Shown here in pieces: positions 1-64,000 of a DNA stretch of 64,000 nt. Source of the DNA: Polytrichum commune. Taxonomy: Eukaryota > Streptophyta > Polytrichopsida > Polytrichales > Polytrichaceae. Where the stretch lies: positions 34,660,001 through 34,724,000 of the forward strand of contig OX485806.1 of assembly GCA_950295325.1 (NCBI GenBank). The letters are read 5' to 3'. A program made the translations under genes and the position numbers. The notes below the pieces were generated by a model. That model was not told the origin of the DNA, searched no databases, and worked only from the letters and a program-made list of their open reading frames with translations. Every line of letters starts with the position of its first letter. The stretch's first letter is position 1.

Positions 1-482
1 GGTGCCGTCTGCCCAGGTGCGGAGCCGTTGCTCCCACCATATCCGAGTGCAAAGCTCGGGAGCGGCATGCCACCAACCTCCAAGGGCCTCGCAGAAGTCT
101 GGTTGCGGGACGATGCATAATAAAGCATCGTGTTTTGGCGATGCAGATTCTTCACCCTGCCTCTCTCCGCTTTTGCGCTAAGCGCACTTGCACGTTTCGC
201 TTCGGTGCACAATTTTTTTCATGGGTGCGAATACGCACTGGTTCCTGCAAGAGGAGTCTCTGCAGGACCGTCCATGATGACGCGATCCACCTCCTTCGGC
301 CGACGCGATCACCTCCCTCGGCTGCTGGTTACCTCTCCTTCGACCAAGTGTATGCTGTGATCACCTCTGTATGCAATTGTATGCCACGATCACCTCTCCT
401 TTGACCAAGTGTATGCCGCGATCACCTCCCTCGGCCGCGATCACCTCTCCTTCGACCAAGTGTATGCAACACCCTCGGCAAT
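1..482. repeat. GC-rich degenerate tandem repeat
   Basis: A roughly 30-bp motif, read as CACCTCTCCTTYGACCAAGT followed by GTATG, occurs three times (about 328-356, 388-417 and 438-467). It is interleaved with a shorter CGATCACCTCCCTCGG-type motif near 300 and 418. Reading frames pass through this stretch only because it is repetitive. No recognisable gene is seen. Confidence 0.5.
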
Positions 483-483
483 T

Positions 484-720
484 TGGGCACAGACCAAAAC
501 CCAAAACCCAAAACCCACAAACCCACAAACCCACAAACCCAATCGACCACTGCACTCACTGCACCCACAAACCCAATCGGCCACTGCACCGATCGCCAAA
601 ACCCAAAACCCACAAACCCACAAACCCACCCTAAACCTCAAACCCGATCGAGGAAGCCCAAATCCACAAGTAAACCCAATCGAGGAAACCCAAAACCCAC
701 AAGTGAACACAATAGATCTA
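484..720. repeat. Degenerate CCCAAA/CCCACAAA telomere-like repeat
   Basis: The stretch is dominated by imperfect repeats of AAACCCA, AAAACCC and CACAAACCC. These resemble, but do not match, the plant telomere unit AAACCCT. True AAACCCT units appear once or twice just downstream, near 790. It is best read as a degenerate interstitial telomere-like or simple-sequence tract. The several proline/threonine-rich frames across it are artefacts of the repeat. Confidence 0.6.
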
Positions 721-1555
721 GGTGAACTCGCAACCACAATGTGGACCTCCCGAATTGATGGAAGTAAACCCAATTGGCCCACAGGGTGACCCTAAACCCT
801 GAATTGATGCAAGTAAACCCAATTCATGCAAGTAAATCCACAACCACAATGCGCAAACCCACAAGTGAACAAGAACCCATCTAAGCATACAGAGCATTGG
901 TTGTGCATCAAAGAATTCAGTGTCGACCCTATATACTGACCCTACACAACAAGCAACAATGTCCATTGCAGCGCAACCCAAAGCCCACTCCATTGCAACA
1001 ATTCAATTCACAAACACTGATTGTTCAACAATTCAATTCACAAACGAAATTGTAGCAGGGTTTCAAGATGATGTGATGTGCAAGGGGTGAGACATTGAAG
1101 CAAAGTTAAGAAGTAGCCTTAGGAGTTTGCAGTTGGCGACGCGCAATCAATCTGAGGGAAGTAAATGGCGAGGACAGAGAGTGATGAAAGACGAAGAAGG
1201 CGAGTGAAGGAGAGCGACGGAGTGCGATGAACGCGGAGGATGTTGGCGAGCCCTAAAGACTACAGGAACGGTAAGGGGCGAGGGAGCTGAGATAAGGAGA
1301 TGGAAGGCGGCAAGACAGGGACGTTTTCGTGGCGGGAGGCGGCGAGGGAAACCCAAATCAAATCGGATTTGGTGGGTGGCAGCTGGCTAGCATGATTGCT
1401 AGAGTTGCCGGGATATGGCCTAATGAGGGCTGATGATGGATGGAATTCGGTGATTTAGGCCTCATTCCCTCCCAATTATTAACACACAGGTGTCATCCAT
1501 TCCTTTAATTTATCATTTTTTGGCTAATTTTCGCCTAAAAAAAAAGGGCTGGTAT
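721..1555. other. Non-coding stretch with a purine-rich block
   Basis: No gene recognised. The sequence from about 1180 to 1345 is strongly G/A-rich on the plus strand (C/T-rich on the minus strand), like the untranslated leader of a minus-strand plant gene, but no coding exon follows on either side. Confidence 0.35.
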
Positions 1556-2335
1556 GTAGGCCTTGCAATGATTAGCCACCTATATTTGAGTGGTATACAT
1601 GACAAAGCTTGTAATTAAAAATGGACACTAAAAGACACATGTGATAATGAGATTCACCTATGTGCTCAAAATACAATGATCATTCTAAGTTTGATAGTAA
1701 ACGCAATCTTGAGAGTCGTCACTTTGAGCTCTCATAATCGTTGCATCTCAGCTTCAATTCTGAAACTCGAAATGCCAATGTTTGTAGTTTTCAATCGCTA
1801 ACTGGACGAGTCAATCTGGTGAAGTTCAGGGGCGAAACCATCTTCTACATGATTTTGAGATTAGTACAATTCACAAAACTTTACAGAATTCAAATAATCT
1901 GAATATCAATAACCATAAGAATACATGATGTTGGATTAGCAGACTTGAATGCTGTGGACTGATGTCAAGATTTTGTGACTCTGATACTAAAAGACACATT
2001 TGATTCACCTACGTGCTCAAAATACAATGATCATTCTAAGTTTGATAATTAACACAATCTTGAGAGTCATCACTTTGAGCTCTCATAATTGCTGCATCTC
2101 AGCTTCAATTCTGTAACTTGAAATACCAATGATTGTAATTTTCAATCGCTAACTGGATGAGTCAATCTGGTGAGGTTCAGGGGCAAAACCATCCTCTACA
2201 TGATTTTGAGATTACTACGATTCACAAAACTGTACAGAATTAAAACCATCTGCATATCAATAACCATAAGAAGACATGATGTTGGATTAGCAGACTTGAA
2301 TGCTGTGGAATGATGTCAAGATATTGTGACTCTGA
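1556..2335 (+). repeat. 359-bp tandem duplication of a dispersed repeat
   Basis: Two adjacent units about 359 bp apart (near 1627-1985 and 1986-2335) are clearly similar along their whole length. Both begin ACTAAAAGACACAT and end near GCAGACTTGAATGCTGTGG. The sequence just upstream (1556-1610, CCTATATTTGAGTGGTATAC) is the left end of a repeat family found many times in this window, for example at 4197, 18645, 30839, 36045 and, inverted, at 46985. The left unit therefore looks like a family member that was later duplicated in tandem. Confidence 0.75.
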
Positions 2336-2776
2336 ATTATCCAAATCACCTTTATCAGTTCCAATATTGTGCTAAATTCTTGACAAGAACTGCCTCTCCT
2401 CAAGATATTCAAGAATTCTTGACGAAAGTCATCTCACATGGGACTATAAAAAATACCTAGTTTGATTATCTGACACTATCCATATGTTTTGGAAGAGAAT
2501 GCTTCATAGAGACCTCTTCAAAATACTACATAGAGACCTCACAAAAGAGGTTTTTTGCATCTTTGCGCTTGGGGCATGACGCATGAGGTGAAACCGAGAC
2601 ACATGAATTTCTGGTTGAAAAAAAATTTCTAACAGTCTGTGGTGCCTGCTGGCCACCCCAGAATTTCTGGAGAATCTGCCCTAGGCTTGGACTGTGAAAT
2701 TCCTAAACTTAATCTGGATATGGTTGAAGGTGTTTGATGCATTGTGTGGAGACTTGGATAACTTTAAGATATGTGG
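2336..2776. other. No feature seen
   Basis: AT-rich sequence without a recognisable gene or a repeat shared with the rest of the window. Confidence 0.4.
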
Positions 2777-3888
2777 CCATAATTACTCCTTTGGGAAGAT
2801 GAATTCACAAAAGTGCAAACTCAATTTCATAATTTTACAAATAAATTTAGCAATAGGTTCCACCAATTTCACTAGAATCACGTACCAAGTTCATTATATA
2901 GACAATCAATTCAACTTGAAATTTCAACCAATTTCACTACATGTTGTGAACAACTTCACAAAATCAATCTCATGAATTGTATGGCTTTATTTCATAAAGA
3001 ATGATACATCATGTATGAGATTCTCCTAATTGTTCCCCAAGACTAACTCTACCAAAATTTCTATTGATCTCTCTTATCCAACCTTGCACCATGTCTACAG
3101 TGATTGCTTGTACATCATCATTAATGTGCAGGATTAATGTTTGACGATTTTGGAGATCATTCTGTTGGACATGGCTTTTGAATTCTCCAAATACCCATTT
3201 TGCAATATTGAGAAATGAACTATATGATGGCAAATGGAAATAGATGTGTCCAATATCTTCAAAAGCTTGTTGTATTTCACAAGATTTGTGAAACAGGACA
3301 TTGTCCACGAGGATGAACCTTTGTCTATCAAGGCTAGGAATGAACTTGGTCTGAATGAATGCTAAGAACTTGTTTGTATTGTGGGAACCAAGTGTGACAT
3401 CATGTGCAATGATTCCTTCACGACCAACTACAACCACCAAAGATAAATTTCGACCCCTTTGAGTTGGACAAATTCCATTGCATCTTTGTCCTTGATGAGC
3501 CCTTCCAAATCAATGTCTTAAATGTAAATCGAAACCAACCTCATCCATGTATACATCATTAACCATACTACCACTGAGCTCTTAAAAACTTTTGACACCA
3601 CCCTATGCTTTTGACAACAACTAGATGTTGTGAAATGAGAAGGCGAGAAATTGAGAATATGAGAACCGCTTGGTTTGGAAGGTTCATGAAGTTGCTAGAG
3701 GTAAAGGTCCATTATCATGAAATCGAGGTGTGCCGCATGTCAAGTTGTTGTTATTTTAAAAAAACCATGAACTAATTTAGAAGGTTCGGTAGAAGACTCC
3801 ATGAACACGAGTTGGTAGGTTCATGAAGTAGTTTGGAACCTTGATGAAATTGACTTTGCACTTCCATGAAATCATCTTCCCAAAGGGA
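2777..3888 (-). mobile_element. Decayed DDE transposon with long terminal inverted repeats
   Basis: The transposase relic at 3009-3570 lies between two inverted sequences of about 45-50 bp. The left copy (about 2779-2830) contains CCTTTGGGAAGATGAATTCA. The right copy (about 3843-3888), read on the other strand, contains CCTTTGGGAAGATGATTTCA. Both continue into a GTGCAAA..TCAATTTCAT block. This is the layout of a Tc1/mariner-like cut-and-paste element of about 1.1 kb. The outer limits and target-site duplication cannot be fixed because the ends have diverged. Confidence 0.6.
3009..3570 (-). pseudogene. Transposase relic, DDE_3 (IS630/Tc1-mariner type)
   Basis: Read on the minus strand from about 3570, one frame gives the ordered landmarks of the DDE_3 superfamily endonuclease. 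First is a YMDEVGF block holding the first catalytic Asp. A PTQRGRNLS-like block follows, then VDNVLFH with the second Asp, then a LPSYSSFLN block where the third acidic residue should lie. The frame carries an in-frame TGA at 3510-3512. The usual LNPIE motif is changed to LNIAK, so the third catalytic Glu/Asp is lost. The N-terminal DNA-binding part was not found. The enzyme would have cut and joined its transposon ends; this copy cannot be active. Family assignment is firm; the exact subfamily is not. Confidence 0.75.
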
Positions 3889-4747
3889 TAATAGGGGCAT
3901 TTCCAACTTCACAGACAAATCATAGTTTGTTGGATCTAATCGGGAACTATCTCATCATGTTAGCAACTGTGATATGAAGAATAATGTCTTCCAAACTTCA
4001 AAATCAAAGAAAGATGCAAAAATCATGAGAGGTCAGAATGAGACTTCCTTATTTTTCCAAGTGATCTTTCCTTTCTTTTCACATAGGTCTTCTCAATTAT
4101 GCTAACTATTCAATGACCTAGAATGACATCTATTTTGAGCAATTGTCTGATCTCATTATAACACTTGTCATTATAATGTCTGTTCATAAGTACAAGCCTT
4201 GTCATATACCACTCAAATATAGGTGTCCAATTAAGAAGAGTGACCACAGAAGGCCCAATGTACTTACCATCTTAAGAAAGACTCTAGTTGAAACTAGAAT
4301 TCTAGTCTAATCATGAGCGGTAATCTGGTTGTTTATGTGAGTGAAGCAGCCAATCAAGTTTTGTAGAGATTGAGTTTGCTAAGACAACCACAATCTTATT
4401 TCAGCAACTAAAGTGCCTTGTCCCTGATTCTGGCCATGTGGAAATCCTGTTTAGGAATTGCCCATGAATTAGGTGGACTCAGGCCCCATTTCACACCAAA
4501 CTTTCCGTCCAGTTCTAGCCGTGAAATTGTTGGGGATTATGTTGAGAAACATATGTTGGTCCATCACTTTTCACATTATAATAATTAGAGATGCTGACGT
4601 ATGATGTCAGAAGTGGCTGGTGTGATCAATCCCTCAGGCTAGAGGATGACATTCTTGACAAGAATCTTCAAGACATCACAAACCTCTGCATTCGGATAAT
4701 ATAAAAAATAATTCCACATTGATTTTATCACATCAAATCAACAAATC
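3889..4747. other. Intergenic, with one dispersed-repeat fragment
   Basis: No gene seen. Positions 4197-4262 carry, on the minus strand, the left end of the dispersed repeat family also found at 1556, 18645, 30839 and 36045 (TCTTCTTAATTGGACACCTA, then ATATTTGAGTGGTATATGAC). The rest is unassigned. Confidence 0.45.
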
Positions 4748-4899
4748 CACTACAAGCATATACGTATTGGGCCATTGACCTATGTAACTAGAAAATCATC
4801 TTGCGTCAATAGAAAATCACTAAACCTAGCATGGTGGTAGATTTGCATATTTCTTTCAATGATGCAAGTCTAGAACCTAGGACTCATATGTTGATAGTG
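4748..4899 (-). mobile_element. CACTA-ended MITE, about 150 bp (copy 1)
   Basis: Starts CACTACAAGCATA and ends ATAGTG, with an internal GGCAATTG-like block read on either strand. It shares ends and length with the copies at 10408, 10666, 13270 and 14037. The ends CACTA...TAGTG are the hallmark of the CACTA (EnSpm) superfamily. At this size the element is non-autonomous and depends on a transposase encoded elsewhere. Confidence 0.65.
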
Positions 4900-5010
4900 A
4901 CTGAATCAATGCCTACTAAATAAAGGGTTACAACTCTAATTTTTTTGATGTTTCTAAGTTTCATATTTGCAAGACCTGAAAGGTTGAATCATAAGTTGAA
5001 TCAATGTAGA
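4900..5010. repeat. Small dispersed repeat with inverted ends
   Basis: TGAATCAATGCCTACTAAA at the left and GTTGAATCAATGTAGATT at the right form the rough ends of a 110-140-bp repeat. The same sequence occurs at 49225-49360 and, inverted, at 48226-48395 inside an intron of the glutaredoxin-like gene. All share a central block ending in RCCYGAAAGGT. Class not determined. Confidence 0.5.
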
Positions 5011-5033
5011 TTAGGCGATGTCAAAAATCACTA

Positions 5034-5406
5034 CACTAAATGTGATATCTAGTGTCATATCGTGTTTTATGTCACTATGGTAACTTTTTGGATGACACTC
5101 CTTATGAATAAATGAAAAATATTGTCATGCATGATGGATGAGTTCATCCATTGGACAAAACCCTACCTTCTCTTGTCAGCAACTTGTGGTGAGACATTGT
5201 CATGGGTGATTGAAATTTGGATGAAAAATCACTTAGTAAGTGACAGGTAATTGCAACACTGTAAATCTATAATCCCCCCAAAAAATTACAAGAAAATGAC
5301 AAATAATGTTGGGTTAACATTTTGTGTTGGTGACACAATACTGCGGTTTACATTCAATATTGAGCAAGACAATTAGAATTGGTGACACTAAATATCATGT
5401 TTAGTG
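5034..5406 (+). mobile_element. TA-flanked MITE with self-complementary ends (copy A)
   Basis: A 373-bp element begins CACTAAATGTG and ends CATGTTTAGTG, with TA on each outer side. Each end is itself nearly palindromic: CACTAAAT followed a few bases later by ATCTAGTG at the left, and the mirror image at the right. Copies B (16826), C (30295) and D (38673, inverted) share the interior, including the CATTGGCC/TTGGAC..AAAACCCTACCTTCTC block. An uninterrupted version of the site of copy D shows that the duplicated target is TA. Confidence 0.8.
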
Positions 5407-5443
5407 TAGTTCTACTCTGCTACATATTTACACATATAGAAGA

Positions 5444-5493
5444 AGTACTCTTTAAGAGTAAAAACTAGTAGTGCATTTCACTTAAAGAGTACT
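5444..5493. repeat. Perfect 13-bp hairpin
   Basis: AGTACTCTTTAAG at 5444-5456 is exactly complementary to CTTAAAGAGTACT at 5481-5493, with a 24-base loop. There is no run of T after it and no gene next to it, so a function as a terminator or small RNA is unsupported. It may be a remnant of a short inverted-repeat element. Confidence 0.55.
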
Positions 5494-6097
5494 AGGTATC
5501 CTGCTACTTTGAAAGTAATGTGAAGTCCCCTGAAAACCAAAAGGAAATCCCAAGTCTTTTACATGCGACGATGAAGCTCAATCATTCTTGAAACCAAGAA
5601 GCACAAACATAAACAAAAGGCTTGTAGATGATGGTAAGGTCGACCTTATCAATATATACGGCAAGTTGAGTGGGTGCGATGAATTTTGTCCTCATCCGTA
5701 TGTGTCCGTGAATGCTTGGTACTATGTATGTCCTTTTTCCTTTTCTTTTTTCCCCTTTTTGTGCGGGGTACCTTCACATGAGCAGCTTTTATCTCCTTGA
5801 TTGTGGATGAAACTTCAGTAGATCTTGCTATGTAGCTGATATTCACACCCTTCTCCTTTCTGTGCTTCCCTGTCTAGATTGCTTCCATGAAATGTCAATC
5901 GATCGAAAACAGCATGCACGAATCAACCAGTTCCAGTACATACATAGCTTACATCATATGCTTGCAAGCAAGACTGCAAGAAAAATGTGCAGCTAGCTTT
6001 CCGTGTGCTTTTTACAGCTTTTTTTCAAGGAATATTCTGAAGTCAATCTGCATTCCTAGCTATCAGCCCAAAAAGGTTCAAGACTGAGTTGACCTCG
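5494..6097. other. No feature seen
   Basis: Unique-looking AT-rich sequence; short open frames only, none recognisable. Confidence 0.4.
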
Positions 6098-6105
6098 ATG
6101 TCAAC

Positions 6106-6498
6106 CAGTGTTCAAGATTGAAGTCTTCAATGCCCTTCAAATACGATTTGGCTCTTCAAAAACATACCTCTCTCAAAACAACCCTTCAAAATACAACCCC
6201 AAATTGAAAATGAAGATGTCACTTGAAGTCCTCAATATAATATGCCCGCCACATGAACCAACAAGCGTAGGGCATTGCCACTACAAGAAATGGAGTTAGA
6301 TGGTTGATTCTTAATTCTTCACATTATACTGAAAACATGTATCATATAATTCATGCACAAGTTTAATATGAATTTTGTATTTCATTTCTATATTCTTGGA
6401 TTGACGTCTTGGATTTGAACCGACCCTTCAACTGAAGCGCTGAAATTTGATATCCCTTCAAAATGGAACTCATATGAGGGCTTCAATCTTGAACACTT
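6106..6498 (+). mobile_element. hAT-like MITE with CAGTG ends (copy 1)
   Basis: A 393-bp element begins CAGTGTTCAAGATTGAAG and ends with CTTCAATCTTGAACACT plus one changed base (T for G). It is flanked by an exact 8-bp direct repeat, ATGTCAAC (6098-6105 and 6499-6506). An 8-bp duplication and CAG-type ends point to the hAT superfamily. It has no coding capacity. A second, clearly similar copy lies at 55003-55380. The interior is full of CCTTCAA motifs, so the ends form part of a longer imperfect inverted repeat. Confidence 0.85.
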
Positions 6499-6506
6499 AT
6501 GTCAAC

Positions 6507-8324
6507 CTACCCACCTGCAAACTCCCTTACCGAGCTTCTACTTTTTTTTCCATTCACTTCAGCTATTGCAGTTACCAAGTTCAAGCAGTCGAGTATCTCT
6601 CTCTGCCCTTGGCTCAACTAAGTTAGTGCAGTTGGCCTAGGTTCTTTTGGGTAGGTTGCCAACCAAGCCATGCGGAGCAGGGTGATTAGGGTTTGCAACG
6701 GCCGAATGGTTGGCATTCCGTGTATGGGCTCTTGTTTGGAGGTTCTTGTATGGAATCTTAAGGGTTGACAAATTATTAAGTGTAAATGTTGTACGTTGGG
6801 AAATAGGAAATCCAATTTTGTAGTTGATGGGCCCTCAAGCTTAGTGTAAAGTGAAATTGGACCATGTTGAGGGTCCGCAAACATATTCTATGTGTAATTC
6901 AAAATAAGAGGGAGTCCGAGACCCCACTGTGACAATAGAATATTTCTAAGAGCCAATGGCTATTTCATTGCTTGGCCAACCTCTAGATTTGAATAAAATT
7001 CACTTTTGTTTTGATAGACTTAACGCATACTATGGCTAGACCATGAAGCAATATCCACTTGGTGCCATGTAGGACGTCATGTAAATTCATCCATTCGGAT
7101 TTGTGTGGTCCCTTAGGCCCTTAGGGTCTAGTGTAAAGTGAACTTGGACCGTTGTTGGCTTCTCAAGCACCCATTTGTATATCACAGGTCAAGGGCCTCA
7201 TGCTCTAGTTAAAAGTGGCTCTAAGCAAGGATTTGTGACAGAGTTGGTTCTTCGCCCAACCGCAAAGTAGGAAGTCTTACGAATTAATCTTCCAGACACC
7301 CCAAAGTCTCTTTTACTCATATGGAAGTTACACTTGAAGTCTTTGTTGACACTTAATGTCAAGAGTCCTTAACACCAATCACTTAGTTGTTTCTCTGTTG
7401 TAAAGCTCGAGTTCCTCACCTAAAATACATAAGGTCATTTGAAACCTTTTTGTGATTGAGCTAAGTAAACTCTTCGAGTTCCAACATTGACCACCACAAG
7501 TTTGGAATGTTGTAGTAAACAATGACGAGGTAGATTTAGAAGGTTGTGAGAGGTAGCAACCCAAGAAAATGGTGGGTGGAGGGGCTGGATGGGGTCGCCT
7601 TTGCAAAACTTGTCCAAGACCATGTATGTTGTCGTAGATTGGAGGATTCACAATTTGGAAGTCAGTATAGTACATCACCTAGAACACTTGAACATTACAA
7701 ACTAGGTAATGAATGCGAAGAGTCTTGCCGGCTAGAGCTGTAGTAGGTGTCCAACTTATCTCACAATGGTAGTTGAAAAGGAAAATACGAGAGGCTTATT
7801 ACAACCACTACAAGGAATACATGGATAAAAGCATCGGCTTGCGACCACTAAATGCCATCAAGACTCGCTTGTGTGGTAGATGTAGGCAACATTTAGCGGC
7901 CACGAACCAATGCTTTGTCTACCGCGGAAGGCTCTCTATTCCGACACAAAAGAATGAATTTCCCACAAATTTTGCCACGCGTCATGCTCACATTCGCTAA
8001 GACCCACTTGTATCCCACGTGGAAACTACATTCCAGCGCATGTCAAGACGAAATAGAGATCCTTCTGGTCAACGGATGGCATGATGATACGTGCCCATTG
8101 CCACACTCGACGACCAAGTCATACTAAAGTCATCAAATACGGACGATAATGTGCCTCCTCATAACCAATCATTCATGCTTTAGATGCATCAACAAATTGC
8201 TCGACATGACCGCTACGAAAAGGACCACAAACACCTTCCTGCGCGCACCCGCATAGAAGAATGTGCATGGTGAAGTTCAGTCGAGCGAAAAATGTTCCCC
8301 GTGTGTGTCCCAATGCAGGTGGCT
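6507..8324. other. Intergenic; fragments of a dispersed repeat
   Basis: No gene recognised. Around 6830-6870 and 7120-7210 there are two related segments reading like GTGTAAAGTGAAYTTGGACC. Similar segments recur at 17680-18230 and 62760-62860, often followed by a TGTGAAGTGGCCCTA block. They belong to one undefined repeat family. Short open frames near 7380-7680 and 7770-8130 have no recognisable motif. Confidence 0.4.
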
Positions 8325-8549
8325 GTGTCCGGGAAGATCCGGCGGTTAGTCACAGATGAACCGGTTGAGTTTGACAAAGAACCGGTTGATGAAGTCGGAG
8401 AATTCAGGAGAATTACCGATCATTTTAGAGGAATCTATGGAATATACCTCAAATGAATGAAAGCAAAACCGGATGATGTCAACATGTAACCGGCTGGATT
8501 CAGAATCACTCGAATCTTGACCGAGTATGCCCAAAAACTTCCCAGGCAC
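8325..8549 (-). repeat. AACCGGTT repeat, single unit with inverted ends
   Basis: A 225-bp unit begins GTGTCCGGGAAG and ends CTTCCCAGGCAC, which are inverted repeats of each other. Inside are pairs of AACCGGTT, the first pair separated by GAGTTTGACAAAG, and a block ACCGATCATTTTAGAGGAAT shared by all copies in the window. The structure suggests a short non-autonomous transposon that gave rise to the 202-bp tandem arrays at 20.8, 41.1 and 55 kb. No clear target duplication could be found. Confidence 0.7.
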
Positions 8550-8598
8550 TGGTCCGAACAACTTATTGAACTTTCCTTAGTAACCTATCGTAATCTAT

Positions 8599-8821
8599 GT
8601 CCGGGAAAAACCGGCGGTTAGTTACAGATGAACCTGTTGAGTTTGAGAAATAACTGGTTGAAGTCGGAGACTACAGGAGAATTACCGATCATTTTAGAGG
8701 AATCTATAGAGAAATATACTTCAAATGAATCAAAGCAAAACCGGAAGATGTCAGCATATAACCGGCTGGATTTAGAATCACTCGGATCTTGACCGACTGT
8801 GCCCAAAAACTTCCCGGGCAC
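8599..8821 (-). repeat. AACCGGTT repeat, second single unit
   Basis: A 223-bp unit begins GTCCGGGAA and ends TTCCCGGGCAC. It is the same element as the unit 50 bp to its left and in the same orientation. The CCGGTT motifs here are partly mutated (AACCTGTT, AACTGGTT). Confidence 0.7.
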
Positions 8822-10407
8822 TGGTAGGTGGAGAACAGTCGGGGATTTGCTGTTGGATCAGGAATTTCTAAAGGCCCCCACCTCCCCCGGCATGCGCCCA
8901 TGTCACAGGTTATCCTATCCCATGTCGGATTCGTATGAGTCAACTTTGGAAACCAAACGTGAAGATGAGTTGTTCGAGAACAAGCCTTCAATAATTGGGG
9001 ACTCAGTACTTGCGGCTCCTATACAGATGACAGAATATTGTCACAGCCGGCTAGAATATTGCAGGGCCCTCCACATGTATTTATCTATTGGAGTTCCACC
9101 AACACTCTTTGGACTTCATACATTTGGCTCATCCCACGTCTCCCATGTCACCTTCTGACATTAAATGTCCAAGTTCGGAAACTGGGACACCATCCGAGTT
9201 CACAGTTATGTTAACTTACTCATGCAGCTCAACTTTGCAGACCGGTTCTTCTTAAGTAGCTTTTTGCATGTTTGGTGGCCAAGATGGAGCGTACGTCACG
9301 CCTTTCTCATGGGGCGAGATTGGCCTCCTTTACGCTAACTGAAGTTAGAGAGGTCGTGACCTCGAATATTTGAGAGCTCAAAGAAATTAACGTAGATGGG
9401 TCTTGAATGGTTACTTATGGGTCTTGAATGTTTATTTTTTTCTGATTAGCCCACTTCTCCTTGGATATGAAACGCATGATTAGTATGAGATGGTTAGCAA
9501 ATCCAAATTGAGGCCGTAGTCATTTTCCTTATAATTTCAGAGCTCATATGAATATCTCATGCATTATCAAAGTGAAGATTCTTGTGCTCCTGAAATGGTC
9601 GTATAAATCGATTCTGATGTTACAGGTCATGCCTGTAAATCTTGCACATTATACACCTTCAATTCCAGAACTACAAATTAAAGTATTGAGAAAGTAATGC
9701 AGCGATGAAACTCCCGTCTACTAATTTGTAATGCTGACATATACAGATCAAATGGATCAATTATACTGCTTATGTGAAACATGGAAAAGGGCATATTGAA
9801 ATTCTTGGGCAAGAAATTGGATTCAACAACATGATTTGTTTCTGTGAGAATGATTCATTAGACATCATTTGAAGGCTGACATTTTTTTCTAAGTTGGAAG
9901 ATTTATTGTGCACGTTCAGAGCAGGAAGGTTCGGGGCTAGACAGGAGTCAACACAAGAACACATTTAGAAATGTCTTTTTTGACATGTGTTTATTTCCTC
10001 TCTTCCTGTATTTATAATCCAACGTCAACATTTGAGCACGCTCAGGTATGTGGGCCTATTGTGGACTCTTCCAACTTCACAAACAATTTTGGCCGTTGGA
10101 TTGGACAGGATATCATCTCATCCGATTAGCAATTCTGAATCACAAATTACATTCACAACCTCTATTAATTATATTGAGTACATTTACCGGGAGGAGATCC
10201 TTGAATTCAAGAAAAGAAAAGGAAATTCCAATGCTTTGCACCAACATGAATATGAGCATGTTAGTCTTATGATGATCATGTTTAACCATGATGCACGATG
10301 GGACGTTATGCCTCCCTTTCGGGAGGTGGGCTCTATTATATAATATAGGGGAGAAGGGGTTTGAGACTAGTGACAATATCTCTAGGGAAGCCAACCTAGC
10401 ATGCAAT
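8822..10407. other. Intergenic; one partial dispersed repeat
   Basis: No gene recognised. About 9395-9600 (GGGTCTTGAATGGTTAC, then CTCCTTGGATATGAAACGC) matches the right-hand part of the 360-bp repeat seen whole at 36045-36410 and 46985-47360, in the orientation of the latter. The section 10040-10160 carries a GGCCGTTGGATTGGAC-type block. Relatives near 26860 and 44230 mark another dispersed repeat. Confidence 0.45.
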
Positions 10408-10542
10408 CACTACCAGCATATGAATCTTAGGTGAGAGAAATATGCAATTCTACCTCTAACATAGGTTTGCAAATTTTCCAATGATGTGGGGCAATTTCTC
10501 AATGACTTAGGTCAATTACCCAGGACTTACATGCTTGTAGTG
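10408..10542 (+). mobile_element. CACTA-ended MITE (copy 2)
   Basis: Begins CACTACCAGCATATGA and ends TTGTAGTG; about 135 bp. It shares the block GCAAATTTTCCAATGATG with the copies at 10666 and 13270. No coding capacity. Confidence 0.65.
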
Positions 10543-10665
10543 GATCCATTGGTCCAAGGTCCTAGTTGTACTTCAACCTTCATGAAATCAATCATGGGTA
10601 CCATGCAGGTAATGGAAGCCAGACTTACTCTAAATTAGATAATTAATAAGACAAGTAACATCCAT

Positions 10666-10817
10666 CACTACTAGTACACAAGTCCTATGCAATAGTCCCA
10701 CGTTGATGAAAGAATAATGCAAATCTACCACCATGCTAGATATGCAAATTTTCCAGTTACATAAGACAAGTTCTCAATGATGTAGGTCAATTGCCTAGGA
10801 AACATATGCATGTAGTG
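10666..10817 (+). mobile_element. CACTA-ended MITE (copy 3) with 3-bp duplication
   Basis: Begins CACTACTAGTACACAAGTCC and ends GCATGTAGTG; 152 bp. It is flanked by CAT on both sides (10663-10665 and 10818-10820), the 3-bp duplication expected for CACTA transposons. Other copies in the window have lost this match through mutation. Confidence 0.7.
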
Positions 10818-11672
10818 CATGTTCAAAATTTTGAGTCACATTGGCCTTTGTCAAGCAACTTCTTTGTTATTTAAGTTGTTCTTTTTCTTTTTCTTTTCAA
10901 GGCAACTGAAATTGCCCAAAAAATAAATAAAAATCATATTCAGTCTAGCAACTCCAATATGTGTCATCAAGATTCAGAATTCAAGACAAATGGGAGTGTC
11001 ATTTGAATATTGCAACTACCAGCTTCATGGCTGAAATATGAAAAATATTGCAAGGAGTTTCAGAGGTCCAAGAAATGACTTCGACCATAGGTGACATTTC
11101 ACCTGCGAACATTATTATGATTACTTGTAAGCAAGCAGGCCAGAGATTAGATTACTCTAAACTCATTGTCATGCCCACAACTCCTCCTCAAAACCAGGTG
11201 CCTCTGAGACATAAGCTTAGATTCTTGAGCGACAAAATTTTGGCATTTTGAAGCATCGTGTTTTCCAGGAGGACGTTCTTGTCAGAAAAAATGTCAGTGA
11301 ACTTGCTGAAGCGTATTTGGTTGGTTTAAGGTATATATGGGGGGACTGGGTATCATTTAATCATTACCTCACTTCAAGTGCAGACTGGTGCAGGTAGGCC
11401 TATATAATCTTTGTTAGATGCGTTTGAGGTAGGATGTTATAGGTTGTCATAGAACCAAGCGAACTTGAATCTCATTGAGTTCGTGTGCAGACAGACAGGT
11501 CTGCAAATTCTCCTGACACTGATCATTGCAGAGTCGGAGCAGAGCGTGCACAAGTAGTAGCAGGCAGAACATTTACACCTTCATCATTGGGTCATTTCCC
11601 CAAGGTATGGGGACTTATGAGAAATTTCATTGTACTTTGTGTGTAAGTTCTATGTGCCTAATGCGGTCACTT
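10818..11672. other. No feature seen
   Basis: Short open frames only. A frame at 11048-11251 has no recognisable motif. Confidence 0.4.
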
Positions 11673-11925
11673 ATCCGGGGAGGTCTCTGAACATAATCGG
11701 TTAAAATCGCAGTATTTCCAAGTCCAGCCAGTTACAAGTTGTGATCTTCTGGTTGTTTTAAAAAAAAAAAATAATAATTGATTTGAGATAAATCCCATAG
11801 ATTCCTCTATAACGATCAGTAATTATCCTGAAATCGTGAACTTCAACAGTTTATTTCTCAAACTCTACCAGTTCATCTGGAACTAGCAGTCAGTTCTCCC
11901 TGTTCATTGATCGGACACACATATT
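11673..11925 (+). repeat. AACCGGTT repeat, diverged single unit
   Basis: Contains ATCCGGGGAG at the left and CTCCCTGTTCATTGATCGGAC at the right, with the family's central block (GATTCCTCTATAACGATCAG). The CCGGTT motifs are mutated (CAACAGTT, ACCAGTT), so this is an old copy. A run of A followed by AATAATAATT interrupts the left half. Confidence 0.6.
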
Positions 11926-11934
11926 TGAGAGATA

Positions 11935-12180
11935 TGTGGTTTGATGTGGCTTCAAGAATGACTCTAAAAAAATACACGTTCAAAACAAATTTGACTGTGT
12001 ACTCAGAATATGATAACCATCCTAGGCTCAGTCAACGTAGTTGGGGCGACCTGTATAATCACTAATGAGCATGAGAATCTTCACTTTAGCTCTGAATAAA
12101 ATATTCATGTGAACTCTGAAAATCATGAGGAAAGTGGTTATGGCCTCAATTTGGATTTGCTAACTATCTTATACTAAGCG
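11935..12180 (+). repeat. 360-bp dispersed repeat, partial copy
   Basis: From TGATGTGGCTTCAAGAATGA to TAACTATCTTATACTAAGCG it matches the central part of the repeat in pectinesterase intron 4 (36045-36410). The shared landmark is GAGCATGAGAATCTTCACTT. Confidence 0.6.
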
Positions 12181-13269
12181 CGTGTTCCGACATGTGAGTG
12201 ACAACATAATGAAGTCGTTCAAAATTACCACAACAAGTTTGTCTTTCCAAACCCTTCGTCTGGAGCCCCCTTTACATAGTACACTAGGGTCAAGGTAGGA
12301 AAGGCACTGCAAACCACCAAATGACATATGATGTAAGGGTACACAAGTATACATGTGTCCTATGTGGAAGGATTGAGGATTTGAGCAATCAAAAATTATG
12401 ATGGCATGTCATTCTATACAATGTGACACAAAGACTTGATTTGGACCATTCTTATTTAACTCTCAGATGGTCCAAGAGGCCTATTCTGGACCTCAAAGCA
12501 TCGTAGTCTAGTGTTCAAGATTACTAATTGCTATTATTAGTTGAAAATGCGTAGAATGTACCCAATTCTCAATTACTTTCAATCGGAGCATTTAACATCT
12601 AAATGAATCAACATCATAGACCATAGGAGGTGTTGTAACACTTTTGAGGATTAACTATGTCATAATTCATGACTTCACCAGTAACGGACAGCAAGAGAGC
12701 TTAGAGCTTCATGAGCCACTTCCACGCAGATTCCACACAGGGAACTGAATTATTTCGCTTTGTTTGTCATTTTTGGGATTTGAAGCTCATAAGATAGTTT
12801 GCGATTTGCTTGGTTGCTGCACAAGCTTTTGATGGACGTGACCACTTTCGGGTTGACGATTCAAGCAAGAAACCATCACTGGCTTCTTCGTCGAAGGTCC
12901 GGAGCTTGGAGTTGGCCAGCTCCCGGGTCCTTTAAAATGTCTCTTGCTCTTGTTATACCTACTTCTAACCTTGGCTTTCATGCAATCTGTGTCAGTGACA
13001 AGACTTATTGTTGTGGTTGTGTCATTGTTGCTGTTGTCGCCTTGGAACGTCAGCTCTCAATCATGAGCAGCTTCTCATGGCTTCCTCCTGGGAAGGCTCA
13101 TATTGCTAAGGTGTAACTTAAGCTAGAGGGTGCTAATTCTAACCCCGTTCTAAAAGTATAGTCCCCCTATGCACGTCTCCTAATCCCATAACCGGAGCGC
13201 ATCTTAAACCGTCCGAATGTAGCCTCTAGTGCAAAGCAGGGACAAATTGATGTATACAAAGTTGTCTAT
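12181..13269. other. No recognisable feature
   Basis: A 105-codon open frame at 12799-13116 (+), overlapped by one on the other strand, has no recognised domain, no splice context and no relative here. I treat it as chance. Confidence 0.4.
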
Positions 13270-13420
13270 CACTACTAGCATTCGAGTCCTACGCAGTCGC
13301 CCACATCGATGAAAGAACAATGCAAATCTACTGCTGTGCTAGATTTGAAAATTTTCCAATCACATCGGACAAGTTTCTAGTGACGTGCGTCAATTGTCTA
13401 AGACTCATATGTTTGTAGTG
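13270..13420 (+). mobile_element. CACTA-ended MITE (copy 4)
   Basis: Begins CACTACTAGCATTCGAGTCC and ends GTTTGTAGTG; 151 bp. Clearly similar to copy 3. The flanks TAT/CAT are one base short of a perfect 3-bp duplication. Confidence 0.65.
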
Positions 13421-14036
13421 CATTGTTACACTAATTCTGATCATTTTTTCATGTTCTGGTACTCTTTTCAATTGGGGAGTAGCAAATGCGGATGTTAAAA
13501 TGGTCGTTAGAGGTCTAGGAGGCCATGTACTTAGGATGAGGTTTTGGAATGGCCCCCATCCACGCCCGTTTCCAAATTGAGGATGAGGAACTTGAAGTCC
13601 CCGAACCCATTTTCCATGTCAAAGAATATGTTAACCTAAAACCACCCACGTGACACTGAGAGACGGAGAATTATGAGACACGTCAGAGGAAACAGCAAGC
13701 CTTGAAATGATGATCCAACAAACGTCTCCTGCACGACAACACTGCAGCTGAGAAGTTAAAATGGAGGCTCAATTTGTCTGCTAGCCCTGATAATTTGGTG
13801 GGCTGTATGTATTGGCTTGGCACATGAAGACATTCATCAAAAGGCGTAAGAAGCTGAAGACCTGTAAAGACTCCTCTCTACCCACGAGTTGTAATGTACG
13901 GTAATCTAGGGTTTTGCGTCTTCTATATGGATTTCAGTTGAATGTGTCGTTGATGATTGATATGTAGATTTGGTGCCTCAAAACTGTGAAATCTTATTTA
14001 GACATCACATGAGTATCGCATCTTGGAAACACAAGT
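13421..14036. other. No feature seen
   Basis: No gene or shared repeat recognised between two MITE copies. Confidence 0.4.
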
Positions 14037-14181
14037 CACTATTAGCATACAAGTCATGGGCAATTGACCTACATCATTGAGAAATTATTCTATCTTATTG
14101 GAAAACCTGCAAATTTAACACCTTGATAGATTTTCTCTCATCGATGCAGGTTGATTGTTTAGGATTCATATGTCGTTAGTG
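14037..14181 (-). mobile_element. CACTA-ended MITE (copy 5)
   Basis: Begins CACTATTAGCATACAAGTCA and ends GTCGTTAGTG; 145 bp. Same family as the copies at 4748, 10408, 10666 and 13270. Confidence 0.6.
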
Positions 14182-15631
14182 AATGTTCACTTTAGAGTTA
14201 TCCACAAATGGTGAAATTGACAATCAAACTCACCACAAAATGAATAAGAACATTATATTAGGTAATTTGAGACTTTTCATTGTCTCAGCGTAGTAAGACA
14301 ATTGGTTTCTTGAAGTCCAAAACTCAGAGATTGAGATTGGAGATATTGATAATAGGTTAATAGATAATTCCAAATTTTTAATAAGAAGCATATACTTGAG
14401 GATAGCTATAGGTTGATTGAGTCGAGCAAGTCGGACTTTGAAACTGTTTTGTGGAACTCTGATATGAGAGTGAATGGTAAGAGGAGGATATATATGTATT
14501 GATTTGTGTGAGTGAACGTTTGAGGCTATAAGCAAAGTGATTAGAGGCTGCTAAAACTAAAGTTAAGTGTAACCAAGTTAAATTGAGGCAATAATCACAC
14601 ATAGAGAAATATTGAGTGGTAAGGTTGAAGAAGCGATATTACTCGAGATTGAATCTAATAAAGTCATGATTAAGAAAGCTAACAAGAAATTAGTGGCATG
14701 GAGAGTATAGATGTGTTGAAGAGGAAATGAAAGTAAAGGCTAAGAGAGCCAATTTCTCAAGTTGATTAGGATAATTGGAGATAGCCTGAGTGGCATATTG
14801 ATTGTAAGATCATGAGTGGCAAGAAGGATAAAGAAAGGAAGATAAAGTTCCTCGCAATGGGCATGTATGATGTCTCATTTGGTATGTGAGAAAGAGTGGA
14901 AAGTAATCACTTAAAGAAGGACGATTGTCTTGAGAACCAAAGGAAATTAGCTAGGAAGCTTAAGATGAATGTAACACTTGGTTGAGAACCCAGTGCAAGT
15001 TGTAGACACTACATTGTTGACCACAGTACAATGTAAGCTCATAATGAGCACCAATTGCAAGTTGTAATGAGTAAATTATGAGCTTAATTAGGCTCAATTC
15101 ACACCCTTACGGTTCATTGGTTCATTGGTTCATTAGTTCATTAGACAACAAGCTCAACAGTGTGGCCCACAATTTTCATCATACTAAATATAGCGTATGC
15201 AACCACAAGTTTGCACTTGAGCCATGTGATGAGGGAGTGCTTTACGTTTTATCATGACGTGGATCCCTCAAAATTTGTTTATTAGTTTGTTTTCGCTTTT
15301 GCTAAAGTCTTTTTGGGATGGGAAAAGGGGGACCCATTACAAAGAGGCAAGTAGACACGGGATTCTCGTCCAAGAATGTGACTCGACTCACTAGCCATTA
15401 TGGATTACATTGGCCCACTTGCTCAATTCTTTAACAAGTCTCCTTTGAAAGCCTATCAGATATATATATAAATAATCAAACCTTACACTAAAAACAACAA
15501 AGAAGTCCAAGTACCCTATGAGCACCTAGAGTAAGTTAGTATGCCTTGCTCACATTTTTTGGAAGCATCCTCAACTTCATCAAGCAACAAGTGCAAATTT
15601 GGCACTTGGATGTGTGCATAACAACACCAAT
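14182..15631. other. Purine-rich intergenic stretch
   Basis: No gene recognised. From about 14520 to 14990 the plus strand is rich in A and G, with many GAAG/AAG runs, but stop codons interrupt every frame. Confidence 0.4.
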
Positions 15632-16008
15632 GATTGCATGGAGAACTTAAGTCAACCATAACATTGTTCAACTGCTATCAACTATTTCATTATAATGTAA
15701 TCAATAATATTGCCTCACTTGAGTTTCTCAAGCTGAATCTCTTAGTACAATGTTTTGTTGAGAGAATAAACATAGTGTGATTTCGAATAGAATTTGGCTT
15801 ATTCCCTATCCCACCCATGTGATTGCATGGAGAACTTAAGTCAACCATAACATTGTTCAACTACTATAATTGTTTCATTCTAATGTAATCAATGATATTG
15901 CCTCACTTGAGTTTCTCAAGTTGAATAAGTTAGTACATTGTTTTGTTGAGAGAATAAACATAGTGTAGTTTCAAATAGAATCTAGCTTATTCCCGATCCC
16001 ACCCAACG
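15632..16008 (+). repeat. 189-bp tandem duplication
   Basis: Two adjacent units begin GATTGCATGGAGAACTTAAG at 15632 and 15821. They are about 90% alike and both run to a CTTATTCCC.ATCCCACCC block. Non-coding. Confidence 0.8.
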
Positions 16009-16143
16009 TAGAGACTCAACTAGACAATGTTATGACATGTTGGTTCATCAACTTGATACTACAAGCAACTCGGTGAATGGACCCTCGCTATCGTTGAAGC
16101 GTGCCTATAGACATTTGGAGAACCTAAATGTGTCTTCAAGTCA

Positions 16144-16375
16144 ATGAACGGGGAGAACCGAGCGCTAGTTACAAATGAACTGGTTGAGTTTGAGAGATAA
16201 CCAATTGAAGTCAAAGACTTCATGAGAATTACCAACTATTTTAGAGGAATTTAGAGAATATGCCTCAAAGTAATAAAGATAAACTGAAAGATGTCAAAAT
16301 GTATACTAACCACTTGGATTTGAAAATAATAATAGGATCTCAACCGATTATGCCAAATATTCATGGAAAAACTCA
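16144..16375 (-). repeat. AACCGGTT repeat, old single unit
   Basis: Begins GAACGGGGAGAACCGAGCG and ends CCGATTATGCCAAATATTC, with the family block ATTTTAGAGGAATTTAGAGAA. The CCGGTT motifs are heavily mutated. Confidence 0.6.
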
Positions 16376-16825
16376 AAATTTTAAAGCAAATCCATAAGAA
16401 GGTTAATGCAATTGAGTTCATCAAATTTTGACACATGTGATTTTAGATGTGATTAATGAAAATGAGATTTATCCTACATCATTCTACTGTACTTAGTGGC
16501 CTACTTAATTGCACAATAAAGATGTTAGAAGTTGCCTGACTTAAGCTACCCACAAAATTGGAGAAATGGAGTGTAAGTGCATGTTTATACAATACACATA
16601 AGACCATATAACTTTCGTCCATAGCTCTCATGGGAGGCTTCTACACTCCGCCACTTTGGAGAATTAGCTGGTTTGTACTTTCAATCTCATTAGCCTTTTT
16701 GGTTTCTGGGACTTTAAAACCAATTTCATTTTATTTCATGGGACCATTTATTTGATAATTACTGTACTTTATGTGTTAATACTTTTATATGAATTGACCC
16801 GTTGAAGATTGAGGACAAGTTACTA

Positions 16826-17196
16826 CAAGGTGATGACATTGAATACTATATTTAGTTTCATGTGGTATTTTATGCCATTGTAGTAACTTTTTAGAACAAG
16901 TGAACGAATATTGTCATGGATAATGGATGAGTTCATCCGTTGGCCAAAACCCTACCTTCTCTTGTCAGCAATTTGTGATGAAATATTGTCATTGATCATT
17001 GAAATTTTGGATGAAAAATCACTTGGTAAGTGACAGTAATTGCAACACTCTAATTCTATAATCCCCCAAAAAAATTACAAGGTTGACAAATAATGTTGGG
17101 TTAACATTTACTAGTGTCGGTGACACAATACTGCAGTTTACAATTAGTATTGAGCAAGACAATTATAATTGGTGACACTAACTATCATATTTAGTG
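16826..17196 (+). mobile_element. TA-flanked MITE (copy B)
   Basis: The right end (GGTGACACTAACTATCATAT, then TTAGTG, followed by TA) and the whole interior match copy A at 5034. The left end has diverged (GACATTGAATACTATATTTAG). About 371 bp; non-coding. Confidence 0.7.
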
Positions 17197-18644
17197 TAGC
17201 TTTATGGAGGTGAAGTAGGCTCTTTTCAATGTATCATGTAAGAGAGCAAGCCATAACGCTTGGCATTGAAGGCCCTCATTAAGTCTATTGGTGGGTGTGG
17301 GTGAATCTCCAATACTATGATTAATATATGAGCTATTGGTACAAATTAGTCTTGCTTGAACGACAAAAGTGTCCTATATACACAATACCTATTCCCGATT
17401 AAATTCTTGTACTAGATCCTCTTCAAGTAGGTTTGAGGATCCTCTTCCGGCAACAAACACAAGTAGAAACAAGGCATCAAAATGACATGACCATTTATCA
17501 CAAAGTGACTAGAATGACACGCGTTGGTGTCATTATGGTCACTTCGTATTAGGTGGTCGTGTCGTTTTGATACATTGTTTCTACTTGTGAAAGAACAAGA
17601 GTGGGCCATCCTTCTCTCTCATGGGATTCATGGGAAGCCTAATATATAGATTCAAGTGAAACTTCTTGTTGAAAGACATTAAGGCCACTTCACACACGAG
17701 CCAAAAGCCGTGACCATGAAATTGTGATAGCCCAAAAGAAAGTTTCCCAAGGCCGTCCCAACACACCTCCAAAATCAGGTAGTGTGGTCACGGATTCTGA
17801 AGTGTAGTGCGAAGTCATATGTGACTGGACCCTCAATCAAATGCTATTTCAATGAATTTATATTCATGCTAGTCCTCACACATAATAAAATAGAATAAAT
17901 CAACGGTTGTGAGAGTTCGGAGTGCTATGGTCTCCTGGTTTTGTGTTAGGCTTAACTCCAAGAGATGGTTTTTGAAAATAATCCAAATGACCATGAAACA
18001 TGATCCATTCAATGCCATGTAGAAATCCATGTAGCCTTTACATCCATCTTACATTCATATACTCCGTTGGTCCCTCAAGTGTAGTGTGAAGCAAACTTGG
18101 ACCGGCTCTGCCTTTTCCACCAATGAGAGTGCTTGAAGTGCAATGGTCACGGGCTCACAGTCTCATGTGTGAAGTGGCCCTTAGTACTTGAACATGCCAC
18201 CCTCAAATCAAGGCACTTTGACTATTTTTATATTTTCATATGTCAAAGTCCACACTTGGAATCAATAAGCTTGTAGTTAACTTACGTTATGAAATGTCAA
18301 GAATGAAGGTTGGCAATAGGGTGTGTTGCTTGCAAGCTCACCTCTCATCTATTCATGATACAAACTTGCCCCTATGTGTTTGTAGTTGGTTCATTTCAAA
18401 TGTTTTCTAAAAAGGACTAGTTTGGGGTTTTTGAAATTAATTTTGACATCATAATTGATTTTAAAGGTAACATTCAACACGCAAGTTGTTTCATGGCATC
18501 TTTTGTTGGATGAAAGAGAGTTACGCTTCTATGTAACAAATATTCCCTCTCACCCATGAAGGCCTACCCCTTGGGTTTAGCTAACTAGTTACTCTACCCT
18601 TCCAAATGTAAGGTATGCATATCTTAATATTCAAACACTAGTCT
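17197..18644. other. Intergenic, with fragments of a dispersed repeat
   Basis: No gene recognised. At 17680-17720, 18070-18110 and 18150-18190 there are segments of the GTGTGAAG..GGCCCTTA / GTGAAGC.AACTTGGACC family, also seen at 6.8-7.2 kb and 62.8 kb. Confidence 0.45.
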
Positions 18645-18930
18645 TATGTAGACGCCTATATTTGAGTGGAATATGGCAAGGCTTGTAGGGTAAGAGCAGA
18701 CCCCAAAAAAGACATGCGTCACAAGGAGATTGAATTATGTACTCAAATAAGGACACCATTCTAGGTTCAAATTTTAATGCAATTGGGAGGGCCTACGTGA
18801 TTGCTTTTAAAGAACATTGAAAAATTTTAAGTTTCACTTTGGCTGCCTACGTGTTTTGCATCTCAACTCCGAATTTTACACTTTAAACGACAATCTTCAT
18901 GATTCACGATTATTGCTAACTGGATGATTC
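18645..18930 (+). repeat. Dispersed repeat, left part
   Basis: GACGCCTATATTTGAGTGGA, then ATATGGCAAGGCTTGTA, is the left end of the family at 1556, 30839 and 36045. It continues through a GTACTCAAATAAGGACACCA block and fades out near a CATCTCAACTCCGAATTTTA block. Confidence 0.6.
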
Positions 18931-20829
18931 CCGATCCCATCCAACGGTCATAACTATAGGTGGAGTTGAAAGTGTCCTACAATTTCAAAATTACTCCATT
19001 TAATGAGATAATTTGGCCACACAAAAAGATGACGCTACTGAAAGAGAAGAAACATAAGAAAAGCTAGGGAACTTCATATGATGTCATATGTGGGATGGCA
19101 TACCCAAATCATTGCTTCACAAGTGCCTACATTATGCCTAGCCTACACAAAGAAAGAAGACAAAGGTACAAACAAGAAGCTTCAATTTGTGATGGTGTTA
19201 AACTTGGTTTTCATTGGCAAATGACCCATGTAGAATTTGCTAATGATGTTGTCCACTTACATAACGTTGAACGATAAAAGAGTTTCCCCTATAATATCCC
19301 ATTGGGAAGTAGAGAAACTTTGACAATGGAGCCTAGATCAACTCCGATTTCAGCGATATCAAATTCTTTGGTCTTGATTTGCAATTGCTAACATGCTCAA
19401 GCTTCTCATGCTCGAATCCATCGGCTAGATAATTCCACGAAGCGAGAGGTGTCCACATTAGCCTCATCTACCTTACTCATTGTGTACTATGAGGCCTTGG
19501 ATTCAATAATAAAAGTTAAAATGGGGAAGCATCACCGACATAACCTTACTAATTGAAAACAATGAACTTTGTATTTTTTTCTCTCTATTCTTGATTACCA
19601 TCTAATAGATGAACGTCAAGCATTATAGATGATCAGTGTTGAAAGGACAATAGTCTTGGATCTGCTCCCCCTTTCCCAAAAAAAAACAAAGATGTAGATT
19701 TGCTCCCCATTAGGATCATGTATGATATAAGTATATTTGGATTTATGCATGAAAGTTGGACAAATCCAACCACCAATATGATGTACACTGGATCACAAAA
19801 CTACATAAACATGGTAGTTGGTGGAACACGGAATGCAAACATTTGAAACCGTGGTTGTTGTGACGTTGCTTTTGTTATTCTCATTTGATGCTTTGGTCCC
19901 CACTAATGCACATCCCTTATTAGTTTTAGACAAGTCTTTTTGTTCAAATGTACTTAAATGTTAGTTCATCACTATGCCTTGCGCATCGAAAGGTCAGTGT
20001 CACTTCAAAAGTAACAACCACCTCCCTCACTTCGGGCCAAAAGAAACTAGAAATAAACATTAGTGATCGAATCACCCAACCAACGTAATCAAACAAACGC
20101 ATGATTATTATCCAAAAAAATCAATAATCTTGTGAAAATAGCTTGAAATACATTTTTGGCAATTGACATATAGGGTTTATTGTTATTCTCAACGGGCTTC
20201 CTTTACTTGACACTTTACATGGTTGCCACAAAGTTGAGCTTTACCACCAAAAGTGGCTCCGTAAAATGAGTCCGTGCATATTTGTACTTGCACGTACAAC
20301 CTCAAAATTGGATGCTCCTCGTTTTTTTTAAGTGCAATCCACTCAAATGAAAGCGTCCTAAAAATGTAAGATATTGAGGTGCTCCTCACTATTGATGGGA
20401 TGGCACATGAAGAAGGTACCACTATAAAGGATACCTTTTTGGGAGGGAAAGAAAAATAATAATACTAATAATAATGAATTAATAAATGATACTATGATAG
20501 AGTTTCCTTCATTTGGACCCATGAGTTGGCTGTGAAATGGTCTCCCATGATACACTCTAGCCCGGGGGTGGACTATTCACTGGAAACCTAAATGAAGTGT
20601 GTGGGTTATTATGAAATTAATCCCCTTTCTATATGTATATGTACTATTGGTAGGTTAGAAATTGGACTCATGTATTCATACTAAGATTTTCAATTCAATA
20701 TGATAAATGGCCCCCACTACATATACAAAATTAAATCATGAATTAAATATGGTTTGATTCCATGTAAAATTTATGTTTGTTTTTTTAATGAGAAAGTCAT
20801 GGAACATTTTTTCATCCATAGCATGTAAC
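18931..20829. other. No recognisable feature
   Basis: AT-rich intergenic DNA. It includes an (AATAAT)n-like patch near 20450-20480. Short open frames near 19095, 20189 and 20358 lack any known motif. Confidence 0.4.
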
Positions 20830-21710
20830 TAGAAATTGGGGTATATTCTATAGATTCCTCTAAAATGATCGGTAATTCTCTTGCAGTCTTGATGAACTTC
20901 AACCGGTTATTTCTCAAACTCCTAGGGTGTGCACTATTCATTAAAACCAAGCATCACGTGCGTGCATGCCCCTTATTAAAATACCCCTGTATACATTTTA
21001 TTTTTGCTAAAATCAAGCAATATACTTACAAATCTCATTGCTTCAAAATACATTTCCATACATACACAAGGGTCCAAAAACAAATACAGAAATTGTATAT
21101 AACATGTGTACAAATGTTTGGAAATGCAAAAATATGGCCCTATTATATGTATAATATCAAATCATGGATTTTTAGTTATAAAGTCGTTACTTAGTGGATG
21201 AAAAAACACATGATTCTTGGTCCAGGTCTAACTTGAACGCGTAAACACGTAAATGCGTACTTTACATATATTTTTCTATAGCCTCATGTATATCTACTTC
21301 TTGCTTAATAGCAATATGTCTCTTGTACGTACATTTTGTACATGCTTGTTTTAAATAATACCCCTTTTGTGCACCCACGTGTATAAATACAATACTTGAA
21401 CAGTGCACTCCCTGGGCTCAAACTCAACCGGTTCATCTACAACTAACTGCCGGTTCTCCCTGATCATAGGTCAAGATCCGAGTGATTCTAAATCTAGCCG
21501 GTTACATGTTGACATCTTCCGGTTTTGCTTTCATTCATTGAGGTATATTCTTCTATAGATTCCTCTAAACCGATCGGTAATTCTCCTGCAGTCTTGATGA
21601 ACTTCAACCGGTTATTTCTCAAACTCAACCGGTTGATTCATCTGTAACTAACCACCAGTTCTCCCCCGATCGTAGATCTGTAACTAGCGGTCAGATCTCC
21701 CCATTCATAG
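20830..21710 (+). repeat. AACCGGTT tandem array interrupted by a transposon
   Basis: Two units of the AACCGGTT repeat lie head to tail. Equivalent positions (AACCGGTTATTTCTC) are at 20903 and 21606. Subtracting the 496-bp insertion at 20921-21416 and its 8-bp duplication leaves a period of about 201 bp, the same as in the array at 41.1 kb. The unit at 21466-21675 keeps intact AACCGGTT pairs spaced 21 bp. Confidence 0.8.
20921..21416 (+). mobile_element. hAT-like element inserted in the AACCGGTT array
   Basis: A 496-bp element begins CCTAGGGTGTGCAC and ends GTGCACTCCCTGGG (inverted repeats, 12 of 14 bases). It is flanked by the 8-bp direct repeat CTCAAACT (20913-20920 and 21417-21424). Removing the element and one CTCAAACT restores the uninterrupted host sequence found in other array units. 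The left 60 bases, through TCACGTGCGTGCATGCC, match the right end of the elements at 27721 and 55633 read in reverse. It is therefore a diverged member of that family. It has no intact reading frame. Confidence 0.9.
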
Positions 21711-21756
21711 CATGTTTATATTAACCTACATTGGAAAGGCTCTTGTCAAGCATCCA

Positions 21757-22425
21757 CAGCAGAGTTCGGGAAGTTTTTGAAGCCTTAGTGGCTAATTGCC
21801 GGTAGTTGCTACGAAGGGTCGGATTTTTTCCAATTTACATCGGCAACAGCCGGTCTTTTGTAAAATCAATCGGCCAATTGCCTATATTATCATATTTTCA
21901 TTGGCCAATATCCGATTAAATGGAATTCATATCGGCACTAATTGTTTAAAAAATGTATGAAAAGTTATTAGAAATCATTTCTTAGTACAAAATCTTGAAT
22001 AAGTGAAAAGAAAGGCATGTTCAAAACTTTAAATTTGAAGAGTTAATATCCTTGGCAGGAATTGAACCTAGCAATGCCTTCACCGCGTGAAAGTCAAGGG
22101 TCCCCCAAATCTTCATAGAAGCAATTGGATTTGGTCATGGAAAGGTTGCATAATTCAAAAAGTTTAAGGTTTAGGGTACTTCCTAAAGTGCATCATCAGA
22201 TGCCCCAGACAAATAGCGCTCTGGATGCTTCCGACTGAAATCCAATAACTCACAAGAAGAATCGGCTACATTTCCGGGACATTTTCTGGTCCATTGACTA
22301 ATTGCCGGAGGATTGAAATTACAGTCGGATTGCCATCCGATGGTTGGAAATTTGGACCGGCCATGAGGGAAAATCCATCAGCTGATAATGAACTAGCCGT
22401 CGGTTTTCCCTGAACATAGATCCAC
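21757..22425 (+). repeat. Longer repeat with AACCGGTT-family ends
   Basis: Starts near AGTTCGGGAAGTTTTTGAAG and finishes near CCGTCGGTTTTCCCTGAACA, which resemble the two ends of the AACCGGTT repeat. The interior is different and carries several CGGCCAATTGCC/CTAATTGCCGG motifs in both orientations. It may be a longer relative of the short repeat. Boundaries are uncertain. Confidence 0.4.
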
Positions 22426-23683
22426 AGGCCATATCATAGAGGACAACACACCAAGGTAGACCTTAGGATCAAGCTTGCCAATATGGGAGTACTACTACTG
22501 GTGCTCCTCAGCAAGTTGGCATTAAACACCTCAGCTAGATAAATGCATCCGTTACGATTCCTGTCAATGTTTGAGCCAAGATATGTGGGCTTTCTGTACT
22601 TAGTAAGTTAACTCCAAGAAGGCTGAGGGGAGACGTTATGTCTAGGTAGTCATCTCTTTATACCCGACTAAGGTAGAAATACCATAACCCTTTAACCACC
22701 CTCTAGCCGTGCATTAGACCGCTGTCATAATGGTGAAGTGCCATTTCTAAAACCGATCATGACTCGGCGGCAGCTTCAATGCGTGTACACTTAGTGTAGC
22801 CAATGGGAGTCAAGTGTTAATGTACTCATGAGGTAACCGATTTAGGTGATGTTATGTATGGAAATGCGGATTACCGTGTTCGGTGTAGGGAGAATCTAGT
22901 GAACGAGTAGGGGGTTGGACAACTTTCCATTTTGAGAAATTGTAGCATTTTTTTTGTATAGGGCAGAAAAATAATGAAACAACTTGCATTCTTCATGAAT
23001 CCTTCTCGTCTATCTTGGAAGATTACCTCATGATCGTTAGACTAGATCTTCAATGCGAATCACCTTATTTTCGCAGGTTATGGTATTTCTACCTTATATT
23101 AGTGTACACGTTTATAATATACTCTTCTGATTTGGTCATGTGCATAACTATACTAATGTCCCCTCCCCACCTGACTTTAGCTAAGCCTAAAAGTTGGTTC
23201 TAAAAACACGGCCTTCACATCATCGACATTATCTAGTGCCGCGCCTAGTTGACAAATGATGTGGCATAGTTTAAAAGTGGAGGTTTTAAGCCTCAAGCAC
23301 CGACCCTCCCATCGGTACCTAGACATGAGGCAAGAATGTAGGACCTTTAAATGTGTTGCCTCCCGCCCTTGTCATTGGTTGCTTTTAGTCTTAGCTATGA
23401 GGGCACGAGGAGCTTCATTAACAAAAACCGATGGTAAGATAATAGATGTGTAGTAAGGCATTTGGGGATGGGACAAAAACTATCCAACATTCATTGCTTG
23501 GTAGATAAAACAATGACCATGTGTGAAGGCTACTTAAGTAAAACCTACTTGACAATCTCTGGAGCAAGTTCTTGTAGATGCATTGGGATAGCTGGACGCC
23601 TCCGCTATAACTGAGGGAGCTTTACCCGGTTTTTAGGAAAGACTTTGGTTATTTGATAAAGTCGCGTGGGGAGGGGGCATAAA
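22426..23683. other. Intergenic; inverted relative of the 54-kb tandem unit
   Basis: No gene recognised. On the minus strand about 22660-22720 reads GCACGGCTAGAGGGTGGTTA then GGTTATGGTATTTCTACCTTAG. This is the same sequence that occurs in the tandem repeat at 54251-54758. Confidence 0.5.
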
Positions 23684-23992
23684 AAGGATATTTAGTGTTT
23701 GATACACTAAATACGAATGCATACATTAAATGTCAATAACCCTATGAAAGTAAGTAACAGTAAATGTAAACTCAAACACTAAACATCAACTATGGTAATA
23801 ATGTGGAAGTTACATGCATTGAATGTTGTGTTAGTAAGGATATGAAATCCATGCTTCACAAGAAAGGAGGTGGCAGTAGGGAAGGTAGCAGCACATTTAT
23901 GTCTGACACTAATTATCAAGGAATTGAAAATTAGTGTTGAGCAGGGTAGGGTGGTAACAACATTAAATATAATCAAACACTAAACATCCTTT
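23684..23992. mobile_element. MITE with 20-bp inverted ends
   Basis: A 309-bp element begins AAGGATATTTAGTGTTTGAT and ends with its inverted copy ATCAAACACTAAACATCCTT (one mismatch). The interior has two more CACTAAA-type motifs in opposite orientation, recalling the self-complementary ends of the TA-flanked MITE family. No coding capacity; no second full copy in the window; target duplication not clear. Confidence 0.65.
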
Positions 23993-25714
23993 GAAATATG
24001 TGTGAATAATCTTCACTTTTACAAAGTTGTTATGTGTATCGTCAATTCTACCATACAAGGTGCTCAATTTCTTTATTAAGTTTCCGAATTGGTATGAATT
24101 AAGTTTGGCAGTTTTTGAAAGATTTTGCTTCAGTCTTTGAGGGTACTAAGGGTGAGTTTCCATGTAGGCCATTCGCCCACTAGATGCTAGATGCTAGTGG
24201 GTTGTGAGGTGTTCACATGTAGGTAAGCACAAGCTGCCAACCAACCCCATTCTTGTGGTCTGCTAGACTGCTAGAATGTGGAGGGCCGTGGACACGGGCC
24301 GCTAGACTTCCATGCGCTCACTAAAGCATATTTTAACCTACAAGTGTTGGTCACCAAAGGAATAAAGGCATGTTTTAAGAGGAGGAGGTTAGTAAGTGGG
24401 CCCAGATTTGAGAAGATGAGAGTAGGAAGTTGGCACATACGAACCCAACCCCACCAAATTCCATCTACATTTGGGTAAGTTTGTCCTTATTCCCACTAGA
24501 AGCTGGTGGGTGAGCAACCAATATGGAAAACTCACCCTAGCTAGGGACCTATAATTATTTTAAATATAAGGCAAAGCTTCTAGTTAAGAATGGTCACAAA
24601 ATAAACGTGGTACAATAAGATTTGGACTATGTACTCAAAATAATGACCACATTTTAAGTATGTGGTTTAACTTCTAAGCATCTAAAAATACCCAATGTAG
24701 GCCTCTCCATGTACAAAAAAAATGTTTGTAAATCAATTGTGAACAAAATTGATTCTACGTTGACTCATTCTTCAAGTTCACCTTTTAAAATTTGCAAATG
24801 GTTGAACACCTTGATGTTATCAAAAATTTGGGTTCAAATGGATAGCATGGGGGCATGTTGGAAGCAATAACATACTTAGTATTTTAATCATCAATGTCAT
24901 ATGCATGAGAACATTTTTATTTTCTTCTTGACATAAGATAATACACTATTAAAAATTAATTCAAGCTCATAAATATAGAAACATGATTGCAAAACTTGGT
25001 GAGGCTTGTAAGCTTGTGTATAAAGGTTAGATATTGAGCCTCTTGATCCCTGAATGATAATCACAATTGGGACGGTCTATGTTATCAACACTATATTAGG
25101 TTATTTCGAGACTTTCATTGTCTCAAATTATTATTTGGCATGAAAAAAATAACTAGTCCAATCTCAAAGTTAATGGTTGGCCGATATAAGCACATTGGCT
25201 AGAGCACTCAAAACCTACTTCATCAATAAAATCAAAGGAATGTAGGATATTTTAAGAATATAGAATAAAATCCTTGATCCTTTAGCCTACAGATCCAAAA
25301 TCTAATAAATTCATATTGATTCTAACATTGGAATTTCATCCCCCCCCCCCAATTTTTTTTTTTATTGGTTATTATATATGGATATTAATCCAAACCCAAA
25401 CATAATACTATTTCTTAGTAACCCAAAGTCTAGCCCAATTGTATTGAACCCACAATGTACATAGACTTACTAGTAGTCTACTATAATGTAAAATATGCTA
25501 ATATAATATTAAATCAAGTACAACAATGTTGGATATTATTGGTGCTTGTTCATAATCAAACAACTTAACTTCTACCAAGTTCTCATTGGCTTGATTCACC
25601 CGCATGGCGAGCAAGGTTGTTTTTTTTTTGCCAATGTTATGTACTTTTGAGGAATGGATAGTGACCCACTATGAATTTTCCGTGGTTTTCATGCTATGAC
25701 CATGGAATTTTTGT
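23993..25714. other. Intergenic; weak repeat fragment and simple tracts
   Basis: No gene recognised. About 24545-24790 is a poorly preserved piece of the 360-bp dispersed repeat (AAAGCTTCTAGTTAAGAATGG, then GACTATGTACTCAAAATAA). A C-run followed by a T-run sits at 25340-25363. Confidence 0.4.
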
Positions 25715-26302
25715 CTATCCAAGTTGGACCAAGCTCAAAATCCACCTTCCAACGAAAATAACGATTCCTATCCTAGCATGTACAATGCGAATCACATCTT
25801 TATTCCGTGTTGGTTGGAAGAATTCCACTTGAATCCTATTGGAGATGAGACCATAATTTACAAAATTTGGTTGAGACAAAGCTCTTGCAACCCAAACTGG
25901 TTTAGCATATGTCTCATCTCCATAATGCAAAGTGAGCATATAACTTTCGTGAAAATCCAATGCAACACAAAAAGACAGTGGGGGACAATTATTAGCAGGC
26001 CCAATGTAATGGTTGTCCTCATTGAACTCCTCACAAACCTCCCCATAGCGCAAAGGAATAACCTTCGAAGTAGGAACATTCACACAACATTGTGCCTAAA
26101 ACCCATGCCTCAAAGTAGGAGGACTACCTTGATGAAAGTCCTTCTTAGCGGAACGAATACGTGTCCAATAGCTTATCCAAGTTCCATATCCATGGTGAAA
26201 TGATCCACCAACATCGCTACCAACAAACATTCCCAATATGATATGAAGCATGATATGCCATTTATGATACCTTGAGCATTCTTCATGGGTATTGGTTTGC
26301 AA
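25715..26302 (-). pseudogene. Broken coding relic of unknown family
   Basis: On the minus strand a single frame stays open from 26302 to 25715 except for one TAG at 26096-26098. This is longer than most chance frames in this AT-rich DNA. The second half contains a plausible globular stretch with YAKPVWVARAL and IQVEFFQPT blocks. I do not recognise the family with confidence; a transposon-associated protein is possible. No start codon, splice sites or promoter can be assigned, and the stop shows that it is not functional as read. Confidence 0.35.
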
Positions 26303-26334
26303 GGTTTGGCGGCTAAATCACCATGTACACTCTA

Positions 26335-26665
26335 ACCTCCTCAATATCACACATGTGACAACCAAAGTGCACGTAATATTAAGGAGGTCTATAATGATAA
26401 CATGGATGATTGATAATATGAAATTAGTGTAGCATGTGACATTATGAAATAACACAAAGTCAACAACGCAATGATGACAATATGACAATGATGACAAGGT
26501 GATGCATGCGAGCATGTGGTTGAACTTTTTGGTGGATTAATCTAATGTCAACATTTGTGATATATGGGAGGCAAATGTGACAACAAGGAGGGAGATTTAA
26601 ACTGAGCACGTTCATTCCCTAGGGTTTTGGGATATAAGAGAGAGAGAGTGACATTAAGGAGGGTG
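26335..26665 (+). mobile_element. MITE with CCTCCTNAAT ends (copy 1)
   Basis: About 330 bp. The left end CCTCCTCAATATCACACATG is inverted at the right end (GTGACATTAAGGAGG). A second copy in the opposite orientation lies at 52550-52870; both contain TTCCCTAGGGTTTTGGGATA- and AACACAAAGTCAA-like blocks. No coding capacity. The target duplication could not be fixed. Confidence 0.6.
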
Positions 26666-27175
26666 ATATTACAAAGATCAAGATGTATTACTCACTCACC
26701 AAATTAGAACGATTGTACTGCCAATTAGGAGCCAAGAAAAGGTGTCTGATTAGCCTAAGAAACTTGACTGAATTAGCCTCATTTACCTTATTGCATCTTA
26801 CTTTCTGGAAAAAACGATCTTGATGATCTGCAATTGCAAACATGATGAGACATTTCCCGATCCAATCCAACGGTTCGAAGTTGTCCATGAAGCCTGAAGT
26901 GCCCATGGGCCACGATTATAGGGTCACGTAACTTATGTACCTTACTAGTCTAATAAAAGCAGTTGGCCAACATGCGTTTACTGAAATTGGCACCTACAAA
27001 AACACACAATCAAGGATCTCAGTACATGCTAGACTGTTAGCGGGACTTTGTCAATCCTTTATTAGTATAATAGGGTGAGTCACAGATTCTTGTACTGGTA
27101 CTACTGTAGTGTGTATGATTTTACGGACGACGTATTCACAGGGTCTGCACCCTTATAACTTTCAAGTGAACATTG
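26666..27175. other. No feature seen
   Basis: No gene. A block CCCGATCCAATCCAACGGTT at about 26857 recurs in altered form near 18930, 10090 and 44270 and belongs to an undefined dispersed repeat. Confidence 0.4.
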
Positions 27176-27413
27176 ATGAATGAGGAGAACTGATGACTGC
27201 TAACTTAGTTACAGATGAACTGGTTGAGCTTGAAAACTAACAGGTTGAAGTTCAAGACTTCAGGAAGATTACCAATCTGCTTACTAGAGGAATTTAATGA
27301 ATACACCTCAAATGAATAAAGAAAACCCAAAGATGTCAATGTGTAAGTTAATTGATTGGACTTGGGAAAATCAGGAGCTCAACCGATTGTGCCCAAAAAT
27401 CTCTTCGGACACT
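27176..27413 (-). repeat. AACCGGTT repeat, diverged single unit
   Basis: Shows TTAGTTACAGATGAACTGGT at the left and GTGCCCAAAAATCTCTTCGG at the right, with the ACCAATCTGCTTACTAGAGG variant of the central block. The CCGGTT motifs are mutated to CTGGTT and CAGGTT. Confidence 0.6.
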
Positions 27414-27616
27414 GTTGAGGATTGCAAGTTAGTGGAAGAGCCATCAGTCGTGTGGACACAATGCTTGCAATTATGACACACATGACCAAATTCTCACTAG
27501 AAATGATTTTTTTAGATGTACCCCAATGTATTTTTAATGCATGGGGAAAAGTGTTGTAAGAGTACAAGAAAGAGATCAATTATGATGATAGTCTTGTAAA
27601 GTTTGATATGGTGTTG

Positions 27617-27638
27617 GGGGGGGGGGGGGGCGGGGATG
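27617..27638. repeat. Poly-G tract
   Basis: A run of G interrupted once by C, close to the left of the transposon at 27721. The element itself begins with six G; no relation between the two is shown. Confidence 0.7.
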
Positions 27639-27720
27639 AACTAATTTTTCAGAGGTCTAATGATAAAATTGTGTGAAACATTAGAAAGTCTAATGTTGGT
27701 TTCGTCAATCATGCTTAGAC

Positions 27721-28505
27721 CTCGGGGGGTGCACTGTACTAAACATGTACGAGTATACGTGAGTGCACAGGAGGGGTATTGATTTGGACCTTGCCGTATT
27801 ACGTATACATATGGTATACATGTTATAATTTATAGTTACGTACATATATGGAAGGCCTTTAAAAAACATACAATAATTGTACTTGTATGGTACTGTTACT
27901 ATACTACATATCATAAGTTTTCATATTGGATGAAATTAGGATTAACTAGGATTAACGATCTTTGTTAGCAACTTTATAGGGTAGTATGAACCATGTACAA
28001 GGTGTCAAGGTAATATCAGGGAAAGAGGCAATATTAGGGTTTTGAAATGATTCGTTCAACTCAAAGTAACAAGGAGATTGGTTTATGTTGGTATCAAAAA
28101 GGGGCTAACAACAATTGGACATATGATCTTACTGATCATTTGATGGTAGACTTAGAGACAATAATTGCATTGGCTACAATGACATATATTGGTGAATCAA
28201 ATGTTTATGAGTTACATCCGGGAGATGAAAAAGTTTTCAACGACTTTGCTGATGAAGCTAGGATAGTTTGTTATACATATTATAAGGGTTGATTATTGTT
28301 CAAAAGTATATTTGTATACTTATGTCAATGACTATATATGAATGGATGTTTTTTTTGTGTATACATATTGTCACTTGTATATTTATTGTTGCAATTGTAT
28401 GTGTATTACTTCATTTCACAAAAAATAACTTGTATATAGGGGGTTTTTAGAGTATGCAGTGAACGCACGTGATTCTAGGTTTTAATGAAAGGTGCACCCC
28501 CCGAG
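27721..28505 (+). mobile_element. hAT-like transposon with CTCGGGGGGTGCAC ends (copy 1)
   Basis: A 785-bp element has perfect 14-bp terminal inverted repeats (CTCGGGGGGTGCAC ... GTGCACCCCCCGAG). It is flanked by the exact 8-bp direct repeat GCTTAGAC (27713-27720 and 28506-28513). The 8-bp duplication points to hAT or another 8-bp-TSD superfamily. A second copy lies at 55633-56356; outside one replaced central segment (27937-28072 here) the two differ at only a few positions. Carries one open frame (28047-28292). Too short to encode a full transposase. Confidence 0.92.
28047..28292 (+). CDS. Conserved transposon-borne frame, unknown function
   Basis: An 81-codon frame starts at an ATG and lies wholly inside the transposon. 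I recognise no domain. From residue 10 on (EIGLCWYQKG) it is nearly identical to the frame in the second copy at 55633-56356, including the motif ELHPGDEKVFNDFAD. A decayed relative at 44.85 kb keeps ELHP.DE.MFNDF. Preservation of these residues at a third, much more diverged locus suggests that this was once a real coding segment, possibly the C-terminal part of a transposase or a captured host exon. The first nine codons differ between the copies, so the start is uncertain. Confidence 0.4.
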   Translation: MIRSTQSNKEIGLCWYQKGANNNWTYDLTDHLMVDLETIIALATMTYIGESNVYELHPGDEKVFNDFADEARIVCYTYYKG

Positions 28506-28513
28506 GCTTAGAC

Positions 28514-28679
28514 GCTTTACATCCTGTGGCGTTTTGTGATTCCACTTAGTGCATCCAAAAAAGTCCCCTAGCTCTCTTTCTTGGGTCCTGGTGGCCTTGT
28601 TTGGTTTTGGCAATGAATTAAAAGCTTTGATTCATATTATTTAATAGAAAATGTACCCCAATGTACAAACGTAGGTACC
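28514..28679. other. No feature seen
   Basis: Short spacer between the transposon and the next repeat. Confidence 0.4.
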
Positions 28680-28925
28680 TACTTCAAGCCTCCAAGGAAC
28701 TTGCCACCCGAATCTTTGTCCAAATGCCATGTTTTGGTATGTAGAGTAGAGGCATCCATAACCGATCACTTCAAGGATTTTACGCCAGATCTAGAGAAGT
28801 GTAAGGCGGTGCAAAATTTATCATGTATAGGAAGATAAAAACTAAGATAACCACAAATTTTACGGTAATTTCATTCCTTAAATTGAAATTACTAAGAATT
28901 TTTGAAGCCAAAAGTTGGCTAGAAC
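28680..28925 (+). repeat. Dispersed coding-like repeat (third copy)
   Basis: GCATCCATAACCGATCACTT through TTTTTGAAGCCAAAAGTTGG matches, in opposite orientation, the segments at about 39600-39830 and 58140-58300. Read in this direction the three share short protein-like stretches (ITDHFKDFAPDLEKYK, then FLKLKLLRIFEA), but every copy is broken by stops or frame shifts. Confidence 0.5.
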
Positions 28926-30294
28926 ATATTACCAATCTTTGGAGTTTATCTTAACCGCTCATTCCACTCACTTTAGCACTCAAAAACAAGACATTTGTCA
29001 TGGCACTATTGATTCCAGACCAATCAAAATCCAGTCCCAGCCAGTTCGAAATTTTGAAACCCTATTGATTGCCGATGGGGTCCTCATCAGAAATAGGCGC
29101 CTCTACTATACTACCTACTCAGTACTCATTGACCAGGAACAGGCAGTATAATTTCCTACAAAGTCAATGCCGGAAGAATTGAGTGCTGATGACATGATGG
29201 TTTGACAGACTTTGCAGGGAGTAACTGCAACTGTTAATAATATATCTCTGAATGGATCATTCATACTACTACCCCAGTACTACCGCAATCGGGTGGTCAA
29301 CGCTAAGAAAGCGTTGGATCACCAATCAGTATTCGGAGTTACACATTCCTATGTCTTTTTACTATTAATGTATATTTATACCAAAGGAAAGATGTTAATG
29401 TTCTGTAATGTCCACACAACCAATTCGACCTTTTCTGGTTTAAACATGAGATGTACGTAAGTGACACTACATATCTTATTTAGTGTACCTCAGAGTCGAG
29501 ACTGATTTTGAGATGCATGTACTTCAAATGTAGTATGAAATCATGATACATAGTGTTGGTTTGGGTACGGTAACCTGCGCTTGTTAAATTTGGGTATAGC
29601 CACATGCTTATATTTGTCTTGGAAGTCATACATCCAGGGGCTTCAAATGTAAGACAATGGACCTACAGAAATGTTCGTTTAAGTGGGGTAACTTGTTCCA
29701 AGCTGTGAAACTGAGGATCTTATTATTCAATTTAATTTTTTCGTGGAGTAAGATCTGACTCGAGTCATGTGGGTTTAGCTGCATTCTATTGCACTGGGCT
29801 TTCCACCACGCCAAGACATCATCAGCCTGAGTGCTAGTTTGACATTTTGGTACGTCGCAAGCTTGCTTATAAGAAGGCGGTTAACTTATAAGAAGAGGCA
29901 TTTCATCCACGATCATTAGCTGGTAGTACACGTGGCTTAATGGCAATGACACTAGTAACTTCTAAGTGAGGTAATGCTCTCGGAACAAAACGTCATTACT
30001 GATCCCAATAGCACGCAACTTGGCTCCCTGGCACTAGCTAGCATTAGAAGACAGACTAGTGACGTTTGTTTGTTATCATTTTCTACAAGTCACCGGCACC
30101 TGCAATCATGCATGTTGTCCATGTAAACCCTTTTTGTCAGTGAAAGGGTGACCGAGTTAAGTTTCACCCTCCTGCAAATTGGGTAAAGAGATGCCAAAAA
30201 GGGTTAAAACGCAAAACTCTTGTGGTGGAAATTGGAATTCCACGAACTGGAAGTAACTCCTTAGGGGAGGAATATTCATGTCAGAGATCAGCTA
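28926..30294. other. Intergenic; one solo MITE end
   Basis: No gene recognised; short frames at 28915-29151 and 29212-29460 lack known motifs. Positions 29460-29491 (GTGACACTACATATCTTATT, then TAGTGTA) are a detached right end of the TA-flanked MITE family. Confidence 0.45.
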
Positions 30295-30653
30295 CACTAA
30301 TTATGATATTTTAGTGTCATAAGGTATTGAATGTCACCATGGTAACTTTTTGAATGACCCTTCTGATCAATTAGTGAACGAATATTGTCATGGGTGATGG
30401 GTGAGTTCATCCATTGGCCAGAACTCTACGTTCAATTGTCTGCAACTTGTTATGAAATTTTATCAGGGAAGATTGAAATCAATTGGTAAGTGACAGTAAT
30501 TGCAACACCATAAATCTATAATCCCCCCAAAATTTACAAGGAATGACAAATAATGTTGGGTTAACATTTAGTGTTGGTGACACTATACTGCAGTTTAAAA
30601 TTTGTATTGAGCAAGACAGTTAGAATTGGTGACACTGTATATCATATTCAGTG
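30295..30653 (+). mobile_element. TA-flanked MITE (copy C)
   Basis: A 359-bp element begins CACTAATTATG and ends CATATTCAGTG, with TA on both sides. Its interior matches copies A, B and D. It lies about 1.9 kb upstream of the pectinesterase start codon; any regulatory effect is unknown. Confidence 0.75.
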
Positions 30654-30838
30654 TACTTTCCAACTCATCAGATCATGACCACTTACCTCAGATAGAGCCT
30701 GTAGCATGAGTCTGGACTGGATGAACCTAATATTCCTCAGGTCAACACAAGAATCAGTCATTTCTACCTCAAGTTAGAACTTTCATCTCCAATTATGCGT
30801 CACTAAAGATCATTAAGGTTGCGTGGCCGTCTTTATAT

Positions 30839-31100
30839 TGTGGTTAGCACTCTTCTTAATTGAACATCTATTATACCTGAGTGGTACAAGGCTTGTACAC
30901 CAAGAAGACTCGTGACCAGACGAGATCGGACTATTTGCTCAAATACAGACACTGTTCTAATAGGTTCAATAGTGAGCACTGTAAGATTTGGGAGGGGATC
31001 ATGTGTGCTCGTCTAAAGACAATCTAGAGGCTCTTCACTTTGACCTCTTCTAGCTTTTGCATATATTCCTGAAACTCGGATGATACCGAAACTTGAATTG
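30839..31100 (+). repeat. Dispersed repeat, left part
   Basis: TGGTTAGCACTCTTCTTAAT, then TGAACATCTATTATACCTGA, is a variant of the family's left end. It continues through a TATTTGCTCAAATACAGACA block to about 31100. Confidence 0.5.
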
Positions 31101-31973
31101 ACAATCTGCGTGATTCATTGCAATTGTGCAGGCTAAGTGGACGAGACAATTTCCAACCCGATGACACAATACTGGCCAAAAAATTGTCTGTGGAATTGAT
31201 AAGGCCACATATATGTGACCTTATAACCTGCAGAGACTTTTCCACTCTCAAGATTGAATTTAAAGTAGACGTCAGAACCCTGCAGCTAGCATTTCTACTC
31301 CAAGAGTCCAAGCTAGCTTATACAAGCTACGGAGGTGTCTGCCTGCAGGCTGCTGCCAGGAAGGTGCTGCAGAACCAGAGTTATTATAATCAATGCTCCA
31401 AATGTCAACTCAACTCCTCATAGCTGATGATGACGAAGATTAACAAAACACACATGATATGCGTATATTCCAAGCCTGCTGAAACAGGGAGGCTTACTTC
31501 CTGGGTCATGTCTTAGATTCAATCCACATGACAATAGAAAGCATAATGTTAGATTTCAATTTGATGTCGTTGTATTTGATTAAGCTGCGAACGCACCTTT
31601 CTTGGGTGATATTGACAATGGCAGTCTACTAAGGTGGAAACAGTTACATTGACATGCTGCTTAGCCTTGAGCCTTAAGAGAGCATCATATCTGCAACATC
31701 TTATAAGCTGCATGGGTACAGTGGCAGAGTAATTCTCTAAGGTGGATACATTCATGCTTAAAACTGTCTTCACTTTAAGACAACATGTCAGCATGTTTTT
31801 ATATGCTGCATGATGAAAAAGCACCTTCTCGGGTAATAGTGGAACGTTGACATGGATCTACTTCGCTTGCTTAACCTTCCTCATCACCACTGAAAGATGC
31901 AAGTTACAGCTAGCTGGTGCACGTCGGACTGGGCCCACATCAAATTTGGCTTCCAAGTTCATACTGGAAGTTC
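31101..31973. other. Upstream region of the pectinesterase gene
   Basis: No gene seen. Two similar blocks about 240 bp apart (CGCACCTTTCTTGGGTGATA near 31590 and GCACCTTCTCGGGTAATA near 31820) suggest a small old duplication. A frame at 31118-31423 has no recognisable motif. Confidence 0.4.
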
Positions 31974-31992
31974 ATCTCTCTCTCTCTCTCTC
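31974..31992. promoter_or_regulatory. CT microsatellite in the promoter region
   Basis: About nine TC dinucleotides lie some 50 bp upstream of the TATA box. Pyrimidine-rich (Y-patch-like) tracts are common near plant transcription starts; a role here is inferred from position only. Confidence 0.5.
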
Positions 31993-32040
31993 ATCCAGCT
32001 AGCTGATGAGTGTTAGAGATGGAGATGAGTTTCAGAGGAG

Positions 32041-32047
32041 TATATAA
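32041..32047 (+). promoter_or_regulatory. TATA box of the pectinesterase gene
   Basis: TATATAA lies 207 bases upstream of the start codon. Transcription would start near 32070-32080, giving a leader of about 175-185 bases. It is the best TATA match in the preceding few hundred bases. Confidence 0.6.
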
Positions 32048-32253
32048 TGCTCCAAGCTCTCTCACATAGGACCATCACTTATTTCATACTGCAGCTTGCA
32101 GCCGATTGCTGCAATTATAACTGCAATAAGTAGTAGCTCCAGTCATACAGTGGACCCATCTGCACACACAGAAAATTCCCTCCACATAGTTTTTGTTGGT
32201 GGGGAGCTGGAGCTGGAGCTAGAGTCTAGTAGTACTCCTACCTAGCCTGGACT

Positions 32254-35200
32254 ATGGGTACTACTACTCATCATGTCAAGCAGCAGCTTCCCGGGATGCG
32301 CCTTTGCCTGGTTGCTGCAACAATTTTGATGGTTTTCTTGCAGCTGCCACACAGGGCTCTGGGGATTGACGCCAGTACCAAGCAAGCCAACTTGGACGCT
32401 GTGAAGCAGAGTTTCTTCAACTGGGTGACCCAGGTGGACCAGAACTACCAGGCGCATGTGGCTGCAGGCACTGCCACCCTGGGCTTCCAGAGTGTAGAAG
32501 CTCTGGCTAGCAAGGCTGCTGGGAACACTCTGGTGGTGGGAGGAGGAGGAGCTTATAAGACTGTGCAGGCAGCTGTGGATGCTGCGCCCTCTGATGGCAC
32601 TCGGACACAGATCACCATCAACTCCGGCACCTATGTGTGAGATTTTAATTCTAACTCTCCTGCCGCACAGGATTAACTTCATGATTGTAGGTCCTGAAAA
32701 TAAAATTCAAAAAATAAAACTAAATTGTGAGTCTAGCAGTAACATATCCTCTGAAGCTATTTATGATGTGCTGATTGTCAGATTTTCTACACTCTGGAAC
32801 AGATTTCTGAAGTCCTAGCCTGAGGAATTGCCTTGTATGCTGTAGTTACCTTGGAGGTTGTCTCAAACTGATGGTTCAATTAAAGCTGTTAGTAGTTGTT
32901 GGGTCCCCAAACATTGTCGAATTTGTCGATAATTTCCTCCTAGCTGGAATCTATGTGCGTCTTCCACACAGCGGTTAATGTGTTTGTCTCCACAAGATTT
33001 TCGGAGCTTCCGAACAGGTTTTGTGAGTCTTATAGCCTGGGCATTCCTTCTACTATCATGTTGATTCAGAGGTTGTCAGTCGCTGGTGAAGCTGGCTGCA
33101 AGTTGTTGTAAGACTGCCCACAAGATTATGTGTAGCTGATCCTATGAGGTTGTTGTGAGTCCAGCTACAAAGCCTGAGAAATTTCTTATTAGCTCAGAGT
33201 TTATTGACTGATAGTGTGTTGAACCTGAAAATTCTATTTTTGGCTCCCCAAATCCAATTTGAAGCTCATAGCTGCAGGAAAGCAGATTCCGCACATTTCA
33301 AAGCTTGTATTAGCAGTCTCCAGCAAAGGTTTGGAGCTACTGAAAAGGTTTATGTGAAATTAGCACACAGTAATTAATCCTCAGCTAGCTATACTTTTTA
33401 ATAAGTTGGCTCAAAGTTCATCCACTGGTGGTGAAGCTGGAATTTTCTGCTGTCAAGAAATTTCTCATAGCTGAAAACCGCATCTTTCTTTCAATGCGTT
33501 GGCCTAAGCAATGCTAGAGTGATAGTTGAGAAGCCTTTGCCAAATAGTCCGGTGCATCGTTTGATAATTGTTGGATGCCCAGTCATTATTGTCATCAAAT
33601 CCAAAAAGTCCAGAGAAGGAGGGACTCGCCTGAGAAGCTCCAAACATTTAACAAATTCTCTCAGAGAAGACAGGATTTATCTCCCGAACATAATTTAGAG
33701 ATGAGTCTAGGAGTGGTAAGTTCCCAGCTTCGATCCCCTTATAATATTATGTTGACTTTGTGCTTGTAATCCTTGGCACCTTTTGTGGTCTATTTCTAGA
33801 GGTACTACACAGTACTGAGGGCTAGTATATAAAATTTGACCTTTCATCGCAGACATGAAGTGGAGCAAGGTATCAATTATGCTTCCTCTTTCTTTACATT
33901 TCAGGTTACAACTAGAATTGTTCAAATTTTGACAGCACTGGTGGATGCTTGAATATTTAGTGGATGATGAGGTGATGAATGTCGAGGATTAGTCTAATTA
34001 TTAATATTTTACTATGTTTTGCAGAGGGAAGGTGACAGTGCCCAAGGGAAAGGTCATCACATTTCAAGGGGTTGGGAACCCAGTGTTGGTTTATGGAGAC
34101 ACAGCCAATTCAGCTGGGAGCACTCAAAATAGTGCCTCCACTGCCATTCTTGCAGACAATTTCATCGCCAAAGGTGTGGTCTTTAAGGTAAGATACTAAG
34201 CTTCACAAATAAACTCCCAACATCAATTTTTAAGATTTTAATGTAGTCGCGTTGTAGAACTCCAATTCGTAGATATTAGATAGAAACGTTGGCTTCATGT
34301 GGAAGCAAGCGCGAAGGAAGAGCTTCTTCAATTGCCCCCGGGTTGCTGCCATCTTTTGGTGGGGGATTCTCCGGCAACTAAATTTTGGATGGACATGACG
34401 TAAGTGCTACTATAGAGAGAGACAGAAGGTGTAAAGAAGGGCGTGGATTCAGCATGAGTTTCAGAAGAAAATGAGGTGGTTGGGGTCCCCTTGGATTCTG
34501 GTTACGAGTGGTGGGAAGAGTTAGTACCTTGTTGTATAGATGGTTCGGGGTTTGACTTCCGAAGAGGCCCAATAAATGGCAGCCTGGCTCAAGTAGAAAA
34601 GCATTTATCCCCTACCAGGACTTGTGATGACAATGTCAGGTTTTTCAGTCAAGTGTCTCAATCCAGTATGCCCTCTCTCAATTGGGTCGACTCCAACTTC
34701 TTCTGTAGATTGCAGAAAAAGAAAGAAGAAAAGAAGAGATGAGACCGATGTTGTCACTACTAGTGTGAATTATGGTGTTGCTTCATTTTCGAGTTGGTCT
34801 AAGTCTATACGTAGTTTTAAAACATGCATTATAAGAATTAGAGGGCCCCAACAACTAGAACGCGGTGTGGACAAGCCGACCCGCACCTATCTCGATACCT
34901 TTGTTGTGTTTTGGAGTCTTCAATTAAACCTGGTGATGTTGGTTGTCATGTAGAACTCTGCGCCTGCACCTGCCGGAGGAGCAGTTGGGAAACAAGCAGT
35001 AGCTCTACGGATCACGGGAGACAAAGCTGCTTTCTATAATTGCCAGTTTTACGGAGCTCAAGATACACTATATGATCAGAAAGGCCGTCACTACTTTAAG
35101 AATTGCTACATTCAAGGGTCCATCGACTTCATCTTTGGAGATGGCCAATCACTCTATGAGGTTTGCTACAATTATAGCCCTTCAAATTTCAAGCACTTGA

Positions 35201-37527
35201 CATAGGAGTTATCTCTAACTCTCAACTTATCCTATCTTAATGTTCTCTCTCTCTCTCTCATTTATATTATCCTACTTATTAATTATTTCTGCCAAAGGTG
35301 TTAATTGACCTCCTACAATCAACCACCTATCAATTTTTTCAATCTCCTCAAAAGTGACACTTTGTGCAGAGCTGTTGACTGAACTCCATAACTAATCCCT
35401 CTGTAATTTTCTCAATATCCTCACAAGTGATCCTCTCGTGTGTCCATAGCCGATCCCTATGATTTTCTTCACGTCCAATTTCCTAAGAACGTTTTGCAAT
35501 ATCCACAAAAACATATTAAAGTGATTTTGTTTCTTATACCAAGCTGCGTTCGTTGAACTGCATAGCCGATTCCTGGTATGAATATAATATTTCATTTATA
35601 TCCTCATGATGCGTGATTGTATTTGCAGACCTGTCAATTGAACTCCATAGCCAATCCCGGGAGTGGCTCTTTGACGGCTCAGAAGAGAACAGGCAACGAG
35701 AACACAGGTTTCTCTTTCGTCGGGTGCACTATCACAGGATCTGGACCCATTTACCTAGGCCGAGCTTGGGGCCCAAACTCCAGAGTGGTTTTCATTTATT
35801 GCACCATCGCCGACATCATCACCCCTGCCGGCTGGTATGACTGGGGTGTGAGCAGCAGGGATAAGTAAGTTTCTCCAACCAATAACACCTAGTAAAAAGT
35901 ATCTGGTGTAAATGAAATTTACCAGAAGGGTAAAGACCTGACCTATTTTTGTGAGTGTAATTAGACACGCCTGCTTGTCAGGCAAAACATAACATTACTT
36001 ACTCAACAACTAATGTAGACGTGCCTGATTTAGTTACTTCTCTTAAATGGTCGCCTATATTTAAGTGGTATGTGGTTTACAGGTGGCTCCAAGAGGTGAT
36101 ATCAAAAAGACATGTGTAGAAAAAAGGTTGGATTGCATGCTCAAAATATGATAAGCTAAACTCAACAGTCCACATAACTTTCTTTTGGAGGGGGGAAAGA
36201 CCTATATGACCATTTAATGAGCATGAGAATTTTCAGTTTTAATGATGAGTACAATGTTCATATGAGCTCTGAAAATTATGAGGAAAATGGATATGGCCTT
36301 GATTTGGATTTGGTACCCGTCTCATATTTTCCTATGTTTCATATCCTGAGAGAAGTGGGTTAGTGAGAAAAAGTAACCATTCAAGAAAGACCTACCTTAG
36401 CCTGGTTCAGTGGGCCAAAAGTACAATTCTCGCGTTGTATCCGAATTGTACCTCTGTTATCTTCGCAGTTGGAGATTCAGCGATGAATCCCAGACCCAAC
36501 ATGAGCTTGGAGGAAGCTCGCGTCTGCTCTGTAATGGCATCTCCTCATTTTGGAAAAAGAACAAGTTCCTACCACTTGCTTAGTATACTAATGTTGTGAG
36601 AATACTGCAGCCAGTAGTTGTCAGTGTTTTTGGAAGGATCTTCCATTTCTCCAAACAGTTTGCCTGGTGAGATGGCGCCAAAATGTAGGTCTGTTCTTTA
36701 CAGAGGACAGTCACAGCAACTCCTGGTTCAGCCTTTCTGCAAATTCCAGGCCAGAAGGTACACTTGAGCTCCGTCCTGGTGACGGACCCTCAATCTTGCA
36801 GAAAGGCATCAGGAGATGCCATTATCAATACGCAAATGCCAAATTCTATCACTCTCGAGCTGTATAGTTTCAAAGAAAGCTTCAATAAATAGTCCTATTA
36901 CTATGGGCCACAGTAATGTTTTTAGGGCCCACGCTAATTTTCATAGTGATGAGTAATGTGGGCAACGTTAATCCTCAACTCAGATTAAATTTTCAGTAGA
37001 CAATTAGTGTGGGTCACATTAAATGCTTTCCACAAAATTAATGTGGTCTGTGGGTGATTTTCTTACTTTGTGCTACTTTTGTCTTGTAACTAATATTCAA
37101 AGTGTTGGTTGACAATCTTCATGAAGAATTAGGGGGAAGATCCAGGATCTTGGACCCCTGTAATTTCCACCTTGACTAGAAAACTCGTGCGGCCTACGTT
37201 ACTTATTTTTACTCTAATTCTCCACCCACACTAATAGCATAATTTAGTATATTGATCAAATTCGTATGTTGACATCATATCCTCCAAAGCCATTCTTTGT
37301 TTTTGTGTACTATGAAATTTACCATCTGCTTGTATGCTCTTATGATCGTATTAATTTTTCTTTTCACAATTCTGTGCAGGACGGTATTCTATGGACAATA
37401 CAAATGCTCCGGTCCAGGTGCCGATGAGAGCAAGCGTGTAAGTTGGTCACAAGAGCTCACAGCCTCGCAAGCGGCCGGATTCTCAACTGTCAGTTTCATT
37501 GATGGGAGCAGTTGGATTCAATCCTAA
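32254..37527 (+). CDS. Pectin methylesterase (CE8), five exons, 378 aa
   Basis: Removes methyl ester groups from homogalacturonan in the cell wall, releasing methanol. Exons are 32254-32636, 34025-34187, 34954-35160, 35629-35864 and 37380-37527; all introns are GT-AG and the frame joins exactly (1137 nt with the TAA stop). Residues 1-37 form a signal peptide (hydrophobic core [15 protein letters not shown], likely cut near ALG-ID; Met15 is an alternative start). The catalytic domain follows with no PRO inhibitor-like domain, so this is a short-type enzyme. Expected catalytic motifs are present: QAVALR (Gln196), GAQDTLYD (Gln218, Asp219), DFIFGDG (Asp240) and LGRAWG (Arg296, Trp298). The usual GxYxEK motif is replaced by GTYVGK across the first splice junction, which is odd. 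The LGRAW variant resembles the QRT1/PME53-like clade; that placement is from memory of the family. Predicted secreted and active. Confidence 0.93.
36045..36410 (+). repeat. 360-bp dispersed repeat inside pectinesterase intron 4
   Basis: The whole element runs from CGCCTATATTTAAGTGGTAT to AGTAACCATTCAAGAAAGAC. The same sequence in the opposite orientation occupies 46985-47360 in intron 2 of the glutaredoxin-like gene, and partial copies occur elsewhere. The full copies in the two genes are both intronic and lie in the same orientation relative to transcription. No coding capacity. Confidence 0.75.
36895..37236 (+). mobile_element. MITE inside pectinesterase intron 4
   Basis: About 342 bp. 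CTATTACTATGGG at the left and CCCACACTAATAG at the right are imperfect inverted repeats. A related copy lies at 63074-63410. Shared inner blocks include AAAATTAATGTG and GGGGGAAGATCCAGG/GGGGAAGACCCAGG. Its right end is only about 145 bp from the acceptor site of exon 5. Confidence 0.6.
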
Positions 37528-38159
37528 GACCCTAAAAAAAACTTATTTAATTTAAACCCATATCACGTAAATGATCTTTGTTTCTTCACGATTTTAAAGC
37601 CGGTTTCATCGTCATGGGTGGGAGACAAACAAATGAATTCCTCTCCTACCATAACAATATTCTGTTCAAATTGTCTATTAGTTTTCCAATCATAAGCAAA
37701 GCCTAGTCCAGGCTACAAGTACCTAAAATTCAACCGAGGGTTAATTCATACCTGAAGGACATGACTGGAGTTTGACATGTATAGTGCTGTACTTGTATAC
37801 TTCACCCGCAAAATACAGGCCACTTAAGTACTACATGAGCTGTTTTTTTCAAGCTCTGGGAGGTTGATCCGGGTCCTGACTGCCAAGCAAGAATATTGAT
37901 CAGATATTCAAGTGTCTATAATCTGTTACAGATTCTTCAATAAACATGTGATCTCTTGAGTCTTGACTCTATCTCAGCCTCTCCTAAGTTACCTGATCTT
38001 GTCATTCAGCAACATTGAGCGGAAAATGTGGGTTCCAATATTTTTGGCTTGTTTCATCTTGTTACGATCTCTGAGCAGCCATGTGCACACAATTGTAGTT
38101 CAATGCATAGGGTTTTGTTCCTCCTCTTCATTTCTATGTACGGAACCACTACAAACACA
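37528..38159. other. 3' flank of the pectinesterase gene
   Basis: Untranslated region and intergenic sequence. No further gene. Confidence 0.4.
37939..37944 (+). promoter_or_regulatory. Candidate polyadenylation signal
   Basis: AATAAA lies 412 bases after the pectinesterase stop codon. It is the clearest canonical signal downstream, but plant signals are loose, so usage is uncertain. Confidence 0.3.
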
Positions 38160-38672
38160 TGTTCTTGCCACTACATCGTTTATGGTATGTAGTGCCACAT
38201 GCGTAATAGGGTCACTTAGTACCCTATTTTGAGATGTATGCTAGGTTACACTAATGGTTGGCCAACATGACTCTTGAACGTTGACCAACAACTCATGACT
38301 CTTGCTGTTCAAGTGCACTTATTACTATCTTGGCATGAGTGTGTTCAATAATGTTATTAAGGTTTATGCATGTGCTACATAACGGTCTACAAAGACTTTG
38401 ACTAAAGTGTACACAAATGACACTTGACATCAGTATGTTCAAGAATATCTTCCTTTTGCATATTAAATTATAAACACATGAAACTTGCCATTAGTATGCT
38501 CAATACTATCTTCCTCTTGCATAATAAAACACAAAACTATCATCTCAAGTATCCCAATGTGTTACACCAAATGTATTGTAAAAAAAATTTACTTCAAAAA
38601 ATTACTTATGTTGGCAAATAGTATCATGTTGACAATTACCAGTAGTGACACTTTGAGAACTCTGGGCATCTA

Positions 38673-39390
38673 CACTTAATATGATATTAAGTGTCACCAA
38701 TTCTAATTGTCTTGCTCAATACTAATTGCAAACCGCGGTATAGTGTCACCAACACTAATTGTTAACCCAACATTATTTGTCATTCCTTGTAAATTTGGGG
38801 GGGGGGGAATATATGTGTATAGTGTTGCAATTACTATCACTTACCAAGTACTTTTTCATTCAAATTTCAATCATCCAGGACAATATTTCAATACAAGTTG
38901 CTAACAAGAGAAGGTAGGGTTTTGGCTAATGGATGAACTCATCCATCATCCATGACAGTCTTTGTAAACTTATTCATAGGAAGTGTCATCCAAAAAGTTA
39001 CCATAGTGACATAAAATACCCTCAGGGGGGCAGTGTGTTGAAAAATTAAGGATATAGGTGCGAACAACCACTATTTTATAGGGGGGTATTACTTTCAATT
39101 TTTTTTTTTTTTTTCACATGCTATCATTATGTAAATTTCTACTTTGGGTTAATAGAAAAATGGCTTGCATTACTTATAATTCCAAATTACCTATTATTCC
39201 ATACCCTATAGTACTTTAAAGATGTCTAGTGCCATTTTTGATACCCTATATTACTCTTAAGTCCATTTATAATTTTTTGCCCTCATGTTTATAAAATACC
39301 CTATCATTTGTTCGCACGTATACTGCTACTCCAACCAATGACTAACCCCCCCGAGAAAATACCATATGACACTAATTAACATATTAAGTG
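38673..39390 (-). mobile_element. TA-flanked MITE (copy D), carrying a nested element
   Basis: Ends are CACTTAATATG and CATATTAAGTG with TA outside each. Without the nested 335-bp element and its 8-bp duplication it is 375 bp, matching copy A (373 bp). The uninterrupted host at 58592 reads GGCATCTAGTTTAGG, whereas here GGCATC-TA and TA-GTTTAG flank the element, proving that TA was duplicated. This supports Tc1/mariner (Stowaway-like) rather than CACTA. Confidence 0.85.
39021..39355. mobile_element. hAT-like element nested in MITE copy D
   Basis: A 335-bp element begins CTCAGGGGGGCAGT and ends ACTAACCCCCCCGAG. It is flanked by the 8-bp direct repeat AAAATACC (39013-39020 and 39356-39363). Its ends match those of the CTCGGGGGGTGCAC family in the outer bases but not the interior. 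An inner inverted repeat GTGCGAACAA...TTGTTCGCAC is also present. Non-coding, with a poly-T run at about 39097-39114. Confidence 0.85.
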
Positions 39391-39479
39391 TAGTTTAGAC
39401 TATTTGCCAATAATGTGTGTAACACTAAATACCATGAATAGTTTTACAATCTACTATGATGGTGGATCATGAATTCTCC

Positions 39480-40230
39480 ACTAGAATCTGATGGACGAAG
39501 CAACCTACACAGAAACCAACCCAAAGTCTCCAACTTCAGTTGTGGCATCACCATGGAATCGATAATGCCATGACACATGTCCCTAGTTTTGAGTGCTATA
39601 GTGAGGAGGAATTCGTTTCAAAATGAGTGGTTATGGCAAACTCTTAAAGACATTGGTAATGTCTTCAGGCCAGCTATTGGCTTCAAAAACTCGTAGTAAT
39701 TTTAATTTAAGGAATAAAATTACCAAAAAAATTGCAATCCTCCTGATTTTTATCTTCCTACACGGGAATATTTTGCACCACCTTATACTTCTCCAAACTT
39801 GGTGCAAAATCTCTTAAGTGGTCGGTTATGGGTGCCTCTACTCTCATGTCTCCCCAAAGCTTATAAGTAGCCTATAGGAAGGTCAGGGCAATTGGAAAAT
39901 TAACCACCAAAATCTGTTGAGTAAATAAATCAATCCAAAGTCACTTTGAGAATGACAGGAAAGGAACCAACAACCTTGCCTGCAACAGTAGACTCTAGAA
40001 ACTCCGAGCTATGAAGAGTTCCCAACAGGTTCTCAATGTTTTCACCTTCTACTAAGTTAATTACACAAACAAATAAGAGATACATATAAGATTCTCATAG
40101 TTGACCAGAATATTCTTAGTCTTTATGTAGTATAACAGTGCTTCCTGAGCCCAAATTGCATAAAAAATAGTAAGATGTTTGTATTCTTTAGGAATAAAAA
40201 ACTTGAAAAGAAGAGGGTCCCAAAAAGTCA
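39480..40230 (-). pseudogene. Frame-broken coding-like relic
   Basis: On the minus strand, scattered frames give protein-like runs interrupted by stops and shifts. One open run of about 60 codons ends near 40060 (it includes FFIPKEYKHLTIFYAIWAQE). A second follows in another frame (VEGENIENLLGTLHSSEFLE), ending at about 39930. A third at 39620-39830 is the segment also repeated at 28680-28925 and 58140-58300. The family is not recognised. The order suggests one decayed gene or transposon protein, but this rests only on codon-like texture. Confidence 0.3.
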
Positions 40231-41108
40231 ACAAAGCAATGTGGTTTGGTTGGTTGGTGCCAACTCTGCATTGAATTTCACATACACAACCTATGTTGTT
40301 GCCAACACATTGGTCATAATAGCTCTTCCCTTGTGACCAAATTCCAATTTTTTAGGGGGGAAAATTATATCCTATTGCCAATTATGAATTTGGATGAAAC
40401 ACACATGAAGCCAAATGACATTCGTCACCATGCATTGTGCAACCAACATGCAGATACTCGTAAAACCAGCCTTATCTTGGTGAGTAAGGGCACACTTTCA
40501 TGTGCCGGCCAAGGTGCCAAAATACCACTAGACCACACAAATTTGGAACCCCGTCCACGTGAACTTTTGCACTCAATTTATTCACAAAAGGAGAATCGGA
40601 GCCAACAAAATAATTGTAGGGGGACTTGAATTTTGAGTGTTCATTTTAGGCTCACATACCCTAACTCTTCAAGACCCAAGTCCAAATCTCCCCAGAAATA
40701 GCCTTAAGAAGTTCATCCCAATTCAATAGCTTAATATAAAGAAATCTATACCTCCAATTGATGGATCTAACCGTGCAGATGGCATGTTAGTAAAGTTATG
40801 ATTGTTCAAAAAACACTCAACCGCCCATGTGTCTCAGTCCAAAGGACTATAGTGTAAGCATGTGCACACAAGAAAAAGTGATTGCCCAAACAAAAAAGAT
40901 CCTTCTCAATGTTTAGCAATCAAGTACTAAATCCATAAAATGCATTGAAAAATCACTACAAGGATCACGGGTCATGGCTACTCCAAAATCGATTTCAGAA
41001 ATCCAATCAAAGATTCTAACAGCTTAGAGACCTAAAATCTACCTTATAGTGACAAAGAACCATTGGCAACGACCCATGATCCTTGTCAATGTCCCATGGA
41101 GATTTTTT
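40231..41108. other. No recognisable feature
   Basis: An open frame at 40246-40629 (+) of 127 codons lies antisense to the upstream part of the relic described above. It has no recognised domain and I do not call it a gene. Confidence 0.35.
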
Positions 41109-41714
41109 GGGCATAATCGCTCCATACCCTAATGCTTACAAGTCCAACCGGTTACACGGTGATATCTTTCGATATTTCTCTTCATTGAATTGGGGCACGG
41201 TCTATAAATTCCTGTAAAATGATCAGCAATTTTCCCTGAAGCCTTGAACTTCACCTGCTCATTTCTCAAACTCAACCGGTTCATCTGTAACAGTGATCGG
41301 GGAGATTTTTGGGCATAACCTGTTGAGATTCTAGTGTTTGCAAGTCCAACCGGTTACATGTTGACATCCTTCAGTACTCCTTCATTAAATTGGAGTATAT
41401 TCTATAAATTCCTCTAAAACGATCGGTAATTTTCCTGCAGTCTTGATGATCTTCAACAGGTTATTTCTCGAACTCAACCGGTTCATCTGTAACAGTGATT
41501 GGGGAGATTTTCGGGCATAATCGGTTGAGATCCTAGTGTTTGCAAGTCCAACCGGTTACATGTTGACATCCTTCGGTACTCCTTTATTAAAGTGAGGTAT
41601 ATTCTATAAATTCCTCTAAAATGATCGGTAATTTCCCTGCAGTCTTGATCTTCAACCGGTTACTTCTCAAACTCAACCGGTTCATCTGTGACTAGCAGCC
41701 GATTCTTCCCATCC
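41109..41714 (+). repeat. 202-bp AACCGGTT tandem array, three units
   Basis: The marker GGGCATAA falls at 41109, 41311 and 41513, an exact 202-bp period. Each unit holds AACCGGTTACA about 45 bases in, the block ATAAATTCCTSTAAAAYGAT, and an AACCGGTT pair around CTCAAACTC whose first member is mutated in units 1 and 2. The junction between units lacks the terminal bases present in the dispersed single copies (8.3 and 8.6 kb), as expected if the array grew by unequal exchange. Confidence 0.9.
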
Positions 41715-43718
41715 ATATATTGATCCTTGTAACTTAGTAAACGAGAGAGTCTATGATAGGCATTGAGCGACCCCGTCTACGCAGCATGGGTATGATTGAT
41801 CTGACAGCCTCCACTCCACTTGGAGTCTTTTTGGGGCATTGGTCCGCCAATCACTCACTCTAACTTCACACTTTGGTCATGTGACCCCACACGGGCCGCA
41901 GCGTGGGTGCCAAAGGCGACATACAATACAAGTGTGGAAGCTTAACGTAGTCTGCCACTTTTGTCAGCCTCACTTCGTGATTTCCGTACTCTCACTCGGA
42001 AGGTGTCCCAGCTCCGTCCTCGTCCGGTTAGAACTGTCGTGAGGCGGCCAGTGCCAATCTCCAAATTGCCGATAGTAGACACAATTGTACTCGAGTCCCT
42101 TGGAGGACACAATTGTGGTCCTAGAGGTACAAAAGCTATAGAAAAAAGGCACCTGCCCGCTGCCGTGCATACGAAAATGAAAAATGGATTGATTCATGCC
42201 GAATCGAATTGTTGTGTGTGTACCCGTGATGACGATTCAATGTAACAGAATTTTCCAGCTCACGCGCCGGGTTCTAAAGCGGCCACATTGTTGGTGATAA
42301 TTGAAACACTCTTTTCCGGTCTGTGAATCGGGTGTGAATCTACTCATTGCAACAGGGACCTTGGATCCCATGCAATGAATCATTGATCCAGCCATACATT
42401 GCGAGGTAGACTTGGGGCATATGATGTCGAGTTAGTAGTGGTTAGGCCATGACAAAGGTTGACATCAATTATGGGTGATAAGCGTGCCTAATCGAGTATC
42501 TAAACGAGGAGCAGGTGGAAACGCCAGCAAAATCGCTCGGCCTGACCGCCACACAAAAGTGACTGAAGACATGTGTCCACATTAATTGTCACTTAGCAGA
42601 TTGAAACAAAGAGATCGAAGGTGAGAAGGGTTTAATTGTGGATCATCACAACTGTCTCTATGCTTGCTGCTCCTGAAAAAAAAATTGGCTATAATTTGAA
42701 GCTCTACTTGTGGTGAAGAACTCTGCTTTATTGTGATTTTTGTGCCAAATCTTACAGTCTGAACAAGAGTTGGAGCGGGCTACTTTATCAGGTGTCCACC
42801 CAAGGGTTTGGCTTCTTCCCCAACCTTACTCTTGGAACTTCAAATTCGTCACATTAAATTGGCAAGTTTTTACCCACCCTTTGTTTACCATCGTGGCAGA
42901 AGCTGCTGTGGAGTATGCCAATGTAGCTGTCCTTGTCACCCAAGTTTGAGGGCTTTTAATTCATGGTCTCAAATGGTGCCATTGCTGAATCAATCAAGGT
43001 GAATCAAAACCATGCCTGCATGGAGACTTGAATCATCAATCATTCCCACGCATTTTGTGCCACCCCAGCTACACTCCTCGACTACTTCTGTGTTTTTCCG
43101 TATTCACTTGTGTCAATTGGGCCCCTGTAGCCATAGCTTTCCTCTGTACAATCTCATACGTGTGTCAATTCATTCCATATGTATGGCATTGCTTTGACTT
43201 GGAAAAAGAAGAAGAAAACTGTTAAAATTAGGGCGAAAAGGAAAACCCGAAACCGTGGATCTCCCAACACAAATCTACTACCAGAGGAGCAAGGGCTAAG
43301 CAATGAACCACAACTCTTGTTACAACTGAAACAATGAAATTATTCCCTGAAAGTATGACATGTTTTTCACAAAAGGAAACAATTCCTACACAGAACACTT
43401 GGAAAAAGAGTATCGATAGATCAAAAAGAAGAGCATATTGATTAAAATAGAAATACTTACCTCCATATATCCAGGTGATCACAGACCAAGTTTCAAGCAC
43501 AGTAAAAATTTGGTCCGTTTCACGAACTCCCATACAAGGCAAATAATTTGAGGAGATTTTAGGCTCTCACATTCCCAGGCCATTCAGATTTTAGGTCTGA
43601 AATCAGTCTAATCTAGAGTTCTTTTTTAAAGAAACTGCACTCCGATTCAGAACTCCAACCCCCAATATTGTCGACTCTAGAGCTTAGTTATACCTTAATT
43701 GATGTTGGATGTGGTTCT
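41715..43718. other. Intergenic, no gene recognised
   Basis: Somewhat GC-richer than its surroundings at 41750-42260. Frames at 41839-42245, 42740-42949 and 43028-43225 lack recognisable domains. Nothing else stands out. Confidence 0.4.
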
Positions 43719-43935
43719 ATGAACAGGGAGATCCGACCGCTAGTTACAGACGAGCCAGTTGAATTGAAAAATAACTGGAAGTTCAAGACTTTAGGCAAAT
43801 CGTTGATCCTTGTAGAGGAACCTGTAGAATATACCTTACATTAAAACCGAAAAAATATCAACATGGAACTCGTTGGACTCAGAAATGCTTGATTCTCTTG
43901 GATCTCAATGGAATTTGCCCAAAATCTCCCGGGCC
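43719..43935 (-). repeat. AACCGGTT repeat, diverged single unit
   Basis: Begins GAACAGGGAGATCCGACCGC and ends CCCAAAATCTCCCGGGCC, with a weak central block. The CCGGTT motifs are mutated. Confidence 0.6.
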
Positions 43936-44820
43936 AATGATGTGGTCAATATTTCTTCATCGTGCAGTCCACATCACATCAAACGCAGAAAATGCCTTTG
44001 GAAGCTCTCGACTGTGAGTGAATTTAGTGAGAGAGAGGTTGTGAGGTACAGCCAAATGATGATTTTAGAAGTTGTGTACTTAACTACCAAGACTTTCAGT
44101 TCCACAAGCTTGACAATACAATGTAGGGTGCAAATTACTTCAAGGGAATTATGTACTCAAAGCAAGGGTCGATAAGATTAGGACGGAACTTGGAACCCAA
44201 AGTCATGCGTTTGTTCAAACAACATGTATGTGGCCCTATTGTGGGCACTTCCAACTCAACAAACAATCTTGATCATTGGATCATAATGGGAATTGTCTCA
44301 TTCTATGAGGAAGTATAAACGACGAAGGTTGTCATTTCAATTTCAAGTTTCAAAATCAGAGTTGAGATGCAAACACTATAAGTGAAGATGTCCTTTCTTG
44401 TTAAGTGAGCACAATGTCCTTGGGGTTTGGACTCTTCATACCATGTATGAACTAACATGAGTGTAAGAACGGGTATTATTTGAGGCATTAGCGTACATAG
44501 TATACCTAAGAGAGAGGTATTATTTTGTTCTAGTGTGTACATTTAATAAGAAGGCTTCAAGAATGTTGAAGTAAAGGGAGATGTACAAAAGGAGCCCCTA
44601 GGGTTTAGAGAAAAATTTGACAATAGATGTGCTAGTTCCATCTAATTCACATTTTCATTCATTGTTGTCATATGGTAATAGTCCTCAATGACTACCTTGT
44701 CCAGTCTTCTTGGGGTTTGCATTTGGGTTTCAGGTTTTTACAAACTCTGGAAGCTCATGAAGCACTCATGGGCTCCCTTGAGTTTTTCTCTCTAGATTGT
44801 GGCTAAGTTATTATGGTTTC
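43936..44820. other. Intergenic, with repeat fragments
   Basis: No gene. Around 44230-44420 are fragments (CCCTATTGTGGGCACTTCCA, then TTTCAAAATCAGAGTTGAGA) related to sequence at 10050 and 58810. Nothing further recognised. Confidence 0.4.
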
Positions 44821-44825
44821 TTGTC

Positions 44826-45104
44826 TTCATTTGCTTGATGCAATCGTTGAGTTACATCCTATGGATGAAAATATGTTCAATGACTTTCTTATTGGAAAGT
44901 GAAAGTGGACTTTATATGTAATAAATGCTTATTTAATTTGAGATTGTTACTTGGTATATGTTGTGGAGGCATGTATTACCATTACATTGAAAAGCTTTGT
45001 ATGAGTCCATCTTCTAGCCTATTGTTAGTACGTACACATTGTTTTTCTCTATAAACTTCTTATATAAAGGGGGTTTAATTTCATAGCAAGTCCACCCCCT
45101 AGGC
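44826..45104 (+). mobile_element. Decayed relative of the CTCGGGGGGTGCAC transposon
   Basis: GAGTTACATCCTATGGATGA, then AATATGTTCAATGACTTTCT, is a diverged form of the ELHPGDEKVFNDF segment of the transposon frame at 28047-28292. About 160-200 bases later the sequence follows the same plan, with CTTATATAAAGGGGGTTTAA and a terminus GTCCACCCCCTAGG in place of GTGCACCCCCCGAG. The left end was not found, so it is truncated or too diverged. Confidence 0.5.
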
Positions 45105-45129
45105 ATATGCCCTCCCAATTGCATAACAA

Positions 45130-45350
45130 TGTATCTAGAAGAATGGCGTTTATATTTTAAACACATAGGTCAATCTCATTAGGATAGGTCTCTTTTTGGT
45201 GTCTATTGTTAATTACAAACCATGTCATATACCACTCATCTATAAGGTGTGTGGGTCTCATGTGGTCATTTGTTTCAACAAATTGCCTACAAGAGTGGTA
45301 TATGGCAAGGCTTGTTGGTAAGAACGAATACCAAAAATATACATGTTACA
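45130..45350. repeat. Two dispersed-repeat ends in inverted orientation
   Basis: CCATGTCATATACCACTCAT near 45220 and GAGTGGTATATGGCAAGGCT near 45292 are the left end of the 360-bp dispersed family in opposite orientations, giving a local inverted repeat. Confidence 0.55.
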
Positions 45351-46764
45351 ATAAAGACCTTGAGCTATACAACAAAGTATCACACAAGAAGACTTTCAAA
45401 TGTCACATAAGAAGACTTTCAAAAATACTTTTGAAGATTTTGCTGCAAAATGGACTGAAGGAATTCCAAGCTCATGCTTCAAACTCATGGCGTTTCTTTA
45501 ACATGACAATCTTCTCATGTTACATGCCGATGTCCATGAGATCCAAACATCACATAACTTTAACTTAGTAGGCATAGCTCATGTTATTTCTTCATGCACC
45601 TCGTGTGACATAACTCATTTGTCACATCAAGGCAACTTTAGGAATGGCATTTTAAAATATTTCCGAATTGAGTTGGAGTAATGTTATGAATTATGTCATG
45701 CAGCGTTCAAACTATAAACTAGATAACTGCTGTGAGGAGCCATGTCATATGTTGTAGCAAGCACTCAACCTATTGATGGGAGAACCGCATATGTCCATTA
45801 CCAAATATAGTGGTGCAGCCAGGACAAGTTCATGAATTACAGTTGGTGATGTGCCTCCTTGTATCCAATCAAGAATGGACACGCAAGCAAATCCACTTGG
45901 CATGACCATTACAACTTGCATAAAATGCAATTTTAAAATCCAAAACGCTACAGCTCATAAGATCTCCTAGTCACATATATTGTAGATGGGTGGTGACACA
46001 ATTGTTGTTCTAAAGAACCTAAACGGTTGGCCATTGACAGTGGCATGTTGAGTAGATGGTGTTGGGATGGCCCAGACATTCAGTCATGCATGGATGCCAC
46101 AAGCCAGGACAGGACAGGTCCTAACTAATATATATAACAATTCATATGGTTGCACACAAATGTACCTAAAAGACGAGCATGACTCAAATTCCAAATTCTA
46201 CCGTTTTCAAACACCACTAGAATTTCCATGTGTGAGCTTACATGAAAGGTATTGCACATTAATCTCCAACCTACTAGGATAGAATATTGGTTCTTGGTTC
46301 TAAATACATGTAAGTAGCCATTGCTTTTCAGGTTGTGATCCTTGTACACTCTATTACTACCTGGAAACTACAGACCTTGACAATAATGGAAAAGATTGAA
46401 TCCGAGTAGTTGTCAAAGTAGACTTTGGAAACTGCTACTTAAAACTCTCCTGTGCAATTCCACGGCCCACTTTCTCAAGTAAAGGAGACATAGAAAAATC
46501 AACATGGAAGCATGTCATGTCTGCAATACAAATTGAAGGTACAGTATTTGAAAGCCACACTAGGCATGCATCCATCACAAAGGAGAAAATTGTAACAACA
46601 TAATGGCTCAACATTCATCAACAATATAGGGCGCAAGTGCTTTCGAAATAGATTGGACCATAACTTTTACTTAGAGCTCAGGGCTCTTAAAGAGTTTCAT
46701 GTGCACAATCTTAGTGTCAGAAATTAACCTGCAAATATTTACGTACTCACGTAACTCCAAAAGG
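45351..46764. other. 3' flank of the glutaredoxin-like gene, otherwise unassigned
   Basis: No gene or strong repeat recognised. Frames at 45206-45568, 45745-45930 and 46067-46349 lack known motifs. Confidence 0.4.
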
Positions 46765-48849
46765 CTACAAAGGTACAGCGTTTGGTAAAACTGCTGCAAG
46801 CTTCTTTTGAAGTTGCTCAATGGTAAGCCTTGGAGAGAATCTTGGAATGACTTCCTGCACATGCAATTGGCGAGGAGAGTCATTATCATATTAGTAACTA
46901 TGCAAAGCATACCAAAGCGGAGAGTTGTCAAAACAATTCTGTGAATTTTTTTCAACAGAACTTTATTCTACAATAGAGTTATCCTCCAACTTAAGGTAAA
47001 TGGGTCTTAAATGGTTACTTTTTCCAACTAGCCCATTTCTCCTAGGATATGAAACACGCGATTAGTATGAGATGGTTAGCTGACCCAAATCAAGGCCATA
47101 GCCACTTTCCTCATGATATTCAGAGCTCATATGACAATCTTATCCATTATCAAAGTGAAGATTCTTGTTCTCATTTAATAGTCATATATATGTCCCCCCA
47201 ATTATGTTGACTATTAAGCCTAGAATGCTTATCAAATTTTGAGCACATAGTCCAATCTCTTTAAAACACACGTCTTTTTGGTATCTGTTCTTGGAGCCGC
47301 TCCAAACCACATACCCCCAAAATACAGGGTCCAATTAAGATAAGTAACCAAATTAGACGCATCTACCTTAACGTGGCTTTTGGTTGGGAGTTGGTTGATT
47401 TGCAAACAACACTCCCATGTTTGGTAGGTTTGTGGTGCATGCTTGGAGGTAATGTGGAGGTTTTAATAAAGAACATTGATTCGTTGAGGATCAAACTCAT
47501 TTTGGCATGCCAAGATGAGCTAAAACGGATTTGACCCTCAATGAACCAAAAGAGGATGCTCTTCATTCAAATATCAGACACTACCTCTGAGCATGCAGCA
47601 CAAGTGGAAAGGAAGTATTGATATTGGATGCAAAACAACCAATAAAAATCATAGGGAACCAGCTCCCAATGGAAAGTCCCATTGAGTTAATAGAAAGTCT
47701 AATCCCAAACAATGTAGACATTAGAACACAAATCCATCGACCCATGACCAGCCCACAATCAATCCACAATGATCACAAAACCTACGACTATGAGGCTTAT
47801 AGACAGAAGTAGCAACCTCTTCAATAGCAAGGGTTCTTGTTTGAGGAGATCATCATAAGTTATCAAGTGAGTTTTTCATTTTATGCTCCAGAACAAAGTG
47901 TTCAAGTCATTACGGGTGCTCCTACCATAGGAATTATGGCCAATGAAGAAAATCAGATTGATGGGAAAAAGAAAAAGAAAAAGAAAAAGAAAAGCTCACC
48001 TCCGTGCCATCACCTTTCATGCAGGCCAAGACAGGTATTTCATACTGATACGCCTGTTCCCATTCTTCTTTTGTTGTAATGTCTCTCACCTATCCAGCAA
48101 CAGGAAACAGTCATATGACATAGAAAAATTGCCGCAAAATTGAAGGTTCCACTAGTCTTGTAGCAAAGGAATGCCAAAGATAAAGAAAATATCTCAGGGT
48201 TTAATAATTTTTCAGTGCTTTGCACTCAACATTTAGCTAATGACTCATTCAACATTGATTCAACTAACAATTCATCAACCTTTCAGGTCTCACAACTACA
48301 CATTATAGAAACAAAAGATTGAAATTTCAACCTTACCCTACGTTTGGTAGGCATTGATTGAATGTTGATATAGTTTGATGTGAATGAATCAATGTTAAAA
48401 TCAGTGTTGATGATTTATGAAGTTTGGGATTTGTGATGAACCTCTAATTCAACGTCCGAAATATCATGCTCGCCTCCGACCAAAAAAGCCAAGTGCAACT
48501 TCTCTTTGAGACCGTCACAGAGACAGCATCCCGGCTTACTATAAAGTATTAGCTTCCTGCTATGATCTTGATGTGTAGCTCCATCTTCCTTTAAGAAATT
48601 ATCCTCACCCAACGAATTTCTCACCACCCCATACCTAGGACTCAAAGTTGAAAGAGGCCTTGAAGTTTTATGCAGCCTTTTAGAGCCCCCACCGAGGGCA
48701 GTAACTGATTCAGAGAAGGTAGGATGTCGATTTCTAGTTAGAATTTTGCATGCATTTAATCTCATTACTCCCTGTTCTGCACACCTCAAAGCACTCATTG
48801 AGGTTCTCAAAGTGTGGGACATCCTGAAAACAAGAAGTTTCCGCAACAT
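46765..48849 (-). CDS. Glutaredoxin-like protein (DUF836), three exons, 195 aa
   Basis: A thioredoxin-fold protein of the glutaredoxin-like family PF05768. Plants carry a conserved member of unknown substrate, probably a redox protein. Exons in transcript order are 48849-48442, 48089-48000 and 46854-46765; all junctions are GT-AG and all are phase 0. The start is the first ATG after an in-frame stop. Residues 1 to about 97 are rich in Arg, Ser and Leu with few acids at first, like a mitochondrial or plastid targeting region. The fold begins at RKLILYSKPGCCLCDGLKEK, with the redox Cys108-X-X-Cys111. Exon 2 holds the VRDITT strand and the EIPVL segment with the expected cis-Pro155. Exon 3 gives the last helix (SPRLTIEQLQKKLAAVLP) and ends NAVPL. 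Length and motif order are normal for the family. Both introns contain repeats. No frame damage is seen. Confidence 0.9.
46985..47360 (-). repeat. 360-bp dispersed repeat inside glutaredoxin-like intron 2
   Basis: A full-length copy, reverse to that at 36045-36410. Landmarks are CCATTTCTCCTAGGATATGA, GAGCTCATATGACAATCTTA and AATTGGGGGGACATATATAT (minus strand). It accounts for about a third of the 1145-bp intron. Confidence 0.75.
47964..47993. repeat. (GAAAAA)n microsatellite at the edge of exon 2
   Basis: Five GAAAAA-type units lie only a few bases inside intron 2, after the donor site of exon 2 (TTTTTC in transcript sense). A U-rich tract just downstream of a 5' splice site can aid its recognition in plants; that role is inferred. 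Confidence 0.6.
48226..48395 (-). repeat. Small dispersed repeat in glutaredoxin-like intron 1
   Basis: Read on the minus strand: ATTCAATCAATGCCTACCAA, then a GAGACCTGAAAGGTTGATGA block, then GTTGAATCAATGTTGAATGA. Related to 4900-5010 and 49225-49360. Fills about half of the 352-bp intron. Confidence 0.6.
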
Positions 48850-50760
48850 CAATAAATTTTGTCCTCACGGGCATACTCTGCCCAAGTACTTCTCCTTTGT
48901 GTTCAGATGGGGTTTAGTTCCAAAATTGATTCATCGAATTTCCCTCCAGAGTTCTTCACTTCAGTTGTATCAATTGCAAAAACTACTGCTTGCAAAAATT
49001 CAGCAGGAGACTACCTGTAATTCCCAACATCATCTGGTCAGCCTTGCTGTGAGAAATCTACATAACATTTAGACTTCAGCAATCCCAAGCAGCATTTATA
49101 CTAGAAAAAATCAATAATAACAGGAAAATTTGAAGATATCTACACAGCAGCTATATATTGCAGAGCTATCAATTCAGTACTTTGAAATTCATATATCATC
49201 AACAATGATCCAATCACATTATTCCGATCAATCAAACTACATCAACATTGAATCAATGCCTACCAACCAAAGGGTTGCAATTTTAATATCTTGTTTCTAT
49301 ACTCTATATTTTCTAGACCCGAAAGGTCGAATGAATGTTGAATCATTACTTGAATGTTGAGTTTTCTACACCAATCTCTTTTACACGATCTCAGATTCCA
49401 TCACATAATCTCCTTTGATTAGATAATCCTCCACAATCAGACAGCCCTCTGTGCATAAAAAATGGTAAAGTTTGCAAGCAAACCCTAAACCCTAAACCCT
49501 ACATAACTCACCCTCCCACCCTGAGACCACAAAAGAAGATAGAGATTTGGGGTATCACAAAAAATATATCCCTCTATAGAAAAACGATGATCCCAAGATG
49601 GATTTCTCCATCGACAATTTCAAGTCATTCAGGAACAGCATTCAACCATACAACCATCACTCCCTAACCTTTGAATTACATGAGATATGCAGATGAGATT
49701 CCAGCACATTGTTGTGTTCCAAAATTACCTCAAATCTTGGACCCACGATTTGTTCCAATGTTTCGCAGCGAGTTCGTCAGAAATTGCAACGCACAATACT
49801 CTTCGGAGTGATCTGCACATCTTGGAGCTGAAGCTGAAGAATACCGGTTATCGTTCATCCATACACTACGGTTCCTTGAATAGCCATCCAAGAAGTACAC
49901 ATTCATCCAGTCCTGGGTTCTTCTTTCCACGTGGGATCTGAGTAGGTTTGAGGCAATCTAATACTGCCATGTGGCATTTTTCTAAGAATATAGATTTAAT
50001 AACCCTTTGATGAATGGGGTGTATTTGTACGGGACTCTATGTGACGATTTGTTATGATTGGAATAACACATAAGATAAGTGGAATAATCATAGATAGGAA
50101 ATTTTATATTTTTAGCTAAAATATCAAGAAGTAAGTTGTAATCCCTTTGTATCAAAGTGTCAAAATACTTAACACAATATTGCTAAGTGTAGTAAGTTTT
50201 TGCTATGGCTCAAAACAACAAAACCCAGGGAACAAAGTCTCCAGGAAGACTGAGATAGTGTCTATAAGGGTTAATGTCACATTGGATTTAAGGACTATAA
50301 TAACAACTTAGGATCTTTCTTCCTTCATTCCTTCTTAATTCCACTTATTTCCCACTCTTATAGTTCCTTGTGCTTCCTCTGTCAAAAGTGATTATGTCCT
50401 ATCTTTAGGGAAAGTTTCTATCTCTCTATGTCTTTGACCTATTTCAGTCGTGAAGCTCAAAAGCTTGGCAAGTAGTCCTTGGCAATTCGTCAGGACCGAA
50501 GTCCGGGGTAATGTCTTTTTGTAACCACATCGTCTTTGCATAACAAAAATTGAGCTTTGCAATAACTTCAAATTAATTCATCTTAATTTAACTTACAGTC
50601 GTTCGGCCAATCTTCACAAGACTGTAATCATCATCTTCATCTTCAACTGATTGGCAACTTGTCCACACAAATCCCCACAACATTATATATAATCAATGCA
50701 TCAACAATGTAGGCGATATTCCTTGATTAAGGCCTAATTACATTTTAAGCTCGAAAGTAT
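48850..50760. other. Upstream region of the glutaredoxin-like gene
   Basis: Holds a further copy of the small dispersed repeat at 49225-49360 (TTGAATCAATGCCTACCAAC, then GACCCGAAAGGTCGAATGAA) and the telo-box at 49481-49500. An upstream non-coding exon is possible but not shown. Frames near 49687-49941 have no known motif. From 50000 to 50760 nothing is recognised. Confidence 0.4.
49481..49500. promoter_or_regulatory. Telo-box / interstitial telomere motif
   Basis: Almost three perfect AAACCCT units. Short AAACCCTAA motifs (telo boxes) are known in plant promoters. This one is about 630 bases upstream of the glutaredoxin-like start codon, so a promoter role is possible but unproven. Confidence 0.45.
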
Positions 50761-51910
50761 TAGCCTTTGGTAATGTTTTACACTAAGTAGGCAATCTCTC
50801 TTTCCTGAAATGGTGTTGCCTTTTGCAGCTCACGCCTGCAATAACTCGTCTCGTCTCTGCAGTCACTGCAACGGCTACACGCCAGGTAGTGTCTTAGAGT
50901 AGGCCTTTGGCTATGCTCCCACGAGCGGCCTCTCTGTTCTCTTTCTCTCTTCTCTCTCAGGGACGACACCTGCTAAGCCTATAGCCCTACAGGACGTTAC
51001 TCTCTCAACTCTCCCTCATAGTCTCTCTGTAACAAACAGGCGATAGCCTAGGGACTCAGGCGATAGCCCTTCCTCGACGCTTCGGCTCTTTGTCCAAGCA
51101 GGCGATGGTCCTAACCTCGACTATTTACCCTCACGGACTTCTCTCATGACTTCCCTCAACATAGCCTATCGCCCAAGCCTTGCCTCACGGAAGTTATAGA
51201 CTTCCAAGACTCTACCACTCACTGCCTAATTGCCAACACTTCTCTGTCCTTCTTGCGGCCATTGCCTTTGTCCTTCTCTCAGGCAAATAGTCTTTAACTT
51301 GTGCACCAGGTTGAGAGAAGTCTCTCTCCTGTCTATGGCCATATTCAGACTTCGACATTGCTATCACAAAGACAAAGACATTGCTTCTTTCTTCCTCGCC
51401 CTCTTGGCGGATCATACGTCTATTCCAACGCTCACGGCTATTGCCAGAAATCACACAAGACATTTCATAGTTATCACTCATACCCCAAACAACTTCCACT
51501 TCAAAAACAATTGCATTTCACAAACAGTTTGCTCATACTGTCAAATTTTCAAGTCACATCAGAGTCCGAATCACTCGGCTCTTGCATCTATGTCTATTCC
51601 TATAAGCATATTGTCCGGCTAAGTGTCTATGGCCGAACTCAATCACTGAGTTTCGACGTTCACTGCCTATTGCTATCTATGCTGAGACTATGTAAGATTC
51701 TACAAAATGATAATAGCCTGTCTTGGCGATGGTCAGCCTCCTCCTTATCAGCGGGGGAGGTGAAGGCGGTTGCAACCGTCTAGGGACGACTATCGCCCTC
51801 GTTTCACACTGGTGATTTGCCTTTAAACGACTATTGCTGCTAATTGTCACTAATTTGAAAATGGTAGCTCTCCAGCTAGGCGATAGCCCAAAAATTGCGT
51901 TTACACTAAG
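50761..51910. repeat. Pyrimidine-rich block with repeated AGGCGATAGCC motifs
   Basis: Base composition changes sharply: CT-rich and less AT-rich than the surroundings. The motif AGGCGATAGCC and close variants occur at about 51038, 51058, 51099, 51724 and 51880, with reverse forms (TATCGCC) near 51166 and 51786. CTCTCT runs are frequent around 50935-51030. Frames at 51230-51622 and 51301-51783 overlap on the same strand without any recognised domain. This looks like an ancient repeat or a retroelement fragment, but I cannot classify it. Confidence 0.4.
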
Positions 51911-52549
51911 CTCCACTTGTCACTTGTCCTAGACATGAGAATAATTTGGCCAAGGGTCGGGAATACACATGAGGTGATTCTTAACAAACAACAGTGTCAA
52001 TCTTAGTGCCACAACAAGATTCCATCTCTTTTTAGCTATCTAGAATGGGTTTGGGAGCATGAAGCTTAGTAATATTATGATTGTATAAGGGCAAATAAAA
52101 TGTCATCATGTGATCTTGCCTTTGAGGTGCACATGCTTAATTGGTTTTGGCTTAATTTGCCAATGGGTTTTCAAGCTTTGGCACAAAGAGTAAAATCATG
52201 TTATTGTATGATGTTTTCAAATGAGATACTCATGCTAGGTGTCTATTTAGGATCTAAACAAGTGACATCTTCCACAACCAATTTTAGTTGTCCAAAGGGA
52301 CATATACAATGGTCCAGTAAATATATTGTTGAAACTTAGTTGTGATTTGTTAACACTCAACGAGCTCTTCAACGCACATAAAAGTGGCAGAAATCTAAAT
52401 GTACCTACTGGAACATGATTCATGAAGGCGTGGAAAAGTGTGTAGAACAGTGGAGGTAGATTGCACTTTGACATTATATGAGGTTCAAAATGACCCCAAA
52501 CTTGTGGAATATATGTCATTGATCTCATATCCACTCTAAACTATGTTGA
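51911..52549. other. No feature seen
   Basis: No recognisable gene or repeat. Confidence 0.4.
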
Positions 52550-52870
52550 ATCAACCTCCTTAATGCCACTCCTTCTCTTATATCCCGAAACGCTAGGGAA
52601 TGGATGTTCTCAATTTAGATCTCACTCCTTATTGTTACATCTATCACTAGGTTTTGCCATTAAACTAAACCACCAAAGAATTAATATCACACACTCCCAC
52701 GCATCACCTTGTAATCATTGTAATTATAATCATTATTGCAATATTGACTTTGTGTTATTCCATAATGTCACATTTACACTAAAAAAAATTCATCACGCAT
52801 TCATATTAACACTACAAAACTCCTTCACTTCACATGCACTTTTATGGTCACAAATGTGATATTACACAAT
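52550..52870 (-). mobile_element. MITE with CCTCCTNAAT ends (copy 2)
   Basis: Begins AACCTCCTTAATGCCACTCC and ends near ACAAATGTGATATTACACAA. It is the reverse of copy 1 at 26335-26665; shared blocks include CTTATATCCCGAAACGCTAG (reverse of a CTAGGGTTTTGGGATATAAG block) and TTGACTTTGTGTTATTCCAT. Confidence 0.55.
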
Positions 52871-54250
52871 TTAGAGTGTATTAGATGAGGTAGCATTGAT
52901 TTTACCAACCAAATTATTGTCAGTAAACCAATCTCCATGAACCTATCATTACATTACTCAGCGTTGTGCTTCCATTTAGTGGGCCATGGGAATATAACCA
53001 TGGGATGACTTAGATTCAGATTGAGCTCCCACACATCCCATGGTTAGATTTCTAGGGCCCGTTGAACGAACGCACAATGTTGAGTAATGTTACAATTGAC
53101 ATTGACTTATTAGAGCATTAGCATCAAGCTAGCAACATGGTATTCGTGAAAACATCACTTGCCATGTAAAAATGTCACATATGGCGTTTTCACAAATACA
53201 AGGAAGGCCAACTTGACCTAGTCTTTGTAGGCAACTTTTGCCAACTACAACTTTTTCCAAAGACTAGAAACTAAGTCAGCCTTGAGAAAAGAAAATCGCA
53301 TGTGGAATGTGACGTATTGAGAGCATAAAATAACTTGTTAGCACTTGTTGTTTGAAAATGTGTGCTTGGGTATCCGTCACCAAGATGCAACTCTAGCTCA
53401 TAGATGGCTCTTCTTTCTCCCTCCACCTTCCCATAGGGTACCATGTGGGTGTATAAAAGGAGAATTTATGCTAGTTTTCTTTACAAAGTATACTTTTGGA
53501 ATGAGTTTTGTCCACCTAGTTTTTTAAAATATGAATTTTGGGAGAGAGGTCAGTGTACCCTAAGAGCCCCCCCCCCCTTCTAAGCTTTTTAAGAAGAGAA
53601 GAGTATATCATCCATATATACCTTATACCCCCAAAAAGGGGTCTAAAAGTTCATACATTTTCAATCATGAAGCAATATTTGTCATCCCCCATGTCAAACT
53701 TCAATTACTTTGTCAATATAAAGTGATTTGTGAACATATATACTAGGAATTTCCATTTTTATATACCAATCACTTATACTTTGTATACATAATTGATCCA
53801 GTTACTTTAGCATTTCATAATCTCTATATACATACATGAGACTATAAGTTCTTTGTGATTTGTATGCATACTATAGTACCTTTACCACTTTGGCATTAAT
53901 TAAACTAGTTTTAGAAAAAACCAATTTTTTAGAAAATGTACTTTTAGAATCTCGAAAATTAATATGAAATTTTGACTTTTCCTTCAAATCCAGGTCCGAT
54001 TGCTGAATGGAAATTATGAACTATAATAATTATTTGCATATAGCCGGAGTGGTAAAGGTACTACAGTAGTTGCCTTTGTTGTCTTGAAAAGTTGGTATGT
54101 AGAGGATTTTTCTAAGAGGACCCACATGCACGTGGCTCCGACTCTCAATAAAATGCACAAAGTATTACGTCGCATAATACGTAATATCGAGGGTGTTGTA
54201 TAAACGAGTGTCCTAGGAATGAGGTTAGATTGTATAATAGGTTTTGGTGG
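52871..54250. other. Intergenic, no gene recognised
   Basis: A poly-C run lies at about 53569-53578. AT-rich sequence with short frames only. Confidence 0.4.
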
Positions 54251-54758
54251 AACGTGACTCCAAAACCCTAATTCTTCCTCACACAATCAAGCTCCACAAT
54301 CGTATGGGAACGAAAAGTAACTTCCGGGCGGCATCTGTGTTGGATGGACGAGAGGTGTGCTCGCTCGGCACGGCTAGAGAGTGGTTAACGAGTTATGGTA
54401 TTTCTACCTTAGGTGTTGGTTAAACGTGACTCCAAAAACCTAATTCTTCCTCACACAATCAAGCTCCACAATGTAAATGGGAACGAAAAGTAACTTCCGC
54501 GCTGCATAATACTATTTTTAGGGCACCTGGGTTGGATGGACGAGAGGTGTGGTCGCTCGGCACGGCTAGAGAGTGGTTAACGAGTTATGGTATTTCTACC
54601 TTAGGTGTTGGTTAAACGTGACTCCAAAAACCTAATTCTTCTTCACACAATCAAGCTCCACAATCTAAATGGGAACGAAAAGTAACTTCCGGGCTGCATA
54701 ATACTTATGTTCAGGGCATCTGTGTTGGATGGACGAGAGGTGTGCTCGCTTGTATACG
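54251..54758 (+). repeat. Tandem repeat, three units of 172-192 bp
   Basis: AACGTGACTCCAAAA starts units at 54251, 54423 and 54615, giving periods of 172 and 192. The 20-bp difference is an extra block (AATACTATTTTTAGGGCA-type) after the CATAAT motif in unit 2 and, varied, in unit 3. Each full unit ends with GGCACGGCTAGAGAGTGG, then TTATGGTATTTCTACCTTAG. A lone inverted relative of that end lies at 22660-22720. Non-coding. Confidence 0.85.
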
Positions 54759-55002
54759 ATTAATTAATTCCAACTGCTCTCCATGAAGAACTGATGGCTG
54801 GGCTGAACTTGCTGCGTGGATCGAGGTAATTGCTTTTGTTGTTGTGTGAGGTGGAGAATTGAAATTGATGAGATGCAGTCGGACTCGCTCTTCGCCAGTG
54901 TACCAAACGAATCTCATGTGATTGTGAATCACAGTAAGTTAGTCTCGAGAGGCGTGACAAATTGCTTCAACCGCTGCCCGGGAAGTTTTTGGGCATAGTC
55001 GG

Positions 55003-55380
55003 CAGTGTTCAAGATTGAAGTCTTCAATGCCCTTCAAACACGATTTGGCCCTTCAAAACAACCCTTCAAAATGCAACTCCAAATTGAAAATGAAGACGTC
55101 ACTTGAAGTCCTCAATATCATCTGCATGTCACAAGAACCAACAAGCGTAGGGCATTGTCACTACAAGAGGTGGAGTTAGATGGTCGATTCTTGATTCCTC
55201 ACATTGTACTGGAAACATGTACCATATAATTCATGCACAAGTTCAATATGCGTTGTGTATTTCTCACTTCTATATTCTTGAATTGACGTCTTGGATTTGA
55301 ACCGGCCCTTCAATTGAACAACTGAAATTTGAGAGCCCTTCAAAGTGAAACTCATATGAGGGCTTCAATCCTGAACACTG
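55003..55380 (+). mobile_element. hAT-like MITE with CAGTG ends (copy 2)
   Basis: A 378-bp element begins CAGTGTTCAAGATTGAAG and ends CTTCAATCCTGAACACTG. It is flanked by the exact 8-bp direct repeat ATAGTCGG (54995-55002 and 55381-55388). Removing it restores GGGCATAGTCGGTCAAGATC, the expected host sequence. Clearly similar to copy 1 at 6106-6498; the 15-base size difference is due mainly to an internal deletion near ACATACCTCTC. Confidence 0.92.
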
Positions 55381-55632
55381 ATAGTCGGTCAAGATCCTAG
55401 TGATTCTAAATCCAACCGGTTACATGTTGACATCTTCCAGTATTCCTTTATTCACTTGAGGTGTATTCTATACATTCTTCTAAAATGCTCAGTAATTCTC
55501 CTGAAATCTCCAACTTCAACTGGTTATTTCTCAAACTCAACCGGTTCTCCCCGAGCAGTGATCGGGGAGATTTTTGGGCATAATCGGTTGAGATCCTAGT
55601 GTTTGCAAGTCCAACCGGTTACATGTTGGCAT

Positions 55633-56356
55633 CTCGGGGGGTGCACTGTACTAAACATGTACGAGTATACGTGAGTGCACAGGAGGGGTATTGATTTGGA
55701 CCTTGCCGTATTACGTATACATATGGTATGCATGTTATAATTTATAGTTACGTACATATATGGAAGGCCTTTAAAAAGTATACAATAATTGTACTTGTAT
55801 GGTACTGTTATTATACTACATATCATAAGTTTTCATATTGGATGAAATAGTTTGGAAATCGTTGGGTAATCGTTGGGTGGAGTATAGGGATCCAATTGAC
55901 TTGATGGACCGTCCATCAAACGTGGAGATTGGTTTATGTTGGTATCAAAAAGGGGCTAACAACAAGTGGACATATGATCTTACTGATCATTTGATGGTAG
56001 ACTTAGAGACAATAATTGCATTGGCTACAATGACATATATTGGTGAATCAAATGTTTATGAGTTACATCCGGGAGATGAAAAAGTTTTTAACGACTTTGC
56101 TGATGAAAGCTAGGATATTTTGTTATACATATTATAGGGGTTGATTATTGTTCAAAAGTATATTTGTATACTTATGTTAATGACTATATATGAATGGATG
56201 TTTTTTTGTGTATACATATTGTCACTTGTATATTTATTGTTGCAATTGTATGTGTATTACTTCATTTCACAAAAAATAACTTGTATATAGGGGTTTTTTA
56301 GAGTATGCAGTGAACGCACGTGATTCTAGGTTTTAATGAAAGGTGCACCCCCCGAG
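55633..56356 (+). mobile_element. hAT-like transposon with CTCGGGGGGTGCAC ends (copy 2)
   Basis: A 724-bp element has the same perfect 14-bp terminal repeats as copy 1 (27721-28505). It is flanked by the exact 8-bp direct repeat GTTGGCAT (55625-55632 and 56357-56364). Apart from a replaced central segment (55849-55923 here, 75 bases; 136 bases in copy 1), the two copies differ at only a few positions, so both moved recently. It sits inside an AACCGGTT unit. Confidence 0.93.
55838..56113 (+). CDS. Transposon-borne frame, second copy
   Basis: The frame is open from 55838; the first ATG in frame is at 55904 (69 codons). Shares EIGLCWYQKGANN and ELHPGDEKVFNDFADE with the frame at 28047-28292. 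Upstream of the shared part it reads SLGNRWVEYRDPIDLMDR, which is absent from copy 1. One extra A after GATGAA shifts the frame and ends it about 11 codons early. Function unknown. Confidence 0.35.
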   Translation: MDEIVWKSLGNRWVEYRDPIDLMDRPSNVEIGLCWYQKGANNKWTYDLTDHLMVDLETIIALATMTYIGESNVYELHPGDEKVFNDFADES

Positions 56357-56515
56357 GTTGGCATCCTCCGGCTTTCCTTTATTAAACTGGGGTATATTCT
56401 ATAAATTCCTTTAAAATGATCGGTAATTTTCCTGCAGTCTTGAACTTCAACCGGTTATTTCTCAGACTCAACCGGTTCATTTGTAACCAACTGTCGGTTC
56501 TCCCCGATCATTGTC

Positions 56516-57279
56516 CCCAAGCAATGGCTTGAAACTAAGCTTACAAATTCTTGTGTCCTTGCCCTGCAAAATATACGTACCTCCGTCAAGTTGCATCATC
56601 TTCCAGCCATTTTTCAAATACGTCACAAACTGGTTGATGAGTGACAATGATCTATCAGAGACTACCTAAGCTAGAAATCGTGGTCCTACAACACATTGTC
56701 CTTTTGAAACGGGCGGTCATTGCGACATGACTTCATTTACATGTGTCGAGTCCAATCTATGACAATTGGCATAAATTCAACTTGACATAATGTCTCAATG
56801 ATCACCTGTGTCAAATGGTATGTATGTTCTAGGTCTCACAATCCTACTGATGAGGAAAATATATAAAAGCCGTGTGATGTGGGTCCATATTTGTATACAC
56901 ACACATGAGAATGGATGAGGGTTTTTTGGGTCACTAGTAGGCTATGACATACTTAGAGCCGGTTTAGACTACAGTGAAGAAGTGCACTAGTCAAGAATTT
57001 TAGGGGAATGAAGCAATATGGTTGGCTACGAAATGGGTTTTTCATTGGCCAACGTTCGCACTACGGTAAAGAACTTCAAGCATGGATGAAAAAATGACAT
57101 GGTTGTCAACATGGCAACACTTTTTGTTGGGGGAATTCTCCGGAGGTCAAGTTTCTTGAGCAACCACAAACCCCCCCAACAAAAAATTGATTGTTGACTC
57201 TACGTACCATGACACATAAGCTTCATGTACATTGTACCATGACTCGCATTCCACTGTCATTATCTAGCTACATTGTTAG
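56516..57279. other. No recognisable feature
   Basis: Intergenic sequence without a gene; some stretches resemble the GTGTCGAGTCCAATCTA block near 62920. Confidence 0.4.
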
Positions 57280-58650
57280 CTACACTGTTTATGGTACGTA
57301 GTGTCACATGCGAAATCGTGTCACTTACCCTATTTTGAGGTGTGTGCTAGGTTGCATTGATGATGAACAACTTCATCATAAGTGTCACCTTATGACACTT
57401 GCGGTTCAAGTGTGCTTACTAGGAGTCGGACTACCTATTCTTGATTAGGATCCCATCGAGAATCTATAGGGCATTGGAATTTCAATCACATTGGGATTGA
57501 TTTCGGTAATTTCCTTTTGTGGGTGGTTGAAATAAGGTTCCACGTTTCACGGCTTGGGCTTTTGTGCATAACAAGACATGATTGCCATATGTCATGTTAA
57601 TTAGAGCACGAGTTAGTGAGTATGGCAGCTTGTATTATTGGTAATTGAATAAATTGCAAACCAGCAATGCACACCCTTCTAGCGAGAAAGACAAGAATAT
57701 GCATCTCTCTCCAAACTCCAAGTGTCCAATAGATTTGTGGGTTTGTTCCACGCTCGGAGTAGCCCTTGCAAAGTAGCCACTATAGAATATAGCCAAGCGC
57801 CCTACACCACATTGCAAACAACATCTTTGACTCATAATGTGGGGGAAAGGGAAGGTGTTGTTGCAAACTCACGGGTGCATGGCAATGCTGGAGATGGGTG
57901 GGAAGTTGCACGGGATCGAGGAGTTGGCTCATGGAACCAATCTTGGCTGGTGGTGGCGAATTGGATGAACGGAATTAGGTTCACAATAAACCTTTCCTAC
58001 CAACTTCTACACTATCAATTTTTGGTTTATAAGTCTCCAAACTTCAGTTGTGATATCACCGGGGAATCCATAGTGCCATGACACATGTTCTTGGTTCTGA
58101 GTGCTAAAGTGAGGAGAATGAACGGTTATGGCATACTCTAGACAATGATGATGTGTTTGGGCCAACTTTTGGCTTCAAAAATTCATCATAATCTCAATTT
58201 GAGGAAATAAGATCATCAAAATTCTTGTAGTCCTAAAAAATTGCACCGACTTATACTTCTCCAAATTTGGTGCAGTATCTCTTAAGTGATCGGTTATGTG
58301 TGGCTTTACCTTACTATCTTGGCATGAGTATCTTCAATAGTGTTATGAGGTGCATGCCTATGTTACACAATGGTCTACAAGTTGACTAAAGTGTACACAA
58401 ATGACACTTGCCATTAGTATGCTCAAAAATATATTCCTTTGCATACTAAAAATGCAAGAAAAATATCCCAATGTGCTACTCTAAATATCATAATGCAAAA
58501 AAATTCTCACTTAAAGAAGTTATTTATGTAGGGGAATGGAATCGTATTGGCAATTAGCATGCATGACACTGTAGACCTCTTGGCATCTAGTTTAGGTCCT
58601 TCACAAATAATGTACGTGACACTAAACACCATAAATGGTGCAGTGAATTG
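57280..58650 (+). repeat. Dispersed repeat (copy 2), split by an 890-bp insertion
   Basis: 57290-57420 and 58311-58650 together match 38160-38670 plus 39391-39440 of copy 1. The split point in copy 1 reads CTTATTACTATCTTGGCATG without interruption. Here an 890-bp segment intervenes. Confidence 0.75.
57421..58310. mobile_element. 890-bp insertion with a 5-7-bp duplication, class unknown
   Basis: TTACT (possibly CTTACTA) is repeated at both edges (57416-57420 and 58311-58315), and the empty site exists at about 38321. The ends (AGGAGTCGGACT and TGGCTTTACC) are not inverted repeats, do not show TG..CA, and there is no poly-A. The right-hand third (57975-58310) is a copy of the coding-like repeat also at 28.7 and 39.5-39.8 kb. 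A 119-codon frame at 57722-58081 has no recognised domain. Confidence 0.55.
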
Positions 58651-59139
58651 TGATTCCTACTCTTCTTGATTGGAAACCTATTGCTGAGTGGCAAGCTTAT
58701 ATGGCAAGGTACAAGTGCTTACTCACCAAGCTCGGTTGATCAATCTTGAAACACATTACTTTACTTGCAATTATGGAAACCATGAGTAAATAAATAAATA
58801 AAATTGAAGGTATGTGGTCATGTGTGGGCACCTCCAACTCCACAACATTTCTAACCATAAGATTAGATCATAAATTGTGTCATCATGTTAATGATTGTGA
58901 ACCACCTAACTTATCATTTCCCCAGGTACGCAACTCCCATATTATACGCAGGGGGCATCGTACTTAAAACGGCTTAGAGGACGGCTTTTGTAAAAATTAT
59001 ATCAAATTATATCAAATTAAAATGATCAAAAAGTTGGGTGAATGTCGAGGTCACCTTCAACCCTCAGCAACTTAGACGGTGTAACCCGCTGCTGACCGGT
59101 TTACATGGAAGTTACTCCCACCAAAATTAGATCCTTTTA
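58651..59139. other. No feature seen
   Basis: No gene. A fragment near 58810 resembles sequence at 44230. Confidence 0.4.
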
Positions 59140-60401
59140 GATTCCAATACTTGTGAAGGTGTCCATTAACTCTTGGTTGACTGAATTTTATAACCTATGA
59201 TTTTAATGATCTTTTGAATACTCCTAAAGTAGTTGACTTAGGTTTGCAAGTTTATGTTCCTTTAAATCCTAATGTCAAGGTTAAGCGTATTTAAAGGAAC
59301 TTCATTCTTGTATACAATATCTTTCATGGTTTGAATGATTATAATCTCTGTGGATATCATCTTCTAATGAGCGATATGGTGTTTCCTCTTGGATGAATCT
59401 CTAAGGAGAAAGGAGCCTAAGCTTTCAAGCTTATGTTCCCCGAAATCCTAATGTCACGGTTGAGTGTTATAAATGGAAAGAGTATTCTTTGTAATCAATA
59501 ACAACATTCTTTCATTCCGTTTTCAATTACAAATCCTCAACCAAAGTTCACAATCACATTACTTTGAGTGTTTTCATTAACAATCCATTGCAATGTCTTC
59601 AAGGTGAAAGTTGACTACTTGATGGTCTTCAAAGTCTCTTATTCTTGAATGATGGCTTGAGGCCCTCTTAATGTCTTCAAGAGTCTCTTTTGTCTGGTTT
59701 CCCTTTTTGGTATTCTCTAATCATGAAAGCCTTGACACCTCTAAATTCCTCGGAAGGATCTTCTCTAATCTTCCTAATCTCTTTGAGTTCTCCGGTCTCG
59801 GTTTCTTCACGAAATCTCCTTAGTCTTCAAATGAGCTTTGGATTTTGTCAATCTCTTAGTATCTTGGCCTTTGATATCTTGACACCTCCTTAGCTCCAAA
59901 AAGTGTCTTAGACCTTGGTTTAGAAAACTTCCTAAACCTCGGTCTCAAAAAGGGCCTTCGATCTTGCGGGGCCTTGGTCTTGGGCTCGCGGTCACTGGTC
60001 CTGCGGGCCCTCAGTCTCCAATTCTCGAACAAGGCCTTTTGTGTCTTTAAGCTCCTCTCGTAGTTCGAAATCTTTCGGAAATACCTTCAAGTCCTAAAGT
60101 CTTCTCGGCCTCCGGTACCGCGGTCCTTCAGTCACATGGGCCTTCAATCCGAAGACCGGCGGAAAGCAAACTTGCGGACCTTCAATTCGAAGGCCGGCTT
60201 CGTGCAATTTTGCGGACCTTCAAATCAAGGCCGGCTTCGTACAAACTCTTCCGATAGCTTGATGACGCTCACGTTGGATTGTTGAAATGATAAATGAGGT
60301 GGTATAGGGCCTTGTAGTGCCCCTTTATATAGGCTTGGAAATCTTGTGATTGGTTGAATTGGCTGTTAAACATTTGGCCCCTAATGCCAAATGTCTCAAC
60401 A
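59140..60401 (-). mobile_element. Possible LTR of a retrotransposon (minus strand)
   Basis: Read on the minus strand, TGTTGAGACATTTGGCATTA at 60401 has the look of an LTR start. A TATA box follows at 60331-60325 (TATATAAAGGGG). Then comes about 1 kb of purine-rich sequence and a GTTGTTATTGATTACAAAGA block typical of LTR 3' regions. No primer-binding site, partner LTR or pol/gag coding sequence is visible, and the 3' end is not defined. Alternatively it is the promoter and leader of an unrecognised non-coding transcript. A 179-bp direct duplication lies within it (CAAGTTTATGTTCC at 59247 and CAAGCTTATGTTCC at 59426). Confidence 0.3.
60141..60254. repeat. 38-bp tandem repeat, three units
   Basis: CCTTCAAT.CGAAG.CCGGC starts units at 60141, 60179 and 60217, an exact 38-bp period. 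Units 2 and 3 are closest (GGCCGGCTTCGT). GC-rich compared with the surroundings. Confidence 0.85.
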
Positions 60402-60780
60402 GGCTAATTTTAGTCTGAAATATGGATGCGGCCTAAATTTAGGACTGTCGGATCTATTTACAGTAAACCCACGTGTTATATTTAGATGTCTTTGTGAGGT
60501 GGATTGGTTATAGTTCTTCTTATTTCCTAGATGTGCCTAGGTGTTCGGTTATCATTCATATCATACATTCATTCAAAGTTTCATCCTTTCATTGCTAGAT
60601 GGTTGAGGCGGTTAATGTCATCCAAGGGATGTTCATCCCTTGGCGTTGTCTTTCATCTACGTCCTTTAGTAAGTACGTGTCCACTCATTATTTGCTAAAT
60701 ACTAAGTGGTCACTACCTCTAGTTACTAAGGTGCTTGCCTCCCATCAAAAAGTGACTATGTCATCACTACTAATCCTATC
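60402..60780. other. No feature seen
   Basis: No gene recognised between the possible LTR and the GC-rich block. Confidence 0.35.
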
Positions 60781-61190
60781 CTACTAATGCCTTCATCCGT
60801 TCCCCAACGGTCTCGTCCTTGGTTCCCGCCGACTAGCACCGTTCCCCAACGGTTGGGCTCCCGTTCCCGCCGGCCATATGTCCGCCTATCGGCCACGTGG
60901 CCGATCCACATTACCTCCCCGTTCGCCTTAAGTAACCGGCCCGTTGCTCCCCTGTCTAGGTTCCCCAGCTACCCGGGTCCTCAGTTCCAGGTCTTCACCT
61001 GTACCCTTGCTCTCGCTGCTGCCCGATACCCGGCTCCTGTCTTCTCGCCCGCGGCCTTCGTCCCCGTTGTCACGACCTCCTTCCTCAGCTCGCCTCGCTC
61101 TCGTCTTGCGCTCCTCCCCCTGGCGTCCTCTCTTTTCCTTGTTGCTTTGCAGCTGGTGGCTGCCCCTTTTTACTGCTGTAGGGATGTACA
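60781..61190. other. GC-rich block, no gene called
   Basis: An abrupt GC- and C/T-rich stretch with frames open on both strands (135 codons on +, about 139 on -). The plus frame is rich in Pro, Ser and Arg and the minus frame in Arg, Glu and Gly, as expected from composition alone. It contains a short duplication (CCGTTCCCCAACGGT, twice, 60799 and 60839). Could be the promoter/leader of a gene or part of a retroelement. Confidence 0.35.
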
Positions 61191-61360
61191 GTGAAGACCA
61201 AATTAAATAAAATGAGATGAAAAAAAAGTTGGGTGAAGACCAAATTAAATAAATGAGATGAAAAAAAAGTTGGGTTGCATATTTATTAAGCCTCCCATTA
61301 AAATTATAAGCCACGAATAGTTGCCTCCCATTAAAATTATAATTCATTCACAATGTTAAA
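61191..61360. repeat. Two short tandem duplications side by side
   Basis: A 42-bp unit beginning GTGAAGACCAAATTAAATAA occurs at 61191 and 61233. A 33-bp unit containing GCCTCCCATTAAAATTATAA occurs at 61290 and 61323. Both are nearly exact. Confidence 0.85.
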
Positions 61361-61454
61361 ATTTTATTAAAAAGTCCAAAAAGTTGGGTAGTTTGACCTA
61401 TGGTACCTGTATTAAAAAGAATCATATAATTAGGTTTTTAATGCAATTATATGA

Positions 61455-62212
61455 GGCCATTCACGGTTGGGGTACTACTTTTGGGTGTCTAACGGTTTAA
61501 GGACTTTTTTTGATAACTTCACATACTTGGTATAATTGGATTTGTATTGTGGAGCATATTTTGGATCATACCTACATTTCATCCTCCATATTGAGTACAA
61601 CGACAAAGTTAATTTAAAAGTAATAGGGTCATCTATGATATCCATTTGATTCCTTACAGGACATTCAGGAGTGTTGTCTTACTTCCTGACCTTAGGATCA
61701 AGGAACGAAAAGGACAACAAGAATTAATCGAAATGATCCCAATTTTTTTCCTCACAATTATCGTTCAAGTGTGTACCAATAGAACCAAATATGTATTGAA
61801 TAGCAATTGCCCAACTTTACATGTGGCACCAAACATGTCCAAATATACATATACTCACGGCCACACGTAAAAGGAACGTCTAGTATTAGAATTGAACAAA
61901 AAAATTTATATGAATGGACACATGACACTTTTACCAAGGTACCAAGATACATAACAGGAAATAATTGACCACCAATGCACACCTAAATAGCAAAAAAATG
62001 CCACTGATGTGGCCTAGGGTTTAGGGTTTAGGGTTTAGGGTGATTATTAAATAATAATAAAAATCTTTCTTGATAAAGCTTATGAACTATCTACTTATTT
62101 ATGTAAAATTTATTGATCAAATAATAGTAAATCATGATAAAAACCAAGATCAAAGCGACAAAGTCCTTAAGTCCTTTGTCCCAAAAGTAGTACCCCAACC
62201 ATGAATGGCCCC
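61455..62212. mobile_element. Inverted-repeat element, about 758 bp
   Basis: GGCCATTCACGGTTGGGGTA, then CTACTTTTGGG, at the left is inverted at the right (CCCAAAAGTAGTACCCCAAC, then CATGAATGGCC; one mismatch in 31). The outer flanks share ATATG, a possible short target duplication, but the exact edge is ambiguous. A TTTAGGG tract lies inside at 62015-62040. No recognisable transposase; the frame at 61646-61870 is unassigned. Superfamily unresolved. Confidence 0.75.
62015..62040. repeat. Interstitial plant telomere repeat
   Basis: Nearly four perfect tandem TTTAGGG units inside the inverted-repeat element. This is the Arabidopsis-type telomere sequence used by most land plants. Confidence 0.9.
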
Positions 62213-63073
62213 ATATGCTTCAAAATATATTCATTTCCTATATATAATTACATTTTTGGATTCCTTGTTAGAAGGGCTACAAGGGTTTCCTACATTAAAA
62301 CAAATTGTATCACTCAATATTGGACTAAAACGCATTATAAGTGATTATAATCAAGACCATATAATACGGGAGTTGCATACCCGGGATCATTTCAAGTTGT
62401 TAGGATGCAAAACTTATAGGAGGTCAAAGTGAAAAAAATCTTTCTCCTTGAGATGATCACAGAAGTCCTCCCAAATGTTTTGCAAATCACTATTGAACGT
62501 AGAATGGTTAATTATACACTTTGTGCACATACCCTCTAATGTCCTCATAATGCAACAATTTGTTTGGTGTTCATTCAGGTTAACAACACTAATTTCGAAC
62601 TAGAGGTTTGATGTGAATTGAAAATGAATGTGGGCTCTAGAGAATTACTTTGACCCACACTAATAGATTTTTTAGTGTACCTTTAAAATCTCGATAATAA
62701 GTTAGACAACCCTTATTCGGTTTCTTTTTATTTTTATTTTTATTAAAACACTTTTATTTGAGTGGTATGTGGTTTTGTGATACAACCTTTGGATGAGAGC
62801 CAAGGTTCCTCACAATTCTATGACCATGGCCCTTGGCTCGTGTGTGAAGTGGCCCTAAGAAAGAACGCACTTCCCATTGAACACGGGCGGTTGTTGCAAC
62901 ACAATCCCAATTACACACGTTGAGTCCAATCTACAATTTTCATAGATTCGACTCAACACATGTAAATAGGGTCATGTTCTAAGACCTCCCATGTCAAATA
63001 GGAAGTGTTGTCTAGGCCCACAATCCTAGTAGTGTATGTCTAGATAGGAGCTACACTACACTAAGTAATAGTC
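62213..63073. other. Intergenic, with repeat fragments
   Basis: No gene. CCCACACTAATAG at about 62655 is a solo end of the MITE family at 36895 and 63074. At 62750-62860 are fragments of the GAGTGGTATGTGG and GTGTGAAGTGGCCCTAAG repeats. Confidence 0.4.
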
Positions 63074-63410
63074 CTATTATTGTGGGGGCACAATATTTTT
63101 CCAGAGCGCGCACTAATTTTGATAATTAAAATTAATGCAGGCCACAATGATTTTTACTCCAAGCTAAATTTCTAGTTGGAAAACTAACGTGGGGCACATT
63201 GATTGTTTTCCTAGAAAATTAATGTGAGTAATTTTTATTTTTGTGTGCTACATTTGATGTAAGGTGACTAATTATTTAATCTAAGGTATCGGTTGTAAGT
63301 CTCAATGAAACATGAGGGGAAGACCCAGGGCTTGGAGTCACATTCTTTCCGCCATGACTAGAGAGTTAGAGTAGCCCACGTTAATTGTTTCCACCCACGT
63401 GATGTGACTC
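63074..63410 (+). mobile_element. MITE related to that in pectinesterase intron 4
   Basis: CTATTATTGTGGG at the left and inner blocks AGAAAATTAATGTGAGT and GGGGAAGACCCAGGGCTTGG match 36895-37236. The right end is diverged (CACCCACGTGATGTGAC). Confidence 0.5.
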
Positions 63411-64000
63411 ACACCAACCACATCACAAAGGTGTGAGTCATTACTGCCCATGTGGTTAGGCCCTTAGTATAGCTTTCATATTCATTTTGCCAACTAGTGG
63501 GTCCGAATCCCTTTCCACTTCAAGTTTGCGTACATGGTTGGTGAGATGGGCTTTTCACAAACAATTTTGATTTGCTGAATTTTCTTACTAGCTTGCGTAA
63601 ATTTTTAGAGGTAGCACATAGGGCCACTTCATCCTGAATTTCAAGCCGTACTTTGTTCAAGCAATGTGATTGGTGGAGAGCTAAGTCCCTGGGTTGTTTT
63701 TGGTTTTACACTAGGTTCTGATTCTAAGTCTTAATATTGTACATGGCAACAAATTATTGGGACTTACTCTTGGAGTTTAGTTGGCCATAAGGGATGCCCA
63801 ACTCCAAGGGCCAATCCCAATTCATGTCTCAATACACATTTTCATTGAAACACTTAGCTCTTAATGACAAAATGTCCCAAAATGAGGCTTTCAACTTGAA
63901 ATGGATAACTCTTTCTCAAAAAAAAAATGTAATGTCTATTAGGTAATTTTTTCACATGTAGCCATTGAACTTGATTATCATTTCAAAAGCTCGACTCACA
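63411..64000. other. No feature seen
   Basis: Intergenic sequence to the end of the window. No gene recognised. Confidence 0.4.

Follow-up and report, generated by a model that had tools for sequence, protein, structure and literature searches.

Two short transposon-like elements in a window of 64,000 nt, the whole stretch of DNA that was analysed, carry the same open reading frame without a recognised domain, and the locus raises the question of where that frame comes from and what moves the elements that contain it. We conclude that the two elements, copy A and copy B, are internally deleted derivatives of a ~9.1-kb cut-and-paste transposon of the host plant, probably moved in trans by a ~1500-aa protein that would be an RNase H-fold DDE transposase. 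The coordinates of both copies, of their component parts and of their relatives are collected in Table 1; positions of the copies and duplications are given on the whole 64,000-nt stretch.

Table 1. Copies A and B, their parts and their relatives (positions without a prefix are those of the window).
Feature	Location	Strand	Size	Description
Copy A	27721..28505	+	785 bp	Non-autonomous element, internal-deletion derivative
Copy A left target-site duplication	27713..27720	.		GCTTAGAC
Copy A right target-site duplication	28506..28513	.		GCTTAGAC
Copy A 5' part	27721..28075	+		Parent 1-355, 96.3% identical
Copy A 3' part	28073..28505	+		Parent 8716-9148, 96.8% identical
Copy A left subterminal motif	27756..27763	+		TACGTGAG, identified by eye at the termini of two families of elements
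Copy A right subterminal motif	28464..28471	-		CACGTGCG, reading inward from the right end, by eye
Copy A remnant of the parent transposase C-terminus	28065..28259	+	65 codons	By protein alignment
Copy B	55633..56356	+	724 bp	Non-autonomous element, internal-deletion derivative
Copy B left target-site duplication	55625..55632	.		GTTGGCAT
Copy B right target-site duplication	56357..56364	.		GTTGGCAT
Copy B make-up	Filler at 55849-55860	+		Parent 1-216 + 12 filler bases + parent 8653-9148
Copy B remnant of the parent transposase C-terminus	55856..56113	+	85 codons	By alignment; usual stop codon
Decayed relative of A and B	44419..45102	+	684 bp	Ends CTTGGGG.../...CCCCCTAG degenerate; ELHP.DE..FNDF stretch present
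Parent element	G000:C4:55005007-55014154		9148 bp	Ends CTCGGGGGGTGCAC (14 bp) as in A and B, exact 8-bp duplication GTTTATTT
C5 element (L039 plus L069)	G000:C5		8426 bp	Ends CTCGGGGG / CTCGGGGGGGG, exact duplication GTGATTTC, uninterrupted 1518-codon frame

The original prediction described two copies with perfect ends, different exact duplications and few differences, and all of this holds. Both are bounded by perfect 14-bp inverted ends, CTCGGGGGGTGCAC (27721-27734 and 28492-28505 in copy A, 55633-55646 and 56343-56356 in copy B), each is flanked by its own exact 8-bp duplication, and the two stretches in which they align, of 434 and 216 bases, show 98% identity. Within the window the 14-mer has four matches at up to two mismatches, a number reached in none of 100 shuffles, and across the 408-Mb host assembly it occurs exactly 721 times (355 forward, 366 reverse) against 7 times for a control read backwards. 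A run of G lies at 27616-27630, ~90 bases to the left of the end of copy A. The far more decayed relative that had been proposed at 44.85 kb is also real and extends to a whole element, with the core residues kept and identity at 430 of the 657 bases aligned (score 67, compared with -25 for the best of 200 shuffles); no clear target-site duplication was found at its flanks.

A six-frame search of the genome with the 81-aa frame yielded 2191 candidate places, of which 150 were scored, and all 150 match. The frame is indeed shared by copies A and B, but its 81-aa form is not the usual one: at 146 of the 150 places a TAG lies inside the frame, its usual position being just after ...FADES, and the four places without that TAG are copy A and three others, each with a one-base deletion and all at different positions. 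The 81-aa form arises through frameshift, several times independently. Its first codons are joined 5' DNA and its last seven are the product of the one-base deletion, through which copy A reads beyond its normal stop as far as 28292. DNA homology of the 3' part to the parent begins at 28073. A Pfam search with the 81-aa frame gave only sub-threshold matches, which were taken as chance, and the C-terminal piece from the window, folded from its single sequence with a mean pLDDT of 57.7, returned 291 Foldseek matches at E <= 10 and none at E <= 0.001. The C-terminal region has a BAH-like look in its pattern, for which no tool gave support.

One of the 150 scored places holds a 796-codon open frame, and the segment there ends a 1450-codon frame with two in-frame stops. 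At this parental locus on C4 the right-hand 14-mer lies 230 bases past the stop codon and the left end is 9 kb away. A full-length element bearing the CTCGGGGGGTGCAC ends, which the original prediction had proposed to look for, thus exists, although its ~1450-codon frame is interrupted by the two stops; no intact transposase of the CTCGGGGGGTGCAC subfamily is present among the matches listed, and the nearest other relative of the C4 parent has two TAG codons in its first 385. Copies A and B both keep the two ends of this one longer element and are without ~8.4 kb of its middle, and exact target-site duplications are found at the derivatives and at the parent alike. In copy A the deletion junction is marked by a 3-base overlap of the 5' and 3' parts. 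As judged from the alignments, the frame in A and B corresponds to the final 65-85 codons of the parental protein, retained because these codons adjoin the right end of the parent. The suggestion that it might be the last part of a parental transposase was therefore correct, the segment being the C-terminus of a ~1450-codon protein inside an element that shares the 14-bp ends and whose 8-bp duplication is exact. What had looked puzzling is ordinary, namely a transposase tail left over in deletion derivatives.

Other derivatives were sampled as 27 chromosome-1 elements, picked only as pairs of the 14-mer among the first 100 places listed; terminal repeats alone were used because a choice of copies by their frame was to be avoided. 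Exact 8-bp duplications flank 23 of the 27, with one base off in two, two bases off in one and no duplication in one. Twenty-six elements were mapped, the nested locus L067 being left out, and 24 of these consist of the parental ends with differing central deletions, a few with further insertions; the remaining two are 271-bp elements that keep only more diverged ends. The deletion classes are recurrent, at about 785, 713-716, 1270 and 1396 bp. Three 1270-bp derivatives (L045, L051 and L053) are 100% identical and have three different duplications, and the two 271-bp copies are likewise 100% identical with two different duplications. Identical sisters thus occupy different sites, and the movement of some derivatives must therefore be very recent, with copies A and B, which differ by 3-5% from their sampled sisters, being older than these identical sets. 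The sequence preference across 37 exact duplications is weak, approximately GTT at the beginning with its complement at the other end.

Two arrangements stand apart from this pattern. L067 (G000:C1:29943280-29944917) contains two inversely oriented derivatives inside one outer pair of ends with the exact duplication GAATGATG, and is either a nested insertion or a composite. L026 and L027 (C2, 24.39 and 24.43 Mb) are of equal element length and have the same duplication 45 kb apart, which suggests a segmental duplication.

The frame had also been described as conserved, which is true only in the sense that it is young. Among the 27 sampled elements the 65-codon segment has accumulated 76 non-synonymous changes, 25 synonymous changes and 3 stops, near the neutral expectation of 72:23:5% (as distinct changes, 38, 15 and 2), and the coding part varies by 2.2% compared with 1.0% for the adjoining 3' non-coding part. 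In this sample the changes look neutral, and the frame owes its survival to the youth of the copies and not to a function. A comparison of synonymous and non-synonymous changes, proposed with the original prediction, thus gives no sign of selection, and the random breakage that was expected to count against a conserved frame is present, three further copies being shifted by different one-base deletions. Neutral counts together with these deletions identify a leftover frame without selection.

It is very improbable that the derivatives still make a functional short protein from the frame, for example a transposition repressor. Truncated P-element proteins repress transposition, and the frame here is open in most sampled derivatives (a stop in 3 and an indel in 1 of the 27, with the segment missing from 2), but few stops would be expected anyway in copies this young, and the ratio of non-synonymous changes, synonymous changes and stops is the neutral one given above. 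The start of the frame, moreover, differs between deletion classes, being drawn from 5' non-coding or filler DNA, and the frame of copy A, like that of three other copies, is shifted by a one-base deletion of independent origin. That a small transposon captured a host gene exon (transduplication), possibly still translated, is scarcely credible and this part of the original prediction can be set aside: two separate copies do share a frame without a known domain, but the segment lies in frame at the C-terminus of the parent's own 1450-codon frame, the junction is flanked on either side by parental DNA, and changes in the coding part are neutral and at least as frequent as those in the 3' non-coding part.

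Searching the genome with the core of the protein produced 97 matches (93 scored of 238 candidates), several of them in uninterrupted frames of 1493-1549 codons. The C5 element (Table 1) is matched by near-identical DNA (99.3-99.5%) at two other fetched places, and a diverged branch of the family is 34% identical. In the C5 element ~3.1 kb precede the frame. Of 45 pairwise comparisons, 41 lay past the pS cut of 0.74 and were given no value; the full-length pair L071/L075 has a dN/dS of 0.17 over 1141 codons, and the other three reported pairs have values of 0.28 and 0.33, both near saturation, and 0.61 for a nearly identical pair; an additional comparison, of a piece of L036 with L074, was discarded because the two were aligned out of register. 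The near-identical C5 copies, with dN 0.003-0.004 and dS 0.005, differ too little for a judgement. When ten family sequences are aligned, all ten have AED706ET, SD825, QD872xxH875 and SDxCE1067xFFS without variation, and D974, within IDIF, is D in eight and E in two.

Beside the diverged transposase gene at L036 we observed a 286-bp element (L036:6380-6665) with ends CTCGGGGGGTTCAC and flanks CCAACAAG. The same locus contains, upstream of that transposase frame, a cysteine-rich frame of 414 codons (L036:412-1656) with no Pfam match above the cut-off, which may be a first exon or else a separate gene.

Copies A and B also share a subterminal motif, (T/C)ACGTG(A/C)G, which was read by eye and starts 35-36 bases inside both ends of each copy. 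The motif occupies the same positions at the two ends of the C4 parent, and in the C5 element its counterparts, also read by eye, are TACGTGCG on the left (39-46) and TAGGTGCG on the right (36-43). We regard this ACGTGmG motif as a candidate transposase-binding site.

No match above chance was obtained when the family members tried were searched against Pfam, NCBIfam and PDB sequences. NCBIfam gave no matches at all, and the sub-threshold Pfam and PDB matches (pAdhesive_6, Sushi, AT_hook, ZF-HD_dimer, Angiomotin_C, Thioredoxin_4 and others) were taken as chance. Because these searches miss the family, genome annotation would probably label the genes of the family unknown proteins and treat the derivatives as anonymous repeats. 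Relatives were also sought in viral_contigs and genome_contigs, where a pattern matched 56 and 20 stretches respectively, none of which was confirmed. By title or abstract start, no plant element of this kind was found in a partial literature library without Repbase, and we do not claim that the family is unpublished.

An indication of what the enzyme might be comes from the order of its acidic residues. The P signature is D230, D303, D339xxH and E531, with D444 essential and contacting GTP, and the corresponding THAP9 residues are D304, D374, D414, D519 and E613, as given in PMC8230255. The family residues D706, D825, D872xxH875, D974 and E1067 follow in the same order, and on the residue numbers in PMC8230255 the last three intervals are 47/102/93 in the family, 36/105/87 in P and 40/105/94 in THAP9, while the first, D706-D825, is 119 in the family and shorter in P (73) and THAP9 (70).

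Profile comparisons, made with hhalign in local alignment, gave weak scores. The family profile against P or Hermes alone scored at the level of shuffles (of five shuffles, one was above the P score and one equal to it), and in a larger test 64 of 500 shuffles scored as well as P. Against a combined P+THAP9 profile the score was 30.4, as high as which only 1 of 250 column shuffles came; with the core extended slightly the score was 28.2, which 1 of 250 shuffles likewise reached, and the reversed profile gave 19.2-19.3. The best local alignments were nevertheless in register, placing E1067 on P E531, D974 on THAP9 D519 and E1067 on what we take to be residue E572 of Hermes. Any landmark was in register in 0 of 300 shuffles for each of P, THAP9 and Hermes (0 of 900), the landmark residues having been named ahead of this test, yet after a by-eye comparison of the family with P.

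The best reading of these sequences is that the enzyme would belong to the DDE group of P, hAT, MuDR, Kolobok and Dada and would be most P-like, its superfamily not being assignable by sequence. The host is probably a bryophyte or some other non-flowering plant: a plastid-like contig (G000:C8) with rbcL and a 315-codon frame that we read as accD also has two long frames of the nitrogenase-like oxidoreductase family (PF00148), which we take to be chlB and chlN, genes missing from the plastids of flowering plants. It was not filed as a P element because the P-type Pfam models (TNP-like RNase H and THAP), when tested, matched none of the members scanned. PF21787 had no match in the G000 genome, nor in 14 control genomes, and alone this shows nothing; P-element relatives, sought in viral_contigs and genome_contigs as material for a P profile, were not found there.

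Two other placements of the parent have to be weighed against a P-like one. It may, though we doubt it, represent a superfamily of its own in the DxxH group, at equal distance from each of P, hAT, MuDR, Kolobok and Dada: no profile matches it to a known family, the C5 element has its own ends CTCGGGGG, and the protein is about twice the length of P or Hermes, with N- and C-terminal regions that match no known domain. The order and spacing of the motifs are P-like, however, which argues against equal distance. It is unlikely that the parent is instead a hAT (or MuDR) element with an extremely diverged transposase. Duplications of 8 bp fit hAT as well, the region of the third acidic residue is in register with Hermes, and DxxH is common to these groups; but neither hAT nor MULE Pfam models match the members scanned, and the IDIF-x-S stretch is shared with THAP9 in a 49-column alignment and less closely with P, among the three enzymes compared (P, THAP9 and Hermes).

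On our main reading, the transposase of a full-length relative would move copies A and B in trans. It would bind the 14-bp ends, and perhaps also the subterminal ACGTGmG motifs, excise the element and insert it with an 8-bp stagger. The ordered invariant residues point to a ~1500-aa protein that would be an RNase H-fold DDE transposase with a C/DxxH motif, its active site probably split by a long insertion as in the P element and THAP9 transposases, and possibly binding a nucleotide through the P-type IDIF/FDIF motif.

The interest of the locus lies in this enzyme, which is abundant, with derivatives that have recently moved and several copies that are uninterrupted, and to which the standard family searches run here are blind. 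We propose tentatively, and with somewhat less than even confidence, that it represents a plant cut-and-paste lineage with ~1500-aa transposases, very recent movers and an intact candidate autonomous element, being either a new DxxH superfamily or a very diverged, THAP-less branch of P. The P superfamily is further marked by a GTP-binding insertion domain and by cleavage with a 17-nt stagger. If the enzyme is P-like, it would extend the GTP-using mechanism of transposition to plants; to our knowledge, that mechanism has so far been described from animals. On a practical level, the ends and an uninterrupted ~1500-aa frame are candidate parts for testing a new laboratory transposon.

Among known systems, Dada, Kolobok and MuDR resemble the family in having C/DxxH between the second D and the E (PMC9587614 and PMC3706591). 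The family is unlike them in its duplications, which are 8 bp and varied in sequence where Kolobok has TTAA and Dada 6-7 bp in small-RNA genes, and in that no MULE transposase domain was matched by Pfam in the members scanned. Nor did those members match the KDZ transposase domain of KDZ / Zisupton. The P superfamily (Drosophila P element, THAP9/Pdre2), as described in PMC7776569 and PMC8230255, shares with the family 8-bp duplications, short inverted ends, subterminal motifs, internally deleted copies and the order D..D..DxxH..(F/I)DIF..E in which the three final intervals are of similar length; a possible coiled coil preceding the catalytic region, hinted at by a GCN4-type PDB match (E 0.4-1), is a further likeness. 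The family differs from P in a protein of about 1500 aa, about twice P length, in its longer D-D interval, in its lack of any P-type Pfam match, and in its plant host, THAP domains being reported as restricted to animals (PMC7776569). An 8-bp duplication is equally characteristic of hAT (Hermes, Ac), whose glutamate motif, in Hermes, is in register with that of the family, but the members scanned match neither the hAT dimerisation domain nor the BED zinc finger in Pfam, and the profile score is not significant. The closest parallels to copies A and B themselves are the Ds type and the P deletion derivatives, which are internally deleted non-autonomous elements: here too the ends are intact, the centre is lost, the junctions have short overlaps or filler, and mobilisation would be in trans. 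There is no essential difference from these elements; several deletion classes here each recur at many places.
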